Shown one piece after another: positions 1-64,000 of a stretch of 64,000 nt of DNA (position 1 is the stretch's first letter; each line of letters begins with the position of its first letter). A program made the position numbers and the translations under genes. Origin of the DNA: Armatimonadota bacterium (GTDB taxonomy: Bacteria > Armatimonadota > Fimbriimonadia > Fimbriimonadales > Fimbriimonadaceae); the NCBI GenBank assembly GCA_027451905.1, contig DAIDHV010000003.1:62001-126000 (forward strand). Direction: 5' to 3'. Below the pieces are notes generated by a model that was not told where the DNA came from, made no database searches, and saw nothing but the letters and a program-made list of their open reading frames with translations.

Positions 1-945
1 AAGCTCGGTGATACCGTTGTAGGTTCTTGTCGCAGGCACATAAACCTCTGAGGGCGTTTTCATTTCCAGGGCCTCGTGGGGGCGTTCAAAATTGAATTCG
101 TTAACGAATTCGTCGAACCTTGCTTGTTGCTGAAGGAAATTAGACTTGGCAGGTCTGGTGGCTTCTTTCTTAAGGGTCAGGTGCATCCGTTCATGCCGCC
201 CATTTTGTTGCGGATTACCTGGCTTGATTCTCTCGATGGAGATCCCAAGCCGCAGCCACCACACGGAGAGTTTGCTAAGCTGGAACAACGCGTTAGGTGA
301 AGCAAACGGAACTCCATTGTCACTTCGAATCGCACTTGGCAACCCTCTTTCTTTAAAAAGGCTTTCAAAGGCTGTAAAGGCAGTCTCCTCCCGCACCGAC
401 TCCAGAGCCTCACACATAAGTAAGTACCGAGAGGCATGGTCGGTGACTGTAAGTGGGTAGCAATATCGGCGGTCCCCGAGCATGAACTCTCCCTTGAAAT
501 CTACACACCACAAGTCATTGGGAGATCTGCCCGTGGAAAGAGGCGTTCCTTGCGCGCGTGTTCTTCGCCCTTTCATTGGCTCAACAAGCTTGTGGCGATC
601 AAGGACTGCATGAATGGTGCTCACCGCCGGCACCCTGACTTCTGAAGGAAACTTACCAAGCAACAACTCGCGTAACTTACGAGCTCCCCAGTGTGGTTTT
701 TCCTTCTTAAGCTGGACGATCGCAGTTTCCACCTGAAAGGGCAATTGGTTCGCATAATGAACCGGTCGACGGGACCTATCCGTCAAAGCCTCAAGGCCAC
801 ACTCATTGTAACGATCCCAAATCTTATAGCCAGTCTTTCGGGAAATTCCGAACTCTCGACATACATGACTCATCTCCTCACCCTCAAGGATGCGAGAAAC
901 AAAACGCATACGTTCTTCCATTTTTGAACACTCATTCCAAGGCAC
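1..945 (-). CDS. IS481-family DDE transposase (partial, 3' end off window)
   Basis: Transposase that cuts and joins the ends of its own element. The frame is open from 945 to the left edge (315 codons, no stop). It has an N-terminal helix-turn-helix segment (VCREFGISRKTGYKIW), then an integrase core with the first Asp in WCVDFKGEF, the second in RSDNGVPF and the Glu in NGRHERMHLTLK. The last in-window part has the family-typical NFERPHEALEMKTP. I chose the GTG at 945 because it gives the family-like start VPWNEC and has AGGAGA five bases upstream; the ATG at 921 is in the same frame. IS481 transposases of this type are usually somewhat longer, so part of the C-terminus is outside. It looks intact within the window. 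Confidence 0.9.
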   Translation of the reverse strand, partial: MPWNECSKMEERMRFVSRILEGEEMSHVCREFGISRKTGYKIWDRYNECGLEALTDRSRRPVHYANQLPFQVETAIVQLKKEKPHWGARKLRELLLGKFPSEVRVPAVSTIHAVLDRHKLVEPMKGRRTRAQGTPLSTGRSPNDLWCVDFKGEFMLGDRRYCYPLTVTDHASRYLLMCEALESVREETAFTAFESLFKERGLPSAIRSDNGVPFASPNALFQLSKLSVWWLRLGISIERIKPGNPQQNGRHERMHLTLKKEATRPAKSNFLQQQARFDEFVNEFNFERPHEALEMKTPSEVYVPATRTYNGITEL

Positions 946-947
946 GC

Positions 948-983
948 CATTCTCCTATGACCCTGCAGGGTCATAGGAGAATG
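948..983 (-). promoter_or_regulatory. Perfect 36-bp palindrome enclosing the transposase ribosome binding site
   Basis: All 18 base pairs match around the centre between 965 and 966. On the transposase strand the 3' arm contains the AGGAGA ribosome binding site (951-956), five bases before the GTG start. A transcript reading in from outside would fold the site into a hairpin and block translation. Such protection is known for some insertion sequences; its use here is inference. Confidence 0.6.
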
Positions 984-1026
984 TGTAACCCATGTCTCCG
1001 GAACAATCTGTTACCTATCTGTCACA

Positions 1027-1430
1027 ACGTACACTGATCATTTTACAGGGAACCAGCCAGGGACAGATCCTCGGCATAACCCACTAATGACACAAACCCG
1101 GTCATGGTCACTCACCTCAAACGGATCGAAGAAAGGGTCTGGGCACGGTGACCGATCAACGAGGAGGAATGGCACCTCATTGGGGTGGTGTTTGGCTTAA
1201 TTGAACGCTTTATCGGTCGAGACCCACGATTCAAACGAGATCAACTTTATACGGGAATCACCCATATTCATTTTTAACGGCATAACCTTATGAGACTTCG
1301 TTTGCATGAATTGCTTACACCCCTCACGCAAGTACCCCGTCACAATTAAGGAGTGTCCGAGGGTTAGTTTCTTCCACGGTAAGGCGAGCTTAAACTGTTT
1401 CCGAGCGATCTTTTGTATAGGGTAGCCTAA
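1027..1430. other. Intergenic stretch with no recognisable gene
   Basis: Between the insertion sequence end and the acetyltransferase. A minus-strand frame of about 100 codons is open here, but it lacks a good start and partly mirrors the acetyltransferase, so I do not call it. The 18 bases at 1041-1058 recur with one mismatch at 59908-59925, next to the other insertion sequence. Confidence 0.5.
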
Positions 1431-1502
1431 GTCATTCCAGACCCGACTTACGAAATCCGCCCCGCCAGAAGCGGCATAGAAATTGCAGAGGTACGCATTC
1501 TA

Positions 1503-1931
1503 ATGCGGCTGTACGCTGACTCACTTGGCTTTGACCTCAGTTACCAAAACTTTAGTGAAGAGCTAGCCGAACTTCCTGGAAAGTACCGTCCTCCGAATGG
1601 AGAACTCCTACTTGCCTACAACGACTGCGGAAGCGCGGTTGGATGCGTGGGTTTACGACCCTTGTCCGCCGACATCTGCGAAATGAAGAGACTGTATGTT
1701 AGTCCCGAAGGGCGTGGACTAGGATTGGGCCGAGAGTTGACCCAGTCCATCATCCAAGTTGCAAAATCACGAAGGTATAGAGAAATCCGATTGGATACCT
1801 TTCCGAGCATGGAAGTCGCCATTGAAATCTACAAAAAAGAGGGATTCGTCCAGATTCCACCTTACATTGAAACAGGTATGGAAGGTAACGTCTTTATGGC
1901 TAAGAACCTCCAAGATACTTTCGATCTATAA
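1503..1931 (+). CDS. GNAT-family N-acetyltransferase
   Basis: Acetyl-CoA-dependent N-acetyltransferase; substrate unknown. The protein from the ATG is 142 residues. The acetyl-CoA binding motif A is clear around residues 60-80 (RLYVSPEGRGLGLGREL), followed by the last strands and helix (MEVAIEIYKKEGF). In the same frame, coding-like sequence continues upstream of the ATG to a stop at 1428 and reads TYEIRPARSGIEIAEVRIL, a normal first strand and helix for this family. The ATG at 1503 therefore probably lies inside the domain. The upstream part has no ATG, GTG or TTG, so the gene either uses a rare start such as ATT at 1434 or has lost its start codon. Confidence 0.8.
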   Translation: MRLYADSLGFDLSYQNFSEELAELPGKYRPPNGELLLAYNDCGSAVGCVGLRPLSADICEMKRLYVSPEGRGLGLGRELTQSIIQVAKSRRYREIRLDTFPSMEVAIEIYKKEGFVQIPPYIETGMEGNVFMAKNLQDTFDL

Positions 1932-1989
1932 ACTCTGCCCAACCATTGCCAAAGGTCAGGCGCCAAGCCTGTGTTGGTAATCTTGGGAA

Positions 1990-2421
1990 ATGAGTAGCCT
2001 CTACCAAGACATTGGCGGGTTTGACAAAGTTTTTGAGCTGGCCAATCGGTGGCATCACTTGGTTTTGAACAACCCAGAAACGTCCCACCCTTTTGAACAT
2101 GGCATCCACCCCTATCACGCAGAGCGACTAGCCGCCTATCTGGCTGAAGCGTTTGGAGGGCCGCGCCTTTATTCGGCTGGGTACGGCAACGAATCTTCCG
2201 TCCAGAAACTACATGCCTGCAACGGCGAACATATTGACCTCGACCTCGCTTGCTTGGCCGAGTTCCGCCAGGCTTTGGCGGATTGTGGCATTACTGGTGA
2301 AACGGCTGTCCGAACTGCCAACTACTTCCAAAGGGCAATAGAAAGGCAAAGAGATTTCAGCGGTCCGCACGCCAAAGTCCCTACCGACCTTCCCTTTAAC
2401 CTGGAATTGCCAAATGCCTAA
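1990..2421 (+). CDS. Truncated hemoglobin (group II-like)
   Basis: Small cytosolic heme protein of 143 residues, the usual size for truncated hemoglobins, which bind oxygen or nitric oxide. The start LYQDIGG, the segment WHHLVLNNPETSHPF and AAYLAEAFGGPRLYS match the group II pattern. The His in QKLHACNGEH is the probable proximal heme ligand. It follows the acetyltransferase on the same strand after 58 bases and is convergent with the next gene. The physiological ligand and function cannot be read from sequence. Confidence 0.85.
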   Translation: MSSLYQDIGGFDKVFELANRWHHLVLNNPETSHPFEHGIHPYHAERLAAYLAEAFGGPRLYSAGYGNESSVQKLHACNGEHIDLDLACLAEFRQALADCGITGETAVRTANYFQRAIERQRDFSGPHAKVPTDLPFNLELPNA

Positions 2422-2456
2422 CCCTTGATTGATAAGGAAATCCGTTACCCTTAAGG

Positions 2457-4151
2457 TTAACCTTGGTTTAGGACAAGGCGGATTGCATGATTTTGACTGG
2501 TGAGTTTCCACCCTGATGCAGTTGCTTCTGCCTGTCCAGATTCCACCCAGACCGAGTAGGTAAAACCCTGAAACTCGTAGATCACAAGGCTCTCCTCAAT
2601 TTTCTTGAAATCCGAGAGGGACTGGTCCCACAAAAACTCCACCGAAAACTCCTTTCCTTGCTGGTGAGAATTCCGAATCAGTATTTGATCTTCCTTAAAC
2701 TCTATGGTGATTTCTTTGCCAGAATTCATTGGCAACCGAACAAAAAGTTCGCTTGAAGTTGATGTAACCTTCACATCTCGGCCGCACTTCAGCAGGTTAT
2801 TGCCGGAATAGAAGAACCCGCCTGCGGTTGGGATTCCCGCTGGCACAGGTCCCCCTCGCCAATGGTACCCATCAAGAACCGCCAGCATCTGCTGATCCAC
2901 TTCATCAGAGGTCGTTGCCTGGTTGAGAAACGGCTGAGTGAAGTGATCTGAATAGACGGTGATGTCCCTAAAGTAAGGCACTCCATCGTTAATGTTTAGA
3001 TTTGCCCGATAGTGCCGACTTTGGTACCAACAGGTTTGCTCTTCGCCTGCTGTGGTTGGAAACGGATCTTTCAGTTGGATTTGCATTTGAACAGGGGTCT
3101 CTGCAAACGCATTTTTGAATCTTTTCCCCGTTTGGCTCATTGTTTCCAGGTGAACTGTTCCCTGTTTATGCAGGATAGCAAGCGCATCCATTTGCATTTC
3201 AAATCCTTTTTCCATGGCGGGCCAGCCGAAATTGTTCTCTTGCCCCATCTGCAGATAGGCAAATTCTCCGCAAGGATTTTTGGCTATCAGCTCAAAAAAA
3301 TCCTCTATAAACGTGGGATCTTGGCCGGAAGCCCACACCGGTTCCATTGTGTCGGGCTGGTTTAACACCTGACCATTGGGCAGGGTGTACTCAATTTCGT
3401 AGTAATGGATTGGATCTTGTCCTAGCATCCTTAAAATAGGGGCATCAATTTGGTTTTTCTTATGCACTGCCGGACTCCAGCAATTGTTTTTGCTTGGATA
3501 ATATCCCGCGATGGGTGCGCCCCAAATTGTAAAGCCATCGGTCGCAATTTGGTCCCTGCAAACCGCAAATGCCTCCACCTTGTGTTCGTTAACCAAATGG
3601 TTAATTGTATGACTGTCAAGGTTCCAACTTGCTACAGATTTCGGTGTAAATCCCCAAATATCTTGGAATCCTTTCACGGCTTGATCAGCCAAAAGGATGC
3701 GCTCTTCCGGACTGTATCCAATTGTAAAGGCAACCGACGGGCGACTATCCCACTCGTAATGGGGCCTGCCCCGCCACTCCACTCCGGCTGCCTTGCATAA
3801 GAGCTCATTCATTTCGAACCAAAATCCAACTTCGTGGCTCTTCAGCTTATTGGCTTTTAAAAAGGGCGCCCAAGGCCCCCTTACCAAGGCATCATATTGC
3901 ATCAGCCAAGTTGCGGGGAAGTTGTGCTTGTTGATCAACTCCATTTGCTTTTCAACCGGAAGCATTAGGTCCATTTCCATGCGGGGCTCATCCCCCCTCA
4001 TAAAGTTGGTGATATTGATGCACCGTAGAGGCACCCCATGTTGCTTCTTTGTACTCAGCGGCGATTCGGCCCTATTTGGGACAGTGGCCAAGCTCGAAGT
4101 TGAGAGCCAGCTAAGCCAAGACATATGAATAATTTTGCGCCGCGAAAACAT
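2457..4151 (-). CDS. Putative secreted (beta/alpha)-barrel protein, glycoside hydrolase/deacetylase-like
   Basis: Protein of 564 residues. The N-terminus has SRRKI followed by a short hydrophobic stretch (WLSWLSTSSLA), so export is likely, perhaps by Tat. The first 350 residues have the feel of a NodB-like or deacetylase-type barrel: INKHNFPATWLMQYDAL (search for a nearby sequence), EVGFWFEMNE, and ASWNLDSHTINHL. The last 150 residues are beta-rich and resemble an accessory sandwich domain. No catalytic residues can be assigned with certainty. It lies upstream of the fucosidase genes on the opposite strand and could be part of the same glycan locus. Family assignment is tentative; reading frame and coding status are secure. 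Confidence 0.6.
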   Translation of the reverse strand: MFSRRKIIHMSWLSWLSTSSLATVPNRAESPLSTKKQHGVPLRCINITNFMRGDEPRMEMDLMLPVEKQMELINKHNFPATWLMQYDALVRGPWAPFLKANKLKSHEVGFWFEMNELLCKAAGVEWRGRPHYEWDSRPSVAFTIGYSPEERILLADQAVKGFQDIWGFTPKSVASWNLDSHTINHLVNEHKVEAFAVCRDQIATDGFTIWGAPIAGYYPSKNNCWSPAVHKKNQIDAPILRMLGQDPIHYYEIEYTLPNGQVLNQPDTMEPVWASGQDPTFIEDFFELIAKNPCGEFAYLQMGQENNFGWPAMEKGFEMQMDALAILHKQGTVHLETMSQTGKRFKNAFAETPVQMQIQLKDPFPTTAGEEQTCWYQSRHYRANLNINDGVPYFRDITVYSDHFTQPFLNQATTSDEVDQQMLAVLDGYHWRGGPVPAGIPTAGGFFYSGNNLLKCGRDVKVTSTSSELFVRLPMNSGKEITIEFKEDQILIRNSHQQGKEFSVEFLWDQSLSDFKKIEESLVIYEFQGFTYSVWVESGQAEATASGWKLTSQNHAIRLVLNQG

Positions 4152-4259
4152 GAGCGTCCATCAGTTTACAATCTGCTAGCCGAGAACCTTCATTCAGGCA
4201 AAATCAATCCTAAGCCGGCTCGCGCAGGACCGGCAACCCTCATTCAAAATGAACCAGCC

Positions 4260-4850
4260 CTAAAGCTGTTTGTAGTAGACGGTGGTGCCAGAAAGAGTCC
4301 CATCAATCTGAGCAAAAAAGTTAGGGATCTCCCCAACTTGTGTGTATCCCATTTTTGAGCATAATACTGACGCACTGTCTCCCGTTTTTGTATCTAAAAT
4401 GAGTAGTTTTCTGCCCTTGCTCAAGGCTTCTTTTTCCACTGCCTCCATAAGCAATCTCCCATAACCTTTGCCTCGATATTGAGTGTGCACAAATAGCTTT
4501 TCGATTGAGGCGCGATGCTTGGCGTTGGTTTGGGCGGCTAGGGCTAATTGAACAGAACCCACCACCTGGCCGTGATCTATGGCTGCCAGTAGAACTCGCT
4601 TGCCGGTTCCAAGTTCTCTAATCGTCTGCTGCCAAAACGCAAGGGATTCTGAATGAGAGACAGGAGGTAAAAATCCAACCGAGGCTCCGTGATCCACTGC
4701 GTCGTTTAACAATCCGGTTAATCCATCCAAAATCGCCATCGCCGAATTTGGATTGAGCGCTTCAATGGTCATTGTTCTTATTTTGACATGCAAGCCGGTT
4801 TCCGATTCTTCTCCGCAAATTCTTCCCTTCACTTGCCTGATATTGACCAT
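4260..4850 (-). CDS. GNAT-family N-acetyltransferase
   Basis: Acetyltransferase of unknown substrate. Key stretches are LLNDAVDHGASVGFLPP near the N-terminus, VVGSVQLAL, then the acetyl-CoA motif FVHTQYRGKGYGRLLMEAV and the C-terminal LCSKMGYTQVGEIPNFF. The frame is open upstream to 5069, but that would overlap the divergent fucosidase gene. I prefer the ATG at 4850 (GAGG eight bases upstream). TTG at 4793 or ATG at 4772 are alternatives; the first beta strand (VKIRTMTIEAL) favours 4793 or earlier. Divergent from the GH29 gene at 4947. Confidence 0.85.
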   Translation of the reverse strand: MVNIRQVKGRICGEESETGLHVKIRTMTIEALNPNSAMAILDGLTGLLNDAVDHGASVGFLPPVSHSESLAFWQQTIRELGTGKRVLLAAIDHGQVVGSVQLALAAQTNAKHRASIEKLFVHTQYRGKGYGRLLMEAVEKEALSKGRKLLILDTKTGDSASVLCSKMGYTQVGEIPNFFAQIDGTLSGTTVYYKQL

Positions 4851-4946
4851 AGTTGCAGCCTCGAACTCTTGTTGGAAGCCAACCAGATTTATCCTGACTG
4901 CACGCAAGAACCACATTCTCGCTAAACTAAGGGTTCCTGATCGAAA

Positions 4947-6389
4947 ATGGTAAATATTGCTCCCCTCTTCATTGCTATGGCACTTACCACTCCCAACTCC
5001 ACACCAGTTACTGCAAGACCACCAGCCCCTATCGGGCCTCTGCCTTCTGCCAGACAACTCCATTGGCAAAATCTAAAGATCTATGCCTTTTGCCATTTCG
5101 GACCCAACACCTTTAGCAATCGAGAGTGGGGATTGGGCACCGAATCCAATGATCTTTTTCAGCCTAAACATCTTGATTGCGATCAGTGGGCGAAAACACT
5201 GAAAGAGGCAGGATTTTCTGGAATGATCCTGACTGCCAAACACCACGACGGGTATTGCCTATGGCCAACCAGATGGACGACCCACTCGGTTGCCAGTGAT
5301 ACCTGGATGGACGGAAAGGGTGACGTGGTGAAATCCGCTTCCGAAGCAGCCCATAAGTATGGGCTTAATTTTGGAGTCTATCTATCCCCGTGGGATCGCA
5401 ATCAGCCTGCCTACGGAACCGCTCAGTACAACAAAATCTACGCCGCCCAACTCACTGAACTTTGTTCTCATTACGGCCCCCTATTTGAAGTTTGGTTTGA
5501 TGGAGCCAATGGCGAGGGACCCAATGGAAAGCATCAGGTTTATGATTGGAGCCTGTTCCACCAAGTGGTGCGTCAGCTTCAGCCTGATGCCTGCATGTTT
5601 AGCGACGCCGGCCCCGATTGTAGGTGGGTTGGCAACGAAAACGGCTACGCCGACTCAACAAACTGGGCTATGATCAGCACCAAAGGGATGTACCCTGGCA
5701 CTTTTAAGACCGAAAACTCACCCCATGGTCAAAAAAATGGATCCCAGTACATTCCCGCCGAATGTGATGTCTCCATTCGTCCCGGCTGGTTTTACCATCC
5801 TGAGGAAGACCTCAAGGTCAAATCAGTTGCCCATCTCATGAACATTTGGTACCGCTCAGTGGGAAGAGGGTGCAATCTCATCTTGAATGTTCCCCCCGAT
5901 AAAGATGGAGTCATCTCAAAATATGATGTTGATCGGCTCCTTGAGTTCAAAAAGGCACGAGACGCGGAGTTTGCCCATCGTATTCATCCCAAAGCCATTA
6001 TCAGCAACGTTGATCGAGGTGCCGGATATGAGGCATGGAGAGTTGATAAGAATGGCAAAGATGGCTATTGGTCTGCCCCCGATGGGGTTCATCGAGGGTC
6101 GGTTACCCTAGAATTTGGCAAAGATGTTGCCTTTAATCGGGTGAAATTGAAAGAAGTTGTGGCCTTAGGACAGCGAGTTAGCCAGTTTGAGTTGCAAGTC
6201 AAGACCGCGGATGGCTGGCAATCTATCCGGCCCGATCAAACCACAACAATCGGGGTCAGACGATATCTTAGGTTCCCAACCGTGCATGGAACCGCTTTGC
6301 GTCTAACGATTTTGCGATCTCGAGCGTGCCCTAACATCTCTTGTTTTCAGGTCTTTCATGGCCCTGATACGTATTCGGTGGGGATGTAG
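4947..6389 (+). CDS. Alpha-L-fucosidase, GH29
   Basis: Exported glycosidase that removes terminal alpha-L-fucose. Protein of 480 residues with a short signal-like N-terminus (APLFIAMALT). The barrel has GH29 landmarks: FCHFGPNTF, MILTAKHHDGYCLWPT, LSPWDRNQPAYG, and the nucleophile Asp in EVWFDGANG near residue 191. NLILNVPPDKDG is also typical. The last 120 residues form a beta-rich domain that looks like a discoidin/F5-8-type carbohydrate-binding module. It is followed after 36 bases by a second GH29 gene, so the two are probably co-transcribed. No clear ribosome binding site is visible. Confidence 0.92.
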   Translation: MVNIAPLFIAMALTTPNSTPVTARPPAPIGPLPSARQLHWQNLKIYAFCHFGPNTFSNREWGLGTESNDLFQPKHLDCDQWAKTLKEAGFSGMILTAKHHDGYCLWPTRWTTHSVASDTWMDGKGDVVKSASEAAHKYGLNFGVYLSPWDRNQPAYGTAQYNKIYAAQLTELCSHYGPLFEVWFDGANGEGPNGKHQVYDWSLFHQVVRQLQPDACMFSDAGPDCRWVGNENGYADSTNWAMISTKGMYPGTFKTENSPHGQKNGSQYIPAECDVSIRPGWFYHPEEDLKVKSVAHLMNIWYRSVGRGCNLILNVPPDKDGVISKYDVDRLLEFKKARDAEFAHRIHPKAIISNVDRGAGYEAWRVDKNGKDGYWSAPDGVHRGSVTLEFGKDVAFNRVKLKEVVALGQRVSQFELQVKTADGWQSIRPDQTTTIGVRRYLRFPTVHGTALRLTILRSRACPNISCFQVFHGPDTYSVGM

Positions 6390-6425
6390 CCTCCAACGGA
6401 AATTAAAAACGGCTAAAATGGGACT

Positions 6426-8516
6426 ATGTTGCCAGTGTTGGCCATAGCCCTACTTAGTCAGCAAAAGCTGAAATCAATTTTCTCGCCACTTCCGGTTAAT
6501 CCAGACCCAAACGCCCATGTAAGACCACTGCCAGAAACTCCTGCCCAAAAGGCAGCCCGAATGAAGTGGTGGAAAGACGCAAGGTTTGGTCTTTTTCTGC
6601 ACTGGGGCACCTATGCGGTTCCTGCAGGCACATGGGACGGGCACCATAACTATGCAGAGTGGATACGAGAAGAGGCTCATATTCCGATTCGAACCTACGA
6701 AAAATTTGCCACCGAATTTGATCCGACGAAATTCAACGCCGATGCCTGGGTGAAAATGGCAAAAGAAGCAGGCATGAAGTACATCGTCATAACCTCAAAG
6801 CATCACGAGGGGTTCAACATGTTTGCTAGCCAGTACAGCGGCTACAACATCATGAATACGCCTTGGCATCATGACCCAATGAAAGACCTTGCCAAGGCAT
6901 GCAAAAAGTACGGACTTAAGTTTTGTTTCTACTATTCCATCATGGACTGGCACCGTCACGACTACCTTCCAAGGCGAAGTTGGGAGGTCGCAACTAGGCC
7001 GGTGGGCAACGCCAATTTTCACCATTATGTGGATTACCTTTTCCACGAGATCGATCAGCTATTGACCCAATACGGTCCAATTGGGGTCTTGTGGTTTGAT
7101 GGGGAGTGGGAAAGCACGTGGCGAGAACCGTACGGCACCGAACTCTACAACCTGTGCCGAACCTTGCAGCCCAATATCATTGTCAACAATCGGGTTGGGC
7201 ATGCGCGTAACGGAAGTTTAGGCGACTACTACACTCCAGAGCAAACCATCCCCGCGACTGGCCTTCCTGGTTACTGGGAAACGTGCATGACAATGAACGA
7301 TCACTGGGGTTACAATAGCCATGATCACGATTTCAAATCCGTGAAAACCCTTGTTCGAAACCTGGTTGATATTGCCAGTAAAGGCGGCAACTACCTTCTT
7401 AACATTGGGCCCACCGCCCAAGGTGTGTTTCCACCCCAAGCTATTGCTACCCTCAAAGGCATTGGAAAGTGGATGAAGGTGAACCATCAGGCCATCTACA
7501 GCACTAACCATTCTTTGTATTCTGACCTCACTTGGGGTCGAAATACGGTTAAGAAAACGGCAGATGGCGACAAACTGTACTACGAGGTTTTTGACTGGCC
7601 ATCCGATGGCAATCTGGTCATCCCCAACACAGTTGCGGACGTTGCGAGTGTGAGACTACTCGGCAGTCAGGTTCGGTTAACGGCCAAAGAGATCGGATCA
7701 AATCTGGTTGTGAAAGTTCCCACCAAGGCTCCTGATTCAGTCTGCCCGGTTGTGGAAATTGTTACAAAGGGTGCCCCCGAGGTCTTTAACACCCCAACCA
7801 TCACCAGCAAGACCACGAATTTTGTATTTTCAACCGAGGTTGTGATCAACAAATCAGACGGTGCCGACATTCGTTACACCACCGATGGCACCGGTCCCGA
7901 TGCGTCAAGCCCCCAATACACCGGTCCGCTTTCAATTAATCAAAGTTGTACCGTCACGGCAGCCGAGTTCTACCACGGAAAACAAGTCACTGGCAATGCA
8001 ACTTTGCAGCTCAATCAGGTGCGGCCTCTGCACCCGATTTTGGGAGCGGGTGGAAAGCCCGGTCTAGAGGTTTCCGACAGTGCCGGCAATTTCAAAACCG
8101 TTGCCGATGTGATGAATGCACCGGTTTTAGGCACCGCCCTCGAGCCAAAAGTGGAACTTGATCCATCATGGGGAAACAATGTCAAAGAGTACGTGGGCAG
8201 AATCTTCAATGGCGACATCATTGCCCCCAAAACCGAGATTTACCGGTTCCGGCTGACCTCTGATGATGGCTCCGCTCTCTATATTGATGGCCAATTGGTA
8301 GTCAACAATGACGGGCTTCACAGTTCTACTGCGGTCGATGGCACGGTTGGCCTCATGGCCGGCATCCACCGGTTCAAATTGGTGTACTTTAACGCCACCG
8401 GAGACGCAGCTTTGGACTTGCAATGGGCAATTGGTAACGGAAAACTAAAGGAAGTCCCAGATTCGGCCTATCGTCATGGTCCAGCTGGTCTGCCTCCAAC
8501 CGCCTCTACACCTTGA
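6426..8516 (+). CDS. Alpha-L-fucosidase, GH29, with chitobiase C-terminal-like and PA14 domains
   Basis: Exported fucosidase of 696 residues. The N-terminus MLPVLAIALLSQQ is signal-like. The catalytic barrel (about residues 30-380) has RFGLFLHWGTYAVP, YIVITSKHHEGF and the nucleophile Asp in VLWFDGEWE. Residues about 475-545 resemble the CHB_HEX_C_1 domain (IRYTTDGTGPDASSPQYTG). Residues about 570-690 are a PA14 domain (FRLTSDDGSALYIDGQLV), usually a carbohydrate-binding or surface module. The 3' end of this gene is repeated at 11357-11526, on the far side of an inserted cassette. It belongs to the fucose locus together with the GH29 before it and the GH95 at 15572. Confidence 0.93.
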   Translation: MLPVLAIALLSQQKLKSIFSPLPVNPDPNAHVRPLPETPAQKAARMKWWKDARFGLFLHWGTYAVPAGTWDGHHNYAEWIREEAHIPIRTYEKFATEFDPTKFNADAWVKMAKEAGMKYIVITSKHHEGFNMFASQYSGYNIMNTPWHHDPMKDLAKACKKYGLKFCFYYSIMDWHRHDYLPRRSWEVATRPVGNANFHHYVDYLFHEIDQLLTQYGPIGVLWFDGEWESTWREPYGTELYNLCRTLQPNIIVNNRVGHARNGSLGDYYTPEQTIPATGLPGYWETCMTMNDHWGYNSHDHDFKSVKTLVRNLVDIASKGGNYLLNIGPTAQGVFPPQAIATLKGIGKWMKVNHQAIYSTNHSLYSDLTWGRNTVKKTADGDKLYYEVFDWPSDGNLVIPNTVADVASVRLLGSQVRLTAKEIGSNLVVKVPTKAPDSVCPVVEIVTKGAPEVFNTPTITSKTTNFVFSTEVVINKSDGADIRYTTDGTGPDASSPQYTGPLSINQSCTVTAAEFYHGKQVTGNATLQLNQVRPLHPILGAGGKPGLEVSDSAGNFKTVADVMNAPVLGTALEPKVELDPSWGNNVKEYVGRIFNGDIIAPKTEIYRFRLTSDDGSALYIDGQLVVNNDGLHSSTAVDGTVGLMAGIHRFKLVYFNATGDAALDLQWAIGNGKLKEVPDSAYRHGPAGLPPTASTP

Positions 8517-8517
8517 T
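8347..8517 (+). repeat. Direct repeat copy A (3' end of GH29 gene)
   Basis: This copy lies within the functional fucosidase gene, covering the end of the PA14 domain and the stop codon. It matches 11357-11526 with about seven substitutions. Weaker similarity continues past the stop (AGCTCAT and GCTAGG blocks at 8532-8555), matching the leader of cutC. This indicates that the fucosidase-cutC junction was duplicated. Confidence 0.9.
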
Positions 8518-8870
8518 CCGCTTGAGCATTCAGCTCATTTTAATTTGCTAGGAGGTCCTAGGAGTTCTCGTGACCGATTGTAGCTGTTCCTGGTGCAAAC
8601 TATTGACCATAGGTTTGGATCTTCCTTGGCACACCCAAAAATGAGCCCAAATACCCGCTTACTTGTGGTCAGACACCTGATCTTGGGGGTCGCAATGGGA
8701 GAACTCGCTCGCCATTATTTTATTCGCCGCAAGCCCCAGCTTTCGGCAACTCTTTTCCTACTGAATTTCCCTGATCGATCCTTGACAAGCTTTGAGGGAC
8801 TTGGTACAATTCCAGCAAGGCGTCGCTGAAATTCGAGAGAGCGAGCGTAGTTGCGTACCTAGTATTCACT
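8518..8870. other. Gene-free leader of the redox/prepilin cassette
   Basis: The first 40 bases retain faint similarity to the cutC leader. The rest holds no convincing gene. It ends in a strong promoter at 8782-8810 and a leader of about 55 bases before the first cassette gene. A weak GA-rich stretch (8833-8846) lies before the ATG at 8871. Confidence 0.5.
8782..8810 (+). promoter_or_regulatory. Sigma-70-type promoter of the cassette
   Basis: TTGACA at 8782-8787 is a perfect -35, followed by 17 bases and TACAAT at 8805-8810 (five of six bases of the -10 consensus). Transcription would start near 8817 and run into the gene at 8871. One of the two best promoter matches in the window, the other being that of the 16S gene. 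Confidence 0.75.
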
Positions 8871-9872
8871 ATGTATTCAGCCGTTTTTGCATTTCAGCTC
8901 TGGGGAATGTTCGCGTTCGCTACGCCGAATTTGGGTACGTCGGTCGAAGCCGCCAGCAAAACCGTAGCACCGATTAGCTCTGCTCAACGGTTCGGGAACC
9001 TGTTAGGGGCCGGATTACTTGCGCTTTGCGTTGCATCCACGGCATTGCTACTTTCCTGCTTTCCAAGGACGAAGCATAGCCTGCTCGAAGTTGTGCCGTT
9101 GGCTTTTTCTTTTTCTGCGGTTGGGCTTCTTGCATCCTGTTCAACTTGTACAATCACGAAGACGTTAATACCTGCCTTCACGCCAATTGTGCTGGCAATT
9201 ATGGCAATAGTCACGGCATTTTTTTACTATAACCAGGCTGTGTACCAGTTGCGGATCACCCTAGTTGCATTATCTTGTACGGTTCTTGGAGTTCAAGCCT
9301 ATCTTTTAGTTAAAGCCCCTCACTTTTGCCTTTATTGCATGGTAGCTGGCATAGCCACTCTCATACTTCTTATCAACGCAGCCGAACTAGGGTCGACCCA
9401 ATCGTATTCTTCACATGCGGGACACAGGGCATTTCATTGGTTTTGTGCGGTCCTCGGGATCGTGATATTGTCCTCGGCATCCCTTCAGGCAATCGGGATT
9501 GGCGGGCGTACTGCTTTTGTCGAGCGCCCTAGAAATATTCCGAACTTAACTGGTAAGCCGATCACGGATTATCTCAGATCTTGGGTACCAGCCGATGGCG
9601 ACATAATTTTAGTCAGCAAAGATTTCTGCGAGGCTTGCAAGATGGCAAAATCCATACTGGGTCAAGAGAATGTGAAATACTATCAAGTGCCCGGATGCAC
9701 CTTTATTAATAAATCAGACTGCTTTTCTGCCAGCCAATTCGACTACGGAGCTCCTTTGTTTCTGAAGGTGGCTCCAGGAGGTAAGATTTCTTACTTCCAG
9801 GAGGGTCTGCCTTCATCACAAAAGGGCATTCTAATCCTGATATCCTCCCTCCGCGAGGAAGGAAACCAATAA
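8871..9872 (+). CDS. VKOR-like membrane oxidoreductase with C-terminal thioredoxin-like domain
   Basis: Multi-pass membrane protein of 333 residues, with about six hydrophobic helices in residues 41-210, then a soluble domain. It has three CxxC pairs: CSTC (90-93), CLYC at the start of a helix (153-156) and CEAC (253-256). The CLYC pair after AYLLVKAPHF fits the active-site helix of the vitamin K epoxide reductase family. The C-terminal part (IILVSKDFCEAC, then GAPLFLKV as the cis-Pro loop) fits a thioredoxin fold. Such fusions oxidise thiols outside the membrane and pass electrons to quinone. First gene of a four-gene operon, one base before the gene for a cysteine-rich exported protein. The VKOR assignment is from motif pattern only; another quinone-linked redox protein is possible. 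Confidence 0.6.
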   Translation: MYSAVFAFQLWGMFAFATPNLGTSVEAASKTVAPISSAQRFGNLLGAGLLALCVASTALLLSCFPRTKHSLLEVVPLAFSFSAVGLLASCSTCTITKTLIPAFTPIVLAIMAIVTAFFYYNQAVYQLRITLVALSCTVLGVQAYLLVKAPHFCLYCMVAGIATLILLINAAELGSTQSYSSHAGHRAFHWFCAVLGIVILSSASLQAIGIGGRTAFVERPRNIPNLTGKPITDYLRSWVPADGDIILVSKDFCEACKMAKSILGQENVKYYQVPGCTFINKSDCFSASQFDYGAPLFLKVAPGGKISYFQEGLPSSQKGILILISSLREEGNQ

Positions 9873-9873
9873 A

Positions 9874-10281
9874 ATGACTAACAAAGCTAAGATAATCTCG
9901 ACTATTGCAATACTAGCCTCCCTGTGGGGCTCATTTGGACTGGCAATCATGAATAACCCTGCTCCGTTACCAAATCCAAATCCATATACATGCATTCCGA
10001 CAACAAGTAATGGCGCAACCGGTTGTAGCCTCAACAACTGTGTAACTCACATTCCTTGGGCGCCCTCCCAAGGCTATTACATGAGTGCGACCTATGAGTG
10101 CTGCTATAACTCAGCCGGAGTCTTCCAAAATGACTACGCGTATAAGTGCACGGCCGTGCCAATTACAAGCTCAAGTGGAAGCTACTTTTCGTTTCCGAAC
10201 TGGGGGTGTTGTGACACCTTCTCGGGTAACCCTCCCGCCTGTAACAATTCCATTTGTGCGAATCAAATCCCCGCAAACTAG
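9874..10281 (+). CDS. Exported cysteine-rich protein of unknown function
   Basis: Protein of 135 residues with a hydrophobic N-terminal segment (IISTIAILASLWGSFGLAIM), a signal peptide or anchor. The mature part has ten cysteines, including two CC pairs (ECCYN and WGCCDTF), and is rich in Asn, Ser, Pro and aromatic residues. An even number of cysteines outside the membrane suggests up to five disulfides. It starts one base after the oxidoreductase stop codon, so the two are translationally linked and the oxidoreductase is its likely folding partner. I recognise no family. It could be a secreted effector, a toxin-like peptide or a structural surface protein. Confidence 0.8.
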   Translation: MTNKAKIISTIAILASLWGSFGLAIMNNPAPLPNPNPYTCIPTTSNGATGCSLNNCVTHIPWAPSQGYYMSATYECCYNSAGVFQNDYAYKCTAVPITSSSGSYFSFPNWGCCDTFSGNPPACNNSICANQIPAN

Positions 10282-10305
10282 CAATGGGTTGACTTAGAGC
10301 ATATC

Positions 10306-10893
10306 ATGAAGCCGCGTAACGGATTTACTTTTGTAGAGGTTTTGGTTGTTATCGCAATTATTTGTATGTTAGTTGCTGTAATCGCCCCGGTTGCGGTGAA
10401 TGCGTTGAAGAAGAGCCACGAGTCGGTTGCCATATCCGAACTTCGGCAATGTTCAATTGCCCTTTCTGAATACACGGACGACCTGGGAAACGATACCCTG
10501 CCGCCGCGGTCTGTTATTCAATCAGTCACGGCAAGGGTCAACTGCGACCCGGGGGACTACTGGCGAAGAAACTGCACCACCGACCTTGGGAGCCCTATGG
10601 TGGGCTCGTTTGGCTACCTAGGCGGAATCGAGGCGGTTGGGCAACGCATGTACTCTATGGGTAGCAACCCACCTGTATTTGCGGATATTTTTTACTCTGA
10701 TCCAATAATTCCACGCGTATGTGGTTTGAACGGCGTCTCACCCAATTACCTCCCGAGTAAAGCGCTGTTTGCATTTAAGGACAGTTCTGTAAGTACGATG
10801 CCGATTCAAAGTTTTACCGGGAAGGGCGGCGGTATCGTCTTCAACTGGCTGAATGTTTTTTACAATGGATCGGGTGGTAAGCTGGGCATATGA
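10306..10893 (+). CDS. Type II/IV prepilin-like protein
   Basis: Protein of 195 residues with a class III signal: short basic leader MKPRNG, cleavage after Gly, then FTFVEVLVVIAIICMLVAV with Glu at +5. This is the pattern processed by prepilin peptidase for type IV pili and type II secretion pseudopili. The rest has four cysteines (RQCSI, VNCDP, RNCTT, RVCGL) and no clear H-X9-DG ending. It sits 24 bases after the cysteine-rich gene and overlaps the next gene by four bases (ATGA). The extra cysteines fit an origin in an operon with a disulfide-forming enzyme. No peptidase or pilus ATPase gene is in the window. Confidence 0.85.
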   Translation: MKPRNGFTFVEVLVVIAIICMLVAVIAPVAVNALKKSHESVAISELRQCSIALSEYTDDLGNDTLPPRSVIQSVTARVNCDPGDYWRRNCTTDLGSPMVGSFGYLGGIEAVGQRMYSMGSNPPVFADIFYSDPIIPRVCGLNGVSPNYLPSKALFAFKDSSVSTMPIQSFTGKGGGIVFNWLNVFYNGSGGKLGI

Positions 10894-11309
10894 ACAATCA
10901 GCCATCTGGAAATGCCGCTCTAGAGTGGTTGCAAGATTTGAGGCAACCTTGGCGCGCGATGTTTCAAATTGCAGTGTCCGTTTTGGTGGGGTATTTTTCG
11001 GTCATGATCCCTTCGGTTTTGGCAGGTACAGATCCTGCATGCCTTAGTACACCGGTCTTAATCGCAACGTTTTCCGCTCCACTTTTTGTCATTTGCACAA
11101 TAGCACTTCTAACGAAAAGAATAGTACTGGCTGGACTCATTATCAGCGGATTGGTATTCATTGGAACGACCTTTGCCGCCCTCCACGGAGCCGGCCCAGT
11201 TTGGCCATGGATCGTTTACGTGATTCAAAATACGTGCTTGCCGCTAGCTTGTACCTTAGTGTTAAGCGGCCTCGTCAAAGCCGCGCCAGTAGTTCATAAT
11301 AAGATTTGA
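10890..11309 (+). CDS. Four-helix membrane protein of unknown function
   Basis: Protein of 139 residues with four hydrophobic segments (about residues 22-43, 54-72, 78-96 and 106-130) and three cysteines (DPACLS, VICTIA, NTCLPLACT has two more). No family recognised. Its start codon overlaps the prepilin stop codon, so it belongs to the same operon and is probably made in fixed ratio with the prepilin. The cassette ends about 50 bases downstream, where the repeat of the fucosidase gene begins. It might anchor or assist the exported proteins. Confidence 0.75.
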   Translation: MNNQPSGNAALEWLQDLRQPWRAMFQIAVSVLVGYFSVMIPSVLAGTDPACLSTPVLIATFSAPLFVICTIALLTKRIVLAGLIISGLVFIGTTFAALHGAGPVWPWIVYVIQNTCLPLACTLVLSGLVKAAPVVHNKI

Positions 11310-11356
11310 TTTACACAAGCTATGGTCACCACACTGCCAGGGTAAATACTCGTGAT

Positions 11357-11526
11357 TTGGCTGATGGCCGGCATCCACCGGTTCAAACTGGTATACTTTA
11401 ACGCTACCGGAGACGTAGCTTTGGACTTGCAATGGGCAATTGGTAACGGAAAACTAAAGGAAGTCCCAGATTCGGCCTATCGTCATGGTCAAGCTGGTCT
11501 GCCTCCAACCGCTTCGACACCTTGAT
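11357..11526 (+). repeat. Direct repeat copy B (orphan 3' end of a GH29/PA14 gene)
   Basis: This non-functional fragment encodes the last 50 or so residues of a PA14 domain in the same orientation as copy A, including the stop codon, but has no gene start before it. About 95 per cent identical to 8347-8517. It lies directly before cutC. The two copies bracket the cassette. Confidence 0.9.
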
Positions 11527-11576
11527 CGGGTTGTTCGACCTAAGCTCATGCTGAAACTCTCTGCTAGGCGGGCATA

Positions 11577-12323
11577 ATGGCAAAGAGTTCCAATCGCTCA
11601 GTTCAAATTGAGCTCATAGCCTTATCGGTATCGGATGGTTTATTGGCTCAACAGGTGGGAGCTTCTCGTCTTGAGCTTTGTTCTGCCATTGAATGTGGGG
11701 GCCTGACGCCATCTATTGGATTTGTCACCCAAATTGTAAAGAACGTCAACCTCCCATGCCGAGCCATGATTCGGTGCAGGGCGGGAGACTTTATTTACAC
11801 TCAAGAAGAAGTCGAGACCATCTGGCAAGATGGCGTAGCGCTTTTGGATGCAGGCGCAACCGGACTGGTGGTTGGAGCGATCAACCAAGACGGCAAGATT
11901 GATTTACACCACTTAGATGGCTTCCTTCACTTTGCAAGCGGCAAGCCCTTGACATTTCACCGCGTGTTTGACCTCATCGAAGACTGGAAATCTGCGCTTG
12001 ATGTCCTTATAGAACGAAAGGTTGATGCGGTCTTAACTGGAGGCGGAACTCGATTTGCCGCGGAAGGCAAAGAACGGCTGAAGGAGATGATGGACTATTC
12101 CAATGGGCGCATAGAAATACTGGCTGGCGGAGGCGTGAGAGCAGAGAACGTTAAGGAACTCATCCGAGATTCGGGTGTAACTGCGGTTCATGCCGGCCCA
12201 TTCGCTACTGTTGATTTTCCGCTTCAGCAACAAAGTGAAAACATTGGCCTTGGCACTCCGTATCGGGCTCTCGATCTTGACTCTGCAAGGTCCCTTGTCA
12301 GTGCGGTCCGCGGTGAAAAATGA
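11577..12323 (+). CDS. cutC: CutC family protein
   Basis: TIM-barrel protein of 248 residues, the normal length for CutC, which has been linked to copper homeostasis although its activity remains unsettled. Characteristic stretches are GASRLELCSAIECGGLTPS, the CRAMIRCRAGDFIYT segment, LTFHRVFDL and VLTGGGTRFAAEGKERL, then ILAGGGVRAENV. GCTAGGCGGG lies upstream of the ATG. A strong hairpin terminator follows the gene. Before cassette insertion it probably lay directly after the fucosidase gene. Confidence 0.93.
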   Translation: MAKSSNRSVQIELIALSVSDGLLAQQVGASRLELCSAIECGGLTPSIGFVTQIVKNVNLPCRAMIRCRAGDFIYTQEEVETIWQDGVALLDAGATGLVVGAINQDGKIDLHHLDGFLHFASGKPLTFHRVFDLIEDWKSALDVLIERKVDAVLTGGGTRFAAEGKERLKEMMDYSNGRIEILAGGGVRAENVKELIRDSGVTAVHAGPFATVDFPLQQQSENIGLGTPYRALDLDSARSLVSAVRGEK

Positions 12324-12364
12324 ACTGGACAATGGACCGATAAGATTTTCCGCCTTGTTAATAT

Positions 12365-12398
12365 CAAAAGAGAGGCGGGTATAGGTGCCTCTCTTTTG
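12365..12398. terminator. Hairpin terminator between cutC and the S53 protease
   Basis: Perfect 12-bp stem (CAAAAGAGAGGC with GCCTCTCTTTTG) and a 10-base loop. The A and T runs at the ends let it work in both directions. It lies between convergent genes, fitting a shared terminator. Confidence 0.8.
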
Positions 12399-12439
12399 TT
12401 CATGACCGTCTCGGCTGTGAAAACCAAGACCATTTTAAC

Positions 12440-13639
12440 TTATAAACTAGCGGTTGACTTGGGACTGCCCCAGCCGGTGACATAATCCCAACCCGGCTGG
12501 CATAAATAAGATCCAGCCGAACCAGAAACGACATCATAGAACAAGGAAGTGTTTGTATAGATGTAAGCCGCTTCTGCGGTTCCTCGACCCGCTCCCCCCG
12601 CATTAGCAATGCCCGCGCAGACCGGAGTTGCAACACTGGTACCACCGAACACCAGCCAGCCCACATATCCTTGGTATGAAGTGCTGTCGTAAACGGCAAC
12701 ACCCGTATTTGGATCTGCGACAGCCGAAATATCTGGTCCGCCGCGATGACTGCCGACAATGGTTGCAATTCCGTTCTGAAAAGCAGGTCGAGGCTCATAA
12801 GTACTTGGTCCGCCGCCACTGCTCGACCAACCCGTTTCACTCACAATCTGGTTGCTGGAATTGAGATTGAGCGATGTGCCCCCAATATCAATGACCTCAG
12901 GAGATTCAGCAGGATAATCATGGGCGCCGCCAACGTCTCCTGCTGCCACAAAATATGTGATTGAGGTGGTTGAGAAATGACTGTCGTAAGAGGTCTCACC
13001 AGAAAATTCACTTCCGCCCCAGCTCATCGAAATCTGCTTAACACCGGCAAGGGATCTTGCCTTATCGATTGCGCTGAACAGCGCCGAATCGCTGGCGCTG
13101 GCTGCCTCAACCAAAACGATTTTAGCGCTTGGGGCCATAGCGTGGGCCCACTCAATGTCTAAGGCCTCTTCTTCTGCCCAACCCCCATTGTTCTGAGGCT
13201 TCTTACCACTTGCATAAACAACCTGAAAAACCTTGTTCGTGGAAGCCAGCACATTGGTTGACGTTTCCTTGGGCAATCCAAAAGTTGAAGCAAAAGTGTT
13301 GAAGTCCTTTAGAGAAGACGCATAGTTGTAAGCATCAACAATGGCAATGACGCCACCTCCGTTTGAGGAATCTCCATAAGCAGTTCGGATTTGGTTCGGA
13401 TGAAAACCGGCTATTCCAGATTGATAGTCCAAATAGCTGGGTTTTAATGACGCAAAAAGGGGTTGCCCTCCAGGATACTGAGGCGGACCAATGTAGATGA
13501 GATGGTTGGTATGGGCATATCCCAATGAAGTCAGCCCTGGATTCGAAGTCTCTGGCATAAAAACATTGGGGTCATGAACCTGAGCGAGCGCGGAGCTAAC
13601 TGCGCTAATGAGAGCTAAAGAAATCAGAGATCTTATCAT
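12440..13639 (-). CDS. Secreted sedolisin-type serine protease (S53)
   Basis: Protein of 399 residues with a classical signal peptide (SLISLALISAVSSALAQ). The S53 landmarks are in order: the Glu and Asp of EEALDIEWAHA, AAGDVGGAHDYPAESP in place of the usual SGDSG, the oxyanion region GGPDISAVADP and the nucleophile Ser in FGGTSVATP near residue 340. Unlike many sedolisins it seems to lack a long N-terminal propeptide, having only about 60 residues before the core. Probably secreted to degrade protein outside the cell. Convergent with cutC. The catalytic set appears complete. Confidence 0.88.
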   Translation of the reverse strand: MIRSLISLALISAVSSALAQVHDPNVFMPETSNPGLTSLGYAHTNHLIYIGPPQYPGGQPLFASLKPSYLDYQSGIAGFHPNQIRTAYGDSSNGGGVIAIVDAYNYASSLKDFNTFASTFGLPKETSTNVLASTNKVFQVVYASGKKPQNNGGWAEEEALDIEWAHAMAPSAKIVLVEAASASDSALFSAIDKARSLAGVKQISMSWGGSEFSGETSYDSHFSTTSITYFVAAGDVGGAHDYPAESPEVIDIGGTSLNLNSSNQIVSETGWSSSGGGPSTYEPRPAFQNGIATIVGSHRGGPDISAVADPNTGVAVYDSTSYQGYVGWLVFGGTSVATPVCAGIANAGGAGRGTAEAAYIYTNTSLFYDVVSGSAGSYLCQPGWDYVTGWGSPKSTASL

Positions 13640-13812
13640 TGTCTTCTTAGGAAGTTCCCCTATTGGGTATCAACCACAACCATTATAGAGAATCTGTTAC
13701 TGGAATTGAGATAAAACTGTTTGAGAAACCTGAGAATTTGCTTAAGGAATTTTAAGGTTGCCTAGTTGGCTGTTTTCTGCTGTTAATAAGTTGCAAAACC
13801 AAAAGGCTTCTT

Positions 13813-14391
13813 CTAAGATATGCCGCGCCGTGGTTGCGATTGAAGCTCAATTCCACAAAACGCGGCAACCCGTTTTGCTTCTACTAAAGCCGATTGCTCT
13901 TGATAAATCACGGCGATGACGAGGCTCTTCGGAGACATGTCCTTTTTGGAATTCACCACCACCCTGTACTGGTATTTCTTTAGGATTGGCCCTGAATCCA
14001 CATAGGCTATGGAAACAGTTTCGAGATCGCAAAAGGCTAACTGACGGCGGGTATGAATTCCCAAAATCCACCGATCTAGCTTTATATCCTTTGCAGCGAG
14101 GTCAATGGTCACCGTCTTTTTTGCTCCGACATTGAGCGCCGTCAAGAGGATCATAACAATGGCAGCCGTTATCATCGCAAACCGACCGATGGGAGCCGAG
14201 TGGCCCATGAAAAGAGCAAAAACTGATGCAAGCGCTGCAATCGTCCCCATTTTAAGAATGATTTCTTTGCCGGGGATCAGGGAATACTCCAACACGCTTT
14301 GAGACTGGCGCCGATGCAAAACCCCCAAAGCATAGGGCACACTTTGCCAAGTTCCTAAGTCAGAGTCACTGACGGATGATTCCATCCTCAT
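13813..14391 (-). CDS. Two-helix membrane protein of unknown function
   Basis: Protein of 192 residues. Two hydrophobic helices (about residues 49-65 and 69-88) follow a basic stretch. The C-terminal half, facing the cytosol or outside, looks like a small beta-domain (DLAAKDIKLDRWILG, YQYRVVV) as in PH-like membrane-associated proteins. The gene overlaps the end of the aldo/keto reductase by 26 bases, so the two are probably one transcript. An in-frame ATG two codons in is an alternative start. No recognised family. Confidence 0.7.
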   Translation of the reverse strand: MRMESSVSDSDLGTWQSVPYALGVLHRRQSQSVLEYSLIPGKEIILKMGTIAALASVFALFMGHSAPIGRFAMITAAIVMILLTALNVGAKKTVTIDLAAKDIKLDRWILGIHTRRQLAFCDLETVSIAYVDSGPILKKYQYRVVVNSKKDMSPKSLVIAVIYQEQSALVEAKRVAAFCGIELQSQPRRGIS

Positions 14392-15394
14392 CCCAAAGGT
14401 CCTGCCAAGAAGTCGCGCTGGGCCACAAAAACACCTGACCTTTGATCAGACGGCAGCCTCTATCGCTTTGTCCAATTTCACTCATCTCCAGTTCTGAAAG
14501 CCGCAATCCGCAAACCGCCTGCAAGGTAGCTTCGAACTGAGCGCGCTTCACCGAAAAAGGAATAGGAACCGATCCTCTTTGAACCTGCCAAAGAATGCAA
14601 ACCACAGCTGGGTGCACGCCCAACCTTTGGGCTGCACGAACTATGGCTGGATCTTCAATGTCCACTGAGTCTTCTGGTGTACGGTCTCGCTCTGGCCGAC
14701 TAGGCGACCCAATTGGCGAGTAGCCAATCACAACCATTTCATGATCCTTCGCCCACCGAAAAAGCTCAGGCTGCTGAAAGTGAGGGTGAAGCTCCATTTC
14801 TATAGCATGGGGCTTGATTTCTGCATCTCTCCAAAGGAGTTCCAACTTGGGAATTGTCATGTTAGAAACCCCAATCTGCCTTACCGTGCCATCTCTAAAA
14901 AGCTTTTCCATTTGCTGCCAAGTCTCCATATACCGATCGTGACGGTAGGGCACCGCGTGAGGGTCTCTTGAATCTACCGAAACTCCCTTTTCATGGTGGT
15001 TGGGGAACGGCCAATGAACCAAATAAAGATCCAAATAGTGGGCATTGAGGTTAGAAATAGAGTGTTGACAAGCCTCTTCCACTTGGTGATGATGATGATT
15101 CCAAACCTTGCTGGTGATCCAAAGGTCCTCGCGGGATATCCCCGACTTTTGAATGGCTAGAAAAGATTCACCAATTTCAGATTCGTTGCCGTAAACCTCG
15201 GCGCAATCAAAATGACGGTATCCAACTTCGGCGGCTTCTCTCACCGCGTTTGAAACCTGTTGGGCAGTGTAATTGTCAGACCCAAAAGTTCCCAAACCGA
15301 TGCCAGGCATTACCGCACCTGTCGTTAGGATTTGTGTGGGAATAGATGCAGTTTGTTCAGCCACGAGCTTTCTTAAAGACGTATGACGATCCAA
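14366..15394 (-). CDS. Aldo/keto reductase
   Basis: NAD(P)H-dependent carbonyl reductase, 342 residues, TIM barrel. The catalytic tetrad is visible: Asp and Tyr in FDCAEVYGNE, Lys in ITSKVW and His in LYLVHWPFP. The cofactor-binding C-terminal part includes VPIPFSVKRAQFEATL. The family reduces sugars and aldehydes. Located in a fucosidase cluster, it may act on fucose or a breakdown product; this is inference from context. It is divergent from the GH95 gene, with an intergenic region that contains repeated AGACAAT motifs. Confidence 0.9.
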   Translation of the reverse strand: MDRHTSLRKLVAEQTASIPTQILTTGAVMPGIGLGTFGSDNYTAQQVSNAVREAAEVGYRHFDCAEVYGNESEIGESFLAIQKSGISREDLWITSKVWNHHHHQVEEACQHSISNLNAHYLDLYLVHWPFPNHHEKGVSVDSRDPHAVPYRHDRYMETWQQMEKLFRDGTVRQIGVSNMTIPKLELLWRDAEIKPHAIEMELHPHFQQPELFRWAKDHEMVVIGYSPIGSPSRPERDRTPEDSVDIEDPAIVRAAQRLGVHPAVVCILWQVQRGSVPIPFSVKRAQFEATLQAVCGLRLSELEMSEIGQSDRGCRLIKGQVFLWPSATSWQDLWDEDGIIRQ

Positions 15395-15412
15395 AAACTT
15401 TGCTTTAATTCA

Positions 15413-15523
15413 AGACAATCAAGGAGTTGCGGAGATTGTCAGAGCCTTCTTATCGTCATCTCAGCTTAATTTCTCATGACGAGCCCAATGGAAAATAGAC
15501 AATCTTTCCGTTTTTTAGACAAT
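15413..15523. promoter_or_regulatory. Three AGACAAT motifs in a divergent promoter region
   Basis: AGACAAT occurs at 15413-15419, 15497-15503 and 15517-15523. The last two begin 20 bases apart, about two helical turns, and lie 50-70 bases before the GH95 start. They might bind a regulator shared by the divergent aldo/keto reductase and fucosidase genes. Confidence 0.3.
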
Positions 15524-15571
15524 TTGCTGTAGGTTAAATCCTCAAAGCAGGTAGGTAACATCAGCCAAGAT

Positions 15572-17869
15572 ATGGTTCCACTAGTCGTCCTTTATTGCCT
15601 TCAGATCAAACCGAAAATCAATCCATCCACTGAGATTTGGACGCAAAAGCCAGCTTCCGTATTTACTGAATCTTCTCCTATCGGCAATGGACGCCTCGGT
15701 GCCATGATTTTTGGGGGCACCAATACAGAAAGGATCGTGCTTAATGAATCTACCGTTTGGTCTGGATCACCCCAAGATGCAGACCGTAAAGACGCAGCAA
15801 AGTATTTGCCAGAGATTCAAAAGGATCTGATTAAAGGGGATAACTTGGATGCCCAAAAACTAGTTCAGGCTCATTTCACCTGTGCGGGTTTGGGATCGGG
15901 CAATGGATCCGGAGCCGATGATGCCTATGGAGCCTATCAGGTCTTGGGAAACCTGTACTTGAACTTTGGGCAGCAGCCGACATCAGACTATCGGCGGATC
16001 CTTCACCTTTCCAACTCCACGGTGACAGTTGACTACACGTCAAATGGGGTTCATTTTCATCGGGTTGCGTTTGCATCCCATCCCGATCAAGTCATCGCCA
16101 TGCAGATCACCGCTAGTCGGGCTCATTCCATCACGTTTACGGCTAGTCTGGGCCGCCCCGAAAGAAGCACGGCTACGGTTGAGGGATCGGACCTGGTCCT
16201 CAAAGGGCAGCTGCAAAGCGGCCAGCCTAGAGTCGAGGGCCTAAAATTTGAGGGAAGAGTGCGCCTTCTTCAGCAAGGAGGAACATTAAGAGAGGTTGGC
16301 AGCCAATTGCAAGTCACTTCTGCCAATAAAGTCACCATTCTTTATGCGGCAGGCACCAATATGTTTGGAGCGAAAGCAATTTCCAGGATAGTTCCGACTC
16401 TGAACCGAGCTGCCAATCAATCCTTTAAAGCTTTAGAGCGTAGGCACATAGCGGATTACAAATCCCTCTTTGATCGGGTTCATCTACAACTGCCATTCGG
16501 TCCTCATGCCTATGACTCAACCAAAGTCAGGTTGGAAAACTCCGAATTAGGAGCCGGTGATCCTTCACTGGCTGCTCTTGCCTTTAACTTTGGCAGGTAT
16601 CTGCTGATATCGAGCTCTCGAGCCGATTCTCCGTTGCCCGCCAATTTGCAAGGCTTGTGGGCAGAAGAAATTCAGACTCCTTGGAATGGAGATTTTCACT
16701 TAGACATCAACCTGCAAATGAACTATTGGCCCGCCGAGGTAACAAACCTTGCTCAGTGCCAGCAACCCCTATTTAGACTCATCAAATCCTTGGTTCCGAA
16801 CGGAGAGAAAACCGCAAAGGCCTATTACAATGCTAAGGGTTGGGTTTGCCATGTCATTACAAATCCATGGCACTTTACATCTCCAGGAGAAGGGGCAGAT
16901 TGGGGCTCGACCAGTAATGCCGGCGCATGGCTATGCGAATACTTTTGGAATCAGTACGCCTACGGAGGCACAAAAGCGGAGCTTGCAAGTGATTACCCCA
17001 CCATGAAAGGGGCTGCTGAATTCTACTTGAGCTTTATGATTGTTGATCCTCAAACCGGTCACTTGGTCACCGCACCTTCCAATTCTCCGGAAAACTCTTA
17101 CTATGACCCTCCTTATGGCGCCCTCGCCACCTGCATGGGGCCAACCATGGATACCGAAATTGTGAGGGAGCTCTGGACCAACGTCATCCACGCGTCCCGA
17201 ATTCTGGGGATTGATCAGGCTTTTCGTCGGAAATTAGAATCGGCACGGGCTCAATTGACCCCAATTCAAATTGGCAAACATGGTCAAATTATGGAATGGC
17301 TTCAAGACTACAAAGAAGTCGATCCTCACCATCGCCATGTTTCACCCCTTTATGCCCTCTATCCTGCTCATCAAATTCGATTGCAAACAACACCTGAGTT
17401 AGCGGCTGCCGCTAAAGAAACTTTGTTACGCAGAGGGGATGGCGGTACTGGATGGTCTTTGGCATGGAAAACGGCATTATGGGCAGACCTAGGCGATGGC
17501 AACCACTGTTATAAGCTAATGAGAACTCTCTTTCATCTCACTCAAAACATGGGCTACGATTATCAGGTTGGAGCAGGGTTTTATCCCAACATGTTTGATG
17601 CCTGCCCTCCTTTTCAGATTGATGGAAACTTTGGGATCACCGCCGCAATTGCAGAGATGCTTGTGCAATCAAACGGCAAGAAGACTGTCTATCTAGCCCC
17701 CGCGTTGCCCACCAGCTGGGGCCGATCCGGCTCTGTTTCTGGGTTGAAAATACCTGGTGGCAATACGGTGAGCCTGACTTGGAAAAACGGCCAAGTGAAT
17801 TGGTTTAGAATTTCCGGCAAGGGATCATCTCAATTCAAAGTAGTCTTGCCAAGGGCTGCAAAGTCATAG
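15572..17869 (+). CDS. Alpha-L-fucosidase, GH95
   Basis: Exported enzyme of 765 residues that cleaves terminal alpha-1,2-linked fucose (or galactose) by inversion. The N-terminal beta domain has SSPIGNGRLGAMIFGG and NESTVWSGSPQD. The (alpha/alpha)6 barrel has the Asn pair region NLQMNYWPAEVTNL, the probable acid Glu in IMEWLQDYKEVDPHHRHVSPL and the Asp in QIDGNFGITAAIAEML, all family signatures. The N-terminus (MVPLVVLYCLQIK) may be a short signal peptide. Followed after about 70 bases by the dioxygenase gene on the same strand. Complements the two GH29 enzymes upstream. Confidence 0.94.
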   Translation: MVPLVVLYCLQIKPKINPSTEIWTQKPASVFTESSPIGNGRLGAMIFGGTNTERIVLNESTVWSGSPQDADRKDAAKYLPEIQKDLIKGDNLDAQKLVQAHFTCAGLGSGNGSGADDAYGAYQVLGNLYLNFGQQPTSDYRRILHLSNSTVTVDYTSNGVHFHRVAFASHPDQVIAMQITASRAHSITFTASLGRPERSTATVEGSDLVLKGQLQSGQPRVEGLKFEGRVRLLQQGGTLREVGSQLQVTSANKVTILYAAGTNMFGAKAISRIVPTLNRAANQSFKALERRHIADYKSLFDRVHLQLPFGPHAYDSTKVRLENSELGAGDPSLAALAFNFGRYLLISSSRADSPLPANLQGLWAEEIQTPWNGDFHLDINLQMNYWPAEVTNLAQCQQPLFRLIKSLVPNGEKTAKAYYNAKGWVCHVITNPWHFTSPGEGADWGSTSNAGAWLCEYFWNQYAYGGTKAELASDYPTMKGAAEFYLSFMIVDPQTGHLVTAPSNSPENSYYDPPYGALATCMGPTMDTEIVRELWTNVIHASRILGIDQAFRRKLESARAQLTPIQIGKHGQIMEWLQDYKEVDPHHRHVSPLYALYPAHQIRLQTTPELAAAAKETLLRRGDGGTGWSLAWKTALWADLGDGNHCYKLMRTLFHLTQNMGYDYQVGAGFYPNMFDACPPFQIDGNFGITAAIAEMLVQSNGKKTVYLAPALPTSWGRSGSVSGLKIPGGNTVSLTWKNGQVNWFRISGKGSSQFKVVLPRAAKS

Positions 17870-17942
17870 AACTTTCATTCCTAACTCGCGGACACAGCTT
17901 ACTGAAAATCTTAGAAATACCCCGATCCGATAAAATAGGGGG

Positions 17943-18809
17943 ATGAGCGAGTTTCCTGCAGAGTGGCAGCATCTTTTACCTACTGACGACGAGGTTCAGT
18001 TCTACCAAATACACGGCTATTACAAGTCAAAAGTTCTTTTTTCAGAAGAGGAAATTGACGCGGCCTTAGCCGCCAGCAATGAATTTTACAAGGGAGAAGT
18101 GGATTCTCCTCCGCTTCCCGGCAAAACCTACCTTGGTTGGACTCCGGACAAGGGAGACGTTTTAAGAAAGAACGACCATGCCTCGTTCCAAAAACGTGGG
18201 CTATCCCATCTCACCCAAAGTCCATTGTTGGGTGCGGTGGCGGCAAGACTGGCTCAAACTCCAGAAATTAGGCTGTGGCACGATCAGCTTTTGTACAAGC
18301 CAGTGGATCAGCCTGACCGAAAAGCCAATGTAGGCTGGCACACAGATCGCGGCTACTGGAAGACCTGCTCTAGCCAAAACTTGCTGACCGCCTGGATTCC
18401 ATTTCATGATTGCAACCAAGAAATGGGAACCATCACGATGATTGATGGCAGCCATCTTTGGCCGGACAACACCGCAAACTTGGATTTTTTTAGCAACGAT
18501 TTAGAGGGCCTAGAGGCGCGGTTTCGGTCTGGCGGCAACCAGGTCATCAAGGTTCCTATGAACCTAAAAAAGGGCGAGGTGAGCTTTCATCATTGCCTGA
18601 CCATCCATGGCAGCGGCCCCAATCATTCCCAACATCCCCGCCGCTCTATTGCCGTTCATTTGCAAGACCAAGCCAACCATTGGCAAGAGTTTCATTATGA
18701 AGACGGCACATTAGCGCGGCATGATAATGACGGCCTTGTGAGGCAAAATGAGGGAGTTCCTGATTACTCTGATCCTGCGGTTTGCCCGGTTTTGTGGAGT
18801 CAATCTTAA
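17943..18809 (+). CDS. Phytanoyl-CoA dioxygenase (PhyH) family protein
   Basis: Cytosolic Fe(II)/2-oxoglutarate-dependent oxygenase, 288 residues. The metal triad is seen as His and Asp in GWHTDRGYW and the distal His in TIHGSGPNHS; the Arg in PRRSIAVH would bind 2-oxoglutarate. AGGGGG lies just upstream of the ATG, close to it. Members hydroxylate varied small molecules, and the substrate here is unknown. It lies between the GH95 and the mutarotase-like gene, so a sugar-derived substrate is conceivable but unproven. Confidence 0.88.
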   Translation: MSEFPAEWQHLLPTDDEVQFYQIHGYYKSKVLFSEEEIDAALAASNEFYKGEVDSPPLPGKTYLGWTPDKGDVLRKNDHASFQKRGLSHLTQSPLLGAVAARLAQTPEIRLWHDQLLYKPVDQPDRKANVGWHTDRGYWKTCSSQNLLTAWIPFHDCNQEMGTITMIDGSHLWPDNTANLDFFSNDLEGLEARFRSGGNQVIKVPMNLKKGEVSFHHCLTIHGSGPNHSQHPRRSIAVHLQDQANHWQEFHYEDGTLARHDNDGLVRQNEGVPDYSDPAVCPVLWSQS

Positions 18810-18816
18810 GTGGGAA

Positions 18817-19293
18817 TCACTTCTGGTTAAGTGTTTTCCGTAGCCGCGATTCTTCATCTTGAGTCCAATAACCGCACTGCAGCTCAAGAAAGACGGTTGA
18901 GTAGGCAAGCTTGGTATTTGTCTTAAGAACTAAGACCTTAAAGGTCTTGGCAGCTGAATCTATTGTGGAAATCAGGCTCTCATGGAGGTCAAACTTTGAT
19001 TCTAGCCCTCTGTTGCAAAGAATTTCCTCTGGTATCCGAATGCCGTCTGTACTCTTAACTTGAAGATCCTGGGATTCCGCGTCTCTCCAAATAATTGGCC
19101 GGATGTGTCCAGAGGATTGAGTCTGATCTAGCACTTCACTTAGCACTTGACCAACTTCGGCGTCTACGGCAATTGTCTCGATTCCAGGACCGATCTGAAC
19201 TGGATAAGCTGCGTCGGTGATGAGGATCCAGTTGCGGTGACCAAGCAATTTGATCTGCGCCAATAAGCTTTCTGGAAGGTATGGGTTAGGCAT
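18817..19293 (-). CDS. RbsD/FucU family sugar mutarotase-like protein
   Basis: Protein of 158 residues. LGHRNWILITDAAYP near the N-terminus matches the RbsD/FucU signature (GHR...I.DA..P), containing the catalytic His, and GIETIAVDA follows as in the family. These proteins interconvert anomers of ribose, fucose or other sugars so that kinases or isomerases can use them. With three fucosidases close by, L-fucose is the favoured substrate, but this is inference. I chose the ATG at 19293; an in-frame GTG lies at 19305. Convergent with the dioxygenase gene, only 7 bases apart. Confidence 0.72.
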   Translation of the reverse strand: MPNPYLPESLLAQIKLLGHRNWILITDAAYPVQIGPGIETIAVDAEVGQVLSEVLDQTQSSGHIRPIIWRDAESQDLQVKSTDGIRIPEEILCNRGLESKFDLHESLISTIDSAAKTFKVLVLKTNTKLAYSTVFLELQCGYWTQDEESRLRKTLNQK

Positions 19294-19448
19294 TGTATTT
19301 TGCACAAGATTACTCGGTAGGTCTTAGTCCAACTTTGTTTTTGTGACGTCCGCCTCATCTTTGATGCCTCCTATCCTTCCCCAATCTTGGATGTGAACTG
19401 CGGCGAATTCGCTACACACCTATTCTACAACCAGTAGGAAAGGAGGGG

Positions 19449-19511
19449 AATTTTAAGCTCCCTTCCTTTCATCGCGGAGCGTTGAGAGGAAGGGTCGGGG
19501 ATGGAGAGCAG
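19449..19511 (-). repeat. Interspersed repeat family 1, copy 1
   Basis: A block of about 60 bases containing CCCTTCCTCTCAACGCTCCG and ATGAAAGGAAGGG on the minus strand. It recurs at 44439-44501 and 44552-44611 in the opposite orientation. The arms CCCTTCCT and AGGAAGGG can form a hairpin. Confidence 0.85.
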
Positions 19512-19975
19512 ATATCCATTCCTCTCCGGTATAGGGGTGCACCTCGCGCAAGCGGGGGGCGGGGTGGTTGGTGGAGATAGTATGGGAATTTAGGTTCAAA
19601 TTCGCTCTCCCCATCTCCAATATGTAGGATTGAAAGGGAACAAATGGGAAGCACCACTCCGCCCCGTTTAAACGGGGCACCCCTCCAAAGAGGGGAATAT
19701 TGGTTGAAATTCGCTCTTTTCCCCTACAAAACAGAGGCAAAAGGTGAACTTTTGAACAAGCTGAAACAAAATCCAGAAAATGTACGTTTCATAAATTGGC
19801 CTTTTCCTAACCGATGATTCTTAGGAGTAAAGCTAATTTCATTAGACCGGTCTGCAGAGACCAAATGATTTATTTTAAAGTTGCACCTAGCCCGTCCATC
19901 CCTTGACCTTAAGCGGGTAGCAGGAGTTCCTTTACTTACCGGGCCAACCTGGCTCAATTCATAGGAAAAATACAT
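19512..19975. other. Gene-free region with small palindromes
   Basis: No gene is visible. It contains GCCCCGTTTAAACGGGGC (a perfect palindrome, about 19662-19679) and CCCCTCCAAAGAGGGG just after it. These look like parts of a larger mobile or recombination-derived repeat unit with copy 1 of family 1. The last 20 bases hold the ribosome binding site of the next gene. Confidence 0.5.
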
Positions 19976-20590
19976 TTGGAAAACAAATCACAACACATTC
20001 TCTTCATTCTCGACCGAAGCGGTAGCATGGCTGACCAAACCGATGATGTCATTGGCGGATTCAATACCTACGTCAAAGAAATGAAAGCGCAAGCCTTAGT
20101 TGACGGCATCGAGACCGTAGTTTCCCTTTTCACTTTTGCAGACGACCATTCCGTGGTTTACGGTGCCAAGCCGGTCAAAGAGGTGCAACCTTTAACCGAG
20201 AAGAACTACCGTACCTACGGCAACACCGCACTGCTCGACGCAGTTTACGATTCCGTAACCAAATATCGAGAAAAAGTCGGCCAAGGAGAATACTCACCTA
20301 GAAAGCAATCTGAGGCACCCTCGGTTCTTGTCATCATATTTACCGATGGTGAGGAAAATGCATCGAGACATGCTACTTGGCATATGGTTCAAAAACTGAT
20401 CAAGTCTTGCGAAAAGCTTGGAAATTGGCAATTTACCTACGCCGGTGCTCACGCCAGTGCATGGGCTCAGTCTCAGAAAATGGGCATCCGAGTGGACCAG
20501 ACCGTTGATGCTCAACACCTGACTTTTGATCAAACAACCCGGCAGCTTCTTGACCGTTCACTCTCCCATCGTTCTAACCTAAGGCCATGA
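19976..20590 (+). CDS. von Willebrand factor type A domain protein
   Basis: Cytosolic protein of 204 residues, essentially a single vWA domain. The metal-ion-dependent adhesion site is complete: DRSGSMADQTDDVIGGFN near residue 13, the Thr in YGNTALLDAV and the Asp in IIFTDGEENAS. No signal peptide or membrane segment. The start is TTG, supported by AGGA nine bases upstream; no ATG is available. Such stand-alone domains often work with AAA ATPases or tellurium-resistance-type systems, none of which is nearby. Followed by a hairpin and the 16S gene, read towards it. Confidence 0.88.
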   Translation: MENKSQHILFILDRSGSMADQTDDVIGGFNTYVKEMKAQALVDGIETVVSLFTFADDHSVVYGAKPVKEVQPLTEKNYRTYGNTALLDAVYDSVTKYREKVGQGEYSPRKQSEAPSVLVIIFTDGEENASRHATWHMVQKLIKSCEKLGNWQFTYAGAHASAWAQSQKMGIRVDQTVDAQHLTFDQTTRQLLDRSLSHRSNLRP

Positions 20591-20710
20591 ACACATTTCC
20601 CGCTATAAGACAGCCGCAATTGGGGGTCAACCAAGTTGCCACGAGATAACAGGTTGACTGCCAAGCGTACTGCGGAGTTCCTAGGTTCTAGGGCTAGAAT
20701 CTAGGGGGCC

Positions 20711-20746
20711 AAGACCCGCTCTGGGCAAGTACCCACGGCGGGTCTT
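20711..20746 (+). terminator. Hairpin after the vWA gene
   Basis: Perfect 9-bp stem AAGACCCGC/GCGGGTCTT with an 18-base loop, about 120 bases after the vWA stop codon. No long T run follows, so termination is plausible but not certain. The rest of 20591-20810 shows nothing else. Confidence 0.5.
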
Positions 20747-20812
20747 CAATAATGAAACTTAAGCCAAAGGCAATGTTAAAGCTATCACCCGTAATGTGTA
20801 GTTTTGGATAAA

Positions 20813-20849
20813 CAAAAAAGCCGGATGGTTCTTACGAATCAACCGGCTG
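20813..20849 (-). terminator. Rho-independent terminator of the 16S rRNA gene
   Basis: On the minus strand a 6-bp GC-rich stem (AGCCGG/CCGGCT, loop 18 bases) is followed by TTTTTTG. It lies about 85 bases after the 16S 3' end, so the transcript appears to stop before any 23S gene. Confidence 0.8.
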
Positions 20850-20934
20850 GTTTGCTTAAAAGCGGAGAGCGCGTTCTTATAAAGGCTCGACCTGGATATG
20901 TCGGGGTCTCCAATGGAGCCCGAGTTCTTATCCT

Positions 20935-22446
<1,512 letters not shown>

Positions 22447-22675
22447 ATTGTTTTCCAATCTCTTGCGAGTTGGTTGACTCGATTTTTTTCGATTGCGCTA
22501 CCCACCAAGACGAAACTCGTAGGGCAACGGTCGGCCAATAACTTTGGTAGCTATTGGACTTTTTGAATGACGAGAATGAGATAGTAAAAACTACCGATTC
22601 TCAGAACACCTTTATAGAACGTTTGCTCGCTCTTCCGCTTTCAAGGAACTGCACCCTAATTTGGGCGCAAAGAAA

Positions 22676-22705
22676 ATTATAGGCTAGTTGCTTTTCGTTT
22701 GTCAA
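22676..22705 (-). promoter_or_regulatory. Consensus sigma-70 promoter of the 16S gene
   Basis: On the minus strand, TTGACA (22700-22705) and TATAAT (22676-22681) both match consensus perfectly, with an 18-base spacer. Transcription would start near 22668, giving a leader of about 220 bases before the 16S gene. The rest of 22447-22870 holds no gene. Confidence 0.85.
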
Positions 22706-22870
22706 GGGGCTAACCCAGTTTTTGCCCTCTTTTCTTAAAAATAACTGAGTTTAGGTTCAAAATTACTTTTTAGCTTTTGAGGCTGCGCCGTGCTGTTGGT
22801 CACTGTTGTTTGGAATCGCCCGCGCTTTCCCCAACCCGACGAGGACGACTCTCTGCCCTTTTTTGCGAAG

Positions 22871-23930
22871 CTACTTCTTCTTCCCGTGCCGGTGCCGAAC
22901 CTTTGGCGTTGAAGATTGAGGATTGTAAGCACTCGAAGATCGAGACCACTGCAGTTCCTTTTCAAATACTTCCCTTGTTATAAAGTCTGGATGACCATCA
23001 CAATAACCAACAAGGTACTTCCCATTTGGCCACGGTCTACTATCATAGGCAAAAATTGTAGAGCTTGGCCCGGATATTGTGCTTTGCTCAATATTTCCCA
23101 GTTTTAGATTAAAAAATTTTTCCCCCATTTGGATTGAGGCTGCTGAATGTTGTGTTCTTTGCGACGTAAGGTCGCAATTTCATGAAAACTTGCTCACTTG
23201 AATTGCCAGCCGGAAGTCTGTCGTTATCGTCATCGCTGTACATAATGACGCTCAACATCAATTGTTTCATCTGATCTAAAGCCTTTCCGCGAGGATTCGC
23301 AGCTTGCTGCTTCAGTTCAGAATCAAACTTGGCCACCGTAAGGTCCGGCTCAGCACTCACATCAGAAATGTTTCTTTCGTTGACAAAGATTCGAGACCAT
23401 TTTAACCCGGCTGCCAGCCCCCCCGCATTGTTCGACCACCCATTTTGAGTTTCCATAGCAGCGGAATTCTGGCTCAGTGAGTTGATAACCGAATAGACAG
23501 CAAGATAAGTTTGACCGCCATAGCTCAATTCCTCGCCTTGGGACCAAACGCAAACAAGGTACGGTGACAATTTTCCCAGGGGTCCGTCACCTCCAAAGGC
23601 ATTCAATCCACGCATCCAAGTTAACATTGGGTTTGAAGATGCAATATCCATGGTATACGCGGCAAAATTTTGCGGCAATTGATCTAAGGCATACTGATCT
23701 GGACCTGGAAACGATTTCATAGCCCCCAATAATCCCTTGAGTTCCGATGGGGCTTCTGTCGTCGTCGATACCTGCACCAAGTGTGAATGACTCGGAGTTG
23801 AGTTCGGTTGATGAGAAAGCAAAGTCCAAAATGGAAGAGAAAAGACGATCATTTTTTCACTGCCTTTGCCACCGGGCAAGGGCTTTTCCATTGTAGCACT
23901 GCGCTTTGCCAGGAGCATGAAAGTGTGCAA
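22871..23930 (-). pseudogene. H-X9-DG-type exported protein, split by a frameshift
   Basis: Two overlapping frames together make one protein. The first (to 23109) has a signal-like start (best at the ATG at 23852, MIVFSLPFWTLLS), a long unknown middle, and QLMLSVIMYSDDDNDRLP, ending in NPNGGKIF. The second (from 23128) continues as FNLKLGNI, then SRPWPNGKYLVGYCDGH, the H-X9-DG ending of prepilin-associated proteins of planctomycetes and armatimonads. The join lies in GGGGGAAAAATTTTTT; removing one A restores the frame. This may be a mutation, a sequencing error in the homopolymer, or, less likely, programmed frameshifting. It lacks the usual FTLIE prepilin start. Confidence 0.7.
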
Positions 23931-24086
23931 AAACCCAGAAATGTAAACAACATTCGTTCATCGTCATAGATTCAAGCTTCGGTCCACTCATCACTCATGA
24001 CAAATCCGCGTTGGGGAAAGTGAAACGGGCTTAGCAAGTGGCTCCGAACTTTGCTCCAGAGCTCCGCAGTAAAATAGGTTGAGTTC

Positions 24087-25268
24087 GTGACGAATGACTC
24101 CAGCCAAGCAGTGCCTCCTCTCCAGGTCAAGCCAAGGCTTCACTTGGCCTTTTTGGACGGCATTCGAGGATTTGCCGCCTTCTATGTTGCTCTTGGGCAT
24201 GCCTTGCTACAGGGCTTTCCCTTATTTGGTAGCGAAGGTCAATACCATTTGGGGCTTTGGAACGTGCTTGGCATCCTGCGACGAGGTCACGATGCGGTTT
24301 CCATCTTTATTGTCTTGTCTGGCTTTTGCCTGATGCTACCTGTTGCCAGAGCCGAGGGATATCTTATCGGCGGATGGAGAAACTTCATTCAAAAAAGATT
24401 TGTCCGCATCATTCCAACCTACTACGCCGCACTCATCATTTCAATAGTTTTGGCAACCACCGTGATCGGTCAAAAAACAGGAACCCATTGGGACGTTGCG
24501 ATCCCCGTCACAAGATGGGATGTTATCACCCATTTTCTTCTGATACAAGACATTTTTCCTGCCACTCAAGCTAAAATCAATCACGTTTTTTGGTCGATTT
24601 CGGTGGAATGGCGCATCTATTTTGTGTTTCCATTGCTTGTGTGGGCTTTTCGAGCTAAGGGATTTGTTTGGCCCACCATTGTCACCTTCATTGTGTGCGG
24701 AATTATTTGGGAAGGGCTCCGCCACAATCCTCACATTTTCTCATCACTCACTATCCACTACACGGCCCTGTTTGCCCTGGGGATGGCGGGATCAACCATT
24801 GTTTATGGCTCAACCGCGATCGGAGAAAAATGGAAAAAAGCCCCATGGGCTTGGATGGGATTTGTTGCTTTTGTCCTATATCTGGGCACCCTTATCCACG
24901 GAGTGCCCGCCATTGTTCAAGACACTCTTATTGGACTCTTTGCAACCGGACTCATGATTGCAGTTGGCCTCAACCCAACCTGCCCGATGGGTCAGTTCTT
25001 AAGTTGGAAACCCCTGTGCTGGCTAGGCGGAATTGGTTACTCACTGTATTTAATGCATGCTCCATTGCTGCAGGTCTTTCAACAGTACGTCTTGACTCCG
25101 CTGGGGCTTGTTGCCAATTCAGAGCCTCATCGGCTTGAAATTGTTTTTTGTTTGATCTTTGTTGCCATGCCCCTGATCTTGGCTGTGATCTGGATGTTTT
25201 ACAAGGCATTTGAACTGCCATTTGCCAAATGGAGCCAAGCCCTTACCAAAAAGGTGGAATCTGCTTGA
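24087..25268 (+). CDS. Acyltransferase 3 family membrane protein
   Basis: Integral membrane protein of 393 residues with about ten hydrophobic helices, of the OafA/YrhL type that O-acylates sugars of surface polysaccharides or lipids. Family marks: FLDGIRGFAAFYVALGHA at the start (His at the active site), HDAVSIFIVLSGFCL, FVRIIPTYYAAL (the RxxR-like region) and FWSISVEWRIYFVFPLL (SxxxE). The start is GTG, with the domain beginning about residue 15. A second member lies at 32088-33329 on the opposite strand. The acceptor is unknown. Confidence 0.92.
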   Translation: MTNDSSQAVPPLQVKPRLHLAFLDGIRGFAAFYVALGHALLQGFPLFGSEGQYHLGLWNVLGILRRGHDAVSIFIVLSGFCLMLPVARAEGYLIGGWRNFIQKRFVRIIPTYYAALIISIVLATTVIGQKTGTHWDVAIPVTRWDVITHFLLIQDIFPATQAKINHVFWSISVEWRIYFVFPLLVWAFRAKGFVWPTIVTFIVCGIIWEGLRHNPHIFSSLTIHYTALFALGMAGSTIVYGSTAIGEKWKKAPWAWMGFVAFVLYLGTLIHGVPAIVQDTLIGLFATGLMIAVGLNPTCPMGQFLSWKPLCWLGGIGYSLYLMHAPLLQVFQQYVLTPLGLVANSEPHRLEIVFCLIFVAMPLILAVIWMFYKAFELPFAKWSQALTKKVESA

Positions 25269-25371
25269 AGAAATTCAACTTTCTGGCCCGATTCTTCGCC
25301 CGCAAACTTCTCTAAGCTGCTTTCGCCCTGGCAGAAGTGAAGCGAGTCCTGATCTTTTCTGGTTGATCGCG

Positions 25372-26991
25372 TTAGCGTTTTGCCAACCTTTGATCAACCG
25401 CAATCGGCACATATCCAAGGCCAAGGCGCTTGGGGGGATGCACTATGAGGCCAGGATCCAAAGACGCCAAACTACCGAGCCTAGGTGGTGCCATGTACTG
25501 CTTGTTGATGGTCCAATACCGCTGCAAAAGTTCAACCTTTTTCTGAAGCTGATCACGGTCCGATTGGGTTAATCCGGCATGCATCAATGCGGGCTGATCT
25601 TCAAATTTGTACCAATAGTAGGTGACCACAGTCCCATCACCAAGATGGGCATAGTACGGCCCAGTGGCAGGACCTGGGTTTTGCCAGGTGGGATCGGTTG
25701 CAAAGGGCGTGGTCAACGGCTTAGACGGATTCTCTTTAGGAGTCTTCCAAACAATGGTTTTGAGCCCCGTGCCAGGTGGCACATTCCCCTTTTTGATCGG
25801 CTCCCACATTGGCTTGCCTCTTGAGTTGGTTTTCAGTTGATAATATTGGGGAATTGTCACAAGACCGTTGTGCTGCTTAACCCAAGATTGAGACCAACGA
25901 AACCCAAATCCATACGGGCCCGGTTCGAACGATTTTGAAAAGGCGGTGAAGTCAATCGGGATTTTTTGATCCTTGCCATTGGGCCCTTTCAGACTGATCT
26001 CCCATGTGGAATATCCCGACCCCTGAAACGTGCGGTGAAAGGCACCAATGGGTCTGAACTGGGTTGGACTTGGCAACCCTCCCTGAAACCATCGATTCAC
26101 CGAGTTCCATAAGGCCTGCTTGCTATACAAAACGCTCTGGGCTACCAAAATCGAGCCTTGTCTTGAGTTGGCTGGAAAAGAGGTCGGTGCGATTCTGGCA
26201 TATGTCTCACCATTCGAGGCTTTTGCAACCGCGCAGGCGATGTAATGTGTTTCCATTTGGATGGCCATGTTGGGATTCATTGGCCTTGAATCGAGCAACT
26301 GCCCTATGAGGTCTGGCTTGGTCAACCCAAAGTGAGACCAAAAGTAGGGCAAAAAGAACGCAACCGGGCCCTTAAAGTTTTTAGCGTTTAAGAAGAGGGT
26401 CCAGCAGTTGCCGCCCGTCGGCACATTTTGGCCGTCCGTCGTGGACTTCGTCGGAAGCAACGGCAAGTTCATGTACCCGTACCCAAAAAGTTGGCCAGCT
26501 TGACCGGCTTTTAAGTTGATTTCATCGGGAGGAAAAAGCAGCCAAGGGCTCAGCTGGGCAACCGCATATTTTCCCCGAGGTTTGCTCCAGGTTCCTGCCC
26601 CCATATCTGGTCCGCTTGCAATTTCAGAGAAATTTGGGCCGACGCCGCCGATTTCAAACTTGGGTTCTAATTGAGGGAATCGGGTATTTGTCCACCATCC
26701 CAACCCTCCTTCCGCATCTGAATACATATGAGGCGGTGCGGGCTTTTTGTAGTTGGCAAACATCCAAGTGCCAGGCAGACCCGTTTCGAAATCGCGGCCA
26801 GGATAATAGTTTTCCAATGGCCACACCGGCACGTAAAGAGAAAATCCCTGGTTGAACTGAGGCTGAGCGCCCCGCACAGGGATAATCAAATATCCAAACA
26901 CGTACTTCGAACTTGCCCATAGGTGACCTATGAACAAATGAGAGCCTAGGAGAAGCCCTACAGAAACTCCCTTTTTAAGAATCGCTAACAT
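25372..26991 (-). CDS. Exported protein of unknown function
   Basis: Protein of 539 residues from the ATG at 26991 (GGCGAG just upstream; an in-frame TTG is at 27021). The N-terminus MLAILKKGVSVGLLLGSHLFIG is a signal peptide. The body is rich in Trp, Tyr, Pro and Gly (FSLYVPVWPLENYYPGRDFE, FFLPYFWSHFGL), indicating a beta-rich secreted fold. I recognise no catalytic motif or family. It is followed on the opposite strand by the acyltransferase and preceded by the divergent VanW-glycosyltransferase gene. Coding status is secure from length; function unknown. Confidence 0.65.
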   Translation of the reverse strand: MLAILKKGVSVGLLLGSHLFIGHLWASSKYVFGYLIIPVRGAQPQFNQGFSLYVPVWPLENYYPGRDFETGLPGTWMFANYKKPAPPHMYSDAEGGLGWWTNTRFPQLEPKFEIGGVGPNFSEIASGPDMGAGTWSKPRGKYAVAQLSPWLLFPPDEINLKAGQAGQLFGYGYMNLPLLPTKSTTDGQNVPTGGNCWTLFLNAKNFKGPVAFFLPYFWSHFGLTKPDLIGQLLDSRPMNPNMAIQMETHYIACAVAKASNGETYARIAPTSFPANSRQGSILVAQSVLYSKQALWNSVNRWFQGGLPSPTQFRPIGAFHRTFQGSGYSTWEISLKGPNGKDQKIPIDFTAFSKSFEPGPYGFGFRWSQSWVKQHNGLVTIPQYYQLKTNSRGKPMWEPIKKGNVPPGTGLKTIVWKTPKENPSKPLTTPFATDPTWQNPGPATGPYYAHLGDGTVVTYYWYKFEDQPALMHAGLTQSDRDQLQKKVELLQRYWTINKQYMAPPRLGSLASLDPGLIVHPPKRLGLGYVPIAVDQRLAKR

Positions 26992-27021
26992 TTTTCTCGC
27001 CAAGATTATCTGCTCCAACAC

Positions 27022-27440
27022 TGCGTTTCATCAGGATTATACTTATCTACATTGCTGGGCGAACCAATTGTAACTGGTCAGCCCCCATTTGTGAAGACAA
27101 CTTAAGATGAGACCTCCGAGAGTGACGAGTGAGGTTTTAAGGATTCGATTGTTTTTGGTAGAAATTCTTTCTACTGTCACCGCTCAACCTTATGAACTGC
27201 TCGGTAGCAAAGGAAAACTGATAAAGTCCCTACCTGGCACGAACTGGACCGAGATCATGGTACGAAACGATATTTTGCACAAAGCTATGTTCTTGAGTGA
27301 ACGTACAATACTTTAGATCATTTCTATACTTTGTAAAGCAGAATAGGCAAATGGATTATGCGAGGTCAATCTTTGGCTAATTCAACTGCTCTCTACCCGA
27401 GATTATTAGATTTGTAGCCTCTAAAACCCTAGGAGCTAAG
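27022..27440. other. Divergent intergenic region
   Basis: Lies between the exported protein and the VanW fusion gene. A plus-strand frame at 27107-27316 (69 codons) is open but has no family features, and I do not call it. The sequence is AT-rich towards 27300-27400 and ends with AGGAGCTAAG before the ATG at 27441, a good ribosome binding site. Confidence 0.5.
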
Positions 27441-29303
27441 ATGGCAAAAGGAAATAACCACACTTTGTCCCGTCAAGTTGTTTTTATCGCGAAGTCGAAC
27501 GTGCTTCGTCTTTGCAGAGCAATTGCCAATCGCAAATCCAAATTGTGCATTTGTGCCAAGGCAAACCAAATTGACCGTTCACTCCCATTTGTAGAGTCCA
27601 ATTCTGAACTTTGGGTCGACGAAACCTTAGCCGAAAAGTTGTTGCAATGCGGCAAGATTGAAAATCTACGTGTGGCAATTCAAAAGCTAAACGGCATTAT
27701 TATCCCTGCTGGGCAGACCTTCAGCTTTTGGCACCAAATAGGAAGACCGTCAAAACTGAAAGGATACGTATTAGGTAGAGAACTACGAGAAGGATGCATT
27801 ATTCCCGCTATTGGAGGCGGGATTTGCCAACTCTCAAACACTCTTTATGATGTTGCCCTTAAGGCTGGAGCCACAATTCAAGAACGTCACCGCCATTCTC
27901 AGATCATTCCTGGTTCTGCCGCATCCGAGGATCGCGATGCAACCGTGGCTTGGAACTATATTGACCTTCGCTTTTTATTTCAATTCGATTGCCAATTGGA
28001 AGCCACACTTACAGATAGCAGGCTGATTATCAGACTTTATGCCAAAGATCTTATACCAAATACCAGTAGAAAGCCCATTCCACTTAAAATAGCAGGGCGC
28101 CAAAGTGGGCCGCAAAGTTGCTACACTTGCGGAGAATTTGCATGCAGACGACATAAAGATTTGATCGGCTTGGGGCTAAACACTCCTGATGCTTGCACAA
28201 CATATCTGCTCGACTGTGCCTGGCCGGAGTTTCAGAAATGGATAAAAAGTTCTGTCGAGAGCCAAGAATTAGTTATTACACCATTTCCAGTCGGGTTCAA
28301 AGGTAGATGTGGATGGCAGAAAATGTGTGAATACCACCTGCATTCTGGGTTTACAGCTGCGCTGAGATCGGTTCAAGCGCGGAGGAGAGGTTCTGCTTCT
28401 GAAAAGAGAAGTCGGCAACTAAAAGCTACCGATATGTTAGCGCGGGCCGGGGCTAGAAAAATCCCAATAACTTCTGTTAGATTAGTAGTTGACGTTAGTT
28501 TCCTTGCCGAGTTGCAGCGCATTGGCACATTAGGAGGCAGATCTTATGAAGTGCTCATGTCTCGTGCTCCAATTAAGATGATTCATGAGCAACTTGAGGG
28601 CGCTTCGATTTCAGATCCGTTCGCCACGAGCCTCAGTGACTTTCGTGCAGATAATGAAAGAGTCGAGCTAGAGTGGATGGCACTTTGCCGAGCAAGCAAA
28701 ATTATTACACCTCATCATGGCATAGCAAAGTGGCTGGAGAGTCGCGGGATAAAAGCGGAAATTATTGATTGGATTCTTCCTGAGCCTGCTGTTGAAGAAA
28801 AAAAAGGAAACTATCTTTACTTTCCAGGGCCAACCATGGCCCGCGAGGGTGCGAAGGCGGTCAGAGATGCGGCGAAAGCACTTCATTTGTCAGTTAGTGT
28901 TAGTGGTGCGATGCTGGAGCCGCCTAGTTTTTGGGAAGGTGTAACAATTCTTTCGCCTCAGGAAGCACCGCTTGAGGGTTCGATCGCGGTTGTGCATCCG
29001 GCTGCTCTCAAGGATCGACCGACCGCATGCTTACGCGCACTTTCTGCCGGTATCCCAGTTATTGCAACATCCGGATGCGGAATTTCTCAGATCATCGAAG
29101 TTAGTTTTGGTTCAGTAGACGAAGTTGTCGCTGCTGTTCAAGGTGTCATCGAAGCTAGATCTTCAGCTAAGACTAACTGTCCTTCAGACCCCCAATCGCC
29201 CTCCTCACGTAGCGTCCCTCAAAAACTAGGGCAAACAAGAAGTGTTAAGCGCTTCACTGCGTTGCGCCAATCTATGGTTTGCCCCTTCCCCCATTCGGCT
29301 TGA
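27441..29303 (+). CDS. VanW-domain/glycosyltransferase-like fusion protein
   Basis: Protein of 620 residues with no signal peptide. Residues about 75-210 are a VanW domain: NGIIIPAGQTFSFWHQIG, GGGICQLSNTLYDVALKAG, QERHRHSQIIPGS and DATVAWNYIDLRF. A cysteine-rich linker follows (CYTCGEFACRRH near 225). Residues about 350-580 look like a glycosyltransferase of the GT4 type: ITPHHGIAKWLESRGI, LYFPGPTMAREGAKAV and the donor-site-like PTACLRALSAGIPVIATSGCG. VanW domains occur in some vancomycin-resistance and spore or surface proteins, with unknown activity; fusion to a glycosyltransferase suggests cell-envelope glycan work. The last 35 residues derive from an antisense acyltransferase remnant, so the native stop may be lost. 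Confidence 0.72.
   Translation: MAKGNNHTLSRQVVFIAKSNVLRLCRAIANRKSKLCICAKANQIDRSLPFVESNSELWVDETLAEKLLQCGKIENLRVAIQKLNGIIIPAGQTFSFWHQIGRPSKLKGYVLGRELREGCIIPAIGGGICQLSNTLYDVALKAGATIQERHRHSQIIPGSAASEDRDATVAWNYIDLRFLFQFDCQLEATLTDSRLIIRLYAKDLIPNTSRKPIPLKIAGRQSGPQSCYTCGEFACRRHKDLIGLGLNTPDACTTYLLDCAWPEFQKWIKSSVESQELVITPFPVGFKGRCGWQKMCEYHLHSGFTAALRSVQARRRGSASEKRSRQLKATDMLARAGARKIPITSVRLVVDVSFLAELQRIGTLGGRSYEVLMSRAPIKMIHEQLEGASISDPFATSLSDFRADNERVELEWMALCRASKIITPHHGIAKWLESRGIKAEIIDWILPEPAVEEKKGNYLYFPGPTMAREGAKAVRDAAKALHLSVSVSGAMLEPPSFWEGVTILSPQEAPLEGSIAVVHPAALKDRPTACLRALSAGIPVIATSGCGISQIIEVSFGSVDEVVAAVQGVIEARSSAKTNCPSDPQSPSSRSVPQKLGQTRSVKRFTALRQSMVCPFPHSA
29198..29249 (-). pseudogene. Acyltransferase-3 gene remnant, antisense to the fusion gene tail
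   Basis: About 52 bases match 32149-32200, the 3' part of the second acyltransferase gene, with eight or so differences. On the minus strand it would encode FEGRYVRRAI-like residues. It is a leftover of a recombination that joined unrelated sequence to the fusion gene. Confidence 0.65.
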
Positions 29304-30150
29304 TCCCAAGCTTCTTTTGACGTTCCGCTAGCACTTCGGACTGGGAGTTTCCATAACGCAACCACGTGAGCATCCACTGACCCCTGCCAGAAGTTACCTT
29401 GATGCCATTAGAAAGGGCAGTGACCGATTCCTTGTACTGATGGTCAAGTCCAAGTGCGTTTCCAAGTTGAAAATAGCAAAACGCATTCGTTGGCGCATAT
29501 TTCACGGCAAAGGCATCGTACTGAGCTTCTAGGGCAAGGTCCCAACGACTGCTGGCATAACGATCAATACCTAGGTAGCAAAGAGCAGCGACGCCGTCCT
29601 TCGTCTTAGGCATAGGTGCCGGCGTTCCATTTTTAGGATTGCCAACAAGTGCATCATAATGAGCCACTTCCTTTTTGGCTCCAGCGAGATCGCCGTGTTT
29701 GAGATCTAACAAACCCTGCAGGGCATGGCTCAAACCATCGTCATCAACCCCCCGAAGTGGTTGCCGCTTGAGCCATGCGAGAACACCAATCGGCTCTTCT
29801 GTATGACCGAGCCGGAGTGCAGCTTGGGAAAAGATCTCGCCAAAGTTGCTCCAGTTGATGACCGAGGTAGAACAAATTGCCTTCTGCTTTCGATATTCCG
29901 CAAAATACTCTCTGCCAAGCAGATACACGTCCATGATTTTTCCCTCCTTGTAACGCTTCGTCAGGTCGGCGGTCCTGGCAAGTTGGTTGTCAACTTCCAT
30001 TTTTTCTTCAGGGGTAAATGCGCCGACATAGGTTACACCGTACTTGCTAAACGGATCAAATGTCTTGTAATGCCCAGCAAATGGCGGTTGCTTCTGAGTT
30101 TTTGATTGGGCTTGCGCTAACGCAAACGCTATGAAAATGAAAAGTGACAT
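29272..30150 (-). CDS. Exported TPR-like protein of unknown function
   Basis: Protein of 292 residues. The N-terminus MSLFIFIAFALAQAQ is a signal peptide; AAGGAA lies nine bases upstream of the ATG. The C-terminal half has tetratricopeptide-like helices (WDLALEAQYDAFAVKYAP, AFCYFQLGNALGLDHQYKESV). It may act as a scaffold outside the membrane. It lies 22 bases after the next upstream gene on the same strand (30172-31746), so the two form a likely operon. The final 32 bases overlap the end of the VanW fusion gene on the other strand. Confidence 0.7.
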   Translation of the reverse strand: MSLFIFIAFALAQAQSKTQKQPPFAGHYKTFDPFSKYGVTYVGAFTPEEKMEVDNQLARTADLTKRYKEGKIMDVYLLGREYFAEYRKQKAICSTSVINWSNFGEIFSQAALRLGHTEEPIGVLAWLKRQPLRGVDDDGLSHALQGLLDLKHGDLAGAKKEVAHYDALVGNPKNGTPAPMPKTKDGVAALCYLGIDRYASSRWDLALEAQYDAFAVKYAPTNAFCYFQLGNALGLDHQYKESVTALSNGIKVTSGRGQWMLTWLRYGNSQSEVLAERQKKLGIKPNGGRGKP

Positions 30151-30171
30151 GTTTTTTGATTCCTTTGGTAG

Positions 30172-31746
30172 TTAACTTCCAGTATTTGAGTTGACGAGAT
30201 TCCATGTTGGATGATAGGGAGTTTTGAAAGGTGGGTCACTTTGAACAGATGATGAACTTAAGACCCACTTCCGGTTCTTGTACGTAGCAACCCCGCCCCA
30301 ACACCAGCTAATGCACGCAAGAGGGACATCGCAAATGTTAGCACCCGGCGGGCGGTACATAAGATACATGCTTGCACATACATTGACTGCAGCTCCCGTT
30401 TCGGGGTAACCATTATTCTTCCGAGCGAGCGATATCCACGACTCATAATGAGCAACTATTTTTTGACCGTTGGCAGGAAAAGTTCCCGGCGAATCAAACG
30501 GGTAAGGGTAGCCCTTGTCGAGCCCATAGCTATTGCTACCTGGCGGCAAATACTGGGAGCCATCCTGGAAGGTCTCTACCCTATTGGGGTCAATAAGCTG
30601 GGCGAAAAAGAAGACTCCGCCGCCACCGTACTGGCTGGGAGTGGTTACTGATCCAGTAAATGCGATTTCACTTGGATGATCATAACCACGACTGCAGAGG
30701 GCAAGCTTATTTGGGGCGCCCAGCGGAATTAATTGAGCAATTCCGGTTGCACTAGAGAAACTAAAATCGGGTTCGTCAAGGTTAACCATGGCGGTAAGCG
30801 GGACGCAAAGCCGTTGCCCACCTGCCTTCACAGTCGCGGTGCACTGAATCGTTTCGACCGAGCTCGGTCCGATCGTCTCACCAGCAAAGAAAAAATTTGT
30901 CTGGGCGGAATTGAGAGGTCTCCACGGAACGACTTTTCCCACAGAGCCAGCAGTATAGGCTGCAAAAGGGTGACCTCCGCTTGTGGACCAAATATAATTT
31001 GGGTGCATGTTAGGGTCGGTTGGTATGCCAAGATTCACTCGCGCCGACAGCTGTTGCCCGACAAGTATATGAGGGCACGGATTTGGGTGAGAATGGGGAA
31101 ACGCGGTGGTGCCAGAAAGAACAATATGAGGCACTATGACGCTATCCGAAAAAGCCACCGAAGCCGACGGAGGGTGCAAGTTCCCCACAGCATCAACGGT
31201 CGGATCAACGACCTTCATATTGACTTTGTTACCAGGACTACTGATGACCACGTAATCGCTTGCGGATATTCCGGATCGATTCGAGTCAGTGGAGGATTGA
31301 CCAATGCCATCGTCCCATTGACCCGTATCGGCGTTAAAAGAGACCGAAACATTCTGTTTGACAATGATCACAGAAGGAGTGGGGGCCAATGTCTTTTCGC
31401 CTGGGTCCAAGGTCCAAGTGAGAGTAGACTGAATCTGCCCTGAGCAGTAAACCGTTCCTTCAGTTGGCGGAGCTAGCGGATTCAGAGAACCAACAAGGAG
31501 TCCGCCCCCTGCCCACTGTCCAAATTTATTTAGAGAGTAATGCAATTGGTACGGCGCGTATGGTGCATCTGGAGTAAAGTAGCTAATACCACCTTTGTAA
31601 GTCACCACGTAATGGCTAGCGTAAGCGACGCTTGTAAAAGCCGTCATAAGCAATACGCAGGCCCCAAGCAACAATTCCCTTAGGACTATGCAACCGAACT
31701 GGGCACGAATTACTTTGAAAAGGGAGCTAACTATGGACCGACGCAT
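30172..31746 (-). CDS. Large exported protein of unknown function
   Basis: Protein of 524 residues from the ATG at 31746 (an in-frame TTG at 31776 is possible). A long signal segment (ELLLGACVLLMTAFTSVAYA) precedes a beta-rich body with many Ser, Thr, Gly and Pro residues and Ig-like stretches (PSASVAFSDSVIVPHIVLSG). The C-terminal part has several cysteines (NVCASMYL, NICDVPLACISWCWGG). I recognise no family. Probably a surface or secreted structural protein, co-transcribed with the TPR-like gene that follows. Confidence 0.65.
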   Translation of the reverse strand: MRRSIVSSLFKVIRAQFGCIVLRELLLGACVLLMTAFTSVAYASHYVVTYKGGISYFTPDAPYAPYQLHYSLNKFGQWAGGGLLVGSLNPLAPPTEGTVYCSGQIQSTLTWTLDPGEKTLAPTPSVIIVKQNVSVSFNADTGQWDDGIGQSSTDSNRSGISASDYVVISSPGNKVNMKVVDPTVDAVGNLHPPSASVAFSDSVIVPHIVLSGTTAFPHSHPNPCPHILVGQQLSARVNLGIPTDPNMHPNYIWSTSGGHPFAAYTAGSVGKVVPWRPLNSAQTNFFFAGETIGPSSVETIQCTATVKAGGQRLCVPLTAMVNLDEPDFSFSSATGIAQLIPLGAPNKLALCSRGYDHPSEIAFTGSVTTPSQYGGGGVFFFAQLIDPNRVETFQDGSQYLPPGSNSYGLDKGYPYPFDSPGTFPANGQKIVAHYESWISLARKNNGYPETGAAVNVCASMYLMYRPPGANICDVPLACISWCWGGVATYKNRKWVLSSSSVQSDPPFKTPYHPTWNLVNSNTGS

Positions 31747-31776
31747 ATGCAAAATTATACGCACCAACACTTTCAA

Positions 31777-32087
31777 AGAGACATCCAGCCAAGAACGCTC
31801 AATAAAATGGCTCCGACTGGACTTTCGGATTAAAATGTCCTCTCTAATTTATCAAGGAGAGCAACATTTCTGCTACGAACATAATATCATTCTCAAAAAG
31901 CAAAGCACCTTCGAACCCGTCGCAATACACATTTGATGACGCAGGTGTGGGCCAGCATCATGGACAAGGCATTTCCCCTAGACTTAGCAATCCTCGCCGG
32001 AGCTTTCAGAACAAGAAAAGCCACTTTGCAACTCAATATGGCATAAACGCACCCCGCATCCAAACTGGTCTGCGGCCATAGGCTGGT
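31777..32087. other. Intergenic region without a recognised gene
   Basis: Lies between two minus-strand genes. It should carry the promoter of the exported protein operon; a TATTAT-like sequence is present near 31880-31890 on the minus strand, but no convincing -35. No gene is supported. Confidence 0.4.
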
Positions 32088-33329
32088 TTAGCTGGCTTCT
32101 GATGGATTCACGGGAATCGAAATGACAGAATCCCTGTCTATAAGCAGGTCTTGAATCGCCCTCCTCACGTAGCGGCCCTCAAAGACCAGAGAAAACAAGA
32201 AGGCGCTGGCAACCGCAATAGGCACCCCCACGATCCCCAACACCAACAAGTGACGAAGTGGGTGACCCCAAAGCCCTCTTGCGCAATAGTCCACAACTTG
32301 CAAAATCGGATGATGAACAAGGTAGAGGCTATACGAAAACGTGCCGATCAACGCGAGAGGTCTAAAAGCAAAAACTTGCGTGATCATTCGGCTGGGCTGA
32401 GCCGAAGAGCCCATTACCAAAATCAAGCAGACGGCAACCGCAAGACCCATTTCTTGCCAAATTGGAAGTGCGTTGGCATGAATTGTTAGGAGTGTTGCCC
32501 CCAATCCGCCTAAAATCGCTATGCCTAGTAGTGGTTTTAGCTTAGACACTCCAGATTCCACAAGGTCGGCGCCAACCATGCCAAGCGCAAAGAATCCAAC
32601 AAACCACGGATACAATTTCATTCCTCGCGGCACCTGCGTAATCACCACTATGGAAAACAGAGCAGTGAATACTAAAACAACGAACACCCGAACCCACTTT
32701 TGCGCACCTTTACCATTTCCAAGCCCCAATGCCAAAAGCGGAAATAGAAAATAAATCTGAAATTCAATAGCAATGCTCCATAAAACTCCGTTGATTTTGT
32801 ACATCCAAGCTGGGTTGAAATTGTGGATCAAAAAGAGATGGGCCAGAACGTTTTGCACCGTCACCGGAAGGTATTGGGTGTATGGCATCTTGCCAGCTAA
32901 CGGAGTAATGGTGGTGGCAACAACAATGGATAGCACTAAGCAAGCGTAATACGGTGGCAAGATGCGCTTTGCCCTTCTCAGCATAAAAGATTGATAAGGT
33001 TCGCTGCGATTCTGAGCGCGCTGCAAAGAAGCCCACCTGAGACAAAATCCCGAGATCACGATAAAGGCAGCGACTGCCAAATGCCCGAATCCAAACGCAA
33101 ACGCAAGATTCTGAAGCCATTGGGCTGAATGGTCTTTGATCCCTGCCAATTGGCTTGGATCAACGAAGGCAACCACATGACCCAACACCACATAGAGGGC
33201 GGCACAGGCTCGCAAGCCTTCGATGAAAGCCAACCGATGAGGGGAGCCCGTTTCTGCAATTCTGGCTTCGGTGAGGCTATGGGTTCCCTCTGGCAGTGAT
33301 TGAGATGTTATCAAGGTTGAGTCACTCAA
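32088..33329 (-). CDS. Acyltransferase 3 family membrane protein
   Basis: Integral membrane protein of 413 residues with about ten helices, related to the one at 24087. Marks: FIEGLRACAALYVVLGHVVAF, LAVAAFIVISGFCLRW, RRAKRILPPYYACLVLS and LWSIAIEFQIYFLFPLL. It probably O-acylates a surface glycan. The only available start is TTG at 33329, before about 30 soluble residues. A piece of a related gene's 3' end lies at 29198-29249. Divergent from the PrcB-like gene. Confidence 0.92.
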   Translation of the reverse strand: MSDSTLITSQSLPEGTHSLTEARIAETGSPHRLAFIEGLRACAALYVVLGHVVAFVDPSQLAGIKDHSAQWLQNLAFAFGFGHLAVAAFIVISGFCLRWASLQRAQNRSEPYQSFMLRRAKRILPPYYACLVLSIVVATTITPLAGKMPYTQYLPVTVQNVLAHLFLIHNFNPAWMYKINGVLWSIAIEFQIYFLFPLLALGLGNGKGAQKWVRVFVVLVFTALFSIVVITQVPRGMKLYPWFVGFFALGMVGADLVESGVSKLKPLLGIAILGGLGATLLTIHANALPIWQEMGLAVAVCLILVMGSSAQPSRMITQVFAFRPLALIGTFSYSLYLVHHPILQVVDYCARGLWGHPLRHLLVLGIVGVPIAVASAFLFSLVFEGRYVRRAIQDLLIDRDSVISIPVNPSEAS

Positions 33330-33453
33330 TATCGTAAACGTCGGTCACAATATGACAGTTGGATGGCACCAAAACTGCCTTGACTTCACTCTGGCCAGCT
33401 AGCTTTTTAGCATAATTTGTAACCAGTCTTGGGTGTTCCACGTGTTATAAAGT

Positions 33454-34476
33454 ATGAAGATGCTGAAATCAATATTGCCAAACACGGCCGCATTTGCAAT
33501 TATTACCCTTTGTACAGCGGGGGCTTTGACTCCAAACCAGGCTCGCGCCCAATTTCTAAATAACCCGGGACCAGGCATCCAATGGAGCGCGGTGAACTCT
33601 GGCACTGCCCCTAACCCAAAGGGACCGGTTACTATGGTGATGTACACCGAAGGCCAGTACGAAATGTTTTGGCATATTTTGTACGGCTTAGGGAATGTTC
33701 CGCCTGTAAACATCCCTTGGGGAAAAGAGTTTCTGATTGGCATTTGCGCCGGCCCTCAGGCAGCCGGAACTGCCCTCCATCTCCAAACCATTGCCAAAGT
33801 CAACCCGAGCACGGCCAGTGCTCAGTGGGCTCTCAACAGTTCTAACCCCTATCAAGGCGGTCAGGGCAGTCAGGGGAATGCGGTTCTAAGCGGTGCCCCA
33901 TGGGAAATTGACGCCGTGCAAGCGTTTGGAGGCAGAATCACCTTTCAGCAGGTTTCCGCTCCAACTTTTAGAAACGGAACCTTCTTCACAAACAACTGCT
34001 TCAACTACCCTCCCATCGTCATTACCAGCTATTACGGGCCCTATTCGTACCTTCCCTATGAAGTTATCGACTACGGAGCCTATGCCGCCGTGTCGAATTT
34101 CGGCTACTACGTGATTGGCAATCAAACCCAATTTACTCAATACCTTAGTAACACCTACGGGCCAAACTTTAATGCACCGACTGCCATCAACTGGAATCAA
34201 ACCATGTTTGTGGGAATCACCCTTGGCAAGTGCCCAACAACCGGATACTCCATTAAGGTTTTGGGCCTCAAAAAGGTTTCAAACGGCAAGTACAAGCTGC
34301 TTTACGAGGTGATCGCCCCTCCCAAAGGCGCAATTGAGGCTCAAGTTGTCACCTGTCCTCATGTGCTAGTGCGGGTACCAAAGGTTGACGGCACCATTGA
34401 TTTTCAGAAAGTGGTCAAATCTTCTGGAAACCCGCCATCGTCTGGCATCAGCGGACAGGGTCCAACCGTGCGCTAA
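33454..34476 (+). CDS. Exported protein with PrcB-like C-terminal domain
   Basis: Protein of 340 residues with a signal peptide ending near residue 33 (GALTPNQARAQ). The C-terminal part (MFVGITLGKCPTTGYSIKVL, then VIAPPKG and VTCPHVLVRVPK) fits the PrcB C-terminal fold known from a protease complex subunit of Treponema. A similar but degraded half precedes it (FLIGICAGPQAAGTALHLQT), each half following a YEMFWHIL- or FTQYL-type helix, so the protein seems to be an internal duplication. No protease partner lies next to it. Followed by an inverted repeat. Confidence 0.65.
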   Translation: MKMLKSILPNTAAFAIITLCTAGALTPNQARAQFLNNPGPGIQWSAVNSGTAPNPKGPVTMVMYTEGQYEMFWHILYGLGNVPPVNIPWGKEFLIGICAGPQAAGTALHLQTIAKVNPSTASAQWALNSSNPYQGGQGSQGNAVLSGAPWEIDAVQAFGGRITFQQVSAPTFRNGTFFTNNCFNYPPIVITSYYGPYSYLPYEVIDYGAYAAVSNFGYYVIGNQTQFTQYLSNTYGPNFNAPTAINWNQTMFVGITLGKCPTTGYSIKVLGLKKVSNGKYKLLYEVIAPPKGAIEAQVVTCPHVLVRVPKVDGTIDFQKVVKSSGNPPSSGISGQGPTVR

Positions 34477-34519
34477 CTTGAATCTCTGATCCTAGCTACG
34501 CCCACAAAAACGGTACATT

Positions 34520-34553
34520 AAAACCAGTTCCAGTGCCAATTGGAACTGGTTTT
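34520..34553 (+). terminator. Perfect inverted repeat before the Crp/Fnr gene
   Basis: Arms of 13 bases (AAAACCAGTTCCA and TGGAACTGGTTTT) with an 8-base spacer. With the trailing TTTT it can terminate the PrcB-like gene. Its place 30 bases before the regulator start also allows it to be a regulator binding site. Confidence 0.6.
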
Positions 34554-34582
34554 CATTGATGAGTTCTAAGGACCATTCCACG

Positions 34583-35251
34583 ATGTCCATTTTGGATTCC
34601 AGCCCTCTTTTTGAGTGCTTGGATCAGGCTCAAAAACATCAAGTTCTGCAGTTCTCTAAATTGACGAAGTGCGAGCGGGGCGAAACAATTTGGGCAAAAG
34701 GCGCCAATGTGGATTTTTGCGCATTGATTGAACAAGGGTTTGTGCAAATGGTTCGAGCCTCTGGCGCGGAGCCAGAAATGGTGCTAGAAATCATGGGCCC
34801 TGGCCAGGTATTTGGCCTCCTTGGAACGCTAGAAGGGACCGGCTGCCCTCTACGCGCTCAGGCGCTTACCAACGTTTCCTACCTTCAGATTCGAAAGCAA
34901 GATGCGCTAGCCGCTTACCAGCAAAGCTCTAAGATGAAGCAAATCCTAGTTTCTATTACGTCGCGAAGGCTCCATTCTCATCATGCAACGGTGGCAGCAT
35001 TGGCATCTGAAAGTGCATCCAAAAGGCTTTCCACTATGCTACTAACCTTAGCCGAGTCTTACGGAGAATGGGTTGAAGAGGGAGTAAGACTAAAATTGCC
35101 GTTGACTCGGCAAGTCCTGGCCCAAATGACGGGCTTGACTACCGAAACTACCATCCGCATCCTCTCATCTTGGACTCAACGAAATCTCATTACCACTCAC
35201 CACAGATTCATCACACTTTTGGACTTACCGGCTTTGGAAAGAGTTGGTTAA
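34583..35251 (+). CDS. Crp/Fnr family transcriptional regulator
   Basis: DNA-binding regulator of 222 residues. The N-terminal cyclic-nucleotide-binding-like domain has SPLFECLDQAQ, GANVDFCALIEQGFVQM and GPGQVFGLLGTLEG. The C-terminal helix-turn-helix reads LTRQVLAQMTGLTTETTIRILSSW. It lacks the N-terminal cysteine cluster of true Fnr, so it is not a classical iron-sulfur oxygen sensor; the effector is unknown. I chose the ATG at 34583 (AAGGA ten bases upstream) over TTG or ATG at 34556-34559, which would touch the inverted repeat. No operon partner. Confidence 0.9.
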   Translation: MSILDSSPLFECLDQAQKHQVLQFSKLTKCERGETIWAKGANVDFCALIEQGFVQMVRASGAEPEMVLEIMGPGQVFGLLGTLEGTGCPLRAQALTNVSYLQIRKQDALAAYQQSSKMKQILVSITSRRLHSHHATVAALASESASKRLSTMLLTLAESYGEWVEEGVRLKLPLTRQVLAQMTGLTTETTIRILSSWTQRNLITTHHRFITLLDLPALERVG

Positions 35252-35271
35252 GAAGGCGTAAAGCAAACTCT

Positions 35272-35910
35272 TTATTGGCGCACATACTTCAAATGAGTGG
35301 CGTCGGGCCCATCCAACACATGAGCGATGGCAAACCGAGAGATGGCTGGACGAACGTTCTCGAAGAGGCGTCGCCCCCCAAAGAACAGGACCGGTGCCAA
35401 AGCGATTTCCAACTCTTCGACAACATCCAAATTGAGGTACTGCTGAATAACATTAGCCCCTCCCGAGATGCGAATGTCTTTATCTCCCGCTGACTGACGG
35501 GCTAATTTCAAAGCATGTTCAGGACCCTCGGTAATAAAATGAAATGTGGTGCCCCCTGGCCGCTCCCAAGGATCTCGCTCGTCATGGGTCAGAACATAAA
35601 CGGGAGTACGGAACGGTGCCTCTTCCGGCCATGATATCTCCCCTTGCTCGAACATGCGCTTGCCCATGATGTTAGCACCAATGCGTTCAGATGTGGATCG
35701 CAACAAGTCATTGACGGGGCCAACTTCACCACCTGTTCCAACGTGAAGGTGCTCCCGAAAGTATTGCTGCTTGAGAATCCAAGCCATCATGGATCCCCAT
35801 TTCATGCCCCAGCCCAAATACTCGGGATCATCCCAATGATCCAAACTCATTCCTTCTGGGGCCATATAACCATCAAGGCTCAGGCCGATATTAACAAAAA
35901 CTTTGCTCAT
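35272..35910 (-). CDS. Dihydrofolate reductase-like (RibD C-terminal family) protein
   Basis: NADPH-dependent reductase-like protein of 212 residues. The start VFVNIGLSLDGYMAPEG, IGANIMGKRMFEQGE, PVYVLTHDERDPW and RISGGANVIQQYL match the RibD-C/DHFR-like family, which is distinct from true FolA. An insertion after residue 22 (WDDPEYLGWGMKWGSMMAWI) makes it longer than average. Substrate unknown; many members are annotated as stand-alone reductases. Convergent with the Crp/Fnr gene. Confidence 0.88.
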   Translation of the reverse strand: MSKVFVNIGLSLDGYMAPEGMSLDHWDDPEYLGWGMKWGSMMAWILKQQYFREHLHVGTGGEVGPVNDLLRSTSERIGANIMGKRMFEQGEISWPEEAPFRTPVYVLTHDERDPWERPGGTTFHFITEGPEHALKLARQSAGDKDIRISGGANVIQQYLNLDVVEELEIALAPVLFFGGRRLFENVRPAISRFAIAHVLDGPDATHLKYVRQ

Positions 35911-35955
35911 GGTCAGTGCTGAAAAACAACACTAGCATACAAGGATTCCCTTTCT

Positions 35956-36099
35956 TTAACCGGTTCGAGACTCCCCGATTTTTGAGATCTTGTCCCTGAC
36001 GAAGTCAAGGATGGAAGGTTGTTCTGCCGGCATTGCCCAAATTGAGGCAAAAATTCCGCTAAATACGGCTAGAAATATGATCGAGATCATATTTTGCAT
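35956..36099 (-). CDS. Possible 47-residue exported peptide
   Basis: The frame encodes a hydrophobic N-terminal segment (MISIIFLAVFSGIFASIWAM) followed by a polar tail (PAEQPSILDFVRDKISKIGE) and a TAA stop. This pattern resembles a real small membrane or secreted peptide. Against it, no good ribosome binding site is visible and the frame is short. It is divergent from the nitronate monooxygenase-like gene, and the inverted repeat at 36073-36094 lies at its start. Confidence 0.35.
   Translation of the reverse strand: MQNMISIIFLAVFSGIFASIWAMPAEQPSILDFVRDKISKIGESRTG
36073..36094. promoter_or_regulatory. Inverted repeat AAATATGATC-GA-GATCATATTT
   Basis: Perfect 10-base arms around a 2-base centre, 36 bases before the gene at 36130. 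Symmetry, short spacer and position fit an operator. It overlaps the possible small gene at 35956-36099. Confidence 0.45.
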
Positions 36100-36129
36100 T
36101 GCCAATGGTGCCATATACTTGCAGCTAAG

Positions 36130-37566
36130 ATGGCGAAAAAGGAACTTCCGGTACTAATTCAAGGAGGGATGGGGGTTGGAGTTTCTGGTTGGAAACTAGC
36201 GCGCGCCATCGCGATGGCAGGTCAGCTAGGAGTTGTTTCGGGGACAGCCCTTGACGCGGTTATGGTGCGAAGGCTCCAATCTGGAGACCAGGACGGAGCA
36301 ATGCGAACTGCGCTAGGAGCTTTCCCAATGAGGCAAGCGGCTGCCAACATCCTTAACACGTTTTATATCCCGTTTGGAAAGGACCCGAGTAAGAAGTTTA
36401 AGGCAAACCCCATCGCCAGAATTGATCCCACGGAACTGCAGACTCAGTTGACAATAGCCGCAAACTTTGCCGAAGTCTATCTTGCCAAACTTGGCCATTG
36501 CGGAAAGGTTGGCATCAATTTGCTAGAAAAAATCCAATTGCCAACTTTGCAGTCGTTGTACGGGGCACTCCTTGCCGGGGTCGACTACGTTCTTATGGGA
36601 GCTGGCATCCCACGGCAGATACCTGCCCTGCTCGATAAACTTGCTGCCTTAAACTTGGCAACCTTAAAACTCGATGTCGATGGAGCCATGCCAGACGATC
36701 ATTTTTCGATCAGCTTGGATCCAAAAGCGTTCGAATATGTACCTTCTAAGCCCCTGCACCGACCTTTGTTTCTTGGAATTGTTTCTTCGACTGCCCTTGC
36801 AACTAGCCTGGTCAAGCGGTGTGATCCACCGGTTGATGGGCTCATCTTAGAGGGACCCCTTGCCGGGGGCCATAATGCCCCGCCTCGTGGCCAGCTGCAG
36901 CTTGATCAAAACGGAGAACCCATCTATGGAGAGCGGGATAAGCCAGACCTCGACGCGATCAAAGAACTTGACAAGCCTTTTTGGCTCGCGGGAGCCTGGG
37001 GAAAGGCTGGGTGTTTGCAAGAGGCTTTGAACCTTGGCGCGGCTGGAATTCAAGTAGGGACTGCCTTTGCATTTTGCGCTGAATCGGGCATCGCGCCGGA
37101 GATCAAGGCAAGAGTTTTGCAGAGCGCCTTGAATCATGATTTGCAGGTCGTCACCGACCCTGTGGCTTCGCCAACCGGATTCCCATTCAAAGTTGTCAAT
37201 GATGAGAACAGCGTTTATTCGAGGGAACTTTACGAATCGCGCGAGCGAGTGTGCGATCTTGGCTACTTACGAACCCTCTACAAAAAGGAGGATGGTTCGG
37301 TTGGATATCGGTGTCCAGCGGAGCCGGTTGAGGATTACGTTAGAAAAGGCGGATCGATCGAAGATACTGTGGGCAGAAAGTGCGTTTGCAATGGTCTACT
37401 TTCTACCATCGGACTGCCTCAATCAAGGGCCCACGGCTTGGTGGAACCACCGTTAATTACGGCGGGAAATGAGGCGGTTTCCCTTGGTCAGTTTTTAAAG
37501 CCAGACGCGACCAGTTATTCTGCCCAAGACGTCATTGATCTTCTTGTAGGCGATTTCGCATTATAG
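36130..37566 (+). CDS. Nitronate monooxygenase-like flavoprotein
   Basis: TIM-barrel FMN protein of 478 residues from the ATG at 36130 (the frame opens at 36094 but homology begins at KELPVLIQGGMGVGVSG). Marks of the nitronate monooxygenase/2-nitropropane dioxygenase family: LIQGGMGVGVSGWKLARAI, LEGPLAGGHNAP, LAGAWGKAGCLQEALNLGAAGIQVGTAFAFC. It is about 100 residues longer than the usual enzymes, with a C-terminal extension that carries a cysteine cluster (YRCPAEP, GRKCVCNG). Substrate unknown; related long forms occur in lipid or polyketide pathways. Confidence 0.85.
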   Translation: MAKKELPVLIQGGMGVGVSGWKLARAIAMAGQLGVVSGTALDAVMVRRLQSGDQDGAMRTALGAFPMRQAAANILNTFYIPFGKDPSKKFKANPIARIDPTELQTQLTIAANFAEVYLAKLGHCGKVGINLLEKIQLPTLQSLYGALLAGVDYVLMGAGIPRQIPALLDKLAALNLATLKLDVDGAMPDDHFSISLDPKAFEYVPSKPLHRPLFLGIVSSTALATSLVKRCDPPVDGLILEGPLAGGHNAPPRGQLQLDQNGEPIYGERDKPDLDAIKELDKPFWLAGAWGKAGCLQEALNLGAAGIQVGTAFAFCAESGIAPEIKARVLQSALNHDLQVVTDPVASPTGFPFKVVNDENSVYSRELYESRERVCDLGYLRTLYKKEDGSVGYRCPAEPVEDYVRKGGSIEDTVGRKCVCNGLLSTIGLPQSRAHGLVEPPLITAGNEAVSLGQFLKPDATSYSAQDVIDLLVGDFAL

Positions 37567-37759
37567 GATTGTCCTCTAAGTTGCAGTGATGAGGTTGGCG
37601 CCTTTGTTTTCATTGTTTTCCTTCTAGTCCTGCAGGAAATCCTTGCCATAGCCGGTATTGCTGAAGTTCGATTTGGAGCCAAGACGCGCCGGTATTCGCT
37701 CGCCTCTCTTAACCTTTTTGATGCAACGCTCCTTGGCTATGGCGGTACCCTTATCATCA

Positions 37760-38185
37760 ATGAACAAAGGCGAGGCGGCGGTTTTCCACCCTAGGCAAAG
37801 CAAAGAAGAGATTGAATCTGGGCTTCAATTTTCGCCACTTTTTGATGGCAGTGGCCTAATCCCCGCCATTGCGATTGATTACATGACGAGAGAGCCTCTT
37901 ATGCTTGCCTACATGAATGAAGAATCTCTAAAGCGAACCCTAGAACTTGGGGAAGCGGTCTATTGGAGCCGAAGCCGTCAAGAGCTTTGGCACAAGGGTG
38001 CAACAAGTGGCCAGATTCAAAAAATAAAGGAAATTCGCGTTGATTGTGACCAAGACGCCCTTATTTTGTTGGTGGACCAGCAGGGCGGCGGGGCATGCCA
38101 CACTGGTCACCGATCGTGCTTTTATCGCTCGGTTCCTTTTGGAGCAGATCTGGACAAACCGCTCACCAGTCTCGGCTCGGAATAG
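37760..38185 (+). CDS. hisI: Phosphoribosyl-AMP cyclohydrolase
   Basis: Cytosolic zinc enzyme of histidine biosynthesis (third step), opening the adenine ring of phosphoribosyl-AMP. The signatures [32 protein letters not shown], the Asp/Cys pair in VDCDQDA and [13 protein letters not shown] are complete, with the zinc-binding cysteines present. No HisE domain is fused. The frame is open upstream to 37658; I prefer the ATG at 37760, giving 141 residues, as homology begins shortly after. No other his genes are in the window. Confidence 0.93.
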
Positions 38186-38347
38186 GGTTTATTCTTAATC
38201 AGGAATTCCTTACACTCACAATTCCCGGGATTAACTTAAACTCCGTTTCGGAATTATCTTGTATTAGCCTTGCCATTTCATTCATATAGAACTATACTAG
38301 CTCTGCTAGGCTTCTTTAAGTTAGGTTAGCGTAGCAGGAGTCAGAAA

Positions 38348-39574
38348 ATGATAATCGAACTTGCCATTGGGCTACTTGCCCTGCGCCACGGCACGGGCGC
38401 CTTCGTTGGATACAGCGGCAAACAAGGGATAAACCCTTCGGCAAGCGCCGACGGAACCATTATCGCTTTCAATGGAGTTAATACGTCCGGACAGCCTGAC
38501 GGTTCTCTTTGGATGTATAAAAAGCCATCAAATACCTTGGTTCAACTGGCGGGAACAAATTTCAAAACTGGAGACGAAGCCTATGAAGCAGACGCGCCAA
38601 GGATCTCCCGAGACGGCACTTGTATCGTCTTTTTTGGCAGAATCTATGGTCCCAGCGGTAACACGGCAATGATCGTCCCATTCATTGCTTCGACTTCCGC
38701 AGGCATCGCTTATCCAGTCGTTCCGCCCATTACTCAAAATTCCACAACTATCTACTCGCCCTCAACAATAATGCCATCTGTTAGTGATTTGCAAAGCAAC
38801 TCCACTTATGTAGTGGTCTGGACTAATTTGGTTGGCAAGGTTGGGAATCCTCTCCAGACGGCACTTTACGCAATTCAGTCGCCTGCAACAGGAACGCTCC
38901 TGACTCCAGGCCCCATTTTTTCATCAACCAGCACAATTCCTCAAGAAACGGATGTCGATTCGACAGGTCAATTATGTGCAATGGTGGAGAATAGTGAAGT
39001 TTGGACTTGTAATCTAACTCAAGGGCCAGGGAACTCAATAACAGCCTCTAACTTTACCGATGAGGATCCGGGCACTTACCCGAGTCTTGACTCCGCAGGG
39101 GCGTCACTAGCTTTCCAAAGCTCCGATCCAAGTTTGCCGGGAGCGGACGGATGGACCAACATTTACGTAAAGAATTTAGCAAGCAACTCGACCGTGATGG
39201 CGTATGTCGATAACAATCCGTCCTCTATGGTTGCAGGCAATTCAACACATCCTCGTTTAGTTTCCGACGGCACATGTGTTGATTTTACGACGACCTCACA
39301 AACACTCAATTACTCTCCAGAGCCAAGTTTTGGCGGTGAAGGAGCTAAGGTTGGTGGCGGCTCCAATGGCCCATTTGCAGTAAGCTCCTACTGGTCAACT
39401 CAAACTCCGCAAATGCTTTCGATGTATGAGGCAGCGGGGATTTACAAGGCCGCAAGCGGGTCTAACCCGTGGCCGGTGCAGGGCGCTTATAATGCCACGT
39501 TTCAGTCTGGTGATCCTAATCTGGCTGCATACGTCGGCCTGACAACGGGTCTCTGGATCTATTTTAACTACTAG
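38348..39574 (+). CDS. Exported beta-propeller-like protein
   Basis: Protein of 408 residues with a short hydrophobic N-terminus (IIELAIGLLAL) and AGGAG upstream of the ATG. The body repeats the TolB/PD40-like theme (NPSASADGTIIAFNG, APRISRDGTCIVFFG, YPSLDSAGASLAFQS, HPRLVSDGTCVDFTT), each about 60-90 residues apart, which indicates a beta-propeller. The blade strands are associated with WxDG-like turns. It could bind ligands outside the cell; no enzyme function is visible. Stands alone between hisI and the convergent GH16 gene. Confidence 0.72.
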   Translation: MIIELAIGLLALRHGTGAFVGYSGKQGINPSASADGTIIAFNGVNTSGQPDGSLWMYKKPSNTLVQLAGTNFKTGDEAYEADAPRISRDGTCIVFFGRIYGPSGNTAMIVPFIASTSAGIAYPVVPPITQNSTTIYSPSTIMPSVSDLQSNSTYVVVWTNLVGKVGNPLQTALYAIQSPATGTLLTPGPIFSSTSTIPQETDVDSTGQLCAMVENSEVWTCNLTQGPGNSITASNFTDEDPGTYPSLDSAGASLAFQSSDPSLPGADGWTNIYVKNLASNSTVMAYVDNNPSSMVAGNSTHPRLVSDGTCVDFTTTSQTLNYSPEPSFGGEGAKVGGGSNGPFAVSSYWSTQTPQMLSMYEAAGIYKAASGSNPWPVQGAYNATFQSGDPNLAAYVGLTTGLWIYFNY

Positions 39575-39744
39575 GGTTGGCTCTGGGTCAGCGATCTTCT
39601 GTCAGGTGCTTCAGCCATTAAGAATGCATATTGGATTCATTCCAGCCGCCTCATTACTGAGGCGAATGGATAGGAGCGAGTACCAGCTAAGATAGAGTAG
39701 AAGCTAGTAAACGACTGCCCTAGCAAGGGTAAGAGGAGGCAAGC

Positions 39745-40530
39745 TTACTTGCGGTCTTTTTGCCAAATCCGAACATAGTCAATTTGGAACTTTTGAGGAT
39801 AAGCGGAGGCATCAACACCTTTCTGACCACCCCACGCTCCGCCAATAGCCAAGTTCAAAATCAAGTACATGGGCCGATCAAAAACCCACTTGCCAGGACC
39901 CTGATAAGGATATGTAAAGTACAACTTGCCATCAAAATAAAATTTCAGAGCGTGGGGAGACCAATCCAAACGGTAGACATGGTAGGCATTTGTGCAGGTG
40001 GAAGACATCATCTTTCCACCTTGGCTGGCCTCACCTTTTCCATCGACAGCCGGCAAATGCACGGTGCCAAAGATTGTGTTGGGATGAAAAGCAACATGCT
40101 CCATAACGTCGAGTTCTCCGCACCTCGGCCAGCCCACCTGATCAATATCCTCACCCATCATCCAAATTGCGGGCCAGGTCCCGCTTCCGCCTGGCAACTT
40201 TGCCCGAACCTCTAACCGACCATATTCAAAACTAAACTTGTGATGCGTGGTCAGGCTCGCCGAAGTATAGGTACCACCTTTATAATTTTCGTGAATGCCT
40301 TCAATGGTCAGATGCCCGTTGTGCTGGTATTCATTTTTCAGGCGCCGGTTCGCGTAGTATTGCAGTTCATTGTTTCGAATAAATCCCACTTCATTTCCCC
40401 ACTTGCTTTTGCTTGGCGCGCCGGTTCCATTGAACTCATCATGCCAAACAAGATGGTATCCAGGTTCTGGGTGAATTTGAACCTTTTTATTGATCAAGGG
40501 AGTTGCCCAAAGCAAAATAGGAAGAATCAT
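39745..40530 (-). CDS. GH16 endo-beta-glucanase (laminarinase-like)
   Basis: Exported endoglucanase of 261 residues that cuts beta-1,3(4)-glucans. A short signal (MILPILLWATP) precedes the jelly-roll. The catalytic motif GELDVMEH (ExDxxE) is intact, as are HLVWHDEFNG, YGRLEVRAKLPGGSGTWPAIWMM and ILNLAIGGAWGG. Divergent from the iron alcohol dehydrogenase gene. With GH5 and GH2 further on, it forms the beta-glycan part of the window. Confidence 0.93.
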   Translation of the reverse strand: MILPILLWATPLINKKVQIHPEPGYHLVWHDEFNGTGAPSKSKWGNEVGFIRNNELQYYANRRLKNEYQHNGHLTIEGIHENYKGGTYTSASLTTHHKFSFEYGRLEVRAKLPGGSGTWPAIWMMGEDIDQVGWPRCGELDVMEHVAFHPNTIFGTVHLPAVDGKGEASQGGKMMSSTCTNAYHVYRLDWSPHALKFYFDGKLYFTYPYQGPGKWVFDRPMYLILNLAIGGAWGGQKGVDASAYPQKFQIDYVRIWQKDRK

Positions 40531-40634
40531 AACTTAGCCCTTTATACCTGCATGGTCTGACAAAATCTAAACCGTCGGCAAGGAATCCAGCCAGATCCTA
40601 GTGCCACTTCTCAAGTGAAGTGCGTAGAACAGGC

Positions 40635-41789
40635 ATGGATAATTTCACATACAGAAACCCAACCAAGCTCATTTTTGGCAAGGGTAGGATCGCAGAGCTC
40701 TCCCAAGAGATTGCACCGGGTTCTAAGGTTTTGGTTGCCTACGGAGGTGGCAGCATTCGCCAAAATGGAGTCTACGACCAAGTTCTTTCTGCTTTGCAGG
40801 GCGTTGAACTTTTTGAATTTGGAGGGATTGAGGCCAACCCCGATTTTGATACATTGATGAAAGCAGTAGAAATAGTGAGGCAACAAGGAGTTCAGTTCAT
40901 CCTCTCCGTTGGCGGAGGCTCGGTTCTCGACGGGGTTAAATTTATTGCCGCTGCCGCCCATCTTGAAGGCGATCCGTGGACCATTTTGACCGGCAAAGCA
41001 GAAATCAAGTCTGCAATTCCAATTGGTTCAGTTTTGACTTTGCCTGGAACGGGAAGCGAAATGAACTGCTTTTCTGTTATCAGCCGACGCAGCACTAACG
41101 AAAAACTGGCGTTTGGGAATCCCCTGGTCTATCCCGTCTTCAGCATTTTGGACCCAGAAACAACCTATTCTCTGCCAAAGAGACAGATTGGAAATGGCGT
41201 CGCCGACGCCTTTGTCCATGTTATTGAGCAGTACCTGACCTACCCAAGCGATGCCCCATTGCAAGATCGGATGGCAGAATCTGTGTTGCTGACCCTTATC
41301 GAGGAAGGACCCAAGACCCTTGCCAATCCAGACGACTACACAAGTCGCGCCAATATCATGTGGGCAGCAACCATGGCCCTCAACGGAATCATCAGCGTGG
41401 GTGTTCCTCAAGACTGGGCAACCCACGGCATTGGCCACGAGCTAACCGCTCTTTATGGCCTTGACCATGCAAGAACTTTGGCAGTTGTTTTGCCAAGCCT
41501 GCTGCGGCAAAGAAAGGATGTTAAGCAGGCAAAGCTTGTTCAATTTGCAGAGAGAGTCTGGGATTTTAAAACGGGAAGCGCCGACGAGAAAATTGAAGCC
41601 GCCATCCAAAAAACAGAAGGTTTCTTCTTGTCATTGGGCATTCCCGTCAAGCTCAGCGCTCACCAAATTGGCGAAGAAGCTGCCAAAAGGGTTGTGCAAA
41701 ATCTATCGCGAAGAGGCGAAATTGCCTTGGGTGAAGACGGCAAGATAACCGGCCCTGTAGTCGAAAAGATTCTCATCGAAGCTGTATAA
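40635..41789 (+). CDS. Iron-containing alcohol dehydrogenase (YqhD/butanol dehydrogenase-like)
   Basis: NAD(P)H-dependent alcohol/aldehyde oxidoreductase of 384 residues. NPTKLIFGKGRIAEL at the start, the nucleotide-binding GGGSVLDGVKFIAAA, LPGTGSEMN and the metal ligands in VADAFVHVIEQYLTYP and HGIGHELTALYGLDHARTLAV fit the BDH/YqhD branch. The reading frame opens at GTG 40620 but the ATG at 40635 fits homology. It may reduce aldehydes from sugar breakdown such as lactaldehyde; this is inference. A strong terminator follows. Confidence 0.92.
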   Translation: MDNFTYRNPTKLIFGKGRIAELSQEIAPGSKVLVAYGGGSIRQNGVYDQVLSALQGVELFEFGGIEANPDFDTLMKAVEIVRQQGVQFILSVGGGSVLDGVKFIAAAAHLEGDPWTILTGKAEIKSAIPIGSVLTLPGTGSEMNCFSVISRRSTNEKLAFGNPLVYPVFSILDPETTYSLPKRQIGNGVADAFVHVIEQYLTYPSDAPLQDRMAESVLLTLIEEGPKTLANPDDYTSRANIMWAATMALNGIISVGVPQDWATHGIGHELTALYGLDHARTLAVVLPSLLRQRKDVKQAKLVQFAERVWDFKTGSADEKIEAAIQKTEGFFLSLGIPVKLSAHQIGEEAAKRVVQNLSRRGEIALGEDGKITGPVVEKILIEAV

Positions 41790-41817
41790 CTAGGCTTTAG
41801 TTTGCGATACACGTCCG

Positions 41818-41856
41818 ATGGAGCCATCGGGTCAATCACCCGTTGGCTCCATTTTT
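41818..41856 (+). terminator. Rho-independent terminator of the alcohol dehydrogenase gene
   Basis: ATGGAGCCA pairs with TGGCTCCAT, extended by CGGGT/ACCCG inside, and is followed by TTTTTG. Long GC-containing hairpin plus T run, 28 bases after the stop codon. Confidence 0.85.
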
Positions 41857-41933
41857 GCATCGGTTGCCTACAAGTGCCGAGCATCAATCGTTTGTCAGAC
41901 TGAAAAAGTCGAGTATCGGTTAATCTACTGAGG

Positions 41934-42659
41934 GTGAGCGCTTGGACCTTGGTGGTTGTGATTGCAATGACCCTAGTTGGCGCCACGGTCGCCGGCACGA
42001 CCGGTTATGGCTTGGGGCTGATGCTCTTGCCGATTCTTTCTCTTTCCCTCGGAACACGCACCGCGGTTCCTGCCCTAGCCATTGTTCAGCTCACCTCAAA
42101 CTTCTCTCGAGTTATTATTAACCGAAAACAAATCGAATTCCATTACGGGATTTGGTTCGGAATCGGGGCTTTGCCTGGGGCCCTCATTGGAGCTTGGCTT
42201 TTTTCCCATCTGCCGGTCCATGGATTGGCCAGCATCGTCGGCATTTATTTGATCCTCATTCCATTTTTGAGAAGACGATTCTCTCGGTCCTTCCAAATTC
42301 CCGCTCCAGGATTTGTTGCGGTTGGGTTTGTCACAAGCCTGGTTTCTAGCCTTATTGGCGTTGTTGGCCCCCTTTGCGCGCCGTTTTTTCTGAGCATCGG
42401 CTTAACAAGGGGAGCCTTTGTTGGAACTGAGGCGGTTGGATCGGTTTTTACCCATATCTTCAAACTCACCGGCTATGGGTTAAACCATGTTCTTACCAGC
42501 AAGGAAGTCCTTCTTGGATTAGCCCTTTCTCCGATCACTTGGGTTGGATCGTGGATTGGCAAGCACGCCGCAAACCGGTTAAAGGATCACCATTTTGCAA
42601 ACCTCATCGATGGTGTTTGCGTGTTTTTTGGCATCATTTTGATTTGGAAGGGGCACTAG
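41934..42659 (+). CDS. TSUP-family (TauE/SafE) membrane transporter
   Basis: Integral membrane protein of 241 residues with about eight hydrophobic helices. TLVGATVAGTTGYGLGLMLLPIL, with PGALIGAWLFSHLP in the first half and a similar half after residue 120, matches the sulfite/organosulfonate exporter-like TSUP family. The start is GTG. Substrate cannot be told. Convergent with the DUF302 gene. Confidence 0.88.
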   Translation: MSAWTLVVVIAMTLVGATVAGTTGYGLGLMLLPILSLSLGTRTAVPALAIVQLTSNFSRVIINRKQIEFHYGIWFGIGALPGALIGAWLFSHLPVHGLASIVGIYLILIPFLRRRFSRSFQIPAPGFVAVGFVTSLVSSLIGVVGPLCAPFFLSIGLTRGAFVGTEAVGSVFTHIFKLTGYGLNHVLTSKEVLLGLALSPITWVGSWIGKHAANRLKDHHFANLIDGVCVFFGIILIWKGH

Positions 42660-42687
42660 GAGAGCGTTGAGTTCCTCAACACTCTCC
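42659..42687. terminator. Hairpin between convergent genes
   Basis: GGAGAGCGTTGAG pairs with CTCAACACTCTCC across a 3-base loop with one mismatch. No T run; a bidirectional stop signal is plausible for the TSUP and DUF302 genes. Confidence 0.5.
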
Positions 42688-42747
42688 CAGTTGCCTGCAA
42701 GCGTCCGATCATTTCTAGGTTTGAAAGAGCATCCGCTGCCCAACTGC

Positions 42748-43164
42748 CTAGCCGATCGAACGGATCGCTTTGGCAATCTTCTCTTTAGCTTCAACTGCAA
42801 TGGGTTCTAGGTCCGAAAATCCAGTGAATGAAACGAGCACGGATGGATCCTGAGCCGAAACCAAAACCTCATCTCCTTGCTTTCTCACCACCACATTGCA
42901 GGGCAGCAACAGTCCGATCTCGGGGTGGGCCTCTAAGGCAAGATGTGCTAGATTCGGATTACACATTCCCAGAATAACGTACGGCTCAGTTTCCACACCA
43001 ATTTTCTCTTTAAGGGTGGTTTGAACGTTAATCGTGGTCAGATTTCCAAACCCTTCCTCTTTGAATGCAGCCTTCACCTTCTCGACTGCTTCCTCTACGG
43101 TTCCCGTCAGGGTTAAGTTGATTGAGGGCAGACCCTCTCTTTCTAAAGTTTCCATACTTCTCAT
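42748..43164 (-). CDS. DUF302 family protein
   Basis: Small protein of 138 residues (135 if the ATG at 43155 is used). The pattern TVEEAVEKVKAAFKEEGFGNLTTINVQTTLKEK, YVILGMCNPNLAHLALEAHPEIGLLLPCNVVV is the DUF302 fold, whose members are widespread and of unknown function, with suggested heme or metal ties. No signal peptide. The two Cys of MCNP and LPCN are typical of the family. Divergent from the aldo/keto reductase. Confidence 0.9.
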   Translation of the reverse strand: MRSMETLEREGLPSINLTLTGTVEEAVEKVKAAFKEEGFGNLTTINVQTTLKEKIGVETEPYVILGMCNPNLAHLALEAHPEIGLLLPCNVVVRKQGDEVLVSAQDPSVLVSFTGFSDLEPIAVEAKEKIAKAIRSIG

Positions 43165-43298
43165 TACGGAACTCAGAACGAAATCGGATTCAAAGGAATG
43201 TCCTCATTTTGTGGGACTCGGGCCAAGGATTTCATCATCCTTAGTGGAAAGCCAAATATCTGCTATAAACCGCGCGTTAGATTCCGTATTCTCTGGCA

Positions 43299-44279
43299 AT
43301 GGAATACAAAAGATTGGGAAAAACGGGGCTCAAAGTCAGCCGAATTTGTTTAGGCTGCATGAGCTATGGGGTTTCCACAAGAGGCGCACATGCCTGGACC
43401 CTTGACGAGCAAACCAGCCGCCCCTTTATCCAGAAGGCCCTAGAGAGCGGAATTAATTTCTTTGATACTGCCAATGTCTACTCCGATGGAACCAGTGAAG
43501 AAATCCTCGGCAGAGCGATTAGGGATTTTGCTAAGCGAGAAGGAGTTGTCATCGCCACCAAGGTTAACGGCAGGATGCGGGAAGATGTCAACGGAGCCGG
43601 CCTTTCTCGAAAGGCCATCATGGCCGAAATCGATGCTAGCCTTTCGCGCCTTCAGATGGACTATGTTGACCTGTACCAAATCCATCGCTGGGATCACCAA
43701 ACGCCGATTGAGGAGACTTTGGAAGCCCTTCATGACGTGGTGAAGGCAGGCAAAGCAAGGTACATCGGAGCCTCATCCATGTATGCTTGGCAACTTTGCA
43801 AGTCTCTTTACCTAGCGGACATGAAGGGTTGGACCCGTTTTGTTTCGATGCAAAATCACTACAATTTGCTTTACAGAGAAGAAGAAAGAGAGATGATGAA
43901 CCTCTGTGCCGATCAGGGCCTTGGCGTTATTCCATGGAGCCCACTGGCACGGGGAAGATTGACAAGACCGTGGAATGATGTGACGGAACGATCTCAAACT
44001 GATGAGTTTGGCAAAACTTTGTACATCCAGGCAGTTGAATCTGACCAAAAAATTGTAGAGGCGGTTGGCAAAGTCGGAGCACGCCTTGGGCAATCGCCTG
44101 CGGCTGTCAGTTTGGCATGGATGCTCAGCAAGCCGTATATCACCGCTCCCATTATTGGTGCCACCAAATTAAACCATCTGACTGATGCGGTGTCGGCTGT
44201 GGATCTCAAGCTATCTGCGGAAGATATTGAGGCGCTAGAAGCTCCTTATATTCCCCACCGTGTTGCTGGCTTTGCCTAA
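43299..44279 (+). CDS. Aldo/keto reductase
   Basis: NADPH-dependent reductase of 326 residues. YKRLGKTGLKVSRICLGCMSYG at the start, then the Asp in FFDTANVYSDGTSEE, the Lys in IATKVNGRM and the His in YQIHRWDHQTP; SPLARGRLTRPW is typical of the AKR11/YajO-like branch. It differs from the enzyme at 14366, which belongs to another branch. Substrate unknown. No clear operon; a repeat-rich gap follows. Confidence 0.92.
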   Translation: MEYKRLGKTGLKVSRICLGCMSYGVSTRGAHAWTLDEQTSRPFIQKALESGINFFDTANVYSDGTSEEILGRAIRDFAKREGVVIATKVNGRMREDVNGAGLSRKAIMAEIDASLSRLQMDYVDLYQIHRWDHQTPIEETLEALHDVVKAGKARYIGASSMYAWQLCKSLYLADMKGWTRFVSMQNHYNLLYREEEREMMNLCADQGLGVIPWSPLARGRLTRPWNDVTERSQTDEFGKTLYIQAVESDQKIVEAVGKVGARLGQSPAAVSLAWMLSKPYITAPIIGATKLNHLTDAVSAVDLKLSAEDIEALEAPYIPHRVAGFA

Positions 44280-44438
44280 AAAGCTCTTGTTTCTGAGTCC
44301 TCTTCGGGGTGGTGCTTCCATGAATGTTCCCTCCTTTCCGACTTGTTGGAGAGGAGGGGCTAGGGGAGGAGAGCGATTTTGAAGCTAAACTTACTTCTTT
44401 TACATCATCCCTTCAAGAAATCTATATCCTAAGAAGCA

Positions 44439-44501
44439 TCTGCTCTCCATCCCCGACCCTTCCTCTCAACGCTCCGCGATGAAAGGAAGGGAGACTAAAT
44501 T
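44439..44501 (+). repeat. Interspersed repeat family 1, copy 2
   Basis: Matches the reverse complement of 19449-19511 nearly base for base over about 55 bases (TCTGCTCTCCATCCCCGACC and so on). It can fold by CCCTTCCT/AGGAAGGG. The flanks (44280-44438) hold no gene but show GAGAGCGATTTTGAAGC, similar to sequence near copy 1. Confidence 0.85.
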
Positions 44502-44551
44502 CTCCTCATTGCCTAAATCCTAACTAGACACGTTAATGCAAAATACACTTG

Positions 44552-44611
44552 GCTCTCCAACCCCGACCCTTCCTCTCAACGCTCCGCGATGAAAGGAAGG
44601 GAAACTAAATT
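44552..44611 (+). repeat. Interspersed repeat family 1, copy 3
   Basis: Starts GCTCTCCAACCCCGACCC, 113 bases after copy 2, in the same orientation, with two or three differences. The rest of 44612-44753 contains no gene. Confidence 0.85.
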
Positions 44612-44753
44612 CTCCTTCAACAAAAAGTGGCGACGAAGACAACCCAAGACCTTGCACCCATTTCTAGGGCGGATCGAATGTAATAAAAGGCTTTATCACC
44701 GAAGTTTCCCGAAAAAGTCTCCGCAATTTTGTTTAAATTCGCAAAAACTGTTG

Positions 44754-44773
44754 TATGATATATCCGTATATCA
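44754..44773 (+). promoter_or_regulatory. Operator-like palindrome overlapping a -10 box before the LacI gene
   Basis: TGATATA-TCCG-TATATCA (44756-44773) has perfect 7-base arms and overlaps TATGAT (44754-44759), a good -10. A LacI-type dimer bound here would block polymerase, which fits self-regulation. No strong -35 is seen. Confidence 0.5.
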
Positions 44774-44830
44774 TGGGCGGATCAAAAGGTTAGACGCCGG
44801 CCATGAGAGTTTGAGAAAGGGTCAAAGCTG

Positions 44831-45862
44831 ATGCCAGTCACAATACGCGATGTTGCACAAGCCGCTGGAGTTTCTCCGATGGCGGTGTCCAAAGTCCTTC
44901 ACGGACGTGGACGCAATGTCCGTGTTAGCGATGAATCTGCCGAGCGAATCCGCAGCATTGCCGAAAAAATGAATTACCGGGCCAATGACCTTGCCCGAAG
45001 CCTTCGCACCCAGCGAACCAATACCATTGCCATTGTCTTTGAAGAATTTGAACGGCTAGGGGGCAACACTGGATATTTTATTGAGCTTTTTGATGGCGTG
45101 ATCTCCGCCGCCTTTGAGCGCGGATTCTCGGTAACCGTCTGCCCTAAAATGGTGAACTTTTCTCGGAATGGGGTGATCTGGGATGGGAGGTTTGATGGGC
45201 TCATCTGGTGCAAGCCAGAAGATTCACCGACAACCGTTGAAGCTCTTGCTAACTCTGTGATCCCCGTCGCCGTTTTGCACGCTGCTTTTCCCGAAGACTT
45301 GCCAGTGCCAGTTATGGTTTGTGACAACACCCAAGGCATGGACCTAGCCGTTGAGCACCTGACCGCCCTTGGCCACCGACGGTTTTCTTTTGCAGTCGAT
45401 CCCGCCAACGCCCATACCGATGAGGCCCGTGATCGCCTTTTTGGACTGAAAACTGCACTTCAACAGCGGGGAATTGAATTTGACCTCATGCGAATCCACA
45501 ATTGGGGACACAAGGGAGAGGGGTTTGAAGCGGATTGGGAAAGCGGAAAAATTGGAACTGCCCTTGTGGTTTACGGAGAAGGGCAAGCCGGAGAAATCCT
45601 CAACAGAGCCCGCCAATATGGGGTCACGATCCCCGACCAGCTCTCGGTTGTTGGGTTTGATTCCACTCGTTTTTGTGAAACAACAACCCCTCGCTTAACC
45701 GCGGTTAGGCAGCCAGTTGAAGACATGGCAAGGCTTGCCGCCAACCTCCTGATCGATCGTATTGAAGGCAAGACGGTTGACCATTCTCGGCACATTTTCC
45801 CCTGCACGCTTGACGTCAGAATGAGCACCTCCTCTTGCCCAGAAGCAAGTTTAAGGCCATGA
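44831..45862 (+). CDS. LacI family transcriptional regulator
   Basis: DNA-binding repressor of 343 residues. The helix-turn-helix and hinge are standard: VTIRDVAQAAGVSPMAVSKVLHG then AEKMNYRANDLARSLRT. The periplasmic-binding-protein-like effector domain follows (GLIWCKPED, VVGFDSTRFCETTTPRLTAVRQP). These regulators respond to sugars. Glycanase genes GH5 and GH2 lie 1.5-3 kb downstream, so a beta-glycan sugar is a reasonable ligand. A palindrome upstream may be its own operator. Confidence 0.93.
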   Translation: MPVTIRDVAQAAGVSPMAVSKVLHGRGRNVRVSDESAERIRSIAEKMNYRANDLARSLRTQRTNTIAIVFEEFERLGGNTGYFIELFDGVISAAFERGFSVTVCPKMVNFSRNGVIWDGRFDGLIWCKPEDSPTTVEALANSVIPVAVLHAAFPEDLPVPVMVCDNTQGMDLAVEHLTALGHRRFSFAVDPANAHTDEARDRLFGLKTALQQRGIEFDLMRIHNWGHKGEGFEADWESGKIGTALVVYGEGQAGEILNRARQYGVTIPDQLSVVGFDSTRFCETTTPRLTAVRQPVEDMARLAANLLIDRIEGKTVDHSRHIFPCTLDVRMSTSSCPEASLRP

Positions 45863-46012
45863 ACTTTCCTCATCAACCCCACTCTGCCTTCAATCCGCAG
45901 CCGACTTTTACGCCTATGGCCCCAAATCTCGTCCTTGTTCTGCCGCTTGGCAGCCCAGTTCTCATTGCTCGCGAGAAAGATTCCTTTGTCGCGCTCTCAA
46001 AGAAGAGAAATT

Positions 46013-46930
46013 ATGAATAAGAAATCAGCGTTTACGCTTATCGAACTTCTCGTTGTTATCGCGATCATCGCAATCCTTGCGGCGATCCTTTTCCCAGTTT
46101 TTGCCCAAGCCAAGTTGGCGGCTAAAAAGGCAGTGACCATCAGCAACATGAAAGAGTCCTCATTGGGCCTCATCATGTATTCCAGTGACTCCGATGACTA
46201 CTTTCCAATGGCAGAATATGGAGACGACTACTCAGCCGCGACTCCTCACATCACTTGGACAACAATGGTTTATCCCTATATCAAAAATGGTGATCAAGCC
46301 ATTGATCCCGTAGCCGGAAACCGAGTTTCGCTTGGAAAAGCTGGCGTCTTTATTGACGTCGTTGCTCCCACCGTTCCCGTCAACGATCCTACATTTGATG
46401 GCTACTCGATTGGCGTCAACCGGCTCATCTGCACTGATGACTACAATGGAGGAGAAAGCTGGTTCAACGGAGCTGGTCAAGTTTTGCCAGCCCTAAGCTC
46501 AACTCAAATTGACGCCCCTGCCGACCGAGTTCTTGCCGCAACCAAGGGTATGAACAGCACCGCCGATAAGTGGAGCTATCCTTGGATTGTAGACTGGCAA
46601 ACTCAGTACATTGGGTCCATTGCGACCACGCCAGGTGATGCAAGCACCGTTTACCGCGATGGCGACACCTCTTGGAATCCGACCTCAACCGTTTACAGCC
46701 CTTACATCAACACAGATTGTGAATCTGGCATCTCTGATGGCAAATGGGAATGCGCAGCCCATCCTCGGTATCGCTACGCTAACCACGCCGTGTTTGCTTA
46801 CACGGATGGACACGTGAACTCCCTTGGTTTAGGACAGCTTCGATGGTGGCATAACATCTATGTGCCTCGAGGCGACCTTTCTACCAATAGCTGGGTTTAC
46901 GGTTGGTACTATCCCAGCGAACCCTATTGA
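46013..46930 (+). CDS. Type II/IV prepilin-like protein with H-X9-DG ending
   Basis: Protein of 305 residues from the ATG at 46013 (AGAGAA upstream). Leader MNKKSA, then FTLIELLVVIAIIAILAA with Glu at +5, followed by FPVFAQAKLAAKK. The C-terminal part ends in HPRYRYANHAVFAYTDGHVN, the H-X9-DG motif. The start of this protein family is extremely typical of armatimonads and planctomycetes, where many copies exist per genome. It is probably a pseudopilin or secretion-linked exported protein. Downstream of LacI, upstream of a small lipoprotein and GH5. Confidence 0.92.
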   Translation: MNKKSAFTLIELLVVIAIIAILAAILFPVFAQAKLAAKKAVTISNMKESSLGLIMYSSDSDDYFPMAEYGDDYSAATPHITWTTMVYPYIKNGDQAIDPVAGNRVSLGKAGVFIDVVAPTVPVNDPTFDGYSIGVNRLICTDDYNGGESWFNGAGQVLPALSSTQIDAPADRVLAATKGMNSTADKWSYPWIVDWQTQYIGSIATTPGDASTVYRDGDTSWNPTSTVYSPYINTDCESGISDGKWECAAHPRYRYANHAVFAYTDGHVNSLGLGQLRWWHNIYVPRGDLSTNSWVYGWYYPSEPY

Positions 46931-46961
46931 TTCCTAGAATCAGCTTCTGAGCAAAAACCTG

Positions 46962-46998
46962 CTTCTCACCCCATGCCCTTTCCGGCAGGGGTGAGAAG
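46962..46998. terminator. Hairpin after the prepilin gene
   Basis: CTTCTCACCCC pairs with GGGGTGAGAAG (11 bp), with TGCC/GGCA inside. It lies between the prepilin and the small lipoprotein gene. No T run follows, so it may instead reduce read-through or protect the mRNA end. Confidence 0.5.
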
Positions 46999-47013
46999 AC
47001 TCCCACAATTTCA

Positions 47014-47307
47014 ATGAAATCAACAACCCGATCTCTAATCCTTGCGTCACTGGCAGTCGTTGCCGCCATTGCACTCCTCTTCTTTACGATGACCAGCTGC
47101 TCCGGTCAAGACAATAGACACCCGACCGCCGCTCAAGGCAAAGCTGCTGATGTCAAGCGTCAAAAATATATTGACAATTTGAAGCTGCCCGAAAACGTTA
47201 AAGAGCAAATGAAAGCTCATTTGGGTGGCCCTCCAGCCCCTGCCCAAGGTCAAGCCGAGCAAGGTGGTCCGGTAGGACCTGCGACCGGCAAGGGCGCCAA
47301 GAGATAA
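47014..47307 (+). CDS. Small lipoprotein-like protein
   Basis: Protein of 97 residues. The N-terminus has basic residues, a hydrophobic helix (LILASLAVVAAIALLFF) and MTSC, which resembles a lipobox, then a polar, Gly- and Pro-rich tail (GGPPAPAQGQAEQGG). Likely attached to the membrane and facing outwards. No conserved function is visible. Lies 44 bases before the GH5 gene. Confidence 0.7.
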   Translation: MKSTTRSLILASLAVVAAIALLFFTMTSCSGQDNRHPTAAQGKAADVKRQKYIDNLKLPENVKEQMKAHLGGPPAPAQGQAEQGGPVGPATGKGAKR

Positions 47308-47350
47308 ACCTAGCCTTTTTTATGGTGTGAACAACGAGTAGGATGAATCG

Positions 47351-48565
47351 ATGATCGTGACAATTGCATTAGGGTTGGCGGCATGCCAACCCTGCTTTTC
47401 TAACGCTGCAAACAGGGCGGCTCGGCTCGACCGTGTATCGGTTAAGGGACAGCAGTTTATGGCAGGTGGCAAGCCGATTTTGCTGCAAGGGGTCAACCTT
47501 GGGGGATGGTTTGTTACCGAGCTTTGGATGACACCTTGGGTTCAGCAAGATGCCCATAACCCAAGCCACAAAATCATTGACGATTTCACCCTATACCAAC
47601 TGCTTCAGCAAAGATTTGGATACAAAAGGTCACAAGAATTGCGCAATCAGTGGCGCAAGAATTGGATCTCGGCTCAAGATTTTCAAGCCATTCATCAGGC
47701 TGGCTTTAATTTCATCCGACTTCCCTTCCGAGACGAGCTTTTACACGAACCAGGAGGAATGAATTGGCTAAAGAAGGCGGTGGATTTCGCAGCGAAAAAT
47801 AGAATTTACATTTGCCTAGACATGCATGGAATCCCAGGCGGGCAAAGTAACGATCAGCCAACCGGACATGCCAACCAAAATAAGTTCTGGACCGATTCAG
47901 CCTCCCAACAAAAATACCTTGCCGATTGGAAACTTCTTGCAAAGACCTTTGCCCATAACCGCACGGTTGCAATGTTTGATCTGATGAACGAGCCAATGGG
48001 TGCCCCCAAAACCGAGGAAATCTTTGAGTGGCAGATGAAGGCACTTAGAACCATTAGAGCACTTGATAAAAAGACAATCATTGCCTTAGAAAATGGATAC
48101 CGTGGCTGGAAATTAGCGCCCGGGCCAGACACTTCAGGGCGCACTCAGGTTTGCTTTGAACCCCACAATTACGATTTTAATGCCAAGAGTCAAGAAGACC
48201 ATTTGTCGGGGTTACCGGGCCAGACTTCTTATTGGGCTAAGCTTCGATCAAAAATGGATGCTCCCGTTTATGTTGGAGAATGGAATGTTGAACCGTTTGG
48301 CGGACCCGACGTCATCCGTCCGTACGTCAATGCACTGCGAGCTAAGGGTATTTCTTGGACTTTTTGGTGCTGGAAAGTTGACCCCCTTAATGGGCAAATG
48401 GGGGATTGGGGAATCTATCGACCAAATCCGGGCCGCTCAAGAATTGATCCCTTTCAGGATTCCTTCTCTACAATCATGGCAAAACTGAAGAGAGTAAAAA
48501 GTTCTTACTTTTCGACTTCACCGCAATTAATCTCCAGTTTTGGAACCCGCAAATCCGGCCAGTAA
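47351..48565 (+). CDS. GH5 glycoside hydrolase (cellulase/exo-glucanase-like)
   Basis: Exported enzyme of 404 residues with an N-terminal signal-like stretch (MIVTIALGLAACQPC). The barrel shows LLQGVNLGGWFVTELWMTP, FNFIRLPFRDELL, YICLDMHGIPGG, the acid/base Glu in FDLMNEPMG and the nucleophile Glu in VYVGEWNVEPFG. The opening motif is close to exo-1,3-beta-glucanases of GH5. It probably acts on beta-glucan together with the GH16 at 39745. The next gene, a GH2, starts 33 bases after. Confidence 0.93.
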   Translation: MIVTIALGLAACQPCFSNAANRAARLDRVSVKGQQFMAGGKPILLQGVNLGGWFVTELWMTPWVQQDAHNPSHKIIDDFTLYQLLQQRFGYKRSQELRNQWRKNWISAQDFQAIHQAGFNFIRLPFRDELLHEPGGMNWLKKAVDFAAKNRIYICLDMHGIPGGQSNDQPTGHANQNKFWTDSASQQKYLADWKLLAKTFAHNRTVAMFDLMNEPMGAPKTEEIFEWQMKALRTIRALDKKTIIALENGYRGWKLAPGPDTSGRTQVCFEPHNYDFNAKSQEDHLSGLPGQTSYWAKLRSKMDAPVYVGEWNVEPFGGPDVIRPYVNALRAKGISWTFWCWKVDPLNGQMGDWGIYRPNPGRSRIDPFQDSFSTIMAKLKRVKSSYFSTSPQLISSFGTRKSGQ

Positions 48566-48597
48566 AGTTCATCGGCTGAATCTGGTACCAAGTACAG

Positions 48598-50391
48598 ATG
48601 ATGTTTGAAATGATCGGCGCCCTTTGCGTGCTTGGCGCGCTCTCGGTGCTCCCCTCTGGGCAGCCATCAAGCCATGACCTGCCGCCCCACGCAGACCTCG
48701 AAACGAAATGGGCGAAAGACGTCAATAAAGACCATCCCCTCAACCACTATCCCCGCATGCAGATGCAAAGGCAACAGTGGCTAAATTTGAACGGAATTTG
48801 GCAATGGAAACCCGGCCACCAGCAAGATTCTGCTCCAGAGGCAGGCGGGTACCAAGGCAAAATCCTAGTGCCATATCCGATCGAAAGCAAACTCTCTGGG
48901 GTCGAAAAACACTTCTCCACCATTTGGTACAGGCGGACATTTGAACTGCCAGCGGACTACCATGGGCGCCAAGTACTTCTTCACTTTGGAGCCGTCAATT
49001 GGAAGTCAGAAGTCTGGGTGAATGGCCACCCGGTAGGAGAACATCAAGGCGGGTATTCTTCTTTTAGCTTCAACATTACTCGGGCTATTGACTGGAATCA
49101 ATCTCACCAAACCATCGAAGTCAAGGTCTTCAATCCGGTTGATGCTGGCACCCAGCCGCGGGGAAAGCAGGTCCTTAAGCCAGAAGGAATTTTTTACACC
49201 CCATGCACCGGCATCTGGCAAACGGTTTGGTTAGAGCCGGTCGAACCCAATCATATTGAAGACCTTCATCTTGTTCCTCTGCTTTCTAACAATTGCCTCC
49301 AAATTCAGGCCTATGGAAACCTAGAGGGCTGCATGCTAGAAGCCACAGCAAGAGCAGGCGGTGTCGAAGTTGGGAGTCAAAAGTGGATGGGGTCTCAAAC
49401 CACGGAACTGAGTCTGAACCAATTGCATCTTTGGACGCCAAACGATCCATTCCTTTACCAGCTTGAGCTGCGGGTACTCAAAAATGGCAAGCCGGTAGAC
49501 CACGTCTCGAGCTACTTTGCAATGAGATCCCTTGAGGTTAAGCCCGACAGCCACGGAGTTGCCAGAATTTTATTGAACGGAAAACCCGAGTTTGAACTCG
49601 GAGTCCTTGATCAAGGGTACTGGCCTGACGGCATTTACACGGCTCCAACCGATGAGGCCCTGAAATCAGACATTGAAGAAGTGAAATCTTTAGGCATGAA
49701 CCTGATCAGAAAACACGCCAAGGTTGAACCAGATCGGTGGTATTACTGGGCCGACAAGTTAGGAATGCTGGTTTGGCAGGATATGCCTCAAACCTATAAT
49801 AAAACCTTTCCTGCCGCCGTAAAGCAAGAGTTTAAGGTCGAACTTAACCAAATGGTTAAAAGCCTTTGGAATCACCCTTCAATCATTGTTTGGACCCTCT
49901 TTAATGAAGGCTGGGGTCAATTTGATACAAGAAAGCTCAGCATTTATCTTGCCGAGCTTGATCCTTACCGGTTGATTAACAGCGCAAGCGGATGGGTTGA
50001 CAAAGATTGTGGAGACTTTATTGATGCTCACCACTATCCCGAACCGGTGAGCCCTGAGTTTTCTGGATCGCGAGCCAGAGTTTTAGGCGAGTATGGTGGG
50101 GTTGGATTTGCAGAAAAGGGTCATTTGTGGACGGAGGGCTGGGGCTATAAGATGAACAGCTCTCAAGAAGAGCTAACCAATACCTATCTGGATTATCTGA
50201 AGGACATTAATAAGTTGCAAGAAAAAGAAGGGCTGGTGGCAGCCGTTTACACCCAAATTACGGATGTTGAACAAGAAATCAATGGGCTTTTCACCTATGA
50301 TCGGGCGGTTTTCAAAATGAACAAAGAAGCGGTACGATCGGCAAATATTGAAACAATTGAGTATTTGCAAAGAACTCAAAGCGGCACCTGA
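48598..50391 (+). CDS. GH2 glycoside hydrolase (beta-galactosidase/glucuronidase-like)
   Basis: Protein of 597 residues with a signal-like start (IGALCVLGALSVLPSG). Sugar-binding domain: IWYRRTFELPADYHGRQVLLHFGAVNWKSEVWVNG (as separate strands), then an Ig-like part and the barrel. The acid/base Glu is in LFNEGWGQFD and the nucleophile Glu in LGEYGGVGF. Shorter than classical LacZ, matching the small GH2 enzymes of polysaccharide loci. Its exact sugar specificity cannot be read. Likely co-transcribed with GH5. Confidence 0.93.
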   Translation: MMFEMIGALCVLGALSVLPSGQPSSHDLPPHADLETKWAKDVNKDHPLNHYPRMQMQRQQWLNLNGIWQWKPGHQQDSAPEAGGYQGKILVPYPIESKLSGVEKHFSTIWYRRTFELPADYHGRQVLLHFGAVNWKSEVWVNGHPVGEHQGGYSSFSFNITRAIDWNQSHQTIEVKVFNPVDAGTQPRGKQVLKPEGIFYTPCTGIWQTVWLEPVEPNHIEDLHLVPLLSNNCLQIQAYGNLEGCMLEATARAGGVEVGSQKWMGSQTTELSLNQLHLWTPNDPFLYQLELRVLKNGKPVDHVSSYFAMRSLEVKPDSHGVARILLNGKPEFELGVLDQGYWPDGIYTAPTDEALKSDIEEVKSLGMNLIRKHAKVEPDRWYYWADKLGMLVWQDMPQTYNKTFPAAVKQEFKVELNQMVKSLWNHPSIIVWTLFNEGWGQFDTRKLSIYLAELDPYRLINSASGWVDKDCGDFIDAHHYPEPVSPEFSGSRARVLGEYGGVGFAEKGHLWTEGWGYKMNSSQEELTNTYLDYLKDINKLQEKEGLVAAVYTQITDVEQEINGLFTYDRAVFKMNKEAVRSANIETIEYLQRTQSGT

Positions 50392-50426
50392 AAAAAGTCT
50401 TCACCTCTCTGCTTCATAATAAAAGT

Positions 50427-51356
50427 ATGAAAGTTGGAATTATTGGCGGCGGCGGACGGGTTGGATCGGATGCGGCCTATGCGCTTCAGTTTGGCGGCAT
50501 CGTGAAAGAGATTGCCTTAGTTGATATGAATGGAGACATGGCAGCCGGTGAGGCGCTTGATCTTCGCCATGGGGCCTCATTAACCGCCAACCAAATCTTT
50601 ACCAGCAGCAACACCTACGATGTTATTGAGGGCGCCGATTGCGTGGTGATTACCGCTGGATTAAGAAGGAAGCCCGATGAAAGCCGGTTGGAATTGATCA
50701 ACCGAAACGTTGACTTATTTAAGGGCATCCTCGACAGTGTCCAAAAGGCAAAGCTTGCCCCAGGGGCAACCATTGTTGTGGTGAGCAACCCAGTTGACAT
50801 TTTGACCCACCTGGCGGCCTCGATGAATATGGTGGACCCTGGCCATGTGCTGGGTTTGGGGACTGTTTTGGATTCCACTCGATTTCGGTCTTTGTTGGCC
50901 TCTAAGTTTCAGGTGAATGCCTTGGATGTTCATGCCCTTATGCTGGGAGAACACGGAGACACGATGGTCCCAATATTAAGTTCGGCAACAGTAGGAGGCG
51001 TTCCCTTGCGAAGCATCCCCTCGTTCAAAGAAGAGGAACTAGTTGATGTGATCGACCAAACCCGAAAATCTGGAGCCGAAGTGATTCGGCTAAAGGGTGG
51101 CGCGGGGCGCGCAGTTGGAGTTTCTATCAAGGCAGTAGTCGAAGCAATTGCTCTTAATTCAGAAGCGGTTTTGCCTGTTTCCTCCCCTCAAACTGGCCGC
51201 CTAGGGATATCGAATATCTCCTTGAGCCTTCCCACCAAGGTTGGCAGAAAGGGAGTTTTGGAAGTGCTAGAGCCGGTTGTGGATATGGGCGAGAGAGACC
51301 TCCTTCATCAAAGTTCGGAATCGCTAAAAGGCGTATTTGCGAAAGTCATTGCATAA
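50427..51356 (+). CDS. mdh: Malate dehydrogenase (LDH-like type)
   Basis: Cytosolic NAD-dependent 2-hydroxyacid dehydrogenase of 309 residues. The Rossmann start is KVGIIGGGGRVGSDAAYAL; the catalytic His is in MLGEHGDTMVP. The substrate loop reads AGLRRKPDESR, with Arg where lactate dehydrogenases have Gln, so oxaloacetate/malate is favoured; lactate dehydrogenase is unlikely. VVSNPVDILTHL and GLGTVLDSTRFR are as expected. Lies 35 bases after GH2 but is probably independent. Together with sucC at 60097 it serves the TCA cycle. Confidence 0.9.
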   Translation: MKVGIIGGGGRVGSDAAYALQFGGIVKEIALVDMNGDMAAGEALDLRHGASLTANQIFTSSNTYDVIEGADCVVITAGLRRKPDESRLELINRNVDLFKGILDSVQKAKLAPGATIVVVSNPVDILTHLAASMNMVDPGHVLGLGTVLDSTRFRSLLASKFQVNALDVHALMLGEHGDTMVPILSSATVGGVPLRSIPSFKEEELVDVIDQTRKSGAEVIRLKGGAGRAVGVSIKAVVEAIALNSEAVLPVSSPQTGRLGISNISLSLPTKVGRKGVLEVLEPVVDMGERDLLHQSSESLKGVFAKVIA

Positions 51357-51530
51357 CTAGCCGTTTGAAGATACTTAAATAGGTGATTTGCAGGGTTCCT
51401 ATTAATGCAGACTGAACCCTGCTTTCCATCTGAGCGGCTTTACCCCTTCATTGGTTTGCCAGAAGCCCCAAGAAGCAGAATGCAATCGAAATCTCCTGAC
51501 CAATGAGGGTGCGGCGGGTATCTTCAAGCT

Positions 51531-52652
51531 ATGATTGATCCACGCGTTACTGCGCTGGGCAAAGTTTTGGTTGGCCATTCAACCCAACTTTCCCGCCAAG
51601 ACAAAGTCCTTATTCACGCCTTTGATATTCCCGCCGAAGTGGTTGCGGAAATAGTCCGCCTAGCTCAAGAAACCGGTGCCCAAGTGGCAACCCGGCTTGA
51701 ATCAAGCAAAGTCAACCGACAGAAAATGCTGGGGATGAGCTCCGAAAATGCAAAGCTGATTGCCCAAATAGAAAAGGCAGAAATGGAGCAGATGTCCGCC
51801 TATATTGCCCTAAGAGGCGGCGACAATTTTGCAGAAAATAGCGATGTCCCCGCCGAAACCATGTCCATGTGGTCTCGCGAATACCTTCAACCAGTTGTGT
51901 TTGGAGTACGGGTGCCCAAAACAAAGTGGGTTGTACTGAGGTGGCCAAGTCCGGGCATGGCTCAGCAAGCTGGCAAGTCAACCGCAGGGTTCGAGGATTT
52001 TTACTTTTCGGTCTGCACCGTGAACTATAATCAAATGGCAAAAGCAGCCGAGCCGCTAAAAGAACTTATGGACAAAACCGACCAAGTTCACATCCTTGGT
52101 CCTGGAACCGACCTGACTTTTTCCATCAAAGGGGTGGGAGCCGTTGCCTGCAGTGGGGCAAGGAACATTCCAGACGGGGAGTGCTTTTCGGCACCGGTAA
52201 AAGAGAGCATGAATGGAGTTGTTCAGTACAACACAAACACCTTGTATATGGGTGCCGATTTTGCCAACATCAAATTTGAAGTCAAAAGCGGCAAAATCAT
52301 CAACGCAGAAGCAGGTGCCCAAACTCAAAAACTCAATGATATTTTGGATACCGATGAAGGAGCAAGATACTTTGGCGAATGGTCTTTGGGTTACAACCCC
52401 CATGTGCTGCACCCCATGAAAGACACTCTATTTGATGAGAAGATTGCGGGCAGCTTTCACTTAACTCCCGGAAACTCCTACGATCCGCCAGGAGGCAATG
52501 GAAATGTTTCTGCCATTCATTGGGACATTGTGTGCATCCAGCGACCCGAATATGGCGGTGGTGAAGTCTATTTCGACGGTCAATTGATCCGCAAGGATGG
52601 GCTATTTGTGTTGCCCGAACTTGCGGGATTGAACCCAGATAGGCTGTCTTGA
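51531..52652 (+). CDS. M29 family aminopeptidase
   Basis: Cytosolic metallo-aminopeptidase of 373 residues, similar to AmpS/AmpT of thermophiles. Metal and catalytic landmarks: GTDLTFSIKG, NIPDGECFSAPVKES, EGARYFGEWSLGYNP and HLTPGNSYDPPGG with SAIHWDIVCIQ. Members use two metal ions to release N-terminal residues. Followed by a small membrane-anchored protein gene that starts almost at its stop codon, suggesting a short operon. Confidence 0.92.
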   Translation: MIDPRVTALGKVLVGHSTQLSRQDKVLIHAFDIPAEVVAEIVRLAQETGAQVATRLESSKVNRQKMLGMSSENAKLIAQIEKAEMEQMSAYIALRGGDNFAENSDVPAETMSMWSREYLQPVVFGVRVPKTKWVVLRWPSPGMAQQAGKSTAGFEDFYFSVCTVNYNQMAKAAEPLKELMDKTDQVHILGPGTDLTFSIKGVGAVACSGARNIPDGECFSAPVKESMNGVVQYNTNTLYMGADFANIKFEVKSGKIINAEAGAQTQKLNDILDTDEGARYFGEWSLGYNPHVLHPMKDTLFDEKIAGSFHLTPGNSYDPPGGNGNVSAIHWDIVCIQRPEYGGGEVYFDGQLIRKDGLFVLPELAGLNPDRLS

Positions 52653-52657
52653 GTTCG

Positions 52658-53092
52658 ATGCCGAAGCGCAAAAACTCCGGTTCTCGTCGGCTTTTTTGGT
52701 TGGGTGGGCTTTGTGGCTTGCTCGCAGGAGGCTTTTTTGTATACATGATGAAAAGGCCGCCAGCCAAGCCTATGCTTTCCTTTTTGGTGGGAGTCAAGCC
52801 AATTCAATCAGGAATTCAAGCAAGTGATGATAATCAGGTCACGACCTGGGAAATCCCAGGACGGCTCAGCCAAATAGAACAAGAAGCAGCCGGCGAGCTT
52901 TTGCCTCAAGATGGATGGCAGCCCCCTGTTTTGCGGCAAACGAGTCCCAGAATTTGGCAGATTGTGCGGGTGAAGCTTCCAAATGGTGACTTTCAGTTTT
53001 CAAGGTGGGTTTTTCTGAGGTCAGGGCCAAATAAGGTTCGCGTTGAAAGGTCGCTCGGACCAATCGGTGTCCATATACCTTCTGGTCGCTAA
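52658..53092 (+). CDS. Single-pass membrane protein of unknown function
   Basis: Protein of 144 residues from the ATG at 52658; a TTG at 52649 overlaps the stop of the aminopeptidase gene. A basic start (KRKNSGSRR) is followed by one transmembrane helix (LFWLGGLCGLLAGGFFVYMM), then about 110 soluble residues (GVKPIQSGIQASDDNQ, WEIPGRLSQIEQEA, VRVKLPNGDFQFSRWVF), probably outside. No family recognised. Operon with the aminopeptidase is likely. Confidence 0.75.
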   Translation: MPKRKNSGSRRLFWLGGLCGLLAGGFFVYMMKRPPAKPMLSFLVGVKPIQSGIQASDDNQVTTWEIPGRLSQIEQEAAGELLPQDGWQPPVLRQTSPRIWQIVRVKLPNGDFQFSRWVFLRSGPNKVRVERSLGPIGVHIPSGR

Positions 53093-53181
53093 GGACAACC
53101 TCTGACCATTGTGTCAATGAATCGTGGTTGCTTCAAGATTGATAGAATCTTTCTGAAGGCCTCCACTGGCTAGTGCTCTAT

Positions 53182-53460
53182 ATGATCAATGGTCAATGTC
53201 CTGCAATGACCTCTCGAAAAGGCTGGCTAATCCTTTGCGACTTTGCATGTTGATTTTCCAAGCTAAGAACGCCAAGACGTTTAGGCAGTGCCAAAGAGCA
53301 AAATCCATGTAGCTCAATCCTTTGCGACTGTGCGCCTTTGCGTGATGATATTCCAGGCGTATAACGCCTAGACGCTAAGAGAACACCCAAGAGCAAAATC
53401 CATCGAAAACATTCTTTGCGATCCATTGCGGCTTTGCGTGATGATTTTTTCACGCAAGGA
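53182..53460 (+). repeat. Interspersed repeat family 2, degenerate cluster of three copies
   Basis: Begins ATGATCAATGGTCAATGTCC, like 57274 and 57441. The core TTGCGACTTTGCG...TGATGAT..., CACGC...CTAAG appears three times, near 53232, 53318 and 53412. Copies are diverged and partly truncated. Nothing else is visible in 53093-53463. Confidence 0.75.
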
Positions 53461-53463
53461 TTA

Positions 53464-55590
53464 CTATTGCTTGAGGGCAGACTCGATATGATTCCGGACA
53501 GAGACAGGAAAATCGTGCCAGTTATGATACTCGTGCTTGTGCAGTGAGCAAGTGACGATTTCCGTGCTTGTAGGCCGATACAAATGGCCGAGAAAGTTTA
53601 GGGTTACCGTCAGCTTATCTTCGGTGCCCAAATAGAGACGGGACAAATCTGGAGTTTCCATCGTAGCCCCGCTGACCGATCCATTAGTGTAATATGCAAA
53701 CTCTGGAACAGGAATTACCCGTTGCTCGATTTCAGTATTCATGCCAATGGATACAGAAGAATTAAAGATCACTACCGGCTCCCGCGTTGCCTTAATTTTT
53801 AGCACCAGCGGAGGTAGACCGCGCGAAAAGGCCACCGTTGGGTCATCGTAGATGGACCTTTGCGGTTGGCCCTCTAAGCTAATGTCTTGCTCGGAAACTA
53901 AATCATTGGTGTCATCAAGCAGAAAAGACATCAGCCGCTTGAGGGGCAGACCTGTCAATTGTCCTACCCAAAGCCCGTTTTCGCTACAAGCAGCGCACCA
54001 CTGAGTATGGTTTAACGAGGCTAAGAAGAGTTGAGGCTTGTAGCCGCCAGACGACGCGGAAAACACATCAACGTTCGTAAGGGCAGAAGTTAACATTTCT
54101 GTAAGGTGGACCGTCTGCAATGTATGAGGGCCCAAATTCTTGACGAACCTCAAAACCGATTCAAATGGTATTGCACCCGAGTCCGAAATAGTCGATACCA
54201 ATTCATCATACGCTTGCCTTGGAAGCCGTTCAAACTCGCCTAAATCGTTAGGCAAATCTCGCACGGTGACCCAATCATCTTCAGATTGAACCTGGCAGAG
54301 CCCTTTCCTTTGATAAAGGTAAAAGAGATCGCTAGGAACCAAGTTTGGCCCTTTGAGATCAAATTTATGATTGAGTTGGCTCATCAGTCCATCATCGCGC
54401 ACGATCAAGTTTTCGTTGGCTGGCAACGCTGCAACGAACGGGGCTATGGTTAGGGAAAGTGGATCATATTCTTGGGGATGGCGTAGTTTGTACGCTAAGT
54501 GTGGTGGAAGTGGCTCCAAGGCATCGCTTTGCATCTCTCTCCACTCTTGAACGGTCCGCCTGGATATTTTCATCAGCGGGGCATTGGATTTGCCTTGTTG
54601 ACTGAAGCGGGGACTATGAATAACTATATAAGCCAAGTATTCGGCTCTTTCATCATAGCCGAGATACCATCGAGGCGTGATAAGAAGAGAGCCATCATCA
54701 TACCGACGTACTTGTATGGTCAGGGGTCCAAATGGCTGATCGGGAAGGAGAAACTTCTGCCAATGAAGCAAGCCAAGCGGGTCGTTTGGTCCAGCAATGG
54801 TAGATGGCACGATGCCACGTGCCAACACCGCCTTCTGCAACTCGCGATTTTCGACGAGACCCTGCTCATAGTCTGCGATTGCTGCCGGTGGAAACGGTCG
54901 CTGCAACCGAGTAGGTTGCGTCGAATAAACGACTGATTCACCAACTGCCAAAGCTGCCAGGGCATGCACCGGCAAGTTGCAAATCATTTTTTTCGAAGCC
55001 ACAGCCATTGGCAAATCCTTGTTAAGGTGGAAGCAGCCGTCATTGAACATTAATGTGCGGAGCTTGGGCGACATTGGCGGCTCACTTTGCTTGGGATTTC
55101 TGGTAGCCATCCTCAATTTTTGAGCTACGGCTAAACTCTGATCTATAAAACTGTTAGCATCAAAACGACTTCCGGTGGTGGGGCGGAGCTTTGCAAATTG
55201 CGCGGCTAGATAATTCGCTCGCGACGCCAAATCCGCATTGACTTGAGATTGAACAAGATCGGAGTCACGCTCAATCGTAAAGCCCCCAGCGGAAGATATC
55301 CACTTCCCATATTCGATCCACGCAAGTTTCTGCTTCAGCACTTGCCAGGGTACGTAGTTTACGCGGACGACTAAATAATCACTCGCGCAAGTGCCGGTAG
55401 CCTTTAAGTTCAATCCCGTTTGCTTAGAAACCTCCGCCAAAATGTGATTCAATGACCACCCCGGTGCATCCAACGTCACCGTTTCTGCACTTAATCTGCC
55501 CACCGGTTGCGCTCCATTGGCGGTTGTAACGGTTATCGTAACTGCCAAGCTAAGCGGAAAATTCAAAATCGAACATTTACTAAGTCTCAT
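53464..55590 (-). CDS. Large exported protein with N-terminal STN-like domain
   Basis: Protein of 708 residues. A signal peptide (ILNFPLSLAVTITVTTANGAQ) precedes a region resembling the STN domain of secretins and TonB receptors (VTLDAPGWSLNHILAEVSKQTGLNL, residues about 40-110). The remaining 590 residues match nothing I know; there are several CxxC-like elements (TQWCAACSENG) and a long acidic centre. No beta-barrel or secretin end is visible. The STN-like start suggests contact with a secretion or uptake system. Divergent from bioY and flanked by repeat family 2 on both sides of the block. Confidence 0.65.
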   Translation of the reverse strand: MRLSKCSILNFPLSLAVTITVTTANGAQPVGRLSAETVTLDAPGWSLNHILAEVSKQTGLNLKATGTCASDYLVVRVNYVPWQVLKQKLAWIEYGKWISSAGGFTIERDSDLVQSQVNADLASRANYLAAQFAKLRPTTGSRFDANSFIDQSLAVAQKLRMATRNPKQSEPPMSPKLRTLMFNDGCFHLNKDLPMAVASKKMICNLPVHALAALAVGESVVYSTQPTRLQRPFPPAAIADYEQGLVENRELQKAVLARGIVPSTIAGPNDPLGLLHWQKFLLPDQPFGPLTIQVRRYDDGSLLITPRWYLGYDERAEYLAYIVIHSPRFSQQGKSNAPLMKISRRTVQEWREMQSDALEPLPPHLAYKLRHPQEYDPLSLTIAPFVAALPANENLIVRDDGLMSQLNHKFDLKGPNLVPSDLFYLYQRKGLCQVQSEDDWVTVRDLPNDLGEFERLPRQAYDELVSTISDSGAIPFESVLRFVKNLGPHTLQTVHLTEMLTSALTNVDVFSASSGGYKPQLFLASLNHTQWCAACSENGLWVGQLTGLPLKRLMSFLLDDTNDLVSEQDISLEGQPQRSIYDDPTVAFSRGLPPLVLKIKATREPVVIFNSSVSIGMNTEIEQRVIPVPEFAYYTNGSVSGATMETPDLSRLYLGTEDKLTVTLNFLGHLYRPTSTEIVTCSLHKHEYHNWHDFPVSVRNHIESALKQ

Positions 55591-55759
55591 TTAATACCCA
55601 ATGGTTGCTTGTAAGCAAATTTTCAGCATATCATATCGTATTCGAACTGGTAGCCAGTGCTTGGTTGTCCGGGACATCTATCGAGAGCATTCAATGCAGG
55701 GCTGGACTGGGAGAGCTAAAGTCAAACTGAGGGTTATAGAACAGGTACAAATAAGAGAG

Positions 55760-56320
55760 ATGCAGCCACTTGCCCTTGTTCTTTGGAAGCGGAATAACGT
55801 AGTTCGTGACGTAAGCCTTATTGCGGCGGGAACCGCGCTACTTGCGATTTGCGCTCAGTTGACGATTCCCTTCTACCCAGTGCCGTTCACGCTTCAAACC
55901 CTTTCGATCATGATTTTGGGGCTGAGTTTAGGAAGCCGTCGAGCCGCAGCCTCGAGTGCCCTTTACTTGCTGCTTGGCAGCATGGGCCTTCCCATTTTTG
56001 CGGGTGCCTCTGCTGGTTTTGTTCACCTCTTTGGACCAACTGGCGGCTACCTGATCAGCTACCCATTTGCTGCCGGATTGCTAGGCTGGGCAAGCGAAAA
56101 AGGGTGGGACCGCAGCTGGACCAAAGCTCTGCTTGCCATTTCGGCTACGGAGGCAATTGTGTTTACGCTTGGAGTTGGCGCCCTTTCTGCCTACGTTGGA
56201 TTTGCCAAAGCCATAAACCTTGGGTTCCTTATTTTTGTTCCCGCCGAACTGCTGAAAATTGCAGTTGTGATCATGGTGATGCCCGCCATTTGGAATAAGC
56301 TAGAAAAAGCTCAATCATGA
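55760..56320 (+). CDS. bioY: BioY biotin transporter subunit
   Basis: Membrane protein of 186 residues from the ATG at 55760; the frame is open upstream to 55601. The BioY fold of six helices is clear: ALLAICAQLTIPFYPVPFTLQTLSIMILG, LLLGSMGLPIFAGASAG, GPTGGYLISYPFAAGLLGW, and AELLKIAVVIMVMPAI. It is the substrate-binding component for biotin uptake; no BioM/BioN genes are near. The stop codon overlaps the next gene's ATG (ATGA), so the two are translationally coupled. Confidence 0.93.
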   Translation: MQPLALVLWKRNNVVRDVSLIAAGTALLAICAQLTIPFYPVPFTLQTLSIMILGLSLGSRRAAASSALYLLLGSMGLPIFAGASAGFVHLFGPTGGYLISYPFAAGLLGWASEKGWDRSWTKALLAISATEAIVFTLGVGALSAYVGFAKAINLGFLIFVPAELLKIAVVIMVMPAIWNKLEKAQS

Positions 56321-57162
56321 AGGTTTTTATTTCCGCCGATATTGAAGGCGTCACCGGTCTTGTGTCTTGGTCTCAATGTGGCGGGAATAACTCAAAATGT
56401 TACGATTTTAGCTTTGCCAGGGAAATGATGACCCACGACGTCAACGCTGCGATTCGAGGGGCGCGTCAAGCGGGAGCGTCCGAGATCCTTGTTCGAGACG
56501 CCCATGGAAACAGCAAAAGCCTACTTGTGAGTCAGCTAGAAGGGCCCGTCACCCTTTGCTCTGGAACCGGTCACAGCGTGATCCAAGGGATGATGACAGG
56601 GCTAGATCAATCGTTTGATGCGGCAATGCTCATTGGCTATCATGCCAAAGCCGGCACAAAAAGGGCGATAATGGAACACACCCTAACGGGGGGAATTCAT
56701 CGCCTTAAGCTTAACGGCATTGAATATGGCGAAATGGGGCTAAGCGCGTTTGCAGCCGGCGACCTTGGCGTTCCGATCGTTTGCGTGTCCTCAGATCAAG
56801 CCGGTTGTGATGAAGCCGCTAATCTCATTGAAGGCACTTCAACCGCGGTGACTAAAATTCCCCTCAGTCGATACTCTGGCAAGCTTTTAGATCCCGCTCA
56901 GACCGCGGCCCGAATTGAGCACGCCGCCAACCGCGGAGTGCAGAATAGAGGTTCGATATTTCCTAAAAAGTGGAAAGGAGAATGCGTTTTAGAGGTTGAG
57001 TACAACCGAACGGAGATGACTGATAATGCCACAAAGTATCACCGGTTAGAGCAAATTGACGGTTACACTCTCAAAGGCACCTACCCTTCATTTGAAGAAG
57101 CCCATCGTGCCATTTGGAATATGCTTGCCTTGGAATCAGGCGGATTGAGTGCCCATGATTAG
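56317..57162 (+). CDS. M55 family D-aminopeptidase (DppA-like)
   Basis: Zinc-dependent peptidase of 281 residues that releases D-amino acids from peptides, such as cell-wall-derived ones. The start MKVFISADIEGVTGLVSW, with the metal-binding Asp and Glu, and MMTHDVNAAIRGARQAGASEILVRDAHGNSKSL (shown in parts), MLIGYHAKAGT and GEMGLSAFAAG fit DppA well. Couples to bioY by overlapping start/stop. It may salvage peptide fragments; no dpp transport genes are near. Confidence 0.92.
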   Translation: MKVFISADIEGVTGLVSWSQCGGNNSKCYDFSFAREMMTHDVNAAIRGARQAGASEILVRDAHGNSKSLLVSQLEGPVTLCSGTGHSVIQGMMTGLDQSFDAAMLIGYHAKAGTKRAIMEHTLTGGIHRLKLNGIEYGEMGLSAFAAGDLGVPIVCVSSDQAGCDEAANLIEGTSTAVTKIPLSRYSGKLLDPAQTAARIEHAANRGVQNRGSIFPKKWKGECVLEVEYNRTEMTDNATKYHRLEQIDGYTLKGTYPSFEEAHRAIWNMLALESGGLSAHD

Positions 57163-57273
57163 GATTGCCTAATCGCTACATGACTTGGAGCATAGACCTC
57201 AAGCAAGGAATTGATTCTTCTGGAATTGACCTTTTGAGAGGGCAAATGAGCTTTAATGGCTAGTCCTCATATT

Positions 57274-57386
57274 ATGATCAACATTCAATGTCCGGCAATG
57301 ACCAGTAGCTAGGGGCTAGCTAATTCTTTGCGATTCTCTGCGGCTCTGCGTGATGTATTTTTACGCGAAGACGCAAAGACGCTAAG
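57274..57386 (+). repeat. Interspersed repeat family 2, copy A
   Basis: 113 bases from ATGATCA to GCTAAG. Contains CTTTGCGATTCTCTGCGG, then GATGTATTTTTACGCGAAG and ACGCAAAGACGCTAAG. Nearly identical to 57441-57553 (about seven differences). The preceding 57163-57273 shows nothing. Confidence 0.9.
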
Positions 57387-57440
57387 GGAGCTTGCCACCG
57401 GACCTACCAAGTACCCCTGCCTTTGTCTAGTCTTTGTGAA

Positions 57441-57553
57441 ATGATCAGTAAACAATGTCCGGCAATGACCAGTAGCTAGGGGCTAGCTAATTCTTTGCGA
57501 TTCTCTGCGCCTCTGCGTGATGTATTTTTACGCGAAGACGCAAAGATGCTAAG
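57441..57553 (+). repeat. Interspersed repeat family 2, copy B
   Basis: 113 bases, tandem direct copy after a 54-base spacer. The short tail CGCAAAGATGCTAAG differs at one base from copy A. Short perfect or near-perfect words of TTTGCG/CGCAAA can form a hairpin. Confidence 0.9.
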
Positions 57554-57609
57554 TGACTAGCCACGACCAGCCGCTCTGTATCCATTCCCATTTTTGCCCA
57601 AGCGTCCCT

Positions 57610-57789
57610 CTATTTTTCTGGCCCTGTGTACTTGCCAAGTTTTTTGGATGGATGCTTGGCGTCTTTTTCGCCATTATAAGTGATCATTTCGACTAGCCAG
57701 TTGGTTCCATAATCTTTCATGAGGTGCGGTGGCACTCCATGAGGAAAGTGGCGTCGGAGAGCAGCAAGGGCGGTTAGATAGCTTCCCAT
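57610..57789 (-). CDS. Possible small protein or gene fragment (59 residues)
   Basis: The frame reads MGSYLTALAALRRHFPHGV, then PPHLMKDYGTNWLVEMITYN and a lysine-rich tail ending in TGPEK and TAG. Composition looks coding, and the frame is open for another 25 codons upstream without an obvious start. No ribosome binding site is seen. It might be the C-terminal remnant of a longer gene that was cut near the repeats. Confidence 0.35.
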   Translation of the reverse strand: MGSYLTALAALRRHFPHGVPPHLMKDYGTNWLVEMITYNGEKDAKHPSKKLGKYTGPEK

Positions 57790-58104
57790 TCTGAAAGCTT
57801 GGATTTTTGGGTTGACTTTAGTGCCGATAATCCTTTTACGTTTGAGTCTGGCTCAAGCTTCTTACCAGCCCCGCAATTCCTTCTTAGGCTTTCCCCCGCT
57901 ATTGGGCAATCCGTACAGTTTTATGAGCCAAATTTGGCTCATCCGGCAGTCTAAACAAAATTCATGCAATTCTTTTTGCAGTGCAATATTTACCAAGACA
58001 AATTTGGAATTTATGTGATATAATATTATTATTATTCTGGCAGTCGTTTATCCTAGCCTAACGAAAGGGAAAGATATCTATCAGTCTCAAGGTTAGCGAC
58101 GAGA
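57790..58104 (+). promoter_or_regulatory. Intergenic region with palindrome and promoter for the gene at 58105
   Basis: ATGAGCCAAATTTGGCTCAT (57923-57942) is a perfect 20-bp palindrome, suitable as operator or hairpin. Further on, AAGACA (57995-58000), 18 bases and TATAAT (58019-58024) with an upstream TG form a promoter with an extended -10. Transcription would start near 58031. No gene is seen in this stretch. Confidence 0.55.
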
Positions 58105-58695
58105 ATGAAGGTCAAGGATATCCTGTTGCACGAAGGGGCAAAAAGGCAAGCTTTGGGTTGCGGCCCAAGGTTGCTGATAGTTGCTTTGGGATGGCTAACG
58201 GTGCTCGCCAGCCTAGCATTTTGCCTTCTGGTATCCTTTGGAGTTCTACGGGCTGGGGCGTGGAACCGACCGGCCATCATAGTATCCTCGCGTCCTCGGC
58301 TAGATGACGTTAACCTTAAGGACATTGCTGCCCACTACCCTAATATCGGCTACTTCCGCAGCGACTCGCCATTTGGATCCGCTATTCTCGCACGCGATGC
58401 GATTAAACCCTCGCCGCTAACACTGATTATTGAAGGAAAAAATCGCCAGATGATCCAGTCTCAGGGCCATGTCGGTCCCCGATTGAAGGAACTTACTTCC
58501 TCATGGAGGGAGGCAACTAGGAGCCCATTCGTATACGCAGTTGTGGTGGGCCTATTGCTTGGTGCGCTATTCGCGTCCTACCTACGGGGGAGCCTAGAGG
58601 CAATCGCAACCCCCCTTTTCTTAGTTGCCTTCTGGAAACTGACCCATGCTTGCCCAACTTGCCCAATTGCGATGCTTTTGACATGCTCCCATTAA
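58105..58695 (+). CDS. Membrane protein, 3' end altered by IS insertion
   Basis: Protein of 196 residues with three hydrophobic helices (about residues 22-46, 142-158, 168-178) and a soluble part of about 90 residues between the first and second. That part (SPLTLIIEGKNRQMIQSQG) faintly resembles the second half of a thioredoxin fold. The end reads FWKLTHACPTCP, a CPTC pair, and then runs into the insertion sequence at about 58679, so the native C-terminus is lost. It may be a truncated redox membrane protein; this is inference. Preceded by its own promoter. Confidence 0.6.
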   Translation: MKVKDILLHEGAKRQALGCGPRLLIVALGWLTVLASLAFCLLVSFGVLRAGAWNRPAIIVSSRPRLDDVNLKDIAAHYPNIGYFRSDSPFGSAILARDAIKPSPLTLIIEGKNRQMIQSQGHVGPRLKELTSSWREATRSPFVYAVVVGLLLGALFASYLRGSLEAIATPLFLVAFWKLTHACPTCPIAMLLTCSH

Positions 58696-58736
58696 AATGA
58701 CCCATGTTGAATGTCGGATTCGTTTAGAATAAGACA

Positions 58737-59003
58737 ATGAAAGGAAACAGTTACACCGAGGATCAAATCATCGGGATCTTAAAAGAAATCGAATCAGGTT
58801 CGAGCATAGCAAGCGTTTGCCGTGCTCATGGAGTAAGCGATAAGACGGTCTATCGCTGGCGTGAGAAGTACGCTGGGATGGGTAAGAGTGAACTTGCCAC
58901 ATTGCGGGCTTTGCAGGCAGAAAATGGGCGCTTAAAGCGGATTGTGGCTCGACAAGCACTCGAGATCGATGCCTATAAGGAGGTCGCCGAGGGAAAATGG
59001 TAA
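58737..59003 (+). CDS. IS3-family transposase OrfA
   Basis: Protein of 88 residues with a helix-turn-helix of the Tnp/HTH_Tnp_1 type (YTEDQIIGILKEIESGSSI, CRAHGVSDKTVYRWREKY) and a leucine-zipper-like C-terminus (LRALQAENGRLKRIVARQAL). It binds the element's ends. The next frame, in -1 relative to it, starts within its last codons (ATGG overlapping TGGTAA), so OrfB is made by coupling or by a -1 frameshift near GGAAAATGG. Confidence 0.92.
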   Translation: MKGNSYTEDQIIGILKEIESGSSIASVCRAHGVSDKTVYRWREKYAGMGKSELATLRALQAENGRLKRIVARQALEIDAYKEVAEGKW

Positions 59004-59869
59004 GCCCAACCGCCCGAAGGCTCGCTCTTGGCGTTCTGCTTAAGAAGAACTTCTCATTACGCCTGAGCAGCAAGGTGGTTGGGCTATCTCGCAACGCGGC
59101 AAAATATACGCCGAAAGATCCTTGCCCCCGCCTAAGACAGGAGGTGATTCGCCTGAGCGAGGAAAACCCCTCTTTTGGTTACCGCCGTATTCACGCCCTG
59201 CTTGGAGGCGTGAATCTGAAGTCGGTCCACCGCATCTGGAAAGAAGAAGGGTTATCCCAGCGTGTACGCAAGGTCAAGCGAATCCTCGTGGGGGAAGTAC
59301 CTCCTTTAGTCATTGAGAGACCGAATCAGGTTTGGTCAATAGACTTTTGCACCGAACGGCTTGAAAACGGACGCCATGTACGCATTTTGGCAATCCTTGA
59401 TGCACACACAAGAGAGTGTTTGTGCCTCAAGCCTGCCGGTAGCTTTCGCGGCTATGACCTGAAAAAGGAATTGGACTGGCTTTTTCTAGTACGGGGCAAG
59501 CCTGAGGTTTTGCGCAGCGATAATGGTCCTGAATTTCGGAGTAAGGTGGTTGAGGAATTCTTGCAATCTCAGGGAGTCGCTCAAGGATTTATAAAACCTG
59601 GGTCTCCCTGGCAGAACGGTCATATCGAAAGCTTTTTTGGCAAGCTTCGCTTTGAAGTTTTGAACCGAGAACTCTTTCCCAAGCTTAAAGACCTAGAGCG
59701 CAGACTGTGTGAAGCGATTGACTCTTACAACAATCTTCGCCCCCATTCGGCTTTAGGCAACATACCGCCATCCAAGTTCGCCGCGGGTTATAGGGAATCC
59801 GGTCGGACTTCGTCCTCCCTTCTTCCCTATAACCCAACAAAGAATATACTAAAGGAGGTTAGTGTCTGA
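58997..59869 (+). CDS. IS3-family transposase OrfB (DDE integrase core)
   Basis: Protein of 290 residues. The catalytic triad is intact: Asp in VWSIDFCTER, Asp in LRSDNGPEFRS and Glu in NGHIESFFGKL, with the family-typical YNNLRPHSALGNIPPSKF near the end. SFGYRRIHALL is the HTH_21 part. The element is therefore probably still active. It starts seven bases before the OrfA stop. Confidence 0.94.
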   Translation: MVSPTARRLALGVLLKKNFSLRLSSKVVGLSRNAAKYTPKDPCPRLRQEVIRLSEENPSFGYRRIHALLGGVNLKSVHRIWKEEGLSQRVRKVKRILVGEVPPLVIERPNQVWSIDFCTERLENGRHVRILAILDAHTRECLCLKPAGSFRGYDLKKELDWLFLVRGKPEVLRSDNGPEFRSKVVEEFLQSQGVAQGFIKPGSPWQNGHIESFFGKLRFEVLNRELFPKLKDLERRLCEAIDSYNNLRPHSALGNIPPSKFAAGYRESGRTSSSLLPYNPTKNILKEVSV

Positions 59870-60096
59870 CATTACAAGTGGGTCAACTCTTGGGGACAGG
59901 TCAGACCTTTTACAGGAAACCAGCCAATCCCGAAGGGCAAAACAACCTTAGACATTGGTCTGCTTGGAAATGGGACGGTCACAGTTCATAGGCCAAAGGA
60001 CCTCCAAACACACAAATCGCACTCTAACTCCACACTGAGGATAGAATCAGCCCCACTGGGGAGAATGACAGTGCGGACAAAAGAGTCTCAAGTCGC

Positions 60097-61248
60097 CTAA
60101 CCTCGAGCCAAAGCCACAACCTTTTCAGCGGCTTCTTTCATCGTGGCAGCGGGAATAATGGAGGTACCGCTGAGAAGTGCCAAACCTTCTTTGGCACCGG
60201 TGCCTTCGATTCTTGCCACAACCGGGATCTTAACATCCAACTGTTCAAATGCACTTAATATTCCTTGGGCCACTTCTTCTCCACGGGTAATGCCACCAAA
60301 GATATTGATCATCAGACCTTTAACATTTTCATCCATCAACACAAGTTCCACGCAAGATTTCACGCGATCGGCTTGGGCTCCGCCTCCAACATCAAGGAAG
60401 TTTGCCGGCCTTCCGCCTGCCGCGCTGACTTCATCGATCGAGCACATAACCAGCCCGGCTCCGTTACCCATGATCCCAATATCTCCACCTAGCCTTACAT
60501 AGGCGATTCCTCTGCGGGAGGCTTCCGCCTCAATCACGTCATCCGCGCTGTCTGCACTTGTTTCGGAAAGGGACTTGTACTTGTAAAGGGCATTATCATC
60601 GATCGAAACTTTGGCATCGGCGGCAATGAGCTTTCCATCGGGGGTCAAAGCACAAGGGTTGATTTCAATCATTTCTGCATCTGTTTCGTTGTATGCCTTT
60701 GCCAATTTTTTGATCATTTGCACCATCTGGTTTTGAGCTGGCTTTGGTATTTTGGCTTTTAACACCGCCTTGCGAACTTCAAAATCATCCAATCCCCAAG
60801 CGGGGTCAATATTCAATTTAACAATGGCGTCTGGGTTGGTGTGGGCAACTTCCTCGATCTCCATACCGCCTTGAGCACTGATCATGACCAGGTTGGTTTG
60901 CTTATCTCTATCCAGCAAAACCGCAACATAGTACTCCTCGGCAATGTCTATTTGTTCAGCAACCAGAACTTTTTCTACCACCATTCCCGCTGGATTCTGA
61001 ATGGAAACGAGTCTTTTTCCAATAAGGCTGCCTGCAAATTCAGAGGCCTCTTGGCTGCTGTCGAAGAGCTTCACGCCTCCAGCTTTTCCCCTGCCCCCCA
61101 TCAAGACCTGAGCCTTGACCACAACCTTTCCTCCAAGTTCATCGGCGGCAATTTTGGCACTCTCAGAATCGGTTGCTACAGACCCTTTTGGCACTGGCAC
61201 GCCGAATCTTTCTAGAACTTGTTTGGATTGGTACTCATGAAGCTTCAT
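60097..61248 (-). CDS. sucC: Succinyl-CoA ligase beta subunit
   Basis: TCA-cycle enzyme subunit of 383 residues, converting succinyl-CoA to succinate with ATP or GTP formation. ATP-grasp start MKLHEYQSKQVLERFGVPVP, KAQVLMGGRGKAGGVKL, EINPCALTPDGKLIAADAKV, NGAGLVMCSIDEVSAAGG and MINIFGGITRGEEVAQGI are complete. The ATG at 61248 is the family start; the in-frame TTG at 61257 is less likely. The alpha subunit gene sucD normally follows, but here the next 190 bases are gene-free and lead into the IS3 element. Confidence 0.96.
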   Translation of the reverse strand: MKLHEYQSKQVLERFGVPVPKGSVATDSESAKIAADELGGKVVVKAQVLMGGRGKAGGVKLFDSSQEASEFAGSLIGKRLVSIQNPAGMVVEKVLVAEQIDIAEEYYVAVLLDRDKQTNLVMISAQGGMEIEEVAHTNPDAIVKLNIDPAWGLDDFEVRKAVLKAKIPKPAQNQMVQMIKKLAKAYNETDAEMIEINPCALTPDGKLIAADAKVSIDDNALYKYKSLSETSADSADDVIEAEASRRGIAYVRLGGDIGIMGNGAGLVMCSIDEVSAAGGRPANFLDVGGGAQADRVKSCVELVLMDENVKGLMINIFGGITRGEEVAQGILSAFEQLDVKIPVVARIEGTGAKEGLALLSGTSIIPAATMKEAAEKVVALARG

Positions 61249-61326
61249 GGCATCCAAGTTTACCGGTTGCGGCTTTCAACCGATAACATTCTGCCGGTCA
61301 TGAATTGGATGAGGCCATTGAGGGGA

Positions 61327-63012
61327 TCATTGGGTGAGATTAATTTCTGCAAAATCAATGCTGAAGTTAAAAACCGGTGGAGTTCCAGGATAAGACAAAT
61401 AGGGAATGTCTCCATTGACGGCCAGAGAAACCTGTCCGTTCCAGATGAAGTTCTGAAAGTTTTTTGGAAACTGAACCGTGAATCCCTGATTGGAGGTCTG
61501 ACTCATAACCCAATTGCCAATCAAAACGTAGTGACGGTGAATGTAATCGAAGGCATACAATCGGTTTTCCGCATTCTGAAATCCAAAACAGCAAAGTGTT
61601 GCGCTAAGGCTTTTGATGTTGGAAGTGGTCTGAGTCAGGGCAAAGTTAACCCAAGCCGTCGCTTGTTGGTCCAAGTTTGGCATTTGGGCAGACTGAATGC
61701 TGAAGGTGTTGCCATCTATGGCGGTTAGAGACCCAACATCACCATAGAGAAAATTGCCAAGGCTAGTGTTGACAGCATAGGGCGTCACCGAAACGCTGGA
61801 ACTGCCATCATTTTGAAGAGCCACAATCGAATTGAAGGCGTTAACGCGTCCTGCCCCAGTCTCGGAACCAATAGATTGGCATCCCTGAACTAGGGCATTT
61901 TCCAAAGTAGAGATGGGGGTTCCCGATGGCGCGTAGCTTTGCAGAATTCCAAGCACTCCGCTTACCTGGGCGCAAGACATCGAGGTGCCGCTAAGATAGG
62001 CATAGGACGAGCCAGTGTAGGTGCTTAAAATCTGATCGCCGGGGGCAACAACCGTCACCCAAGGTCCATAGTTGCTGTAAGATGCGAGGCGATCATTTTG
62101 GGTTGACGCGCCTACACTGACAACGCCGAGGTCGTTGGCGGGATAAAAAATCTCTAAAGCACCATCGTTGCCACAAGCGGCAACGCACATGACCCCTTTG
62201 CTGTTGGCATAATTGATGGCGTCTTGCTCTTCTGGAGAATAGGTGGTACCGCCAAGGCTAAGGTTAATGACGTTCGCACCATTGTTGACGGCAAAGGTAA
62301 TGCCGCTTGAGATGTCGGAATCGTATCCGTTTCCGCTGCTGTCCAAGACCTTTACCGGCATGATTTCTGAGTTTGGGCAGAGTCCCGCAATGCCAATACC
62401 GTTATCAACTCCGGCTCCAATTATTCCCGCAACATGGGTTCCGTGGCCATTATCATCGTTCGGAGTATTGCCAGGAGACAGGATATTGGCTCCGGAAATA
62501 ACATCCAGTCTTCCAGAAAACTCGGGGTGGGTTAGTTGAACCCCTGTATCGACCACTGCAATGACTTCTGACTGCAAACCGAGCGTGAAATTCCAAGCAT
62601 TTTGCATCCCCATCAGCACGGGACCATATTGCTGGGGCCAATCAGGATCGGTTGGAGTGAACTGTGCCTTGCGGATGTAATCAGGTTGGCAAGCTTCAAC
62701 CCCAGGCGTAGAACGGAGCTTTTGAATGGCCTCTGAAACCGTAAGCCAAGAAGGAAGCCTGAAGCAATACCAGTTGATGTTGGAGTTATAGGAAATGACG
62801 GATGAACTGAGGCCAACTTCCCCGAAAACGCCTCGAATACCACTATAAGAGTTGAACTTAACAAGAATACGATCTGGGCTGTACGGTTCTGAGCCGCCAA
62901 CTGGATTTGGGACACCCCTGAAACCGGTGCCTCCGCCAGGGTGAAAAATTTGGCAAAAAGAGAAACTTGATGCCAAAATGCCCACCGCTGCTAAAGATAG
63001 CCTCAAATTCAT
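61327..63012 (-). CDS. Secreted subtilisin-like serine protease (S8)
   Basis: Protein of 561 residues with a signal peptide (LSLAAVGILASSFSFCQ). A prodomain of the fervidolysin/I9 type (PDRILVKFNSYSG, about residues 45-115) precedes the core. The triad is complete: Asp in IAVVDTGVQLTHPEF, His in DDNGHGTHVAGIIG and Ser in YLSGTSMSCAQ. The last 150 residues form a beta-rich domain of unknown role. Degrades extracellular protein, or processes surface proteins. It is transcribed in the same direction as sucC, 79 bases before it, but is probably unrelated. Confidence 0.93.
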   Translation of the reverse strand: MNLRLSLAAVGILASSFSFCQIFHPGGGTGFRGVPNPVGGSEPYSPDRILVKFNSYSGIRGVFGEVGLSSSVISYNSNINWYCFRLPSWLTVSEAIQKLRSTPGVEACQPDYIRKAQFTPTDPDWPQQYGPVLMGMQNAWNFTLGLQSEVIAVVDTGVQLTHPEFSGRLDVISGANILSPGNTPNDDNGHGTHVAGIIGAGVDNGIGIAGLCPNSEIMPVKVLDSSGNGYDSDISSGITFAVNNGANVINLSLGGTTYSPEEQDAINYANSKGVMCVAACGNDGALEIFYPANDLGVVSVGASTQNDRLASYSNYGPWVTVVAPGDQILSTYTGSSYAYLSGTSMSCAQVSGVLGILQSYAPSGTPISTLENALVQGCQSIGSETGAGRVNAFNSIVALQNDGSSSVSVTPYAVNTSLGNFLYGDVGSLTAIDGNTFSIQSAQMPNLDQQATAWVNFALTQTTSNIKSLSATLCCFGFQNAENRLYAFDYIHRHYVLIGNWVMSQTSNQGFTVQFPKNFQNFIWNGQVSLAVNGDIPYLSYPGTPPVFNFSIDFAEINLTQ

Positions 63013-63124
63013 TTCACTTAATTAACGAAGATTTCTGGCAAACAGTCACTGAATACCAAATTAAACGACAATCTTTGGCTTAAAGATGAAGTTTTATGAA
63101 TTCTTTTACAGTTTTAGGGTTCCG

Positions 63125-64000
63125 CTAAGACTTTGATGGCGGATTTGCAACGTAATTGCCGCCTCTACATGCCTTGAGATAATTCAATCCGTGAACCTGA
63201 CCTGTCATTTCTAATTCGCCAGAGTAAATCGGATCGTGCCAGCCTTCAATGTCAATAGCACCTTCAAACCCGCCATGTCGAAGGATCGTGATAACGTCCG
63301 TCCAATTGGTGTCTCCAAAGCCGGGTGTTCGGTGCCAAACCACACTTTTGCCGCCACGGATTCCTTCCGTATGGATGACATCCCATAAGACAGTTGCGTC
63401 TTTACCGTGGACGTGGTGAACCTTGTGGACCCACTTTCGGAGCTGTGGGATGGGTTGAATTAATGAGACCATCTGATGGCACGGCTCCCATTCCAAACCC
63501 AGTGCGGGGCTAGAGACTTCGTTAAACATCATTTCCCATGCTCGTGGTGAGTGGGCAATATTCCATTTGGGCCGATCCCAAGTGCCGCCCATGTCGCAGT
63601 TTTCAAAAGCAATTTTCAGATCGTGATCTTCTGCTAAAGCAGCAAGCTCGGTGAAAACCTCTTTGAATTTTCCCATGCTTTGGTCTACCGGTCGGTCTTC
63701 TAGTGCTCCGGCAAATCCACAAATGACTTTGGCTCCAAATAGATGAGCGCTTTTGATCAAGGTGCGCCAATGAGCAACGGTGGCTTCTGACTGAAGGGGA
63801 TTGGAGTAAATTCCAAGGGAACTTATGATGGCTTGGTCTCCAAGGAGGTCTTGCACTTCATGGGCAGTTGCTTCGAGGTCAATCCCGTCCGCAGACCCAC
63901 AGGTTAGTTCAAAGGATTCAAAGCCGTGAGACAGAATGTGGCCCAAGTATTCAGCACCACGATCCAGAGGGGCAAGAGTGCCGATGCGGATATCTTTGTG
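63125..64000 (-). CDS. Sugar phosphate isomerase/epimerase (partial, 5' end off window)
   Basis: TIM-barrel protein of the xylose isomerase-like/AP endonuclease 2 family. The frame is open to the right edge; the first residues in view read IRIGTLAPLDRGAEYL, so the start lies beyond 64000. Metal-site pieces: KIAFENCDMGGTW (Glu), LEWEPCHQM, KVHHVHGKDA (His) and GAIDIEGWHDP (Glu). Such enzymes isomerise or epimerise sugars and inositols. It fits the glycan-degrading character of the region. Confidence 0.88.
   Translation of the reverse strand, partial: HKDIRIGTLAPLDRGAEYLGHILSHGFESFELTCGSADGIDLEATAHEVQDLLGDQAIISSLGIYSNPLQSEATVAHWRTLIKSAHLFGAKVICGFAGALEDRPVDQSMGKFKEVFTELAALAEDHDLKIAFENCDMGGTWDRPKWNIAHSPRAWEMMFNEVSSPALGLEWEPCHQMVSLIQPIPQLRKWVHKVHHVHGKDATVLWDVIHTEGIRGGKSVVWHRTPGFGDTNWTDVITILRHGGFEGAIDIEGWHDPIYSGELEMTGQVHGLNYLKACRGGNYVANPPSKS

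Follow-up and report, generated by a model that had tools for sequence, protein, structure and literature searches.

A VanW domain joined to a predicted GT-B glycosyltransferase domain in proteins of Armatimonadota and other bacterial phyla

The fusion gene and its surroundings

A single open reading frame (ORF) in the 64-kb stretch of Armatimonadota DNA analysed here (the whole stretch is called the window below) encodes a VanW domain followed by a domain with the predicted fold of a GT-B glycosyltransferase (Table 1). The first-pass annotation had read the gene as a fusion of these two parts, and this reading stands: the VanW model PF04294 matches the first part, a GT-B fold is predicted for the second, and 49 distinct members of the family, window copy included, have been aligned. 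Relatives in two genomes of the same taxonomic family align over residues 47-578 and 51-552 with 40 and 39% identity, and the window ORF is therefore not a chance reading frame. The fusion is a real architecture within a single ORF of 620 amino acids. The tail end of the gene overlaps a convergent ORF (29272-30150, minus strand).

Table 1. Features of the fusion gene and of the protein that it encodes (window coordinates).
Feature	Position	Strand	Basis
Fusion gene, 620 aa + stop, ATG start	27441..29303	+	ORF list; full-length relatives
AGGAG, probable ribosome-binding site, 5 bases 5' of the ATG	27431..27435	+	sequence
N-terminal helix, residues 9-33, cationic, moderately amphipathic; no signal peptide seen	27465..27539	+	model secondary structure, hydrophobic moment, hydropathy
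VanW domain, residues 72-200	27654..28040	+	PF04294, E 2.5e-34
Cys119, proposed fourth metal ligand; invariant in the fusion family, absent from other VanW types compared	27795..27797	+	alignment
Cys129, proposed nucleophile	27825..27827	+	invariant in 80/80 aligned VanW rows
His152, proposed catalytic histidine	27894..27896	+	invariant in 80/80 aligned VanW rows
CxxCx4C linker motif (C227, C230, C235)	28119..28145	+	49/49 members; co-occurs with C119
GT-B (GT4-like) domain, residues 249-578	28185..29174	+	predicted model; WaaG profile match
R468-E469-G470, counterpart of the RKG of the family and WaaG; K to E in the window	28842..28850	+	alignment
K524, first-Glu position of EX7E (E in 48/49 members); K in the window	29010..29012	+	alignment
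C-terminal tail, residues 579-620, no counterpart in two aligned relatives	29175..29300	+	alignment

Proteins with an acyltransferase_3 domain (PF01757) are encoded on either side of the fusion gene, at 24087-25268 (+) and 32088-33329 (-), and share no operon with it. Two long ORFs lie closer, at 25372-27021 (-; 549 aa) and 30172-31776 (-; 534 aa); both appear by eye to have hydrophobic N-terminal stretches, and neither has a Pfam match at E<=1. The 16S rRNA gene at 20935-22445 (-) is complete and solitary, and ORFs listed at ~21.0-22.5 kb that overlap it are probably its shadows. The rRNA genes of this genome look unlinked, since no 23S or 5S rRNA was detected elsewhere in the 64-kb window at Rfam gathering thresholds.

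The VanW half

PF04294 scores 118 bits in the window protein against a cut-off of 27, and matches all 49 members at E<=1e-3. The invariance of C129 and H152 extends over several VanW types and is shared by N75, S95, G118, G126 and D175. In leave-one-out counts over 46 rows (the three members cut at the start being left out), the window protein keeps 41 of 41 near-invariant residues of this half. The loop bearing H152 is weak in the full AlphaFold2 model (pLDDT 63-64 for residues 151-170) and reaches 80-86 in a model of the VanW half (pLDDT 87.3). Compared with the PDB, this VanW-only model gave no match at E<=0.001 and none with Z >=5, which is not proof of a new fold; sequence searches of solved structures had no VanW protein among the matches listed. 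A second VanW protein of the window genome, a 452-residue frame, has no C119.

The statement in the first-pass annotation that VanW domains have no established activity is outdated. LdtCd4 and LdtCd5 of C. difficile are VanW proteins that were identified as L,D-transpeptidases in 2024 (PMC12729407, PMC11986978), which makes VanW a second family of such enzymes in that species; the review PMC12729407 credits the finding to Bollinger et al. 2024 (PNAS). The same review describes both as predicted to be membrane-attached, with PG4 domains and a Cys-His-small-residue triad; for some VanW proteins it notes an absence of L,D-transpeptidase activity and an unknown role. VanW-B is an accessory protein of the vanB vancomycin-resistance clusters; vanW of B- and G-type enterococci is listed in PMC8541618 as of unknown function.

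The fusion resembles LdtCd4 and LdtCd5 in its VanW domain and in the cysteine and histidine of the published triad (PMC12729407), which are invariant in the rows aligned here. It differs from these predicted membrane-attached, PG4-bearing enzymes in that it has no hydrophobic N-terminus, a cysteine set of its own and a GT-B domain; no peptidoglycan-binding Pfam model matched the window protein at E<=1. With VanW-B, a short VanW protein, the fusion shares the lack of a hydrophobic N-terminus and the counterparts of C129 and H152; C119 and CxxCx4C are both missing from VanW-B, which at 275 aa also lacks a glycosyltransferase half. The nearest NCBIfam model is the VanW equivalog NF033128 (E 2.3e-22), whose cut-off of 365 bits lies far above the 79.9 bits obtained. 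YkuD L,D-transpeptidases have the same kind of catalytic triad but are not superimposable on VanW, according to PMC12729407. Judged by sequence, the fusion is a VanW member; the proven enzymes' anchor and PG4 domains are absent from it, and it has a GT-B partner and a family-specific cysteine set. A description of a VanW-glycosyltransferase fusion was not found among the open-access papers listed, as judged by title, by start of abstract and, for a few, by passages of the text.

The glycosyltransferase-like half

The AlphaFold2 model of the window protein, built with 49 family sequences, has a mean pLDDT of 87.0 and a pTM of 0.88. Over residues 249-578 the model matches GT4-type GT-B enzymes with Z 15-20; the best is 6kih (Z 20.3, 293 residues aligned, rmsd 4.0), and GlgM, PglA, BshA, WaaG, MshA and others come next at Z 17-19. 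Foldseek with the full model gave E-values down to 6.8e-8; the TM-scores are low (0.25-0.34 by query length) because one domain of two is matched. By sequence the best relative of known structure is WaaG (RfaG; 2iv7), a GT4 glycosyltransferase of the lipopolysaccharide (LPS) core, which the family profile matches at E 1.2e-5; the likeness extends to the fold (Z 17.8 to 2iv7), to RKG and to the signature PxxxE...LLEA...G.PV..T..CG. The Pfam GT4 models fall below their cut-offs in the window protein (PF00534, 15.1 vs 26.4 bits; PF13692, 13.6 vs 27), and that of PF13692 is exceeded in both relatives tested (30.7 and 28.0 bits). PF13692 matches 40 of the 49 members at E<=1e-3, the window protein not being among them. 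The C-terminal half is thus predicted to fold as a complete GT-B/GT4-type glycosyltransferase; this supports the GT4-like label given to it earlier and is the opposite of the first outcome that the first-pass annotation had named as refuting.

We take EX7E to be a GT4 signature, and positions 469 and 524 to be key positions of the presumed sugar-donor site in GT4 enzymes. The lysine of RKG (469) is kept in 46 of 49 members and the first Glu of EX7E (524) in all except one; both align with their counterparts in WaaG. The family differs from WaaG in that the second Glu (532) is usually missing, being E in only 6/49, and the window protein differs further in that both key residues are changed. 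It has K524/R532 in place of EX7E, and it alone of the 49 has both E469 and K524, a reciprocal charge swap. The GT proteins of two Asticcacaulis genomes have Q and T at the same two positions. Of 36 near-invariant residues of this half the window protein keeps 33 (46 rows), having lost L354, K469 and E524; four other rows do equally well or worse. Invariant residues such as G366, R367 and R402 suggest a conserved ligand.

Glycosyltransferase catalysis is doubtful for the window copy, because of the K469E/E524K swap, and appears uncertain for the family as a whole, because the second Glu of EX7E is so rarely present. The presumed donor site of the window copy is specifically changed; with 41/41 VanW-half and 33/36 C-half residues kept, the gene is apparently not simply decaying. 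In the copies of Fimbriimonadaceae ACE_ARM7 and ARM8 (L049:4836-6623, L050:4833-6638), Ser replaces H425 and Tyr replaces W444 at near-invariant positions of the C-terminal half.

Conserved cysteines of the linker and the VanW domain

The cysteine-rich linker noted earlier is a constant trait of the family: C227, C230 and C235 are each invariant in 49/49 members, as is C119, which belongs to the VanW domain and precedes C129 by ten residues. The loci collected gave 97 distinct VanW-like core matches; 60 of these have C119 together with an in-frame CxxCx4C, and both are absent from 34 (two of which, in L038 and L073, are not VanW). All 60 genes with an in-frame motif have C119. The reverse does not quite hold: three core matches have C119 without an in-frame motif, which in L097 and L099 stands in the overlapping next gene and in L098 follows an in-frame stop. 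The co-occurrence of the linker motif with a fourth cysteine in the VanW domain is new.

Relatives without the glycosyltransferase half are of two kinds. L101 and L105 keep both the motif and C119; L102 and L103, from Caulobacter-type bins, have VanW only, without the motif, and carry R and S where the family has C119. In the best tree the latter two are nested within the family, on branches that are not starred. On the tree each trait needs only three changes, for example one gain and two losses, and therefore no significance is claimed for the co-occurrence. A CxxCx4C beside the short, C119-less VanW of L078 belongs to a frame of only 14 residues bounded by stops and is probably a chance occurrence. 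A histidine three residues after C235 (H238) is present in 38/49 members. The linker is the weakest part of the full model (block means 47-63, residues 211-250). The simplest reading of the co-occurrence would be a putative four-cysteine metal site, in which C119 and C227/C230/C235 tie the linker to the VanW active site.

Spread, split and broken forms

The same fusion, sought elsewhere, was found in six phyla according to the titles of the records (Armatimonadota, Pseudomonadota, Verrucomicrobiota, Acidobacteriota, Bacteroidota and Myxococcota), labels that can be wrong where the record is a metagenome bin. The sources include isolates of Haloferula, Luteolibacter, Albitalea and Rhizobacter, and of Asticcacaulis with a split form. 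The 49 members comprise 42 loci of named genomes and seven from a search of the phylum, window included. Among 61 near genomes, counting that of the window itself, two others carry an aligned relative.

The scan of named genomes gave 60 loci, found through VanW patterns. The 42 are full-length or nearly so in a single frame, three of them start-cut by contig ends. The others have a stop or frame break (L085, L091, L093, L094, L098), a deletion with a frame change in the C-half (L100), a cut by a contig end (L092, L095) or a shortened C-half (L096), or are ordinary longer VanW proteins of Bacillota (L106-L108), in addition to the split and GT-less loci. L085 (Sphingomonas), L091, L093 (Apibacter), L094, L098 and L100 were considered as separate-gene forms and rejected, since they have frame breaks or in-frame stops. 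In the Apibacter muscae isolate (L093:4965-6543, +), a frame change and an in-frame stop interrupt the fusion gene. In a Myxococcaceae bin, L105:2190-3077 (+) is a 296-aa VanW frame that ends in CxxCx4C, with a counterpart of C119 and no GT half; it is possibly a pre-fusion or GT-less form.

When 291 genomes of the phylum were searched with a profile built from only the C-terminal half, 17 of them matched at E<=1e-8, in 18 places (best <=7 candidates per genome). Fifteen of these places are in frames, 552-640 residues long, that contain VanW. L046, the only frame without VanW, and L048 are fragments in the same genome, truncated by contig ends; L047 has VanW and the motif in a frame whose end is near that of its contig. 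Within this search there is no clear case of a free-standing C-half.

The two halves do exist as separate genes in two genomes, Asticcacaulis biprosthecium C19 (L097) and Asticcacaulis sp. AC402 (L099), an arrangement that the first-pass annotation had counted against a fusion. The first frame encodes VanW, the second the cysteine motif and the GT half, and the cut falls just before the motif. To that extent the objection was justified, but the genes are adjacent and overlap by ATGA; halves that overlap in one lineage and are fused elsewhere argue for a joint function.

The tree of the family needs 10 phylum changes, where the least possible is 5 and the mean for shuffled labels is 21.8; phylum labels are therefore clustered on it. 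On this sequence tree the family follows the phyla broadly, if patchily, and the tree neither proves nor excludes horizontal transfers. The pairing of VanW with a glycosyltransferase-like domain is old and present in several bacterial phyla.

Cellular location and gene neighbours

None of the 49 members has an N-terminal hydrophobic segment, either upstream or in the first part of the protein, by a 19-residue hydropathy window, which is not a trained predictor. The N-terminus is informative in 46 of them (L081, L086 and L087 are cut at the start). This agrees with the earlier remark that no signal peptide is seen, and the cytosolic location proposed on that ground is probable.

In an all-against-all comparison of 526 ORFs, no neighbour family was shared by >7/60 loci, and therefore no pathway is indicated; small shared blocks are found mainly among Acidobacteria-like loci and among Alphaproteobacteria. 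A glycan-synthesis cluster shared around the loci was not found. A YkuD L,D-transpeptidase gene directly flanks four loci (L069, L076, L082, L083) in differing arrangements, and thus accounts for 4 of 89 flanking ORFs, 10 of the original 99 having been left out (two each from L050, a near-copy of L049, and from L106, and single ones from L085, L093, L097, L098, L099 and L103). At E<=1e-6 two of these loci (L076, L082) have a YkuD neighbour against ~0.08 expected over 41 genomes, with an uncorrected, post hoc P of ~0.003; the genome of L069 has no YkuD at this threshold, and L083 (28.5 bits) probably does not reach it. Two other flanking families, VWA_2 (5) and DUF58 (4), are equally frequent, and the YkuD link is weak.

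Single loci have other neighbours: a C92 papain-like amidase frame ~13 bases upstream in Asticcacaulis AC402, and a phosphodiester glycosidase (NAGPA) upstream in L057. An ORF beside L090 that clustered with the family proved to be a phage integrase/Xer-type recombinase. A defence or phage origin of the fusion was also rejected, with 0 PADLOC or PHROGs families at E<=0.01 in the four of 49 members scanned.

Possible function

The role in envelope glycan synthesis put forward in the first-pass annotation is a plausible hypothesis. As the best explanation of the whole, which we put forward tentatively and at somewhat less than an even chance, the fusion would be a soluble, cytosolic two-module enzyme of the VanW superfamily that performs cysteine acyl or peptidyl chemistry on a sugar-linked precursor held by the GT-B domain. 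The Cys129/His152 pair would carry out acyl-enzyme chemistry of the L,D-transpeptidase kind, in which an amide next to an L-centre is broken and remade, and the substrate would be a peptide- or acyl-bearing sugar precursor on the cytosolic side; a sugar-linked envelope precursor is our best guess. C119 and C227/C230/C235 would form one zinc or iron-sulphur site, by which the linker, and with it the GT-B domain, is held to the active site of VanW, and in Asticcacaulis the same four-cysteine site would lie between two polypeptides. The GT-B domain would bind the same substrate through its sugar nucleotide or lipid-linked sugar, and in most members it might also transfer sugar. In the window and Asticcacaulis proteins it is more likely a binding module, because the K469/E524 pair is changed. 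We regard the VanW half as the core of the protein, and the GT-B half as a partner that holds the substrate and may often be active. Some relatives that keep VanW have lost or shortened the GT half (L096, L101-L103, L105); that VanW is always kept is partly circular, because the named loci were found through VanW patterns.

The strongest competitor, which we consider rather unlikely, is a bifunctional enzyme of surface glycans resembling those of the LPS core or exopolysaccharides, in which the GT4 domain is the main catalyst, VanW is an accessory that modifies amide or acyl groups, and peptidoglycan is not involved. The match to WaaG, the widely kept RKG lysine and first Glu, the invariant G366, R367 and R402 with their suggestion of a conserved ligand, and the acyltransferase_3 genes on both sides of the window gene (outside any operon with it) would all fit such an enzyme. 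However, several relatives that keep VanW have the GT half missing, shortened or altered at its site, albeit among loci found with VanW-containing queries; moreover, the 291 genomes gave no clear free-standing C-half (best <=7 candidates per genome), and no glycan-synthesis cluster is common to the loci.

Somewhat less probable still is that the GT-B domain is a pseudo-glycosyltransferase throughout the family that shapes or regulates VanW, with the cysteine site as a redox or zinc switch on it. The scarcity of the second EX7E Glu, the altered K/E pair in the window and both Asticcacaulis proteins, and the ten-residue spacing of C119 from C129 are consistent with this; the pseudo-glycosyltransferase VldE is also among the structural matches, at rank 50 of the 50 listed, many of which are real enzymes. 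Yet a dead fold would not need the RKG lysine and first Glu, which are kept in 46 and 48 of the 49 members. Decay of the window copy, with the fusion having no present role there, is very improbable: its end branch is long (1.3 vs a median of 0.55), K469 and E524 are both changed and stops or frame changes disrupt several relatives elsewhere, but the 620-aa frame is open, the near-invariant residues are nearly all kept, and the two key changes form a reciprocal charge swap and not scattered decay.

The preferred reading, a cytosolic two-module VanW enzyme, can be extended to a more speculative and improbable proposal: a widespread, undescribed cytosolic VanW class in which a cysteine centre of the transpeptidase type, lying beside a four-cysteine metal site between domains (in Asticcacaulis between proteins), would edit peptides or acyl groups on nucleotide- or lipid-linked sugar precursors held by GT-B, a cytosolic step before wall assembly. 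If true, such a class would hint at the role of VanW-B in vancomycin-resistance clusters. The occurrence of the fusion across six phyla, together with isolates of Asticcacaulis that have the two-gene form, makes a tractable system, in which the cysteines to mutate are defined and the substrates to try are few; in the order to which Asticcacaulis belongs VanW is rare (3/200 genomes drawn), and a deletion there would therefore have few or no paralogues behind it. The fusion links VanW to a fold of the sugar-nucleotide type and may thus offer a route to the role of VanW inside the cell.
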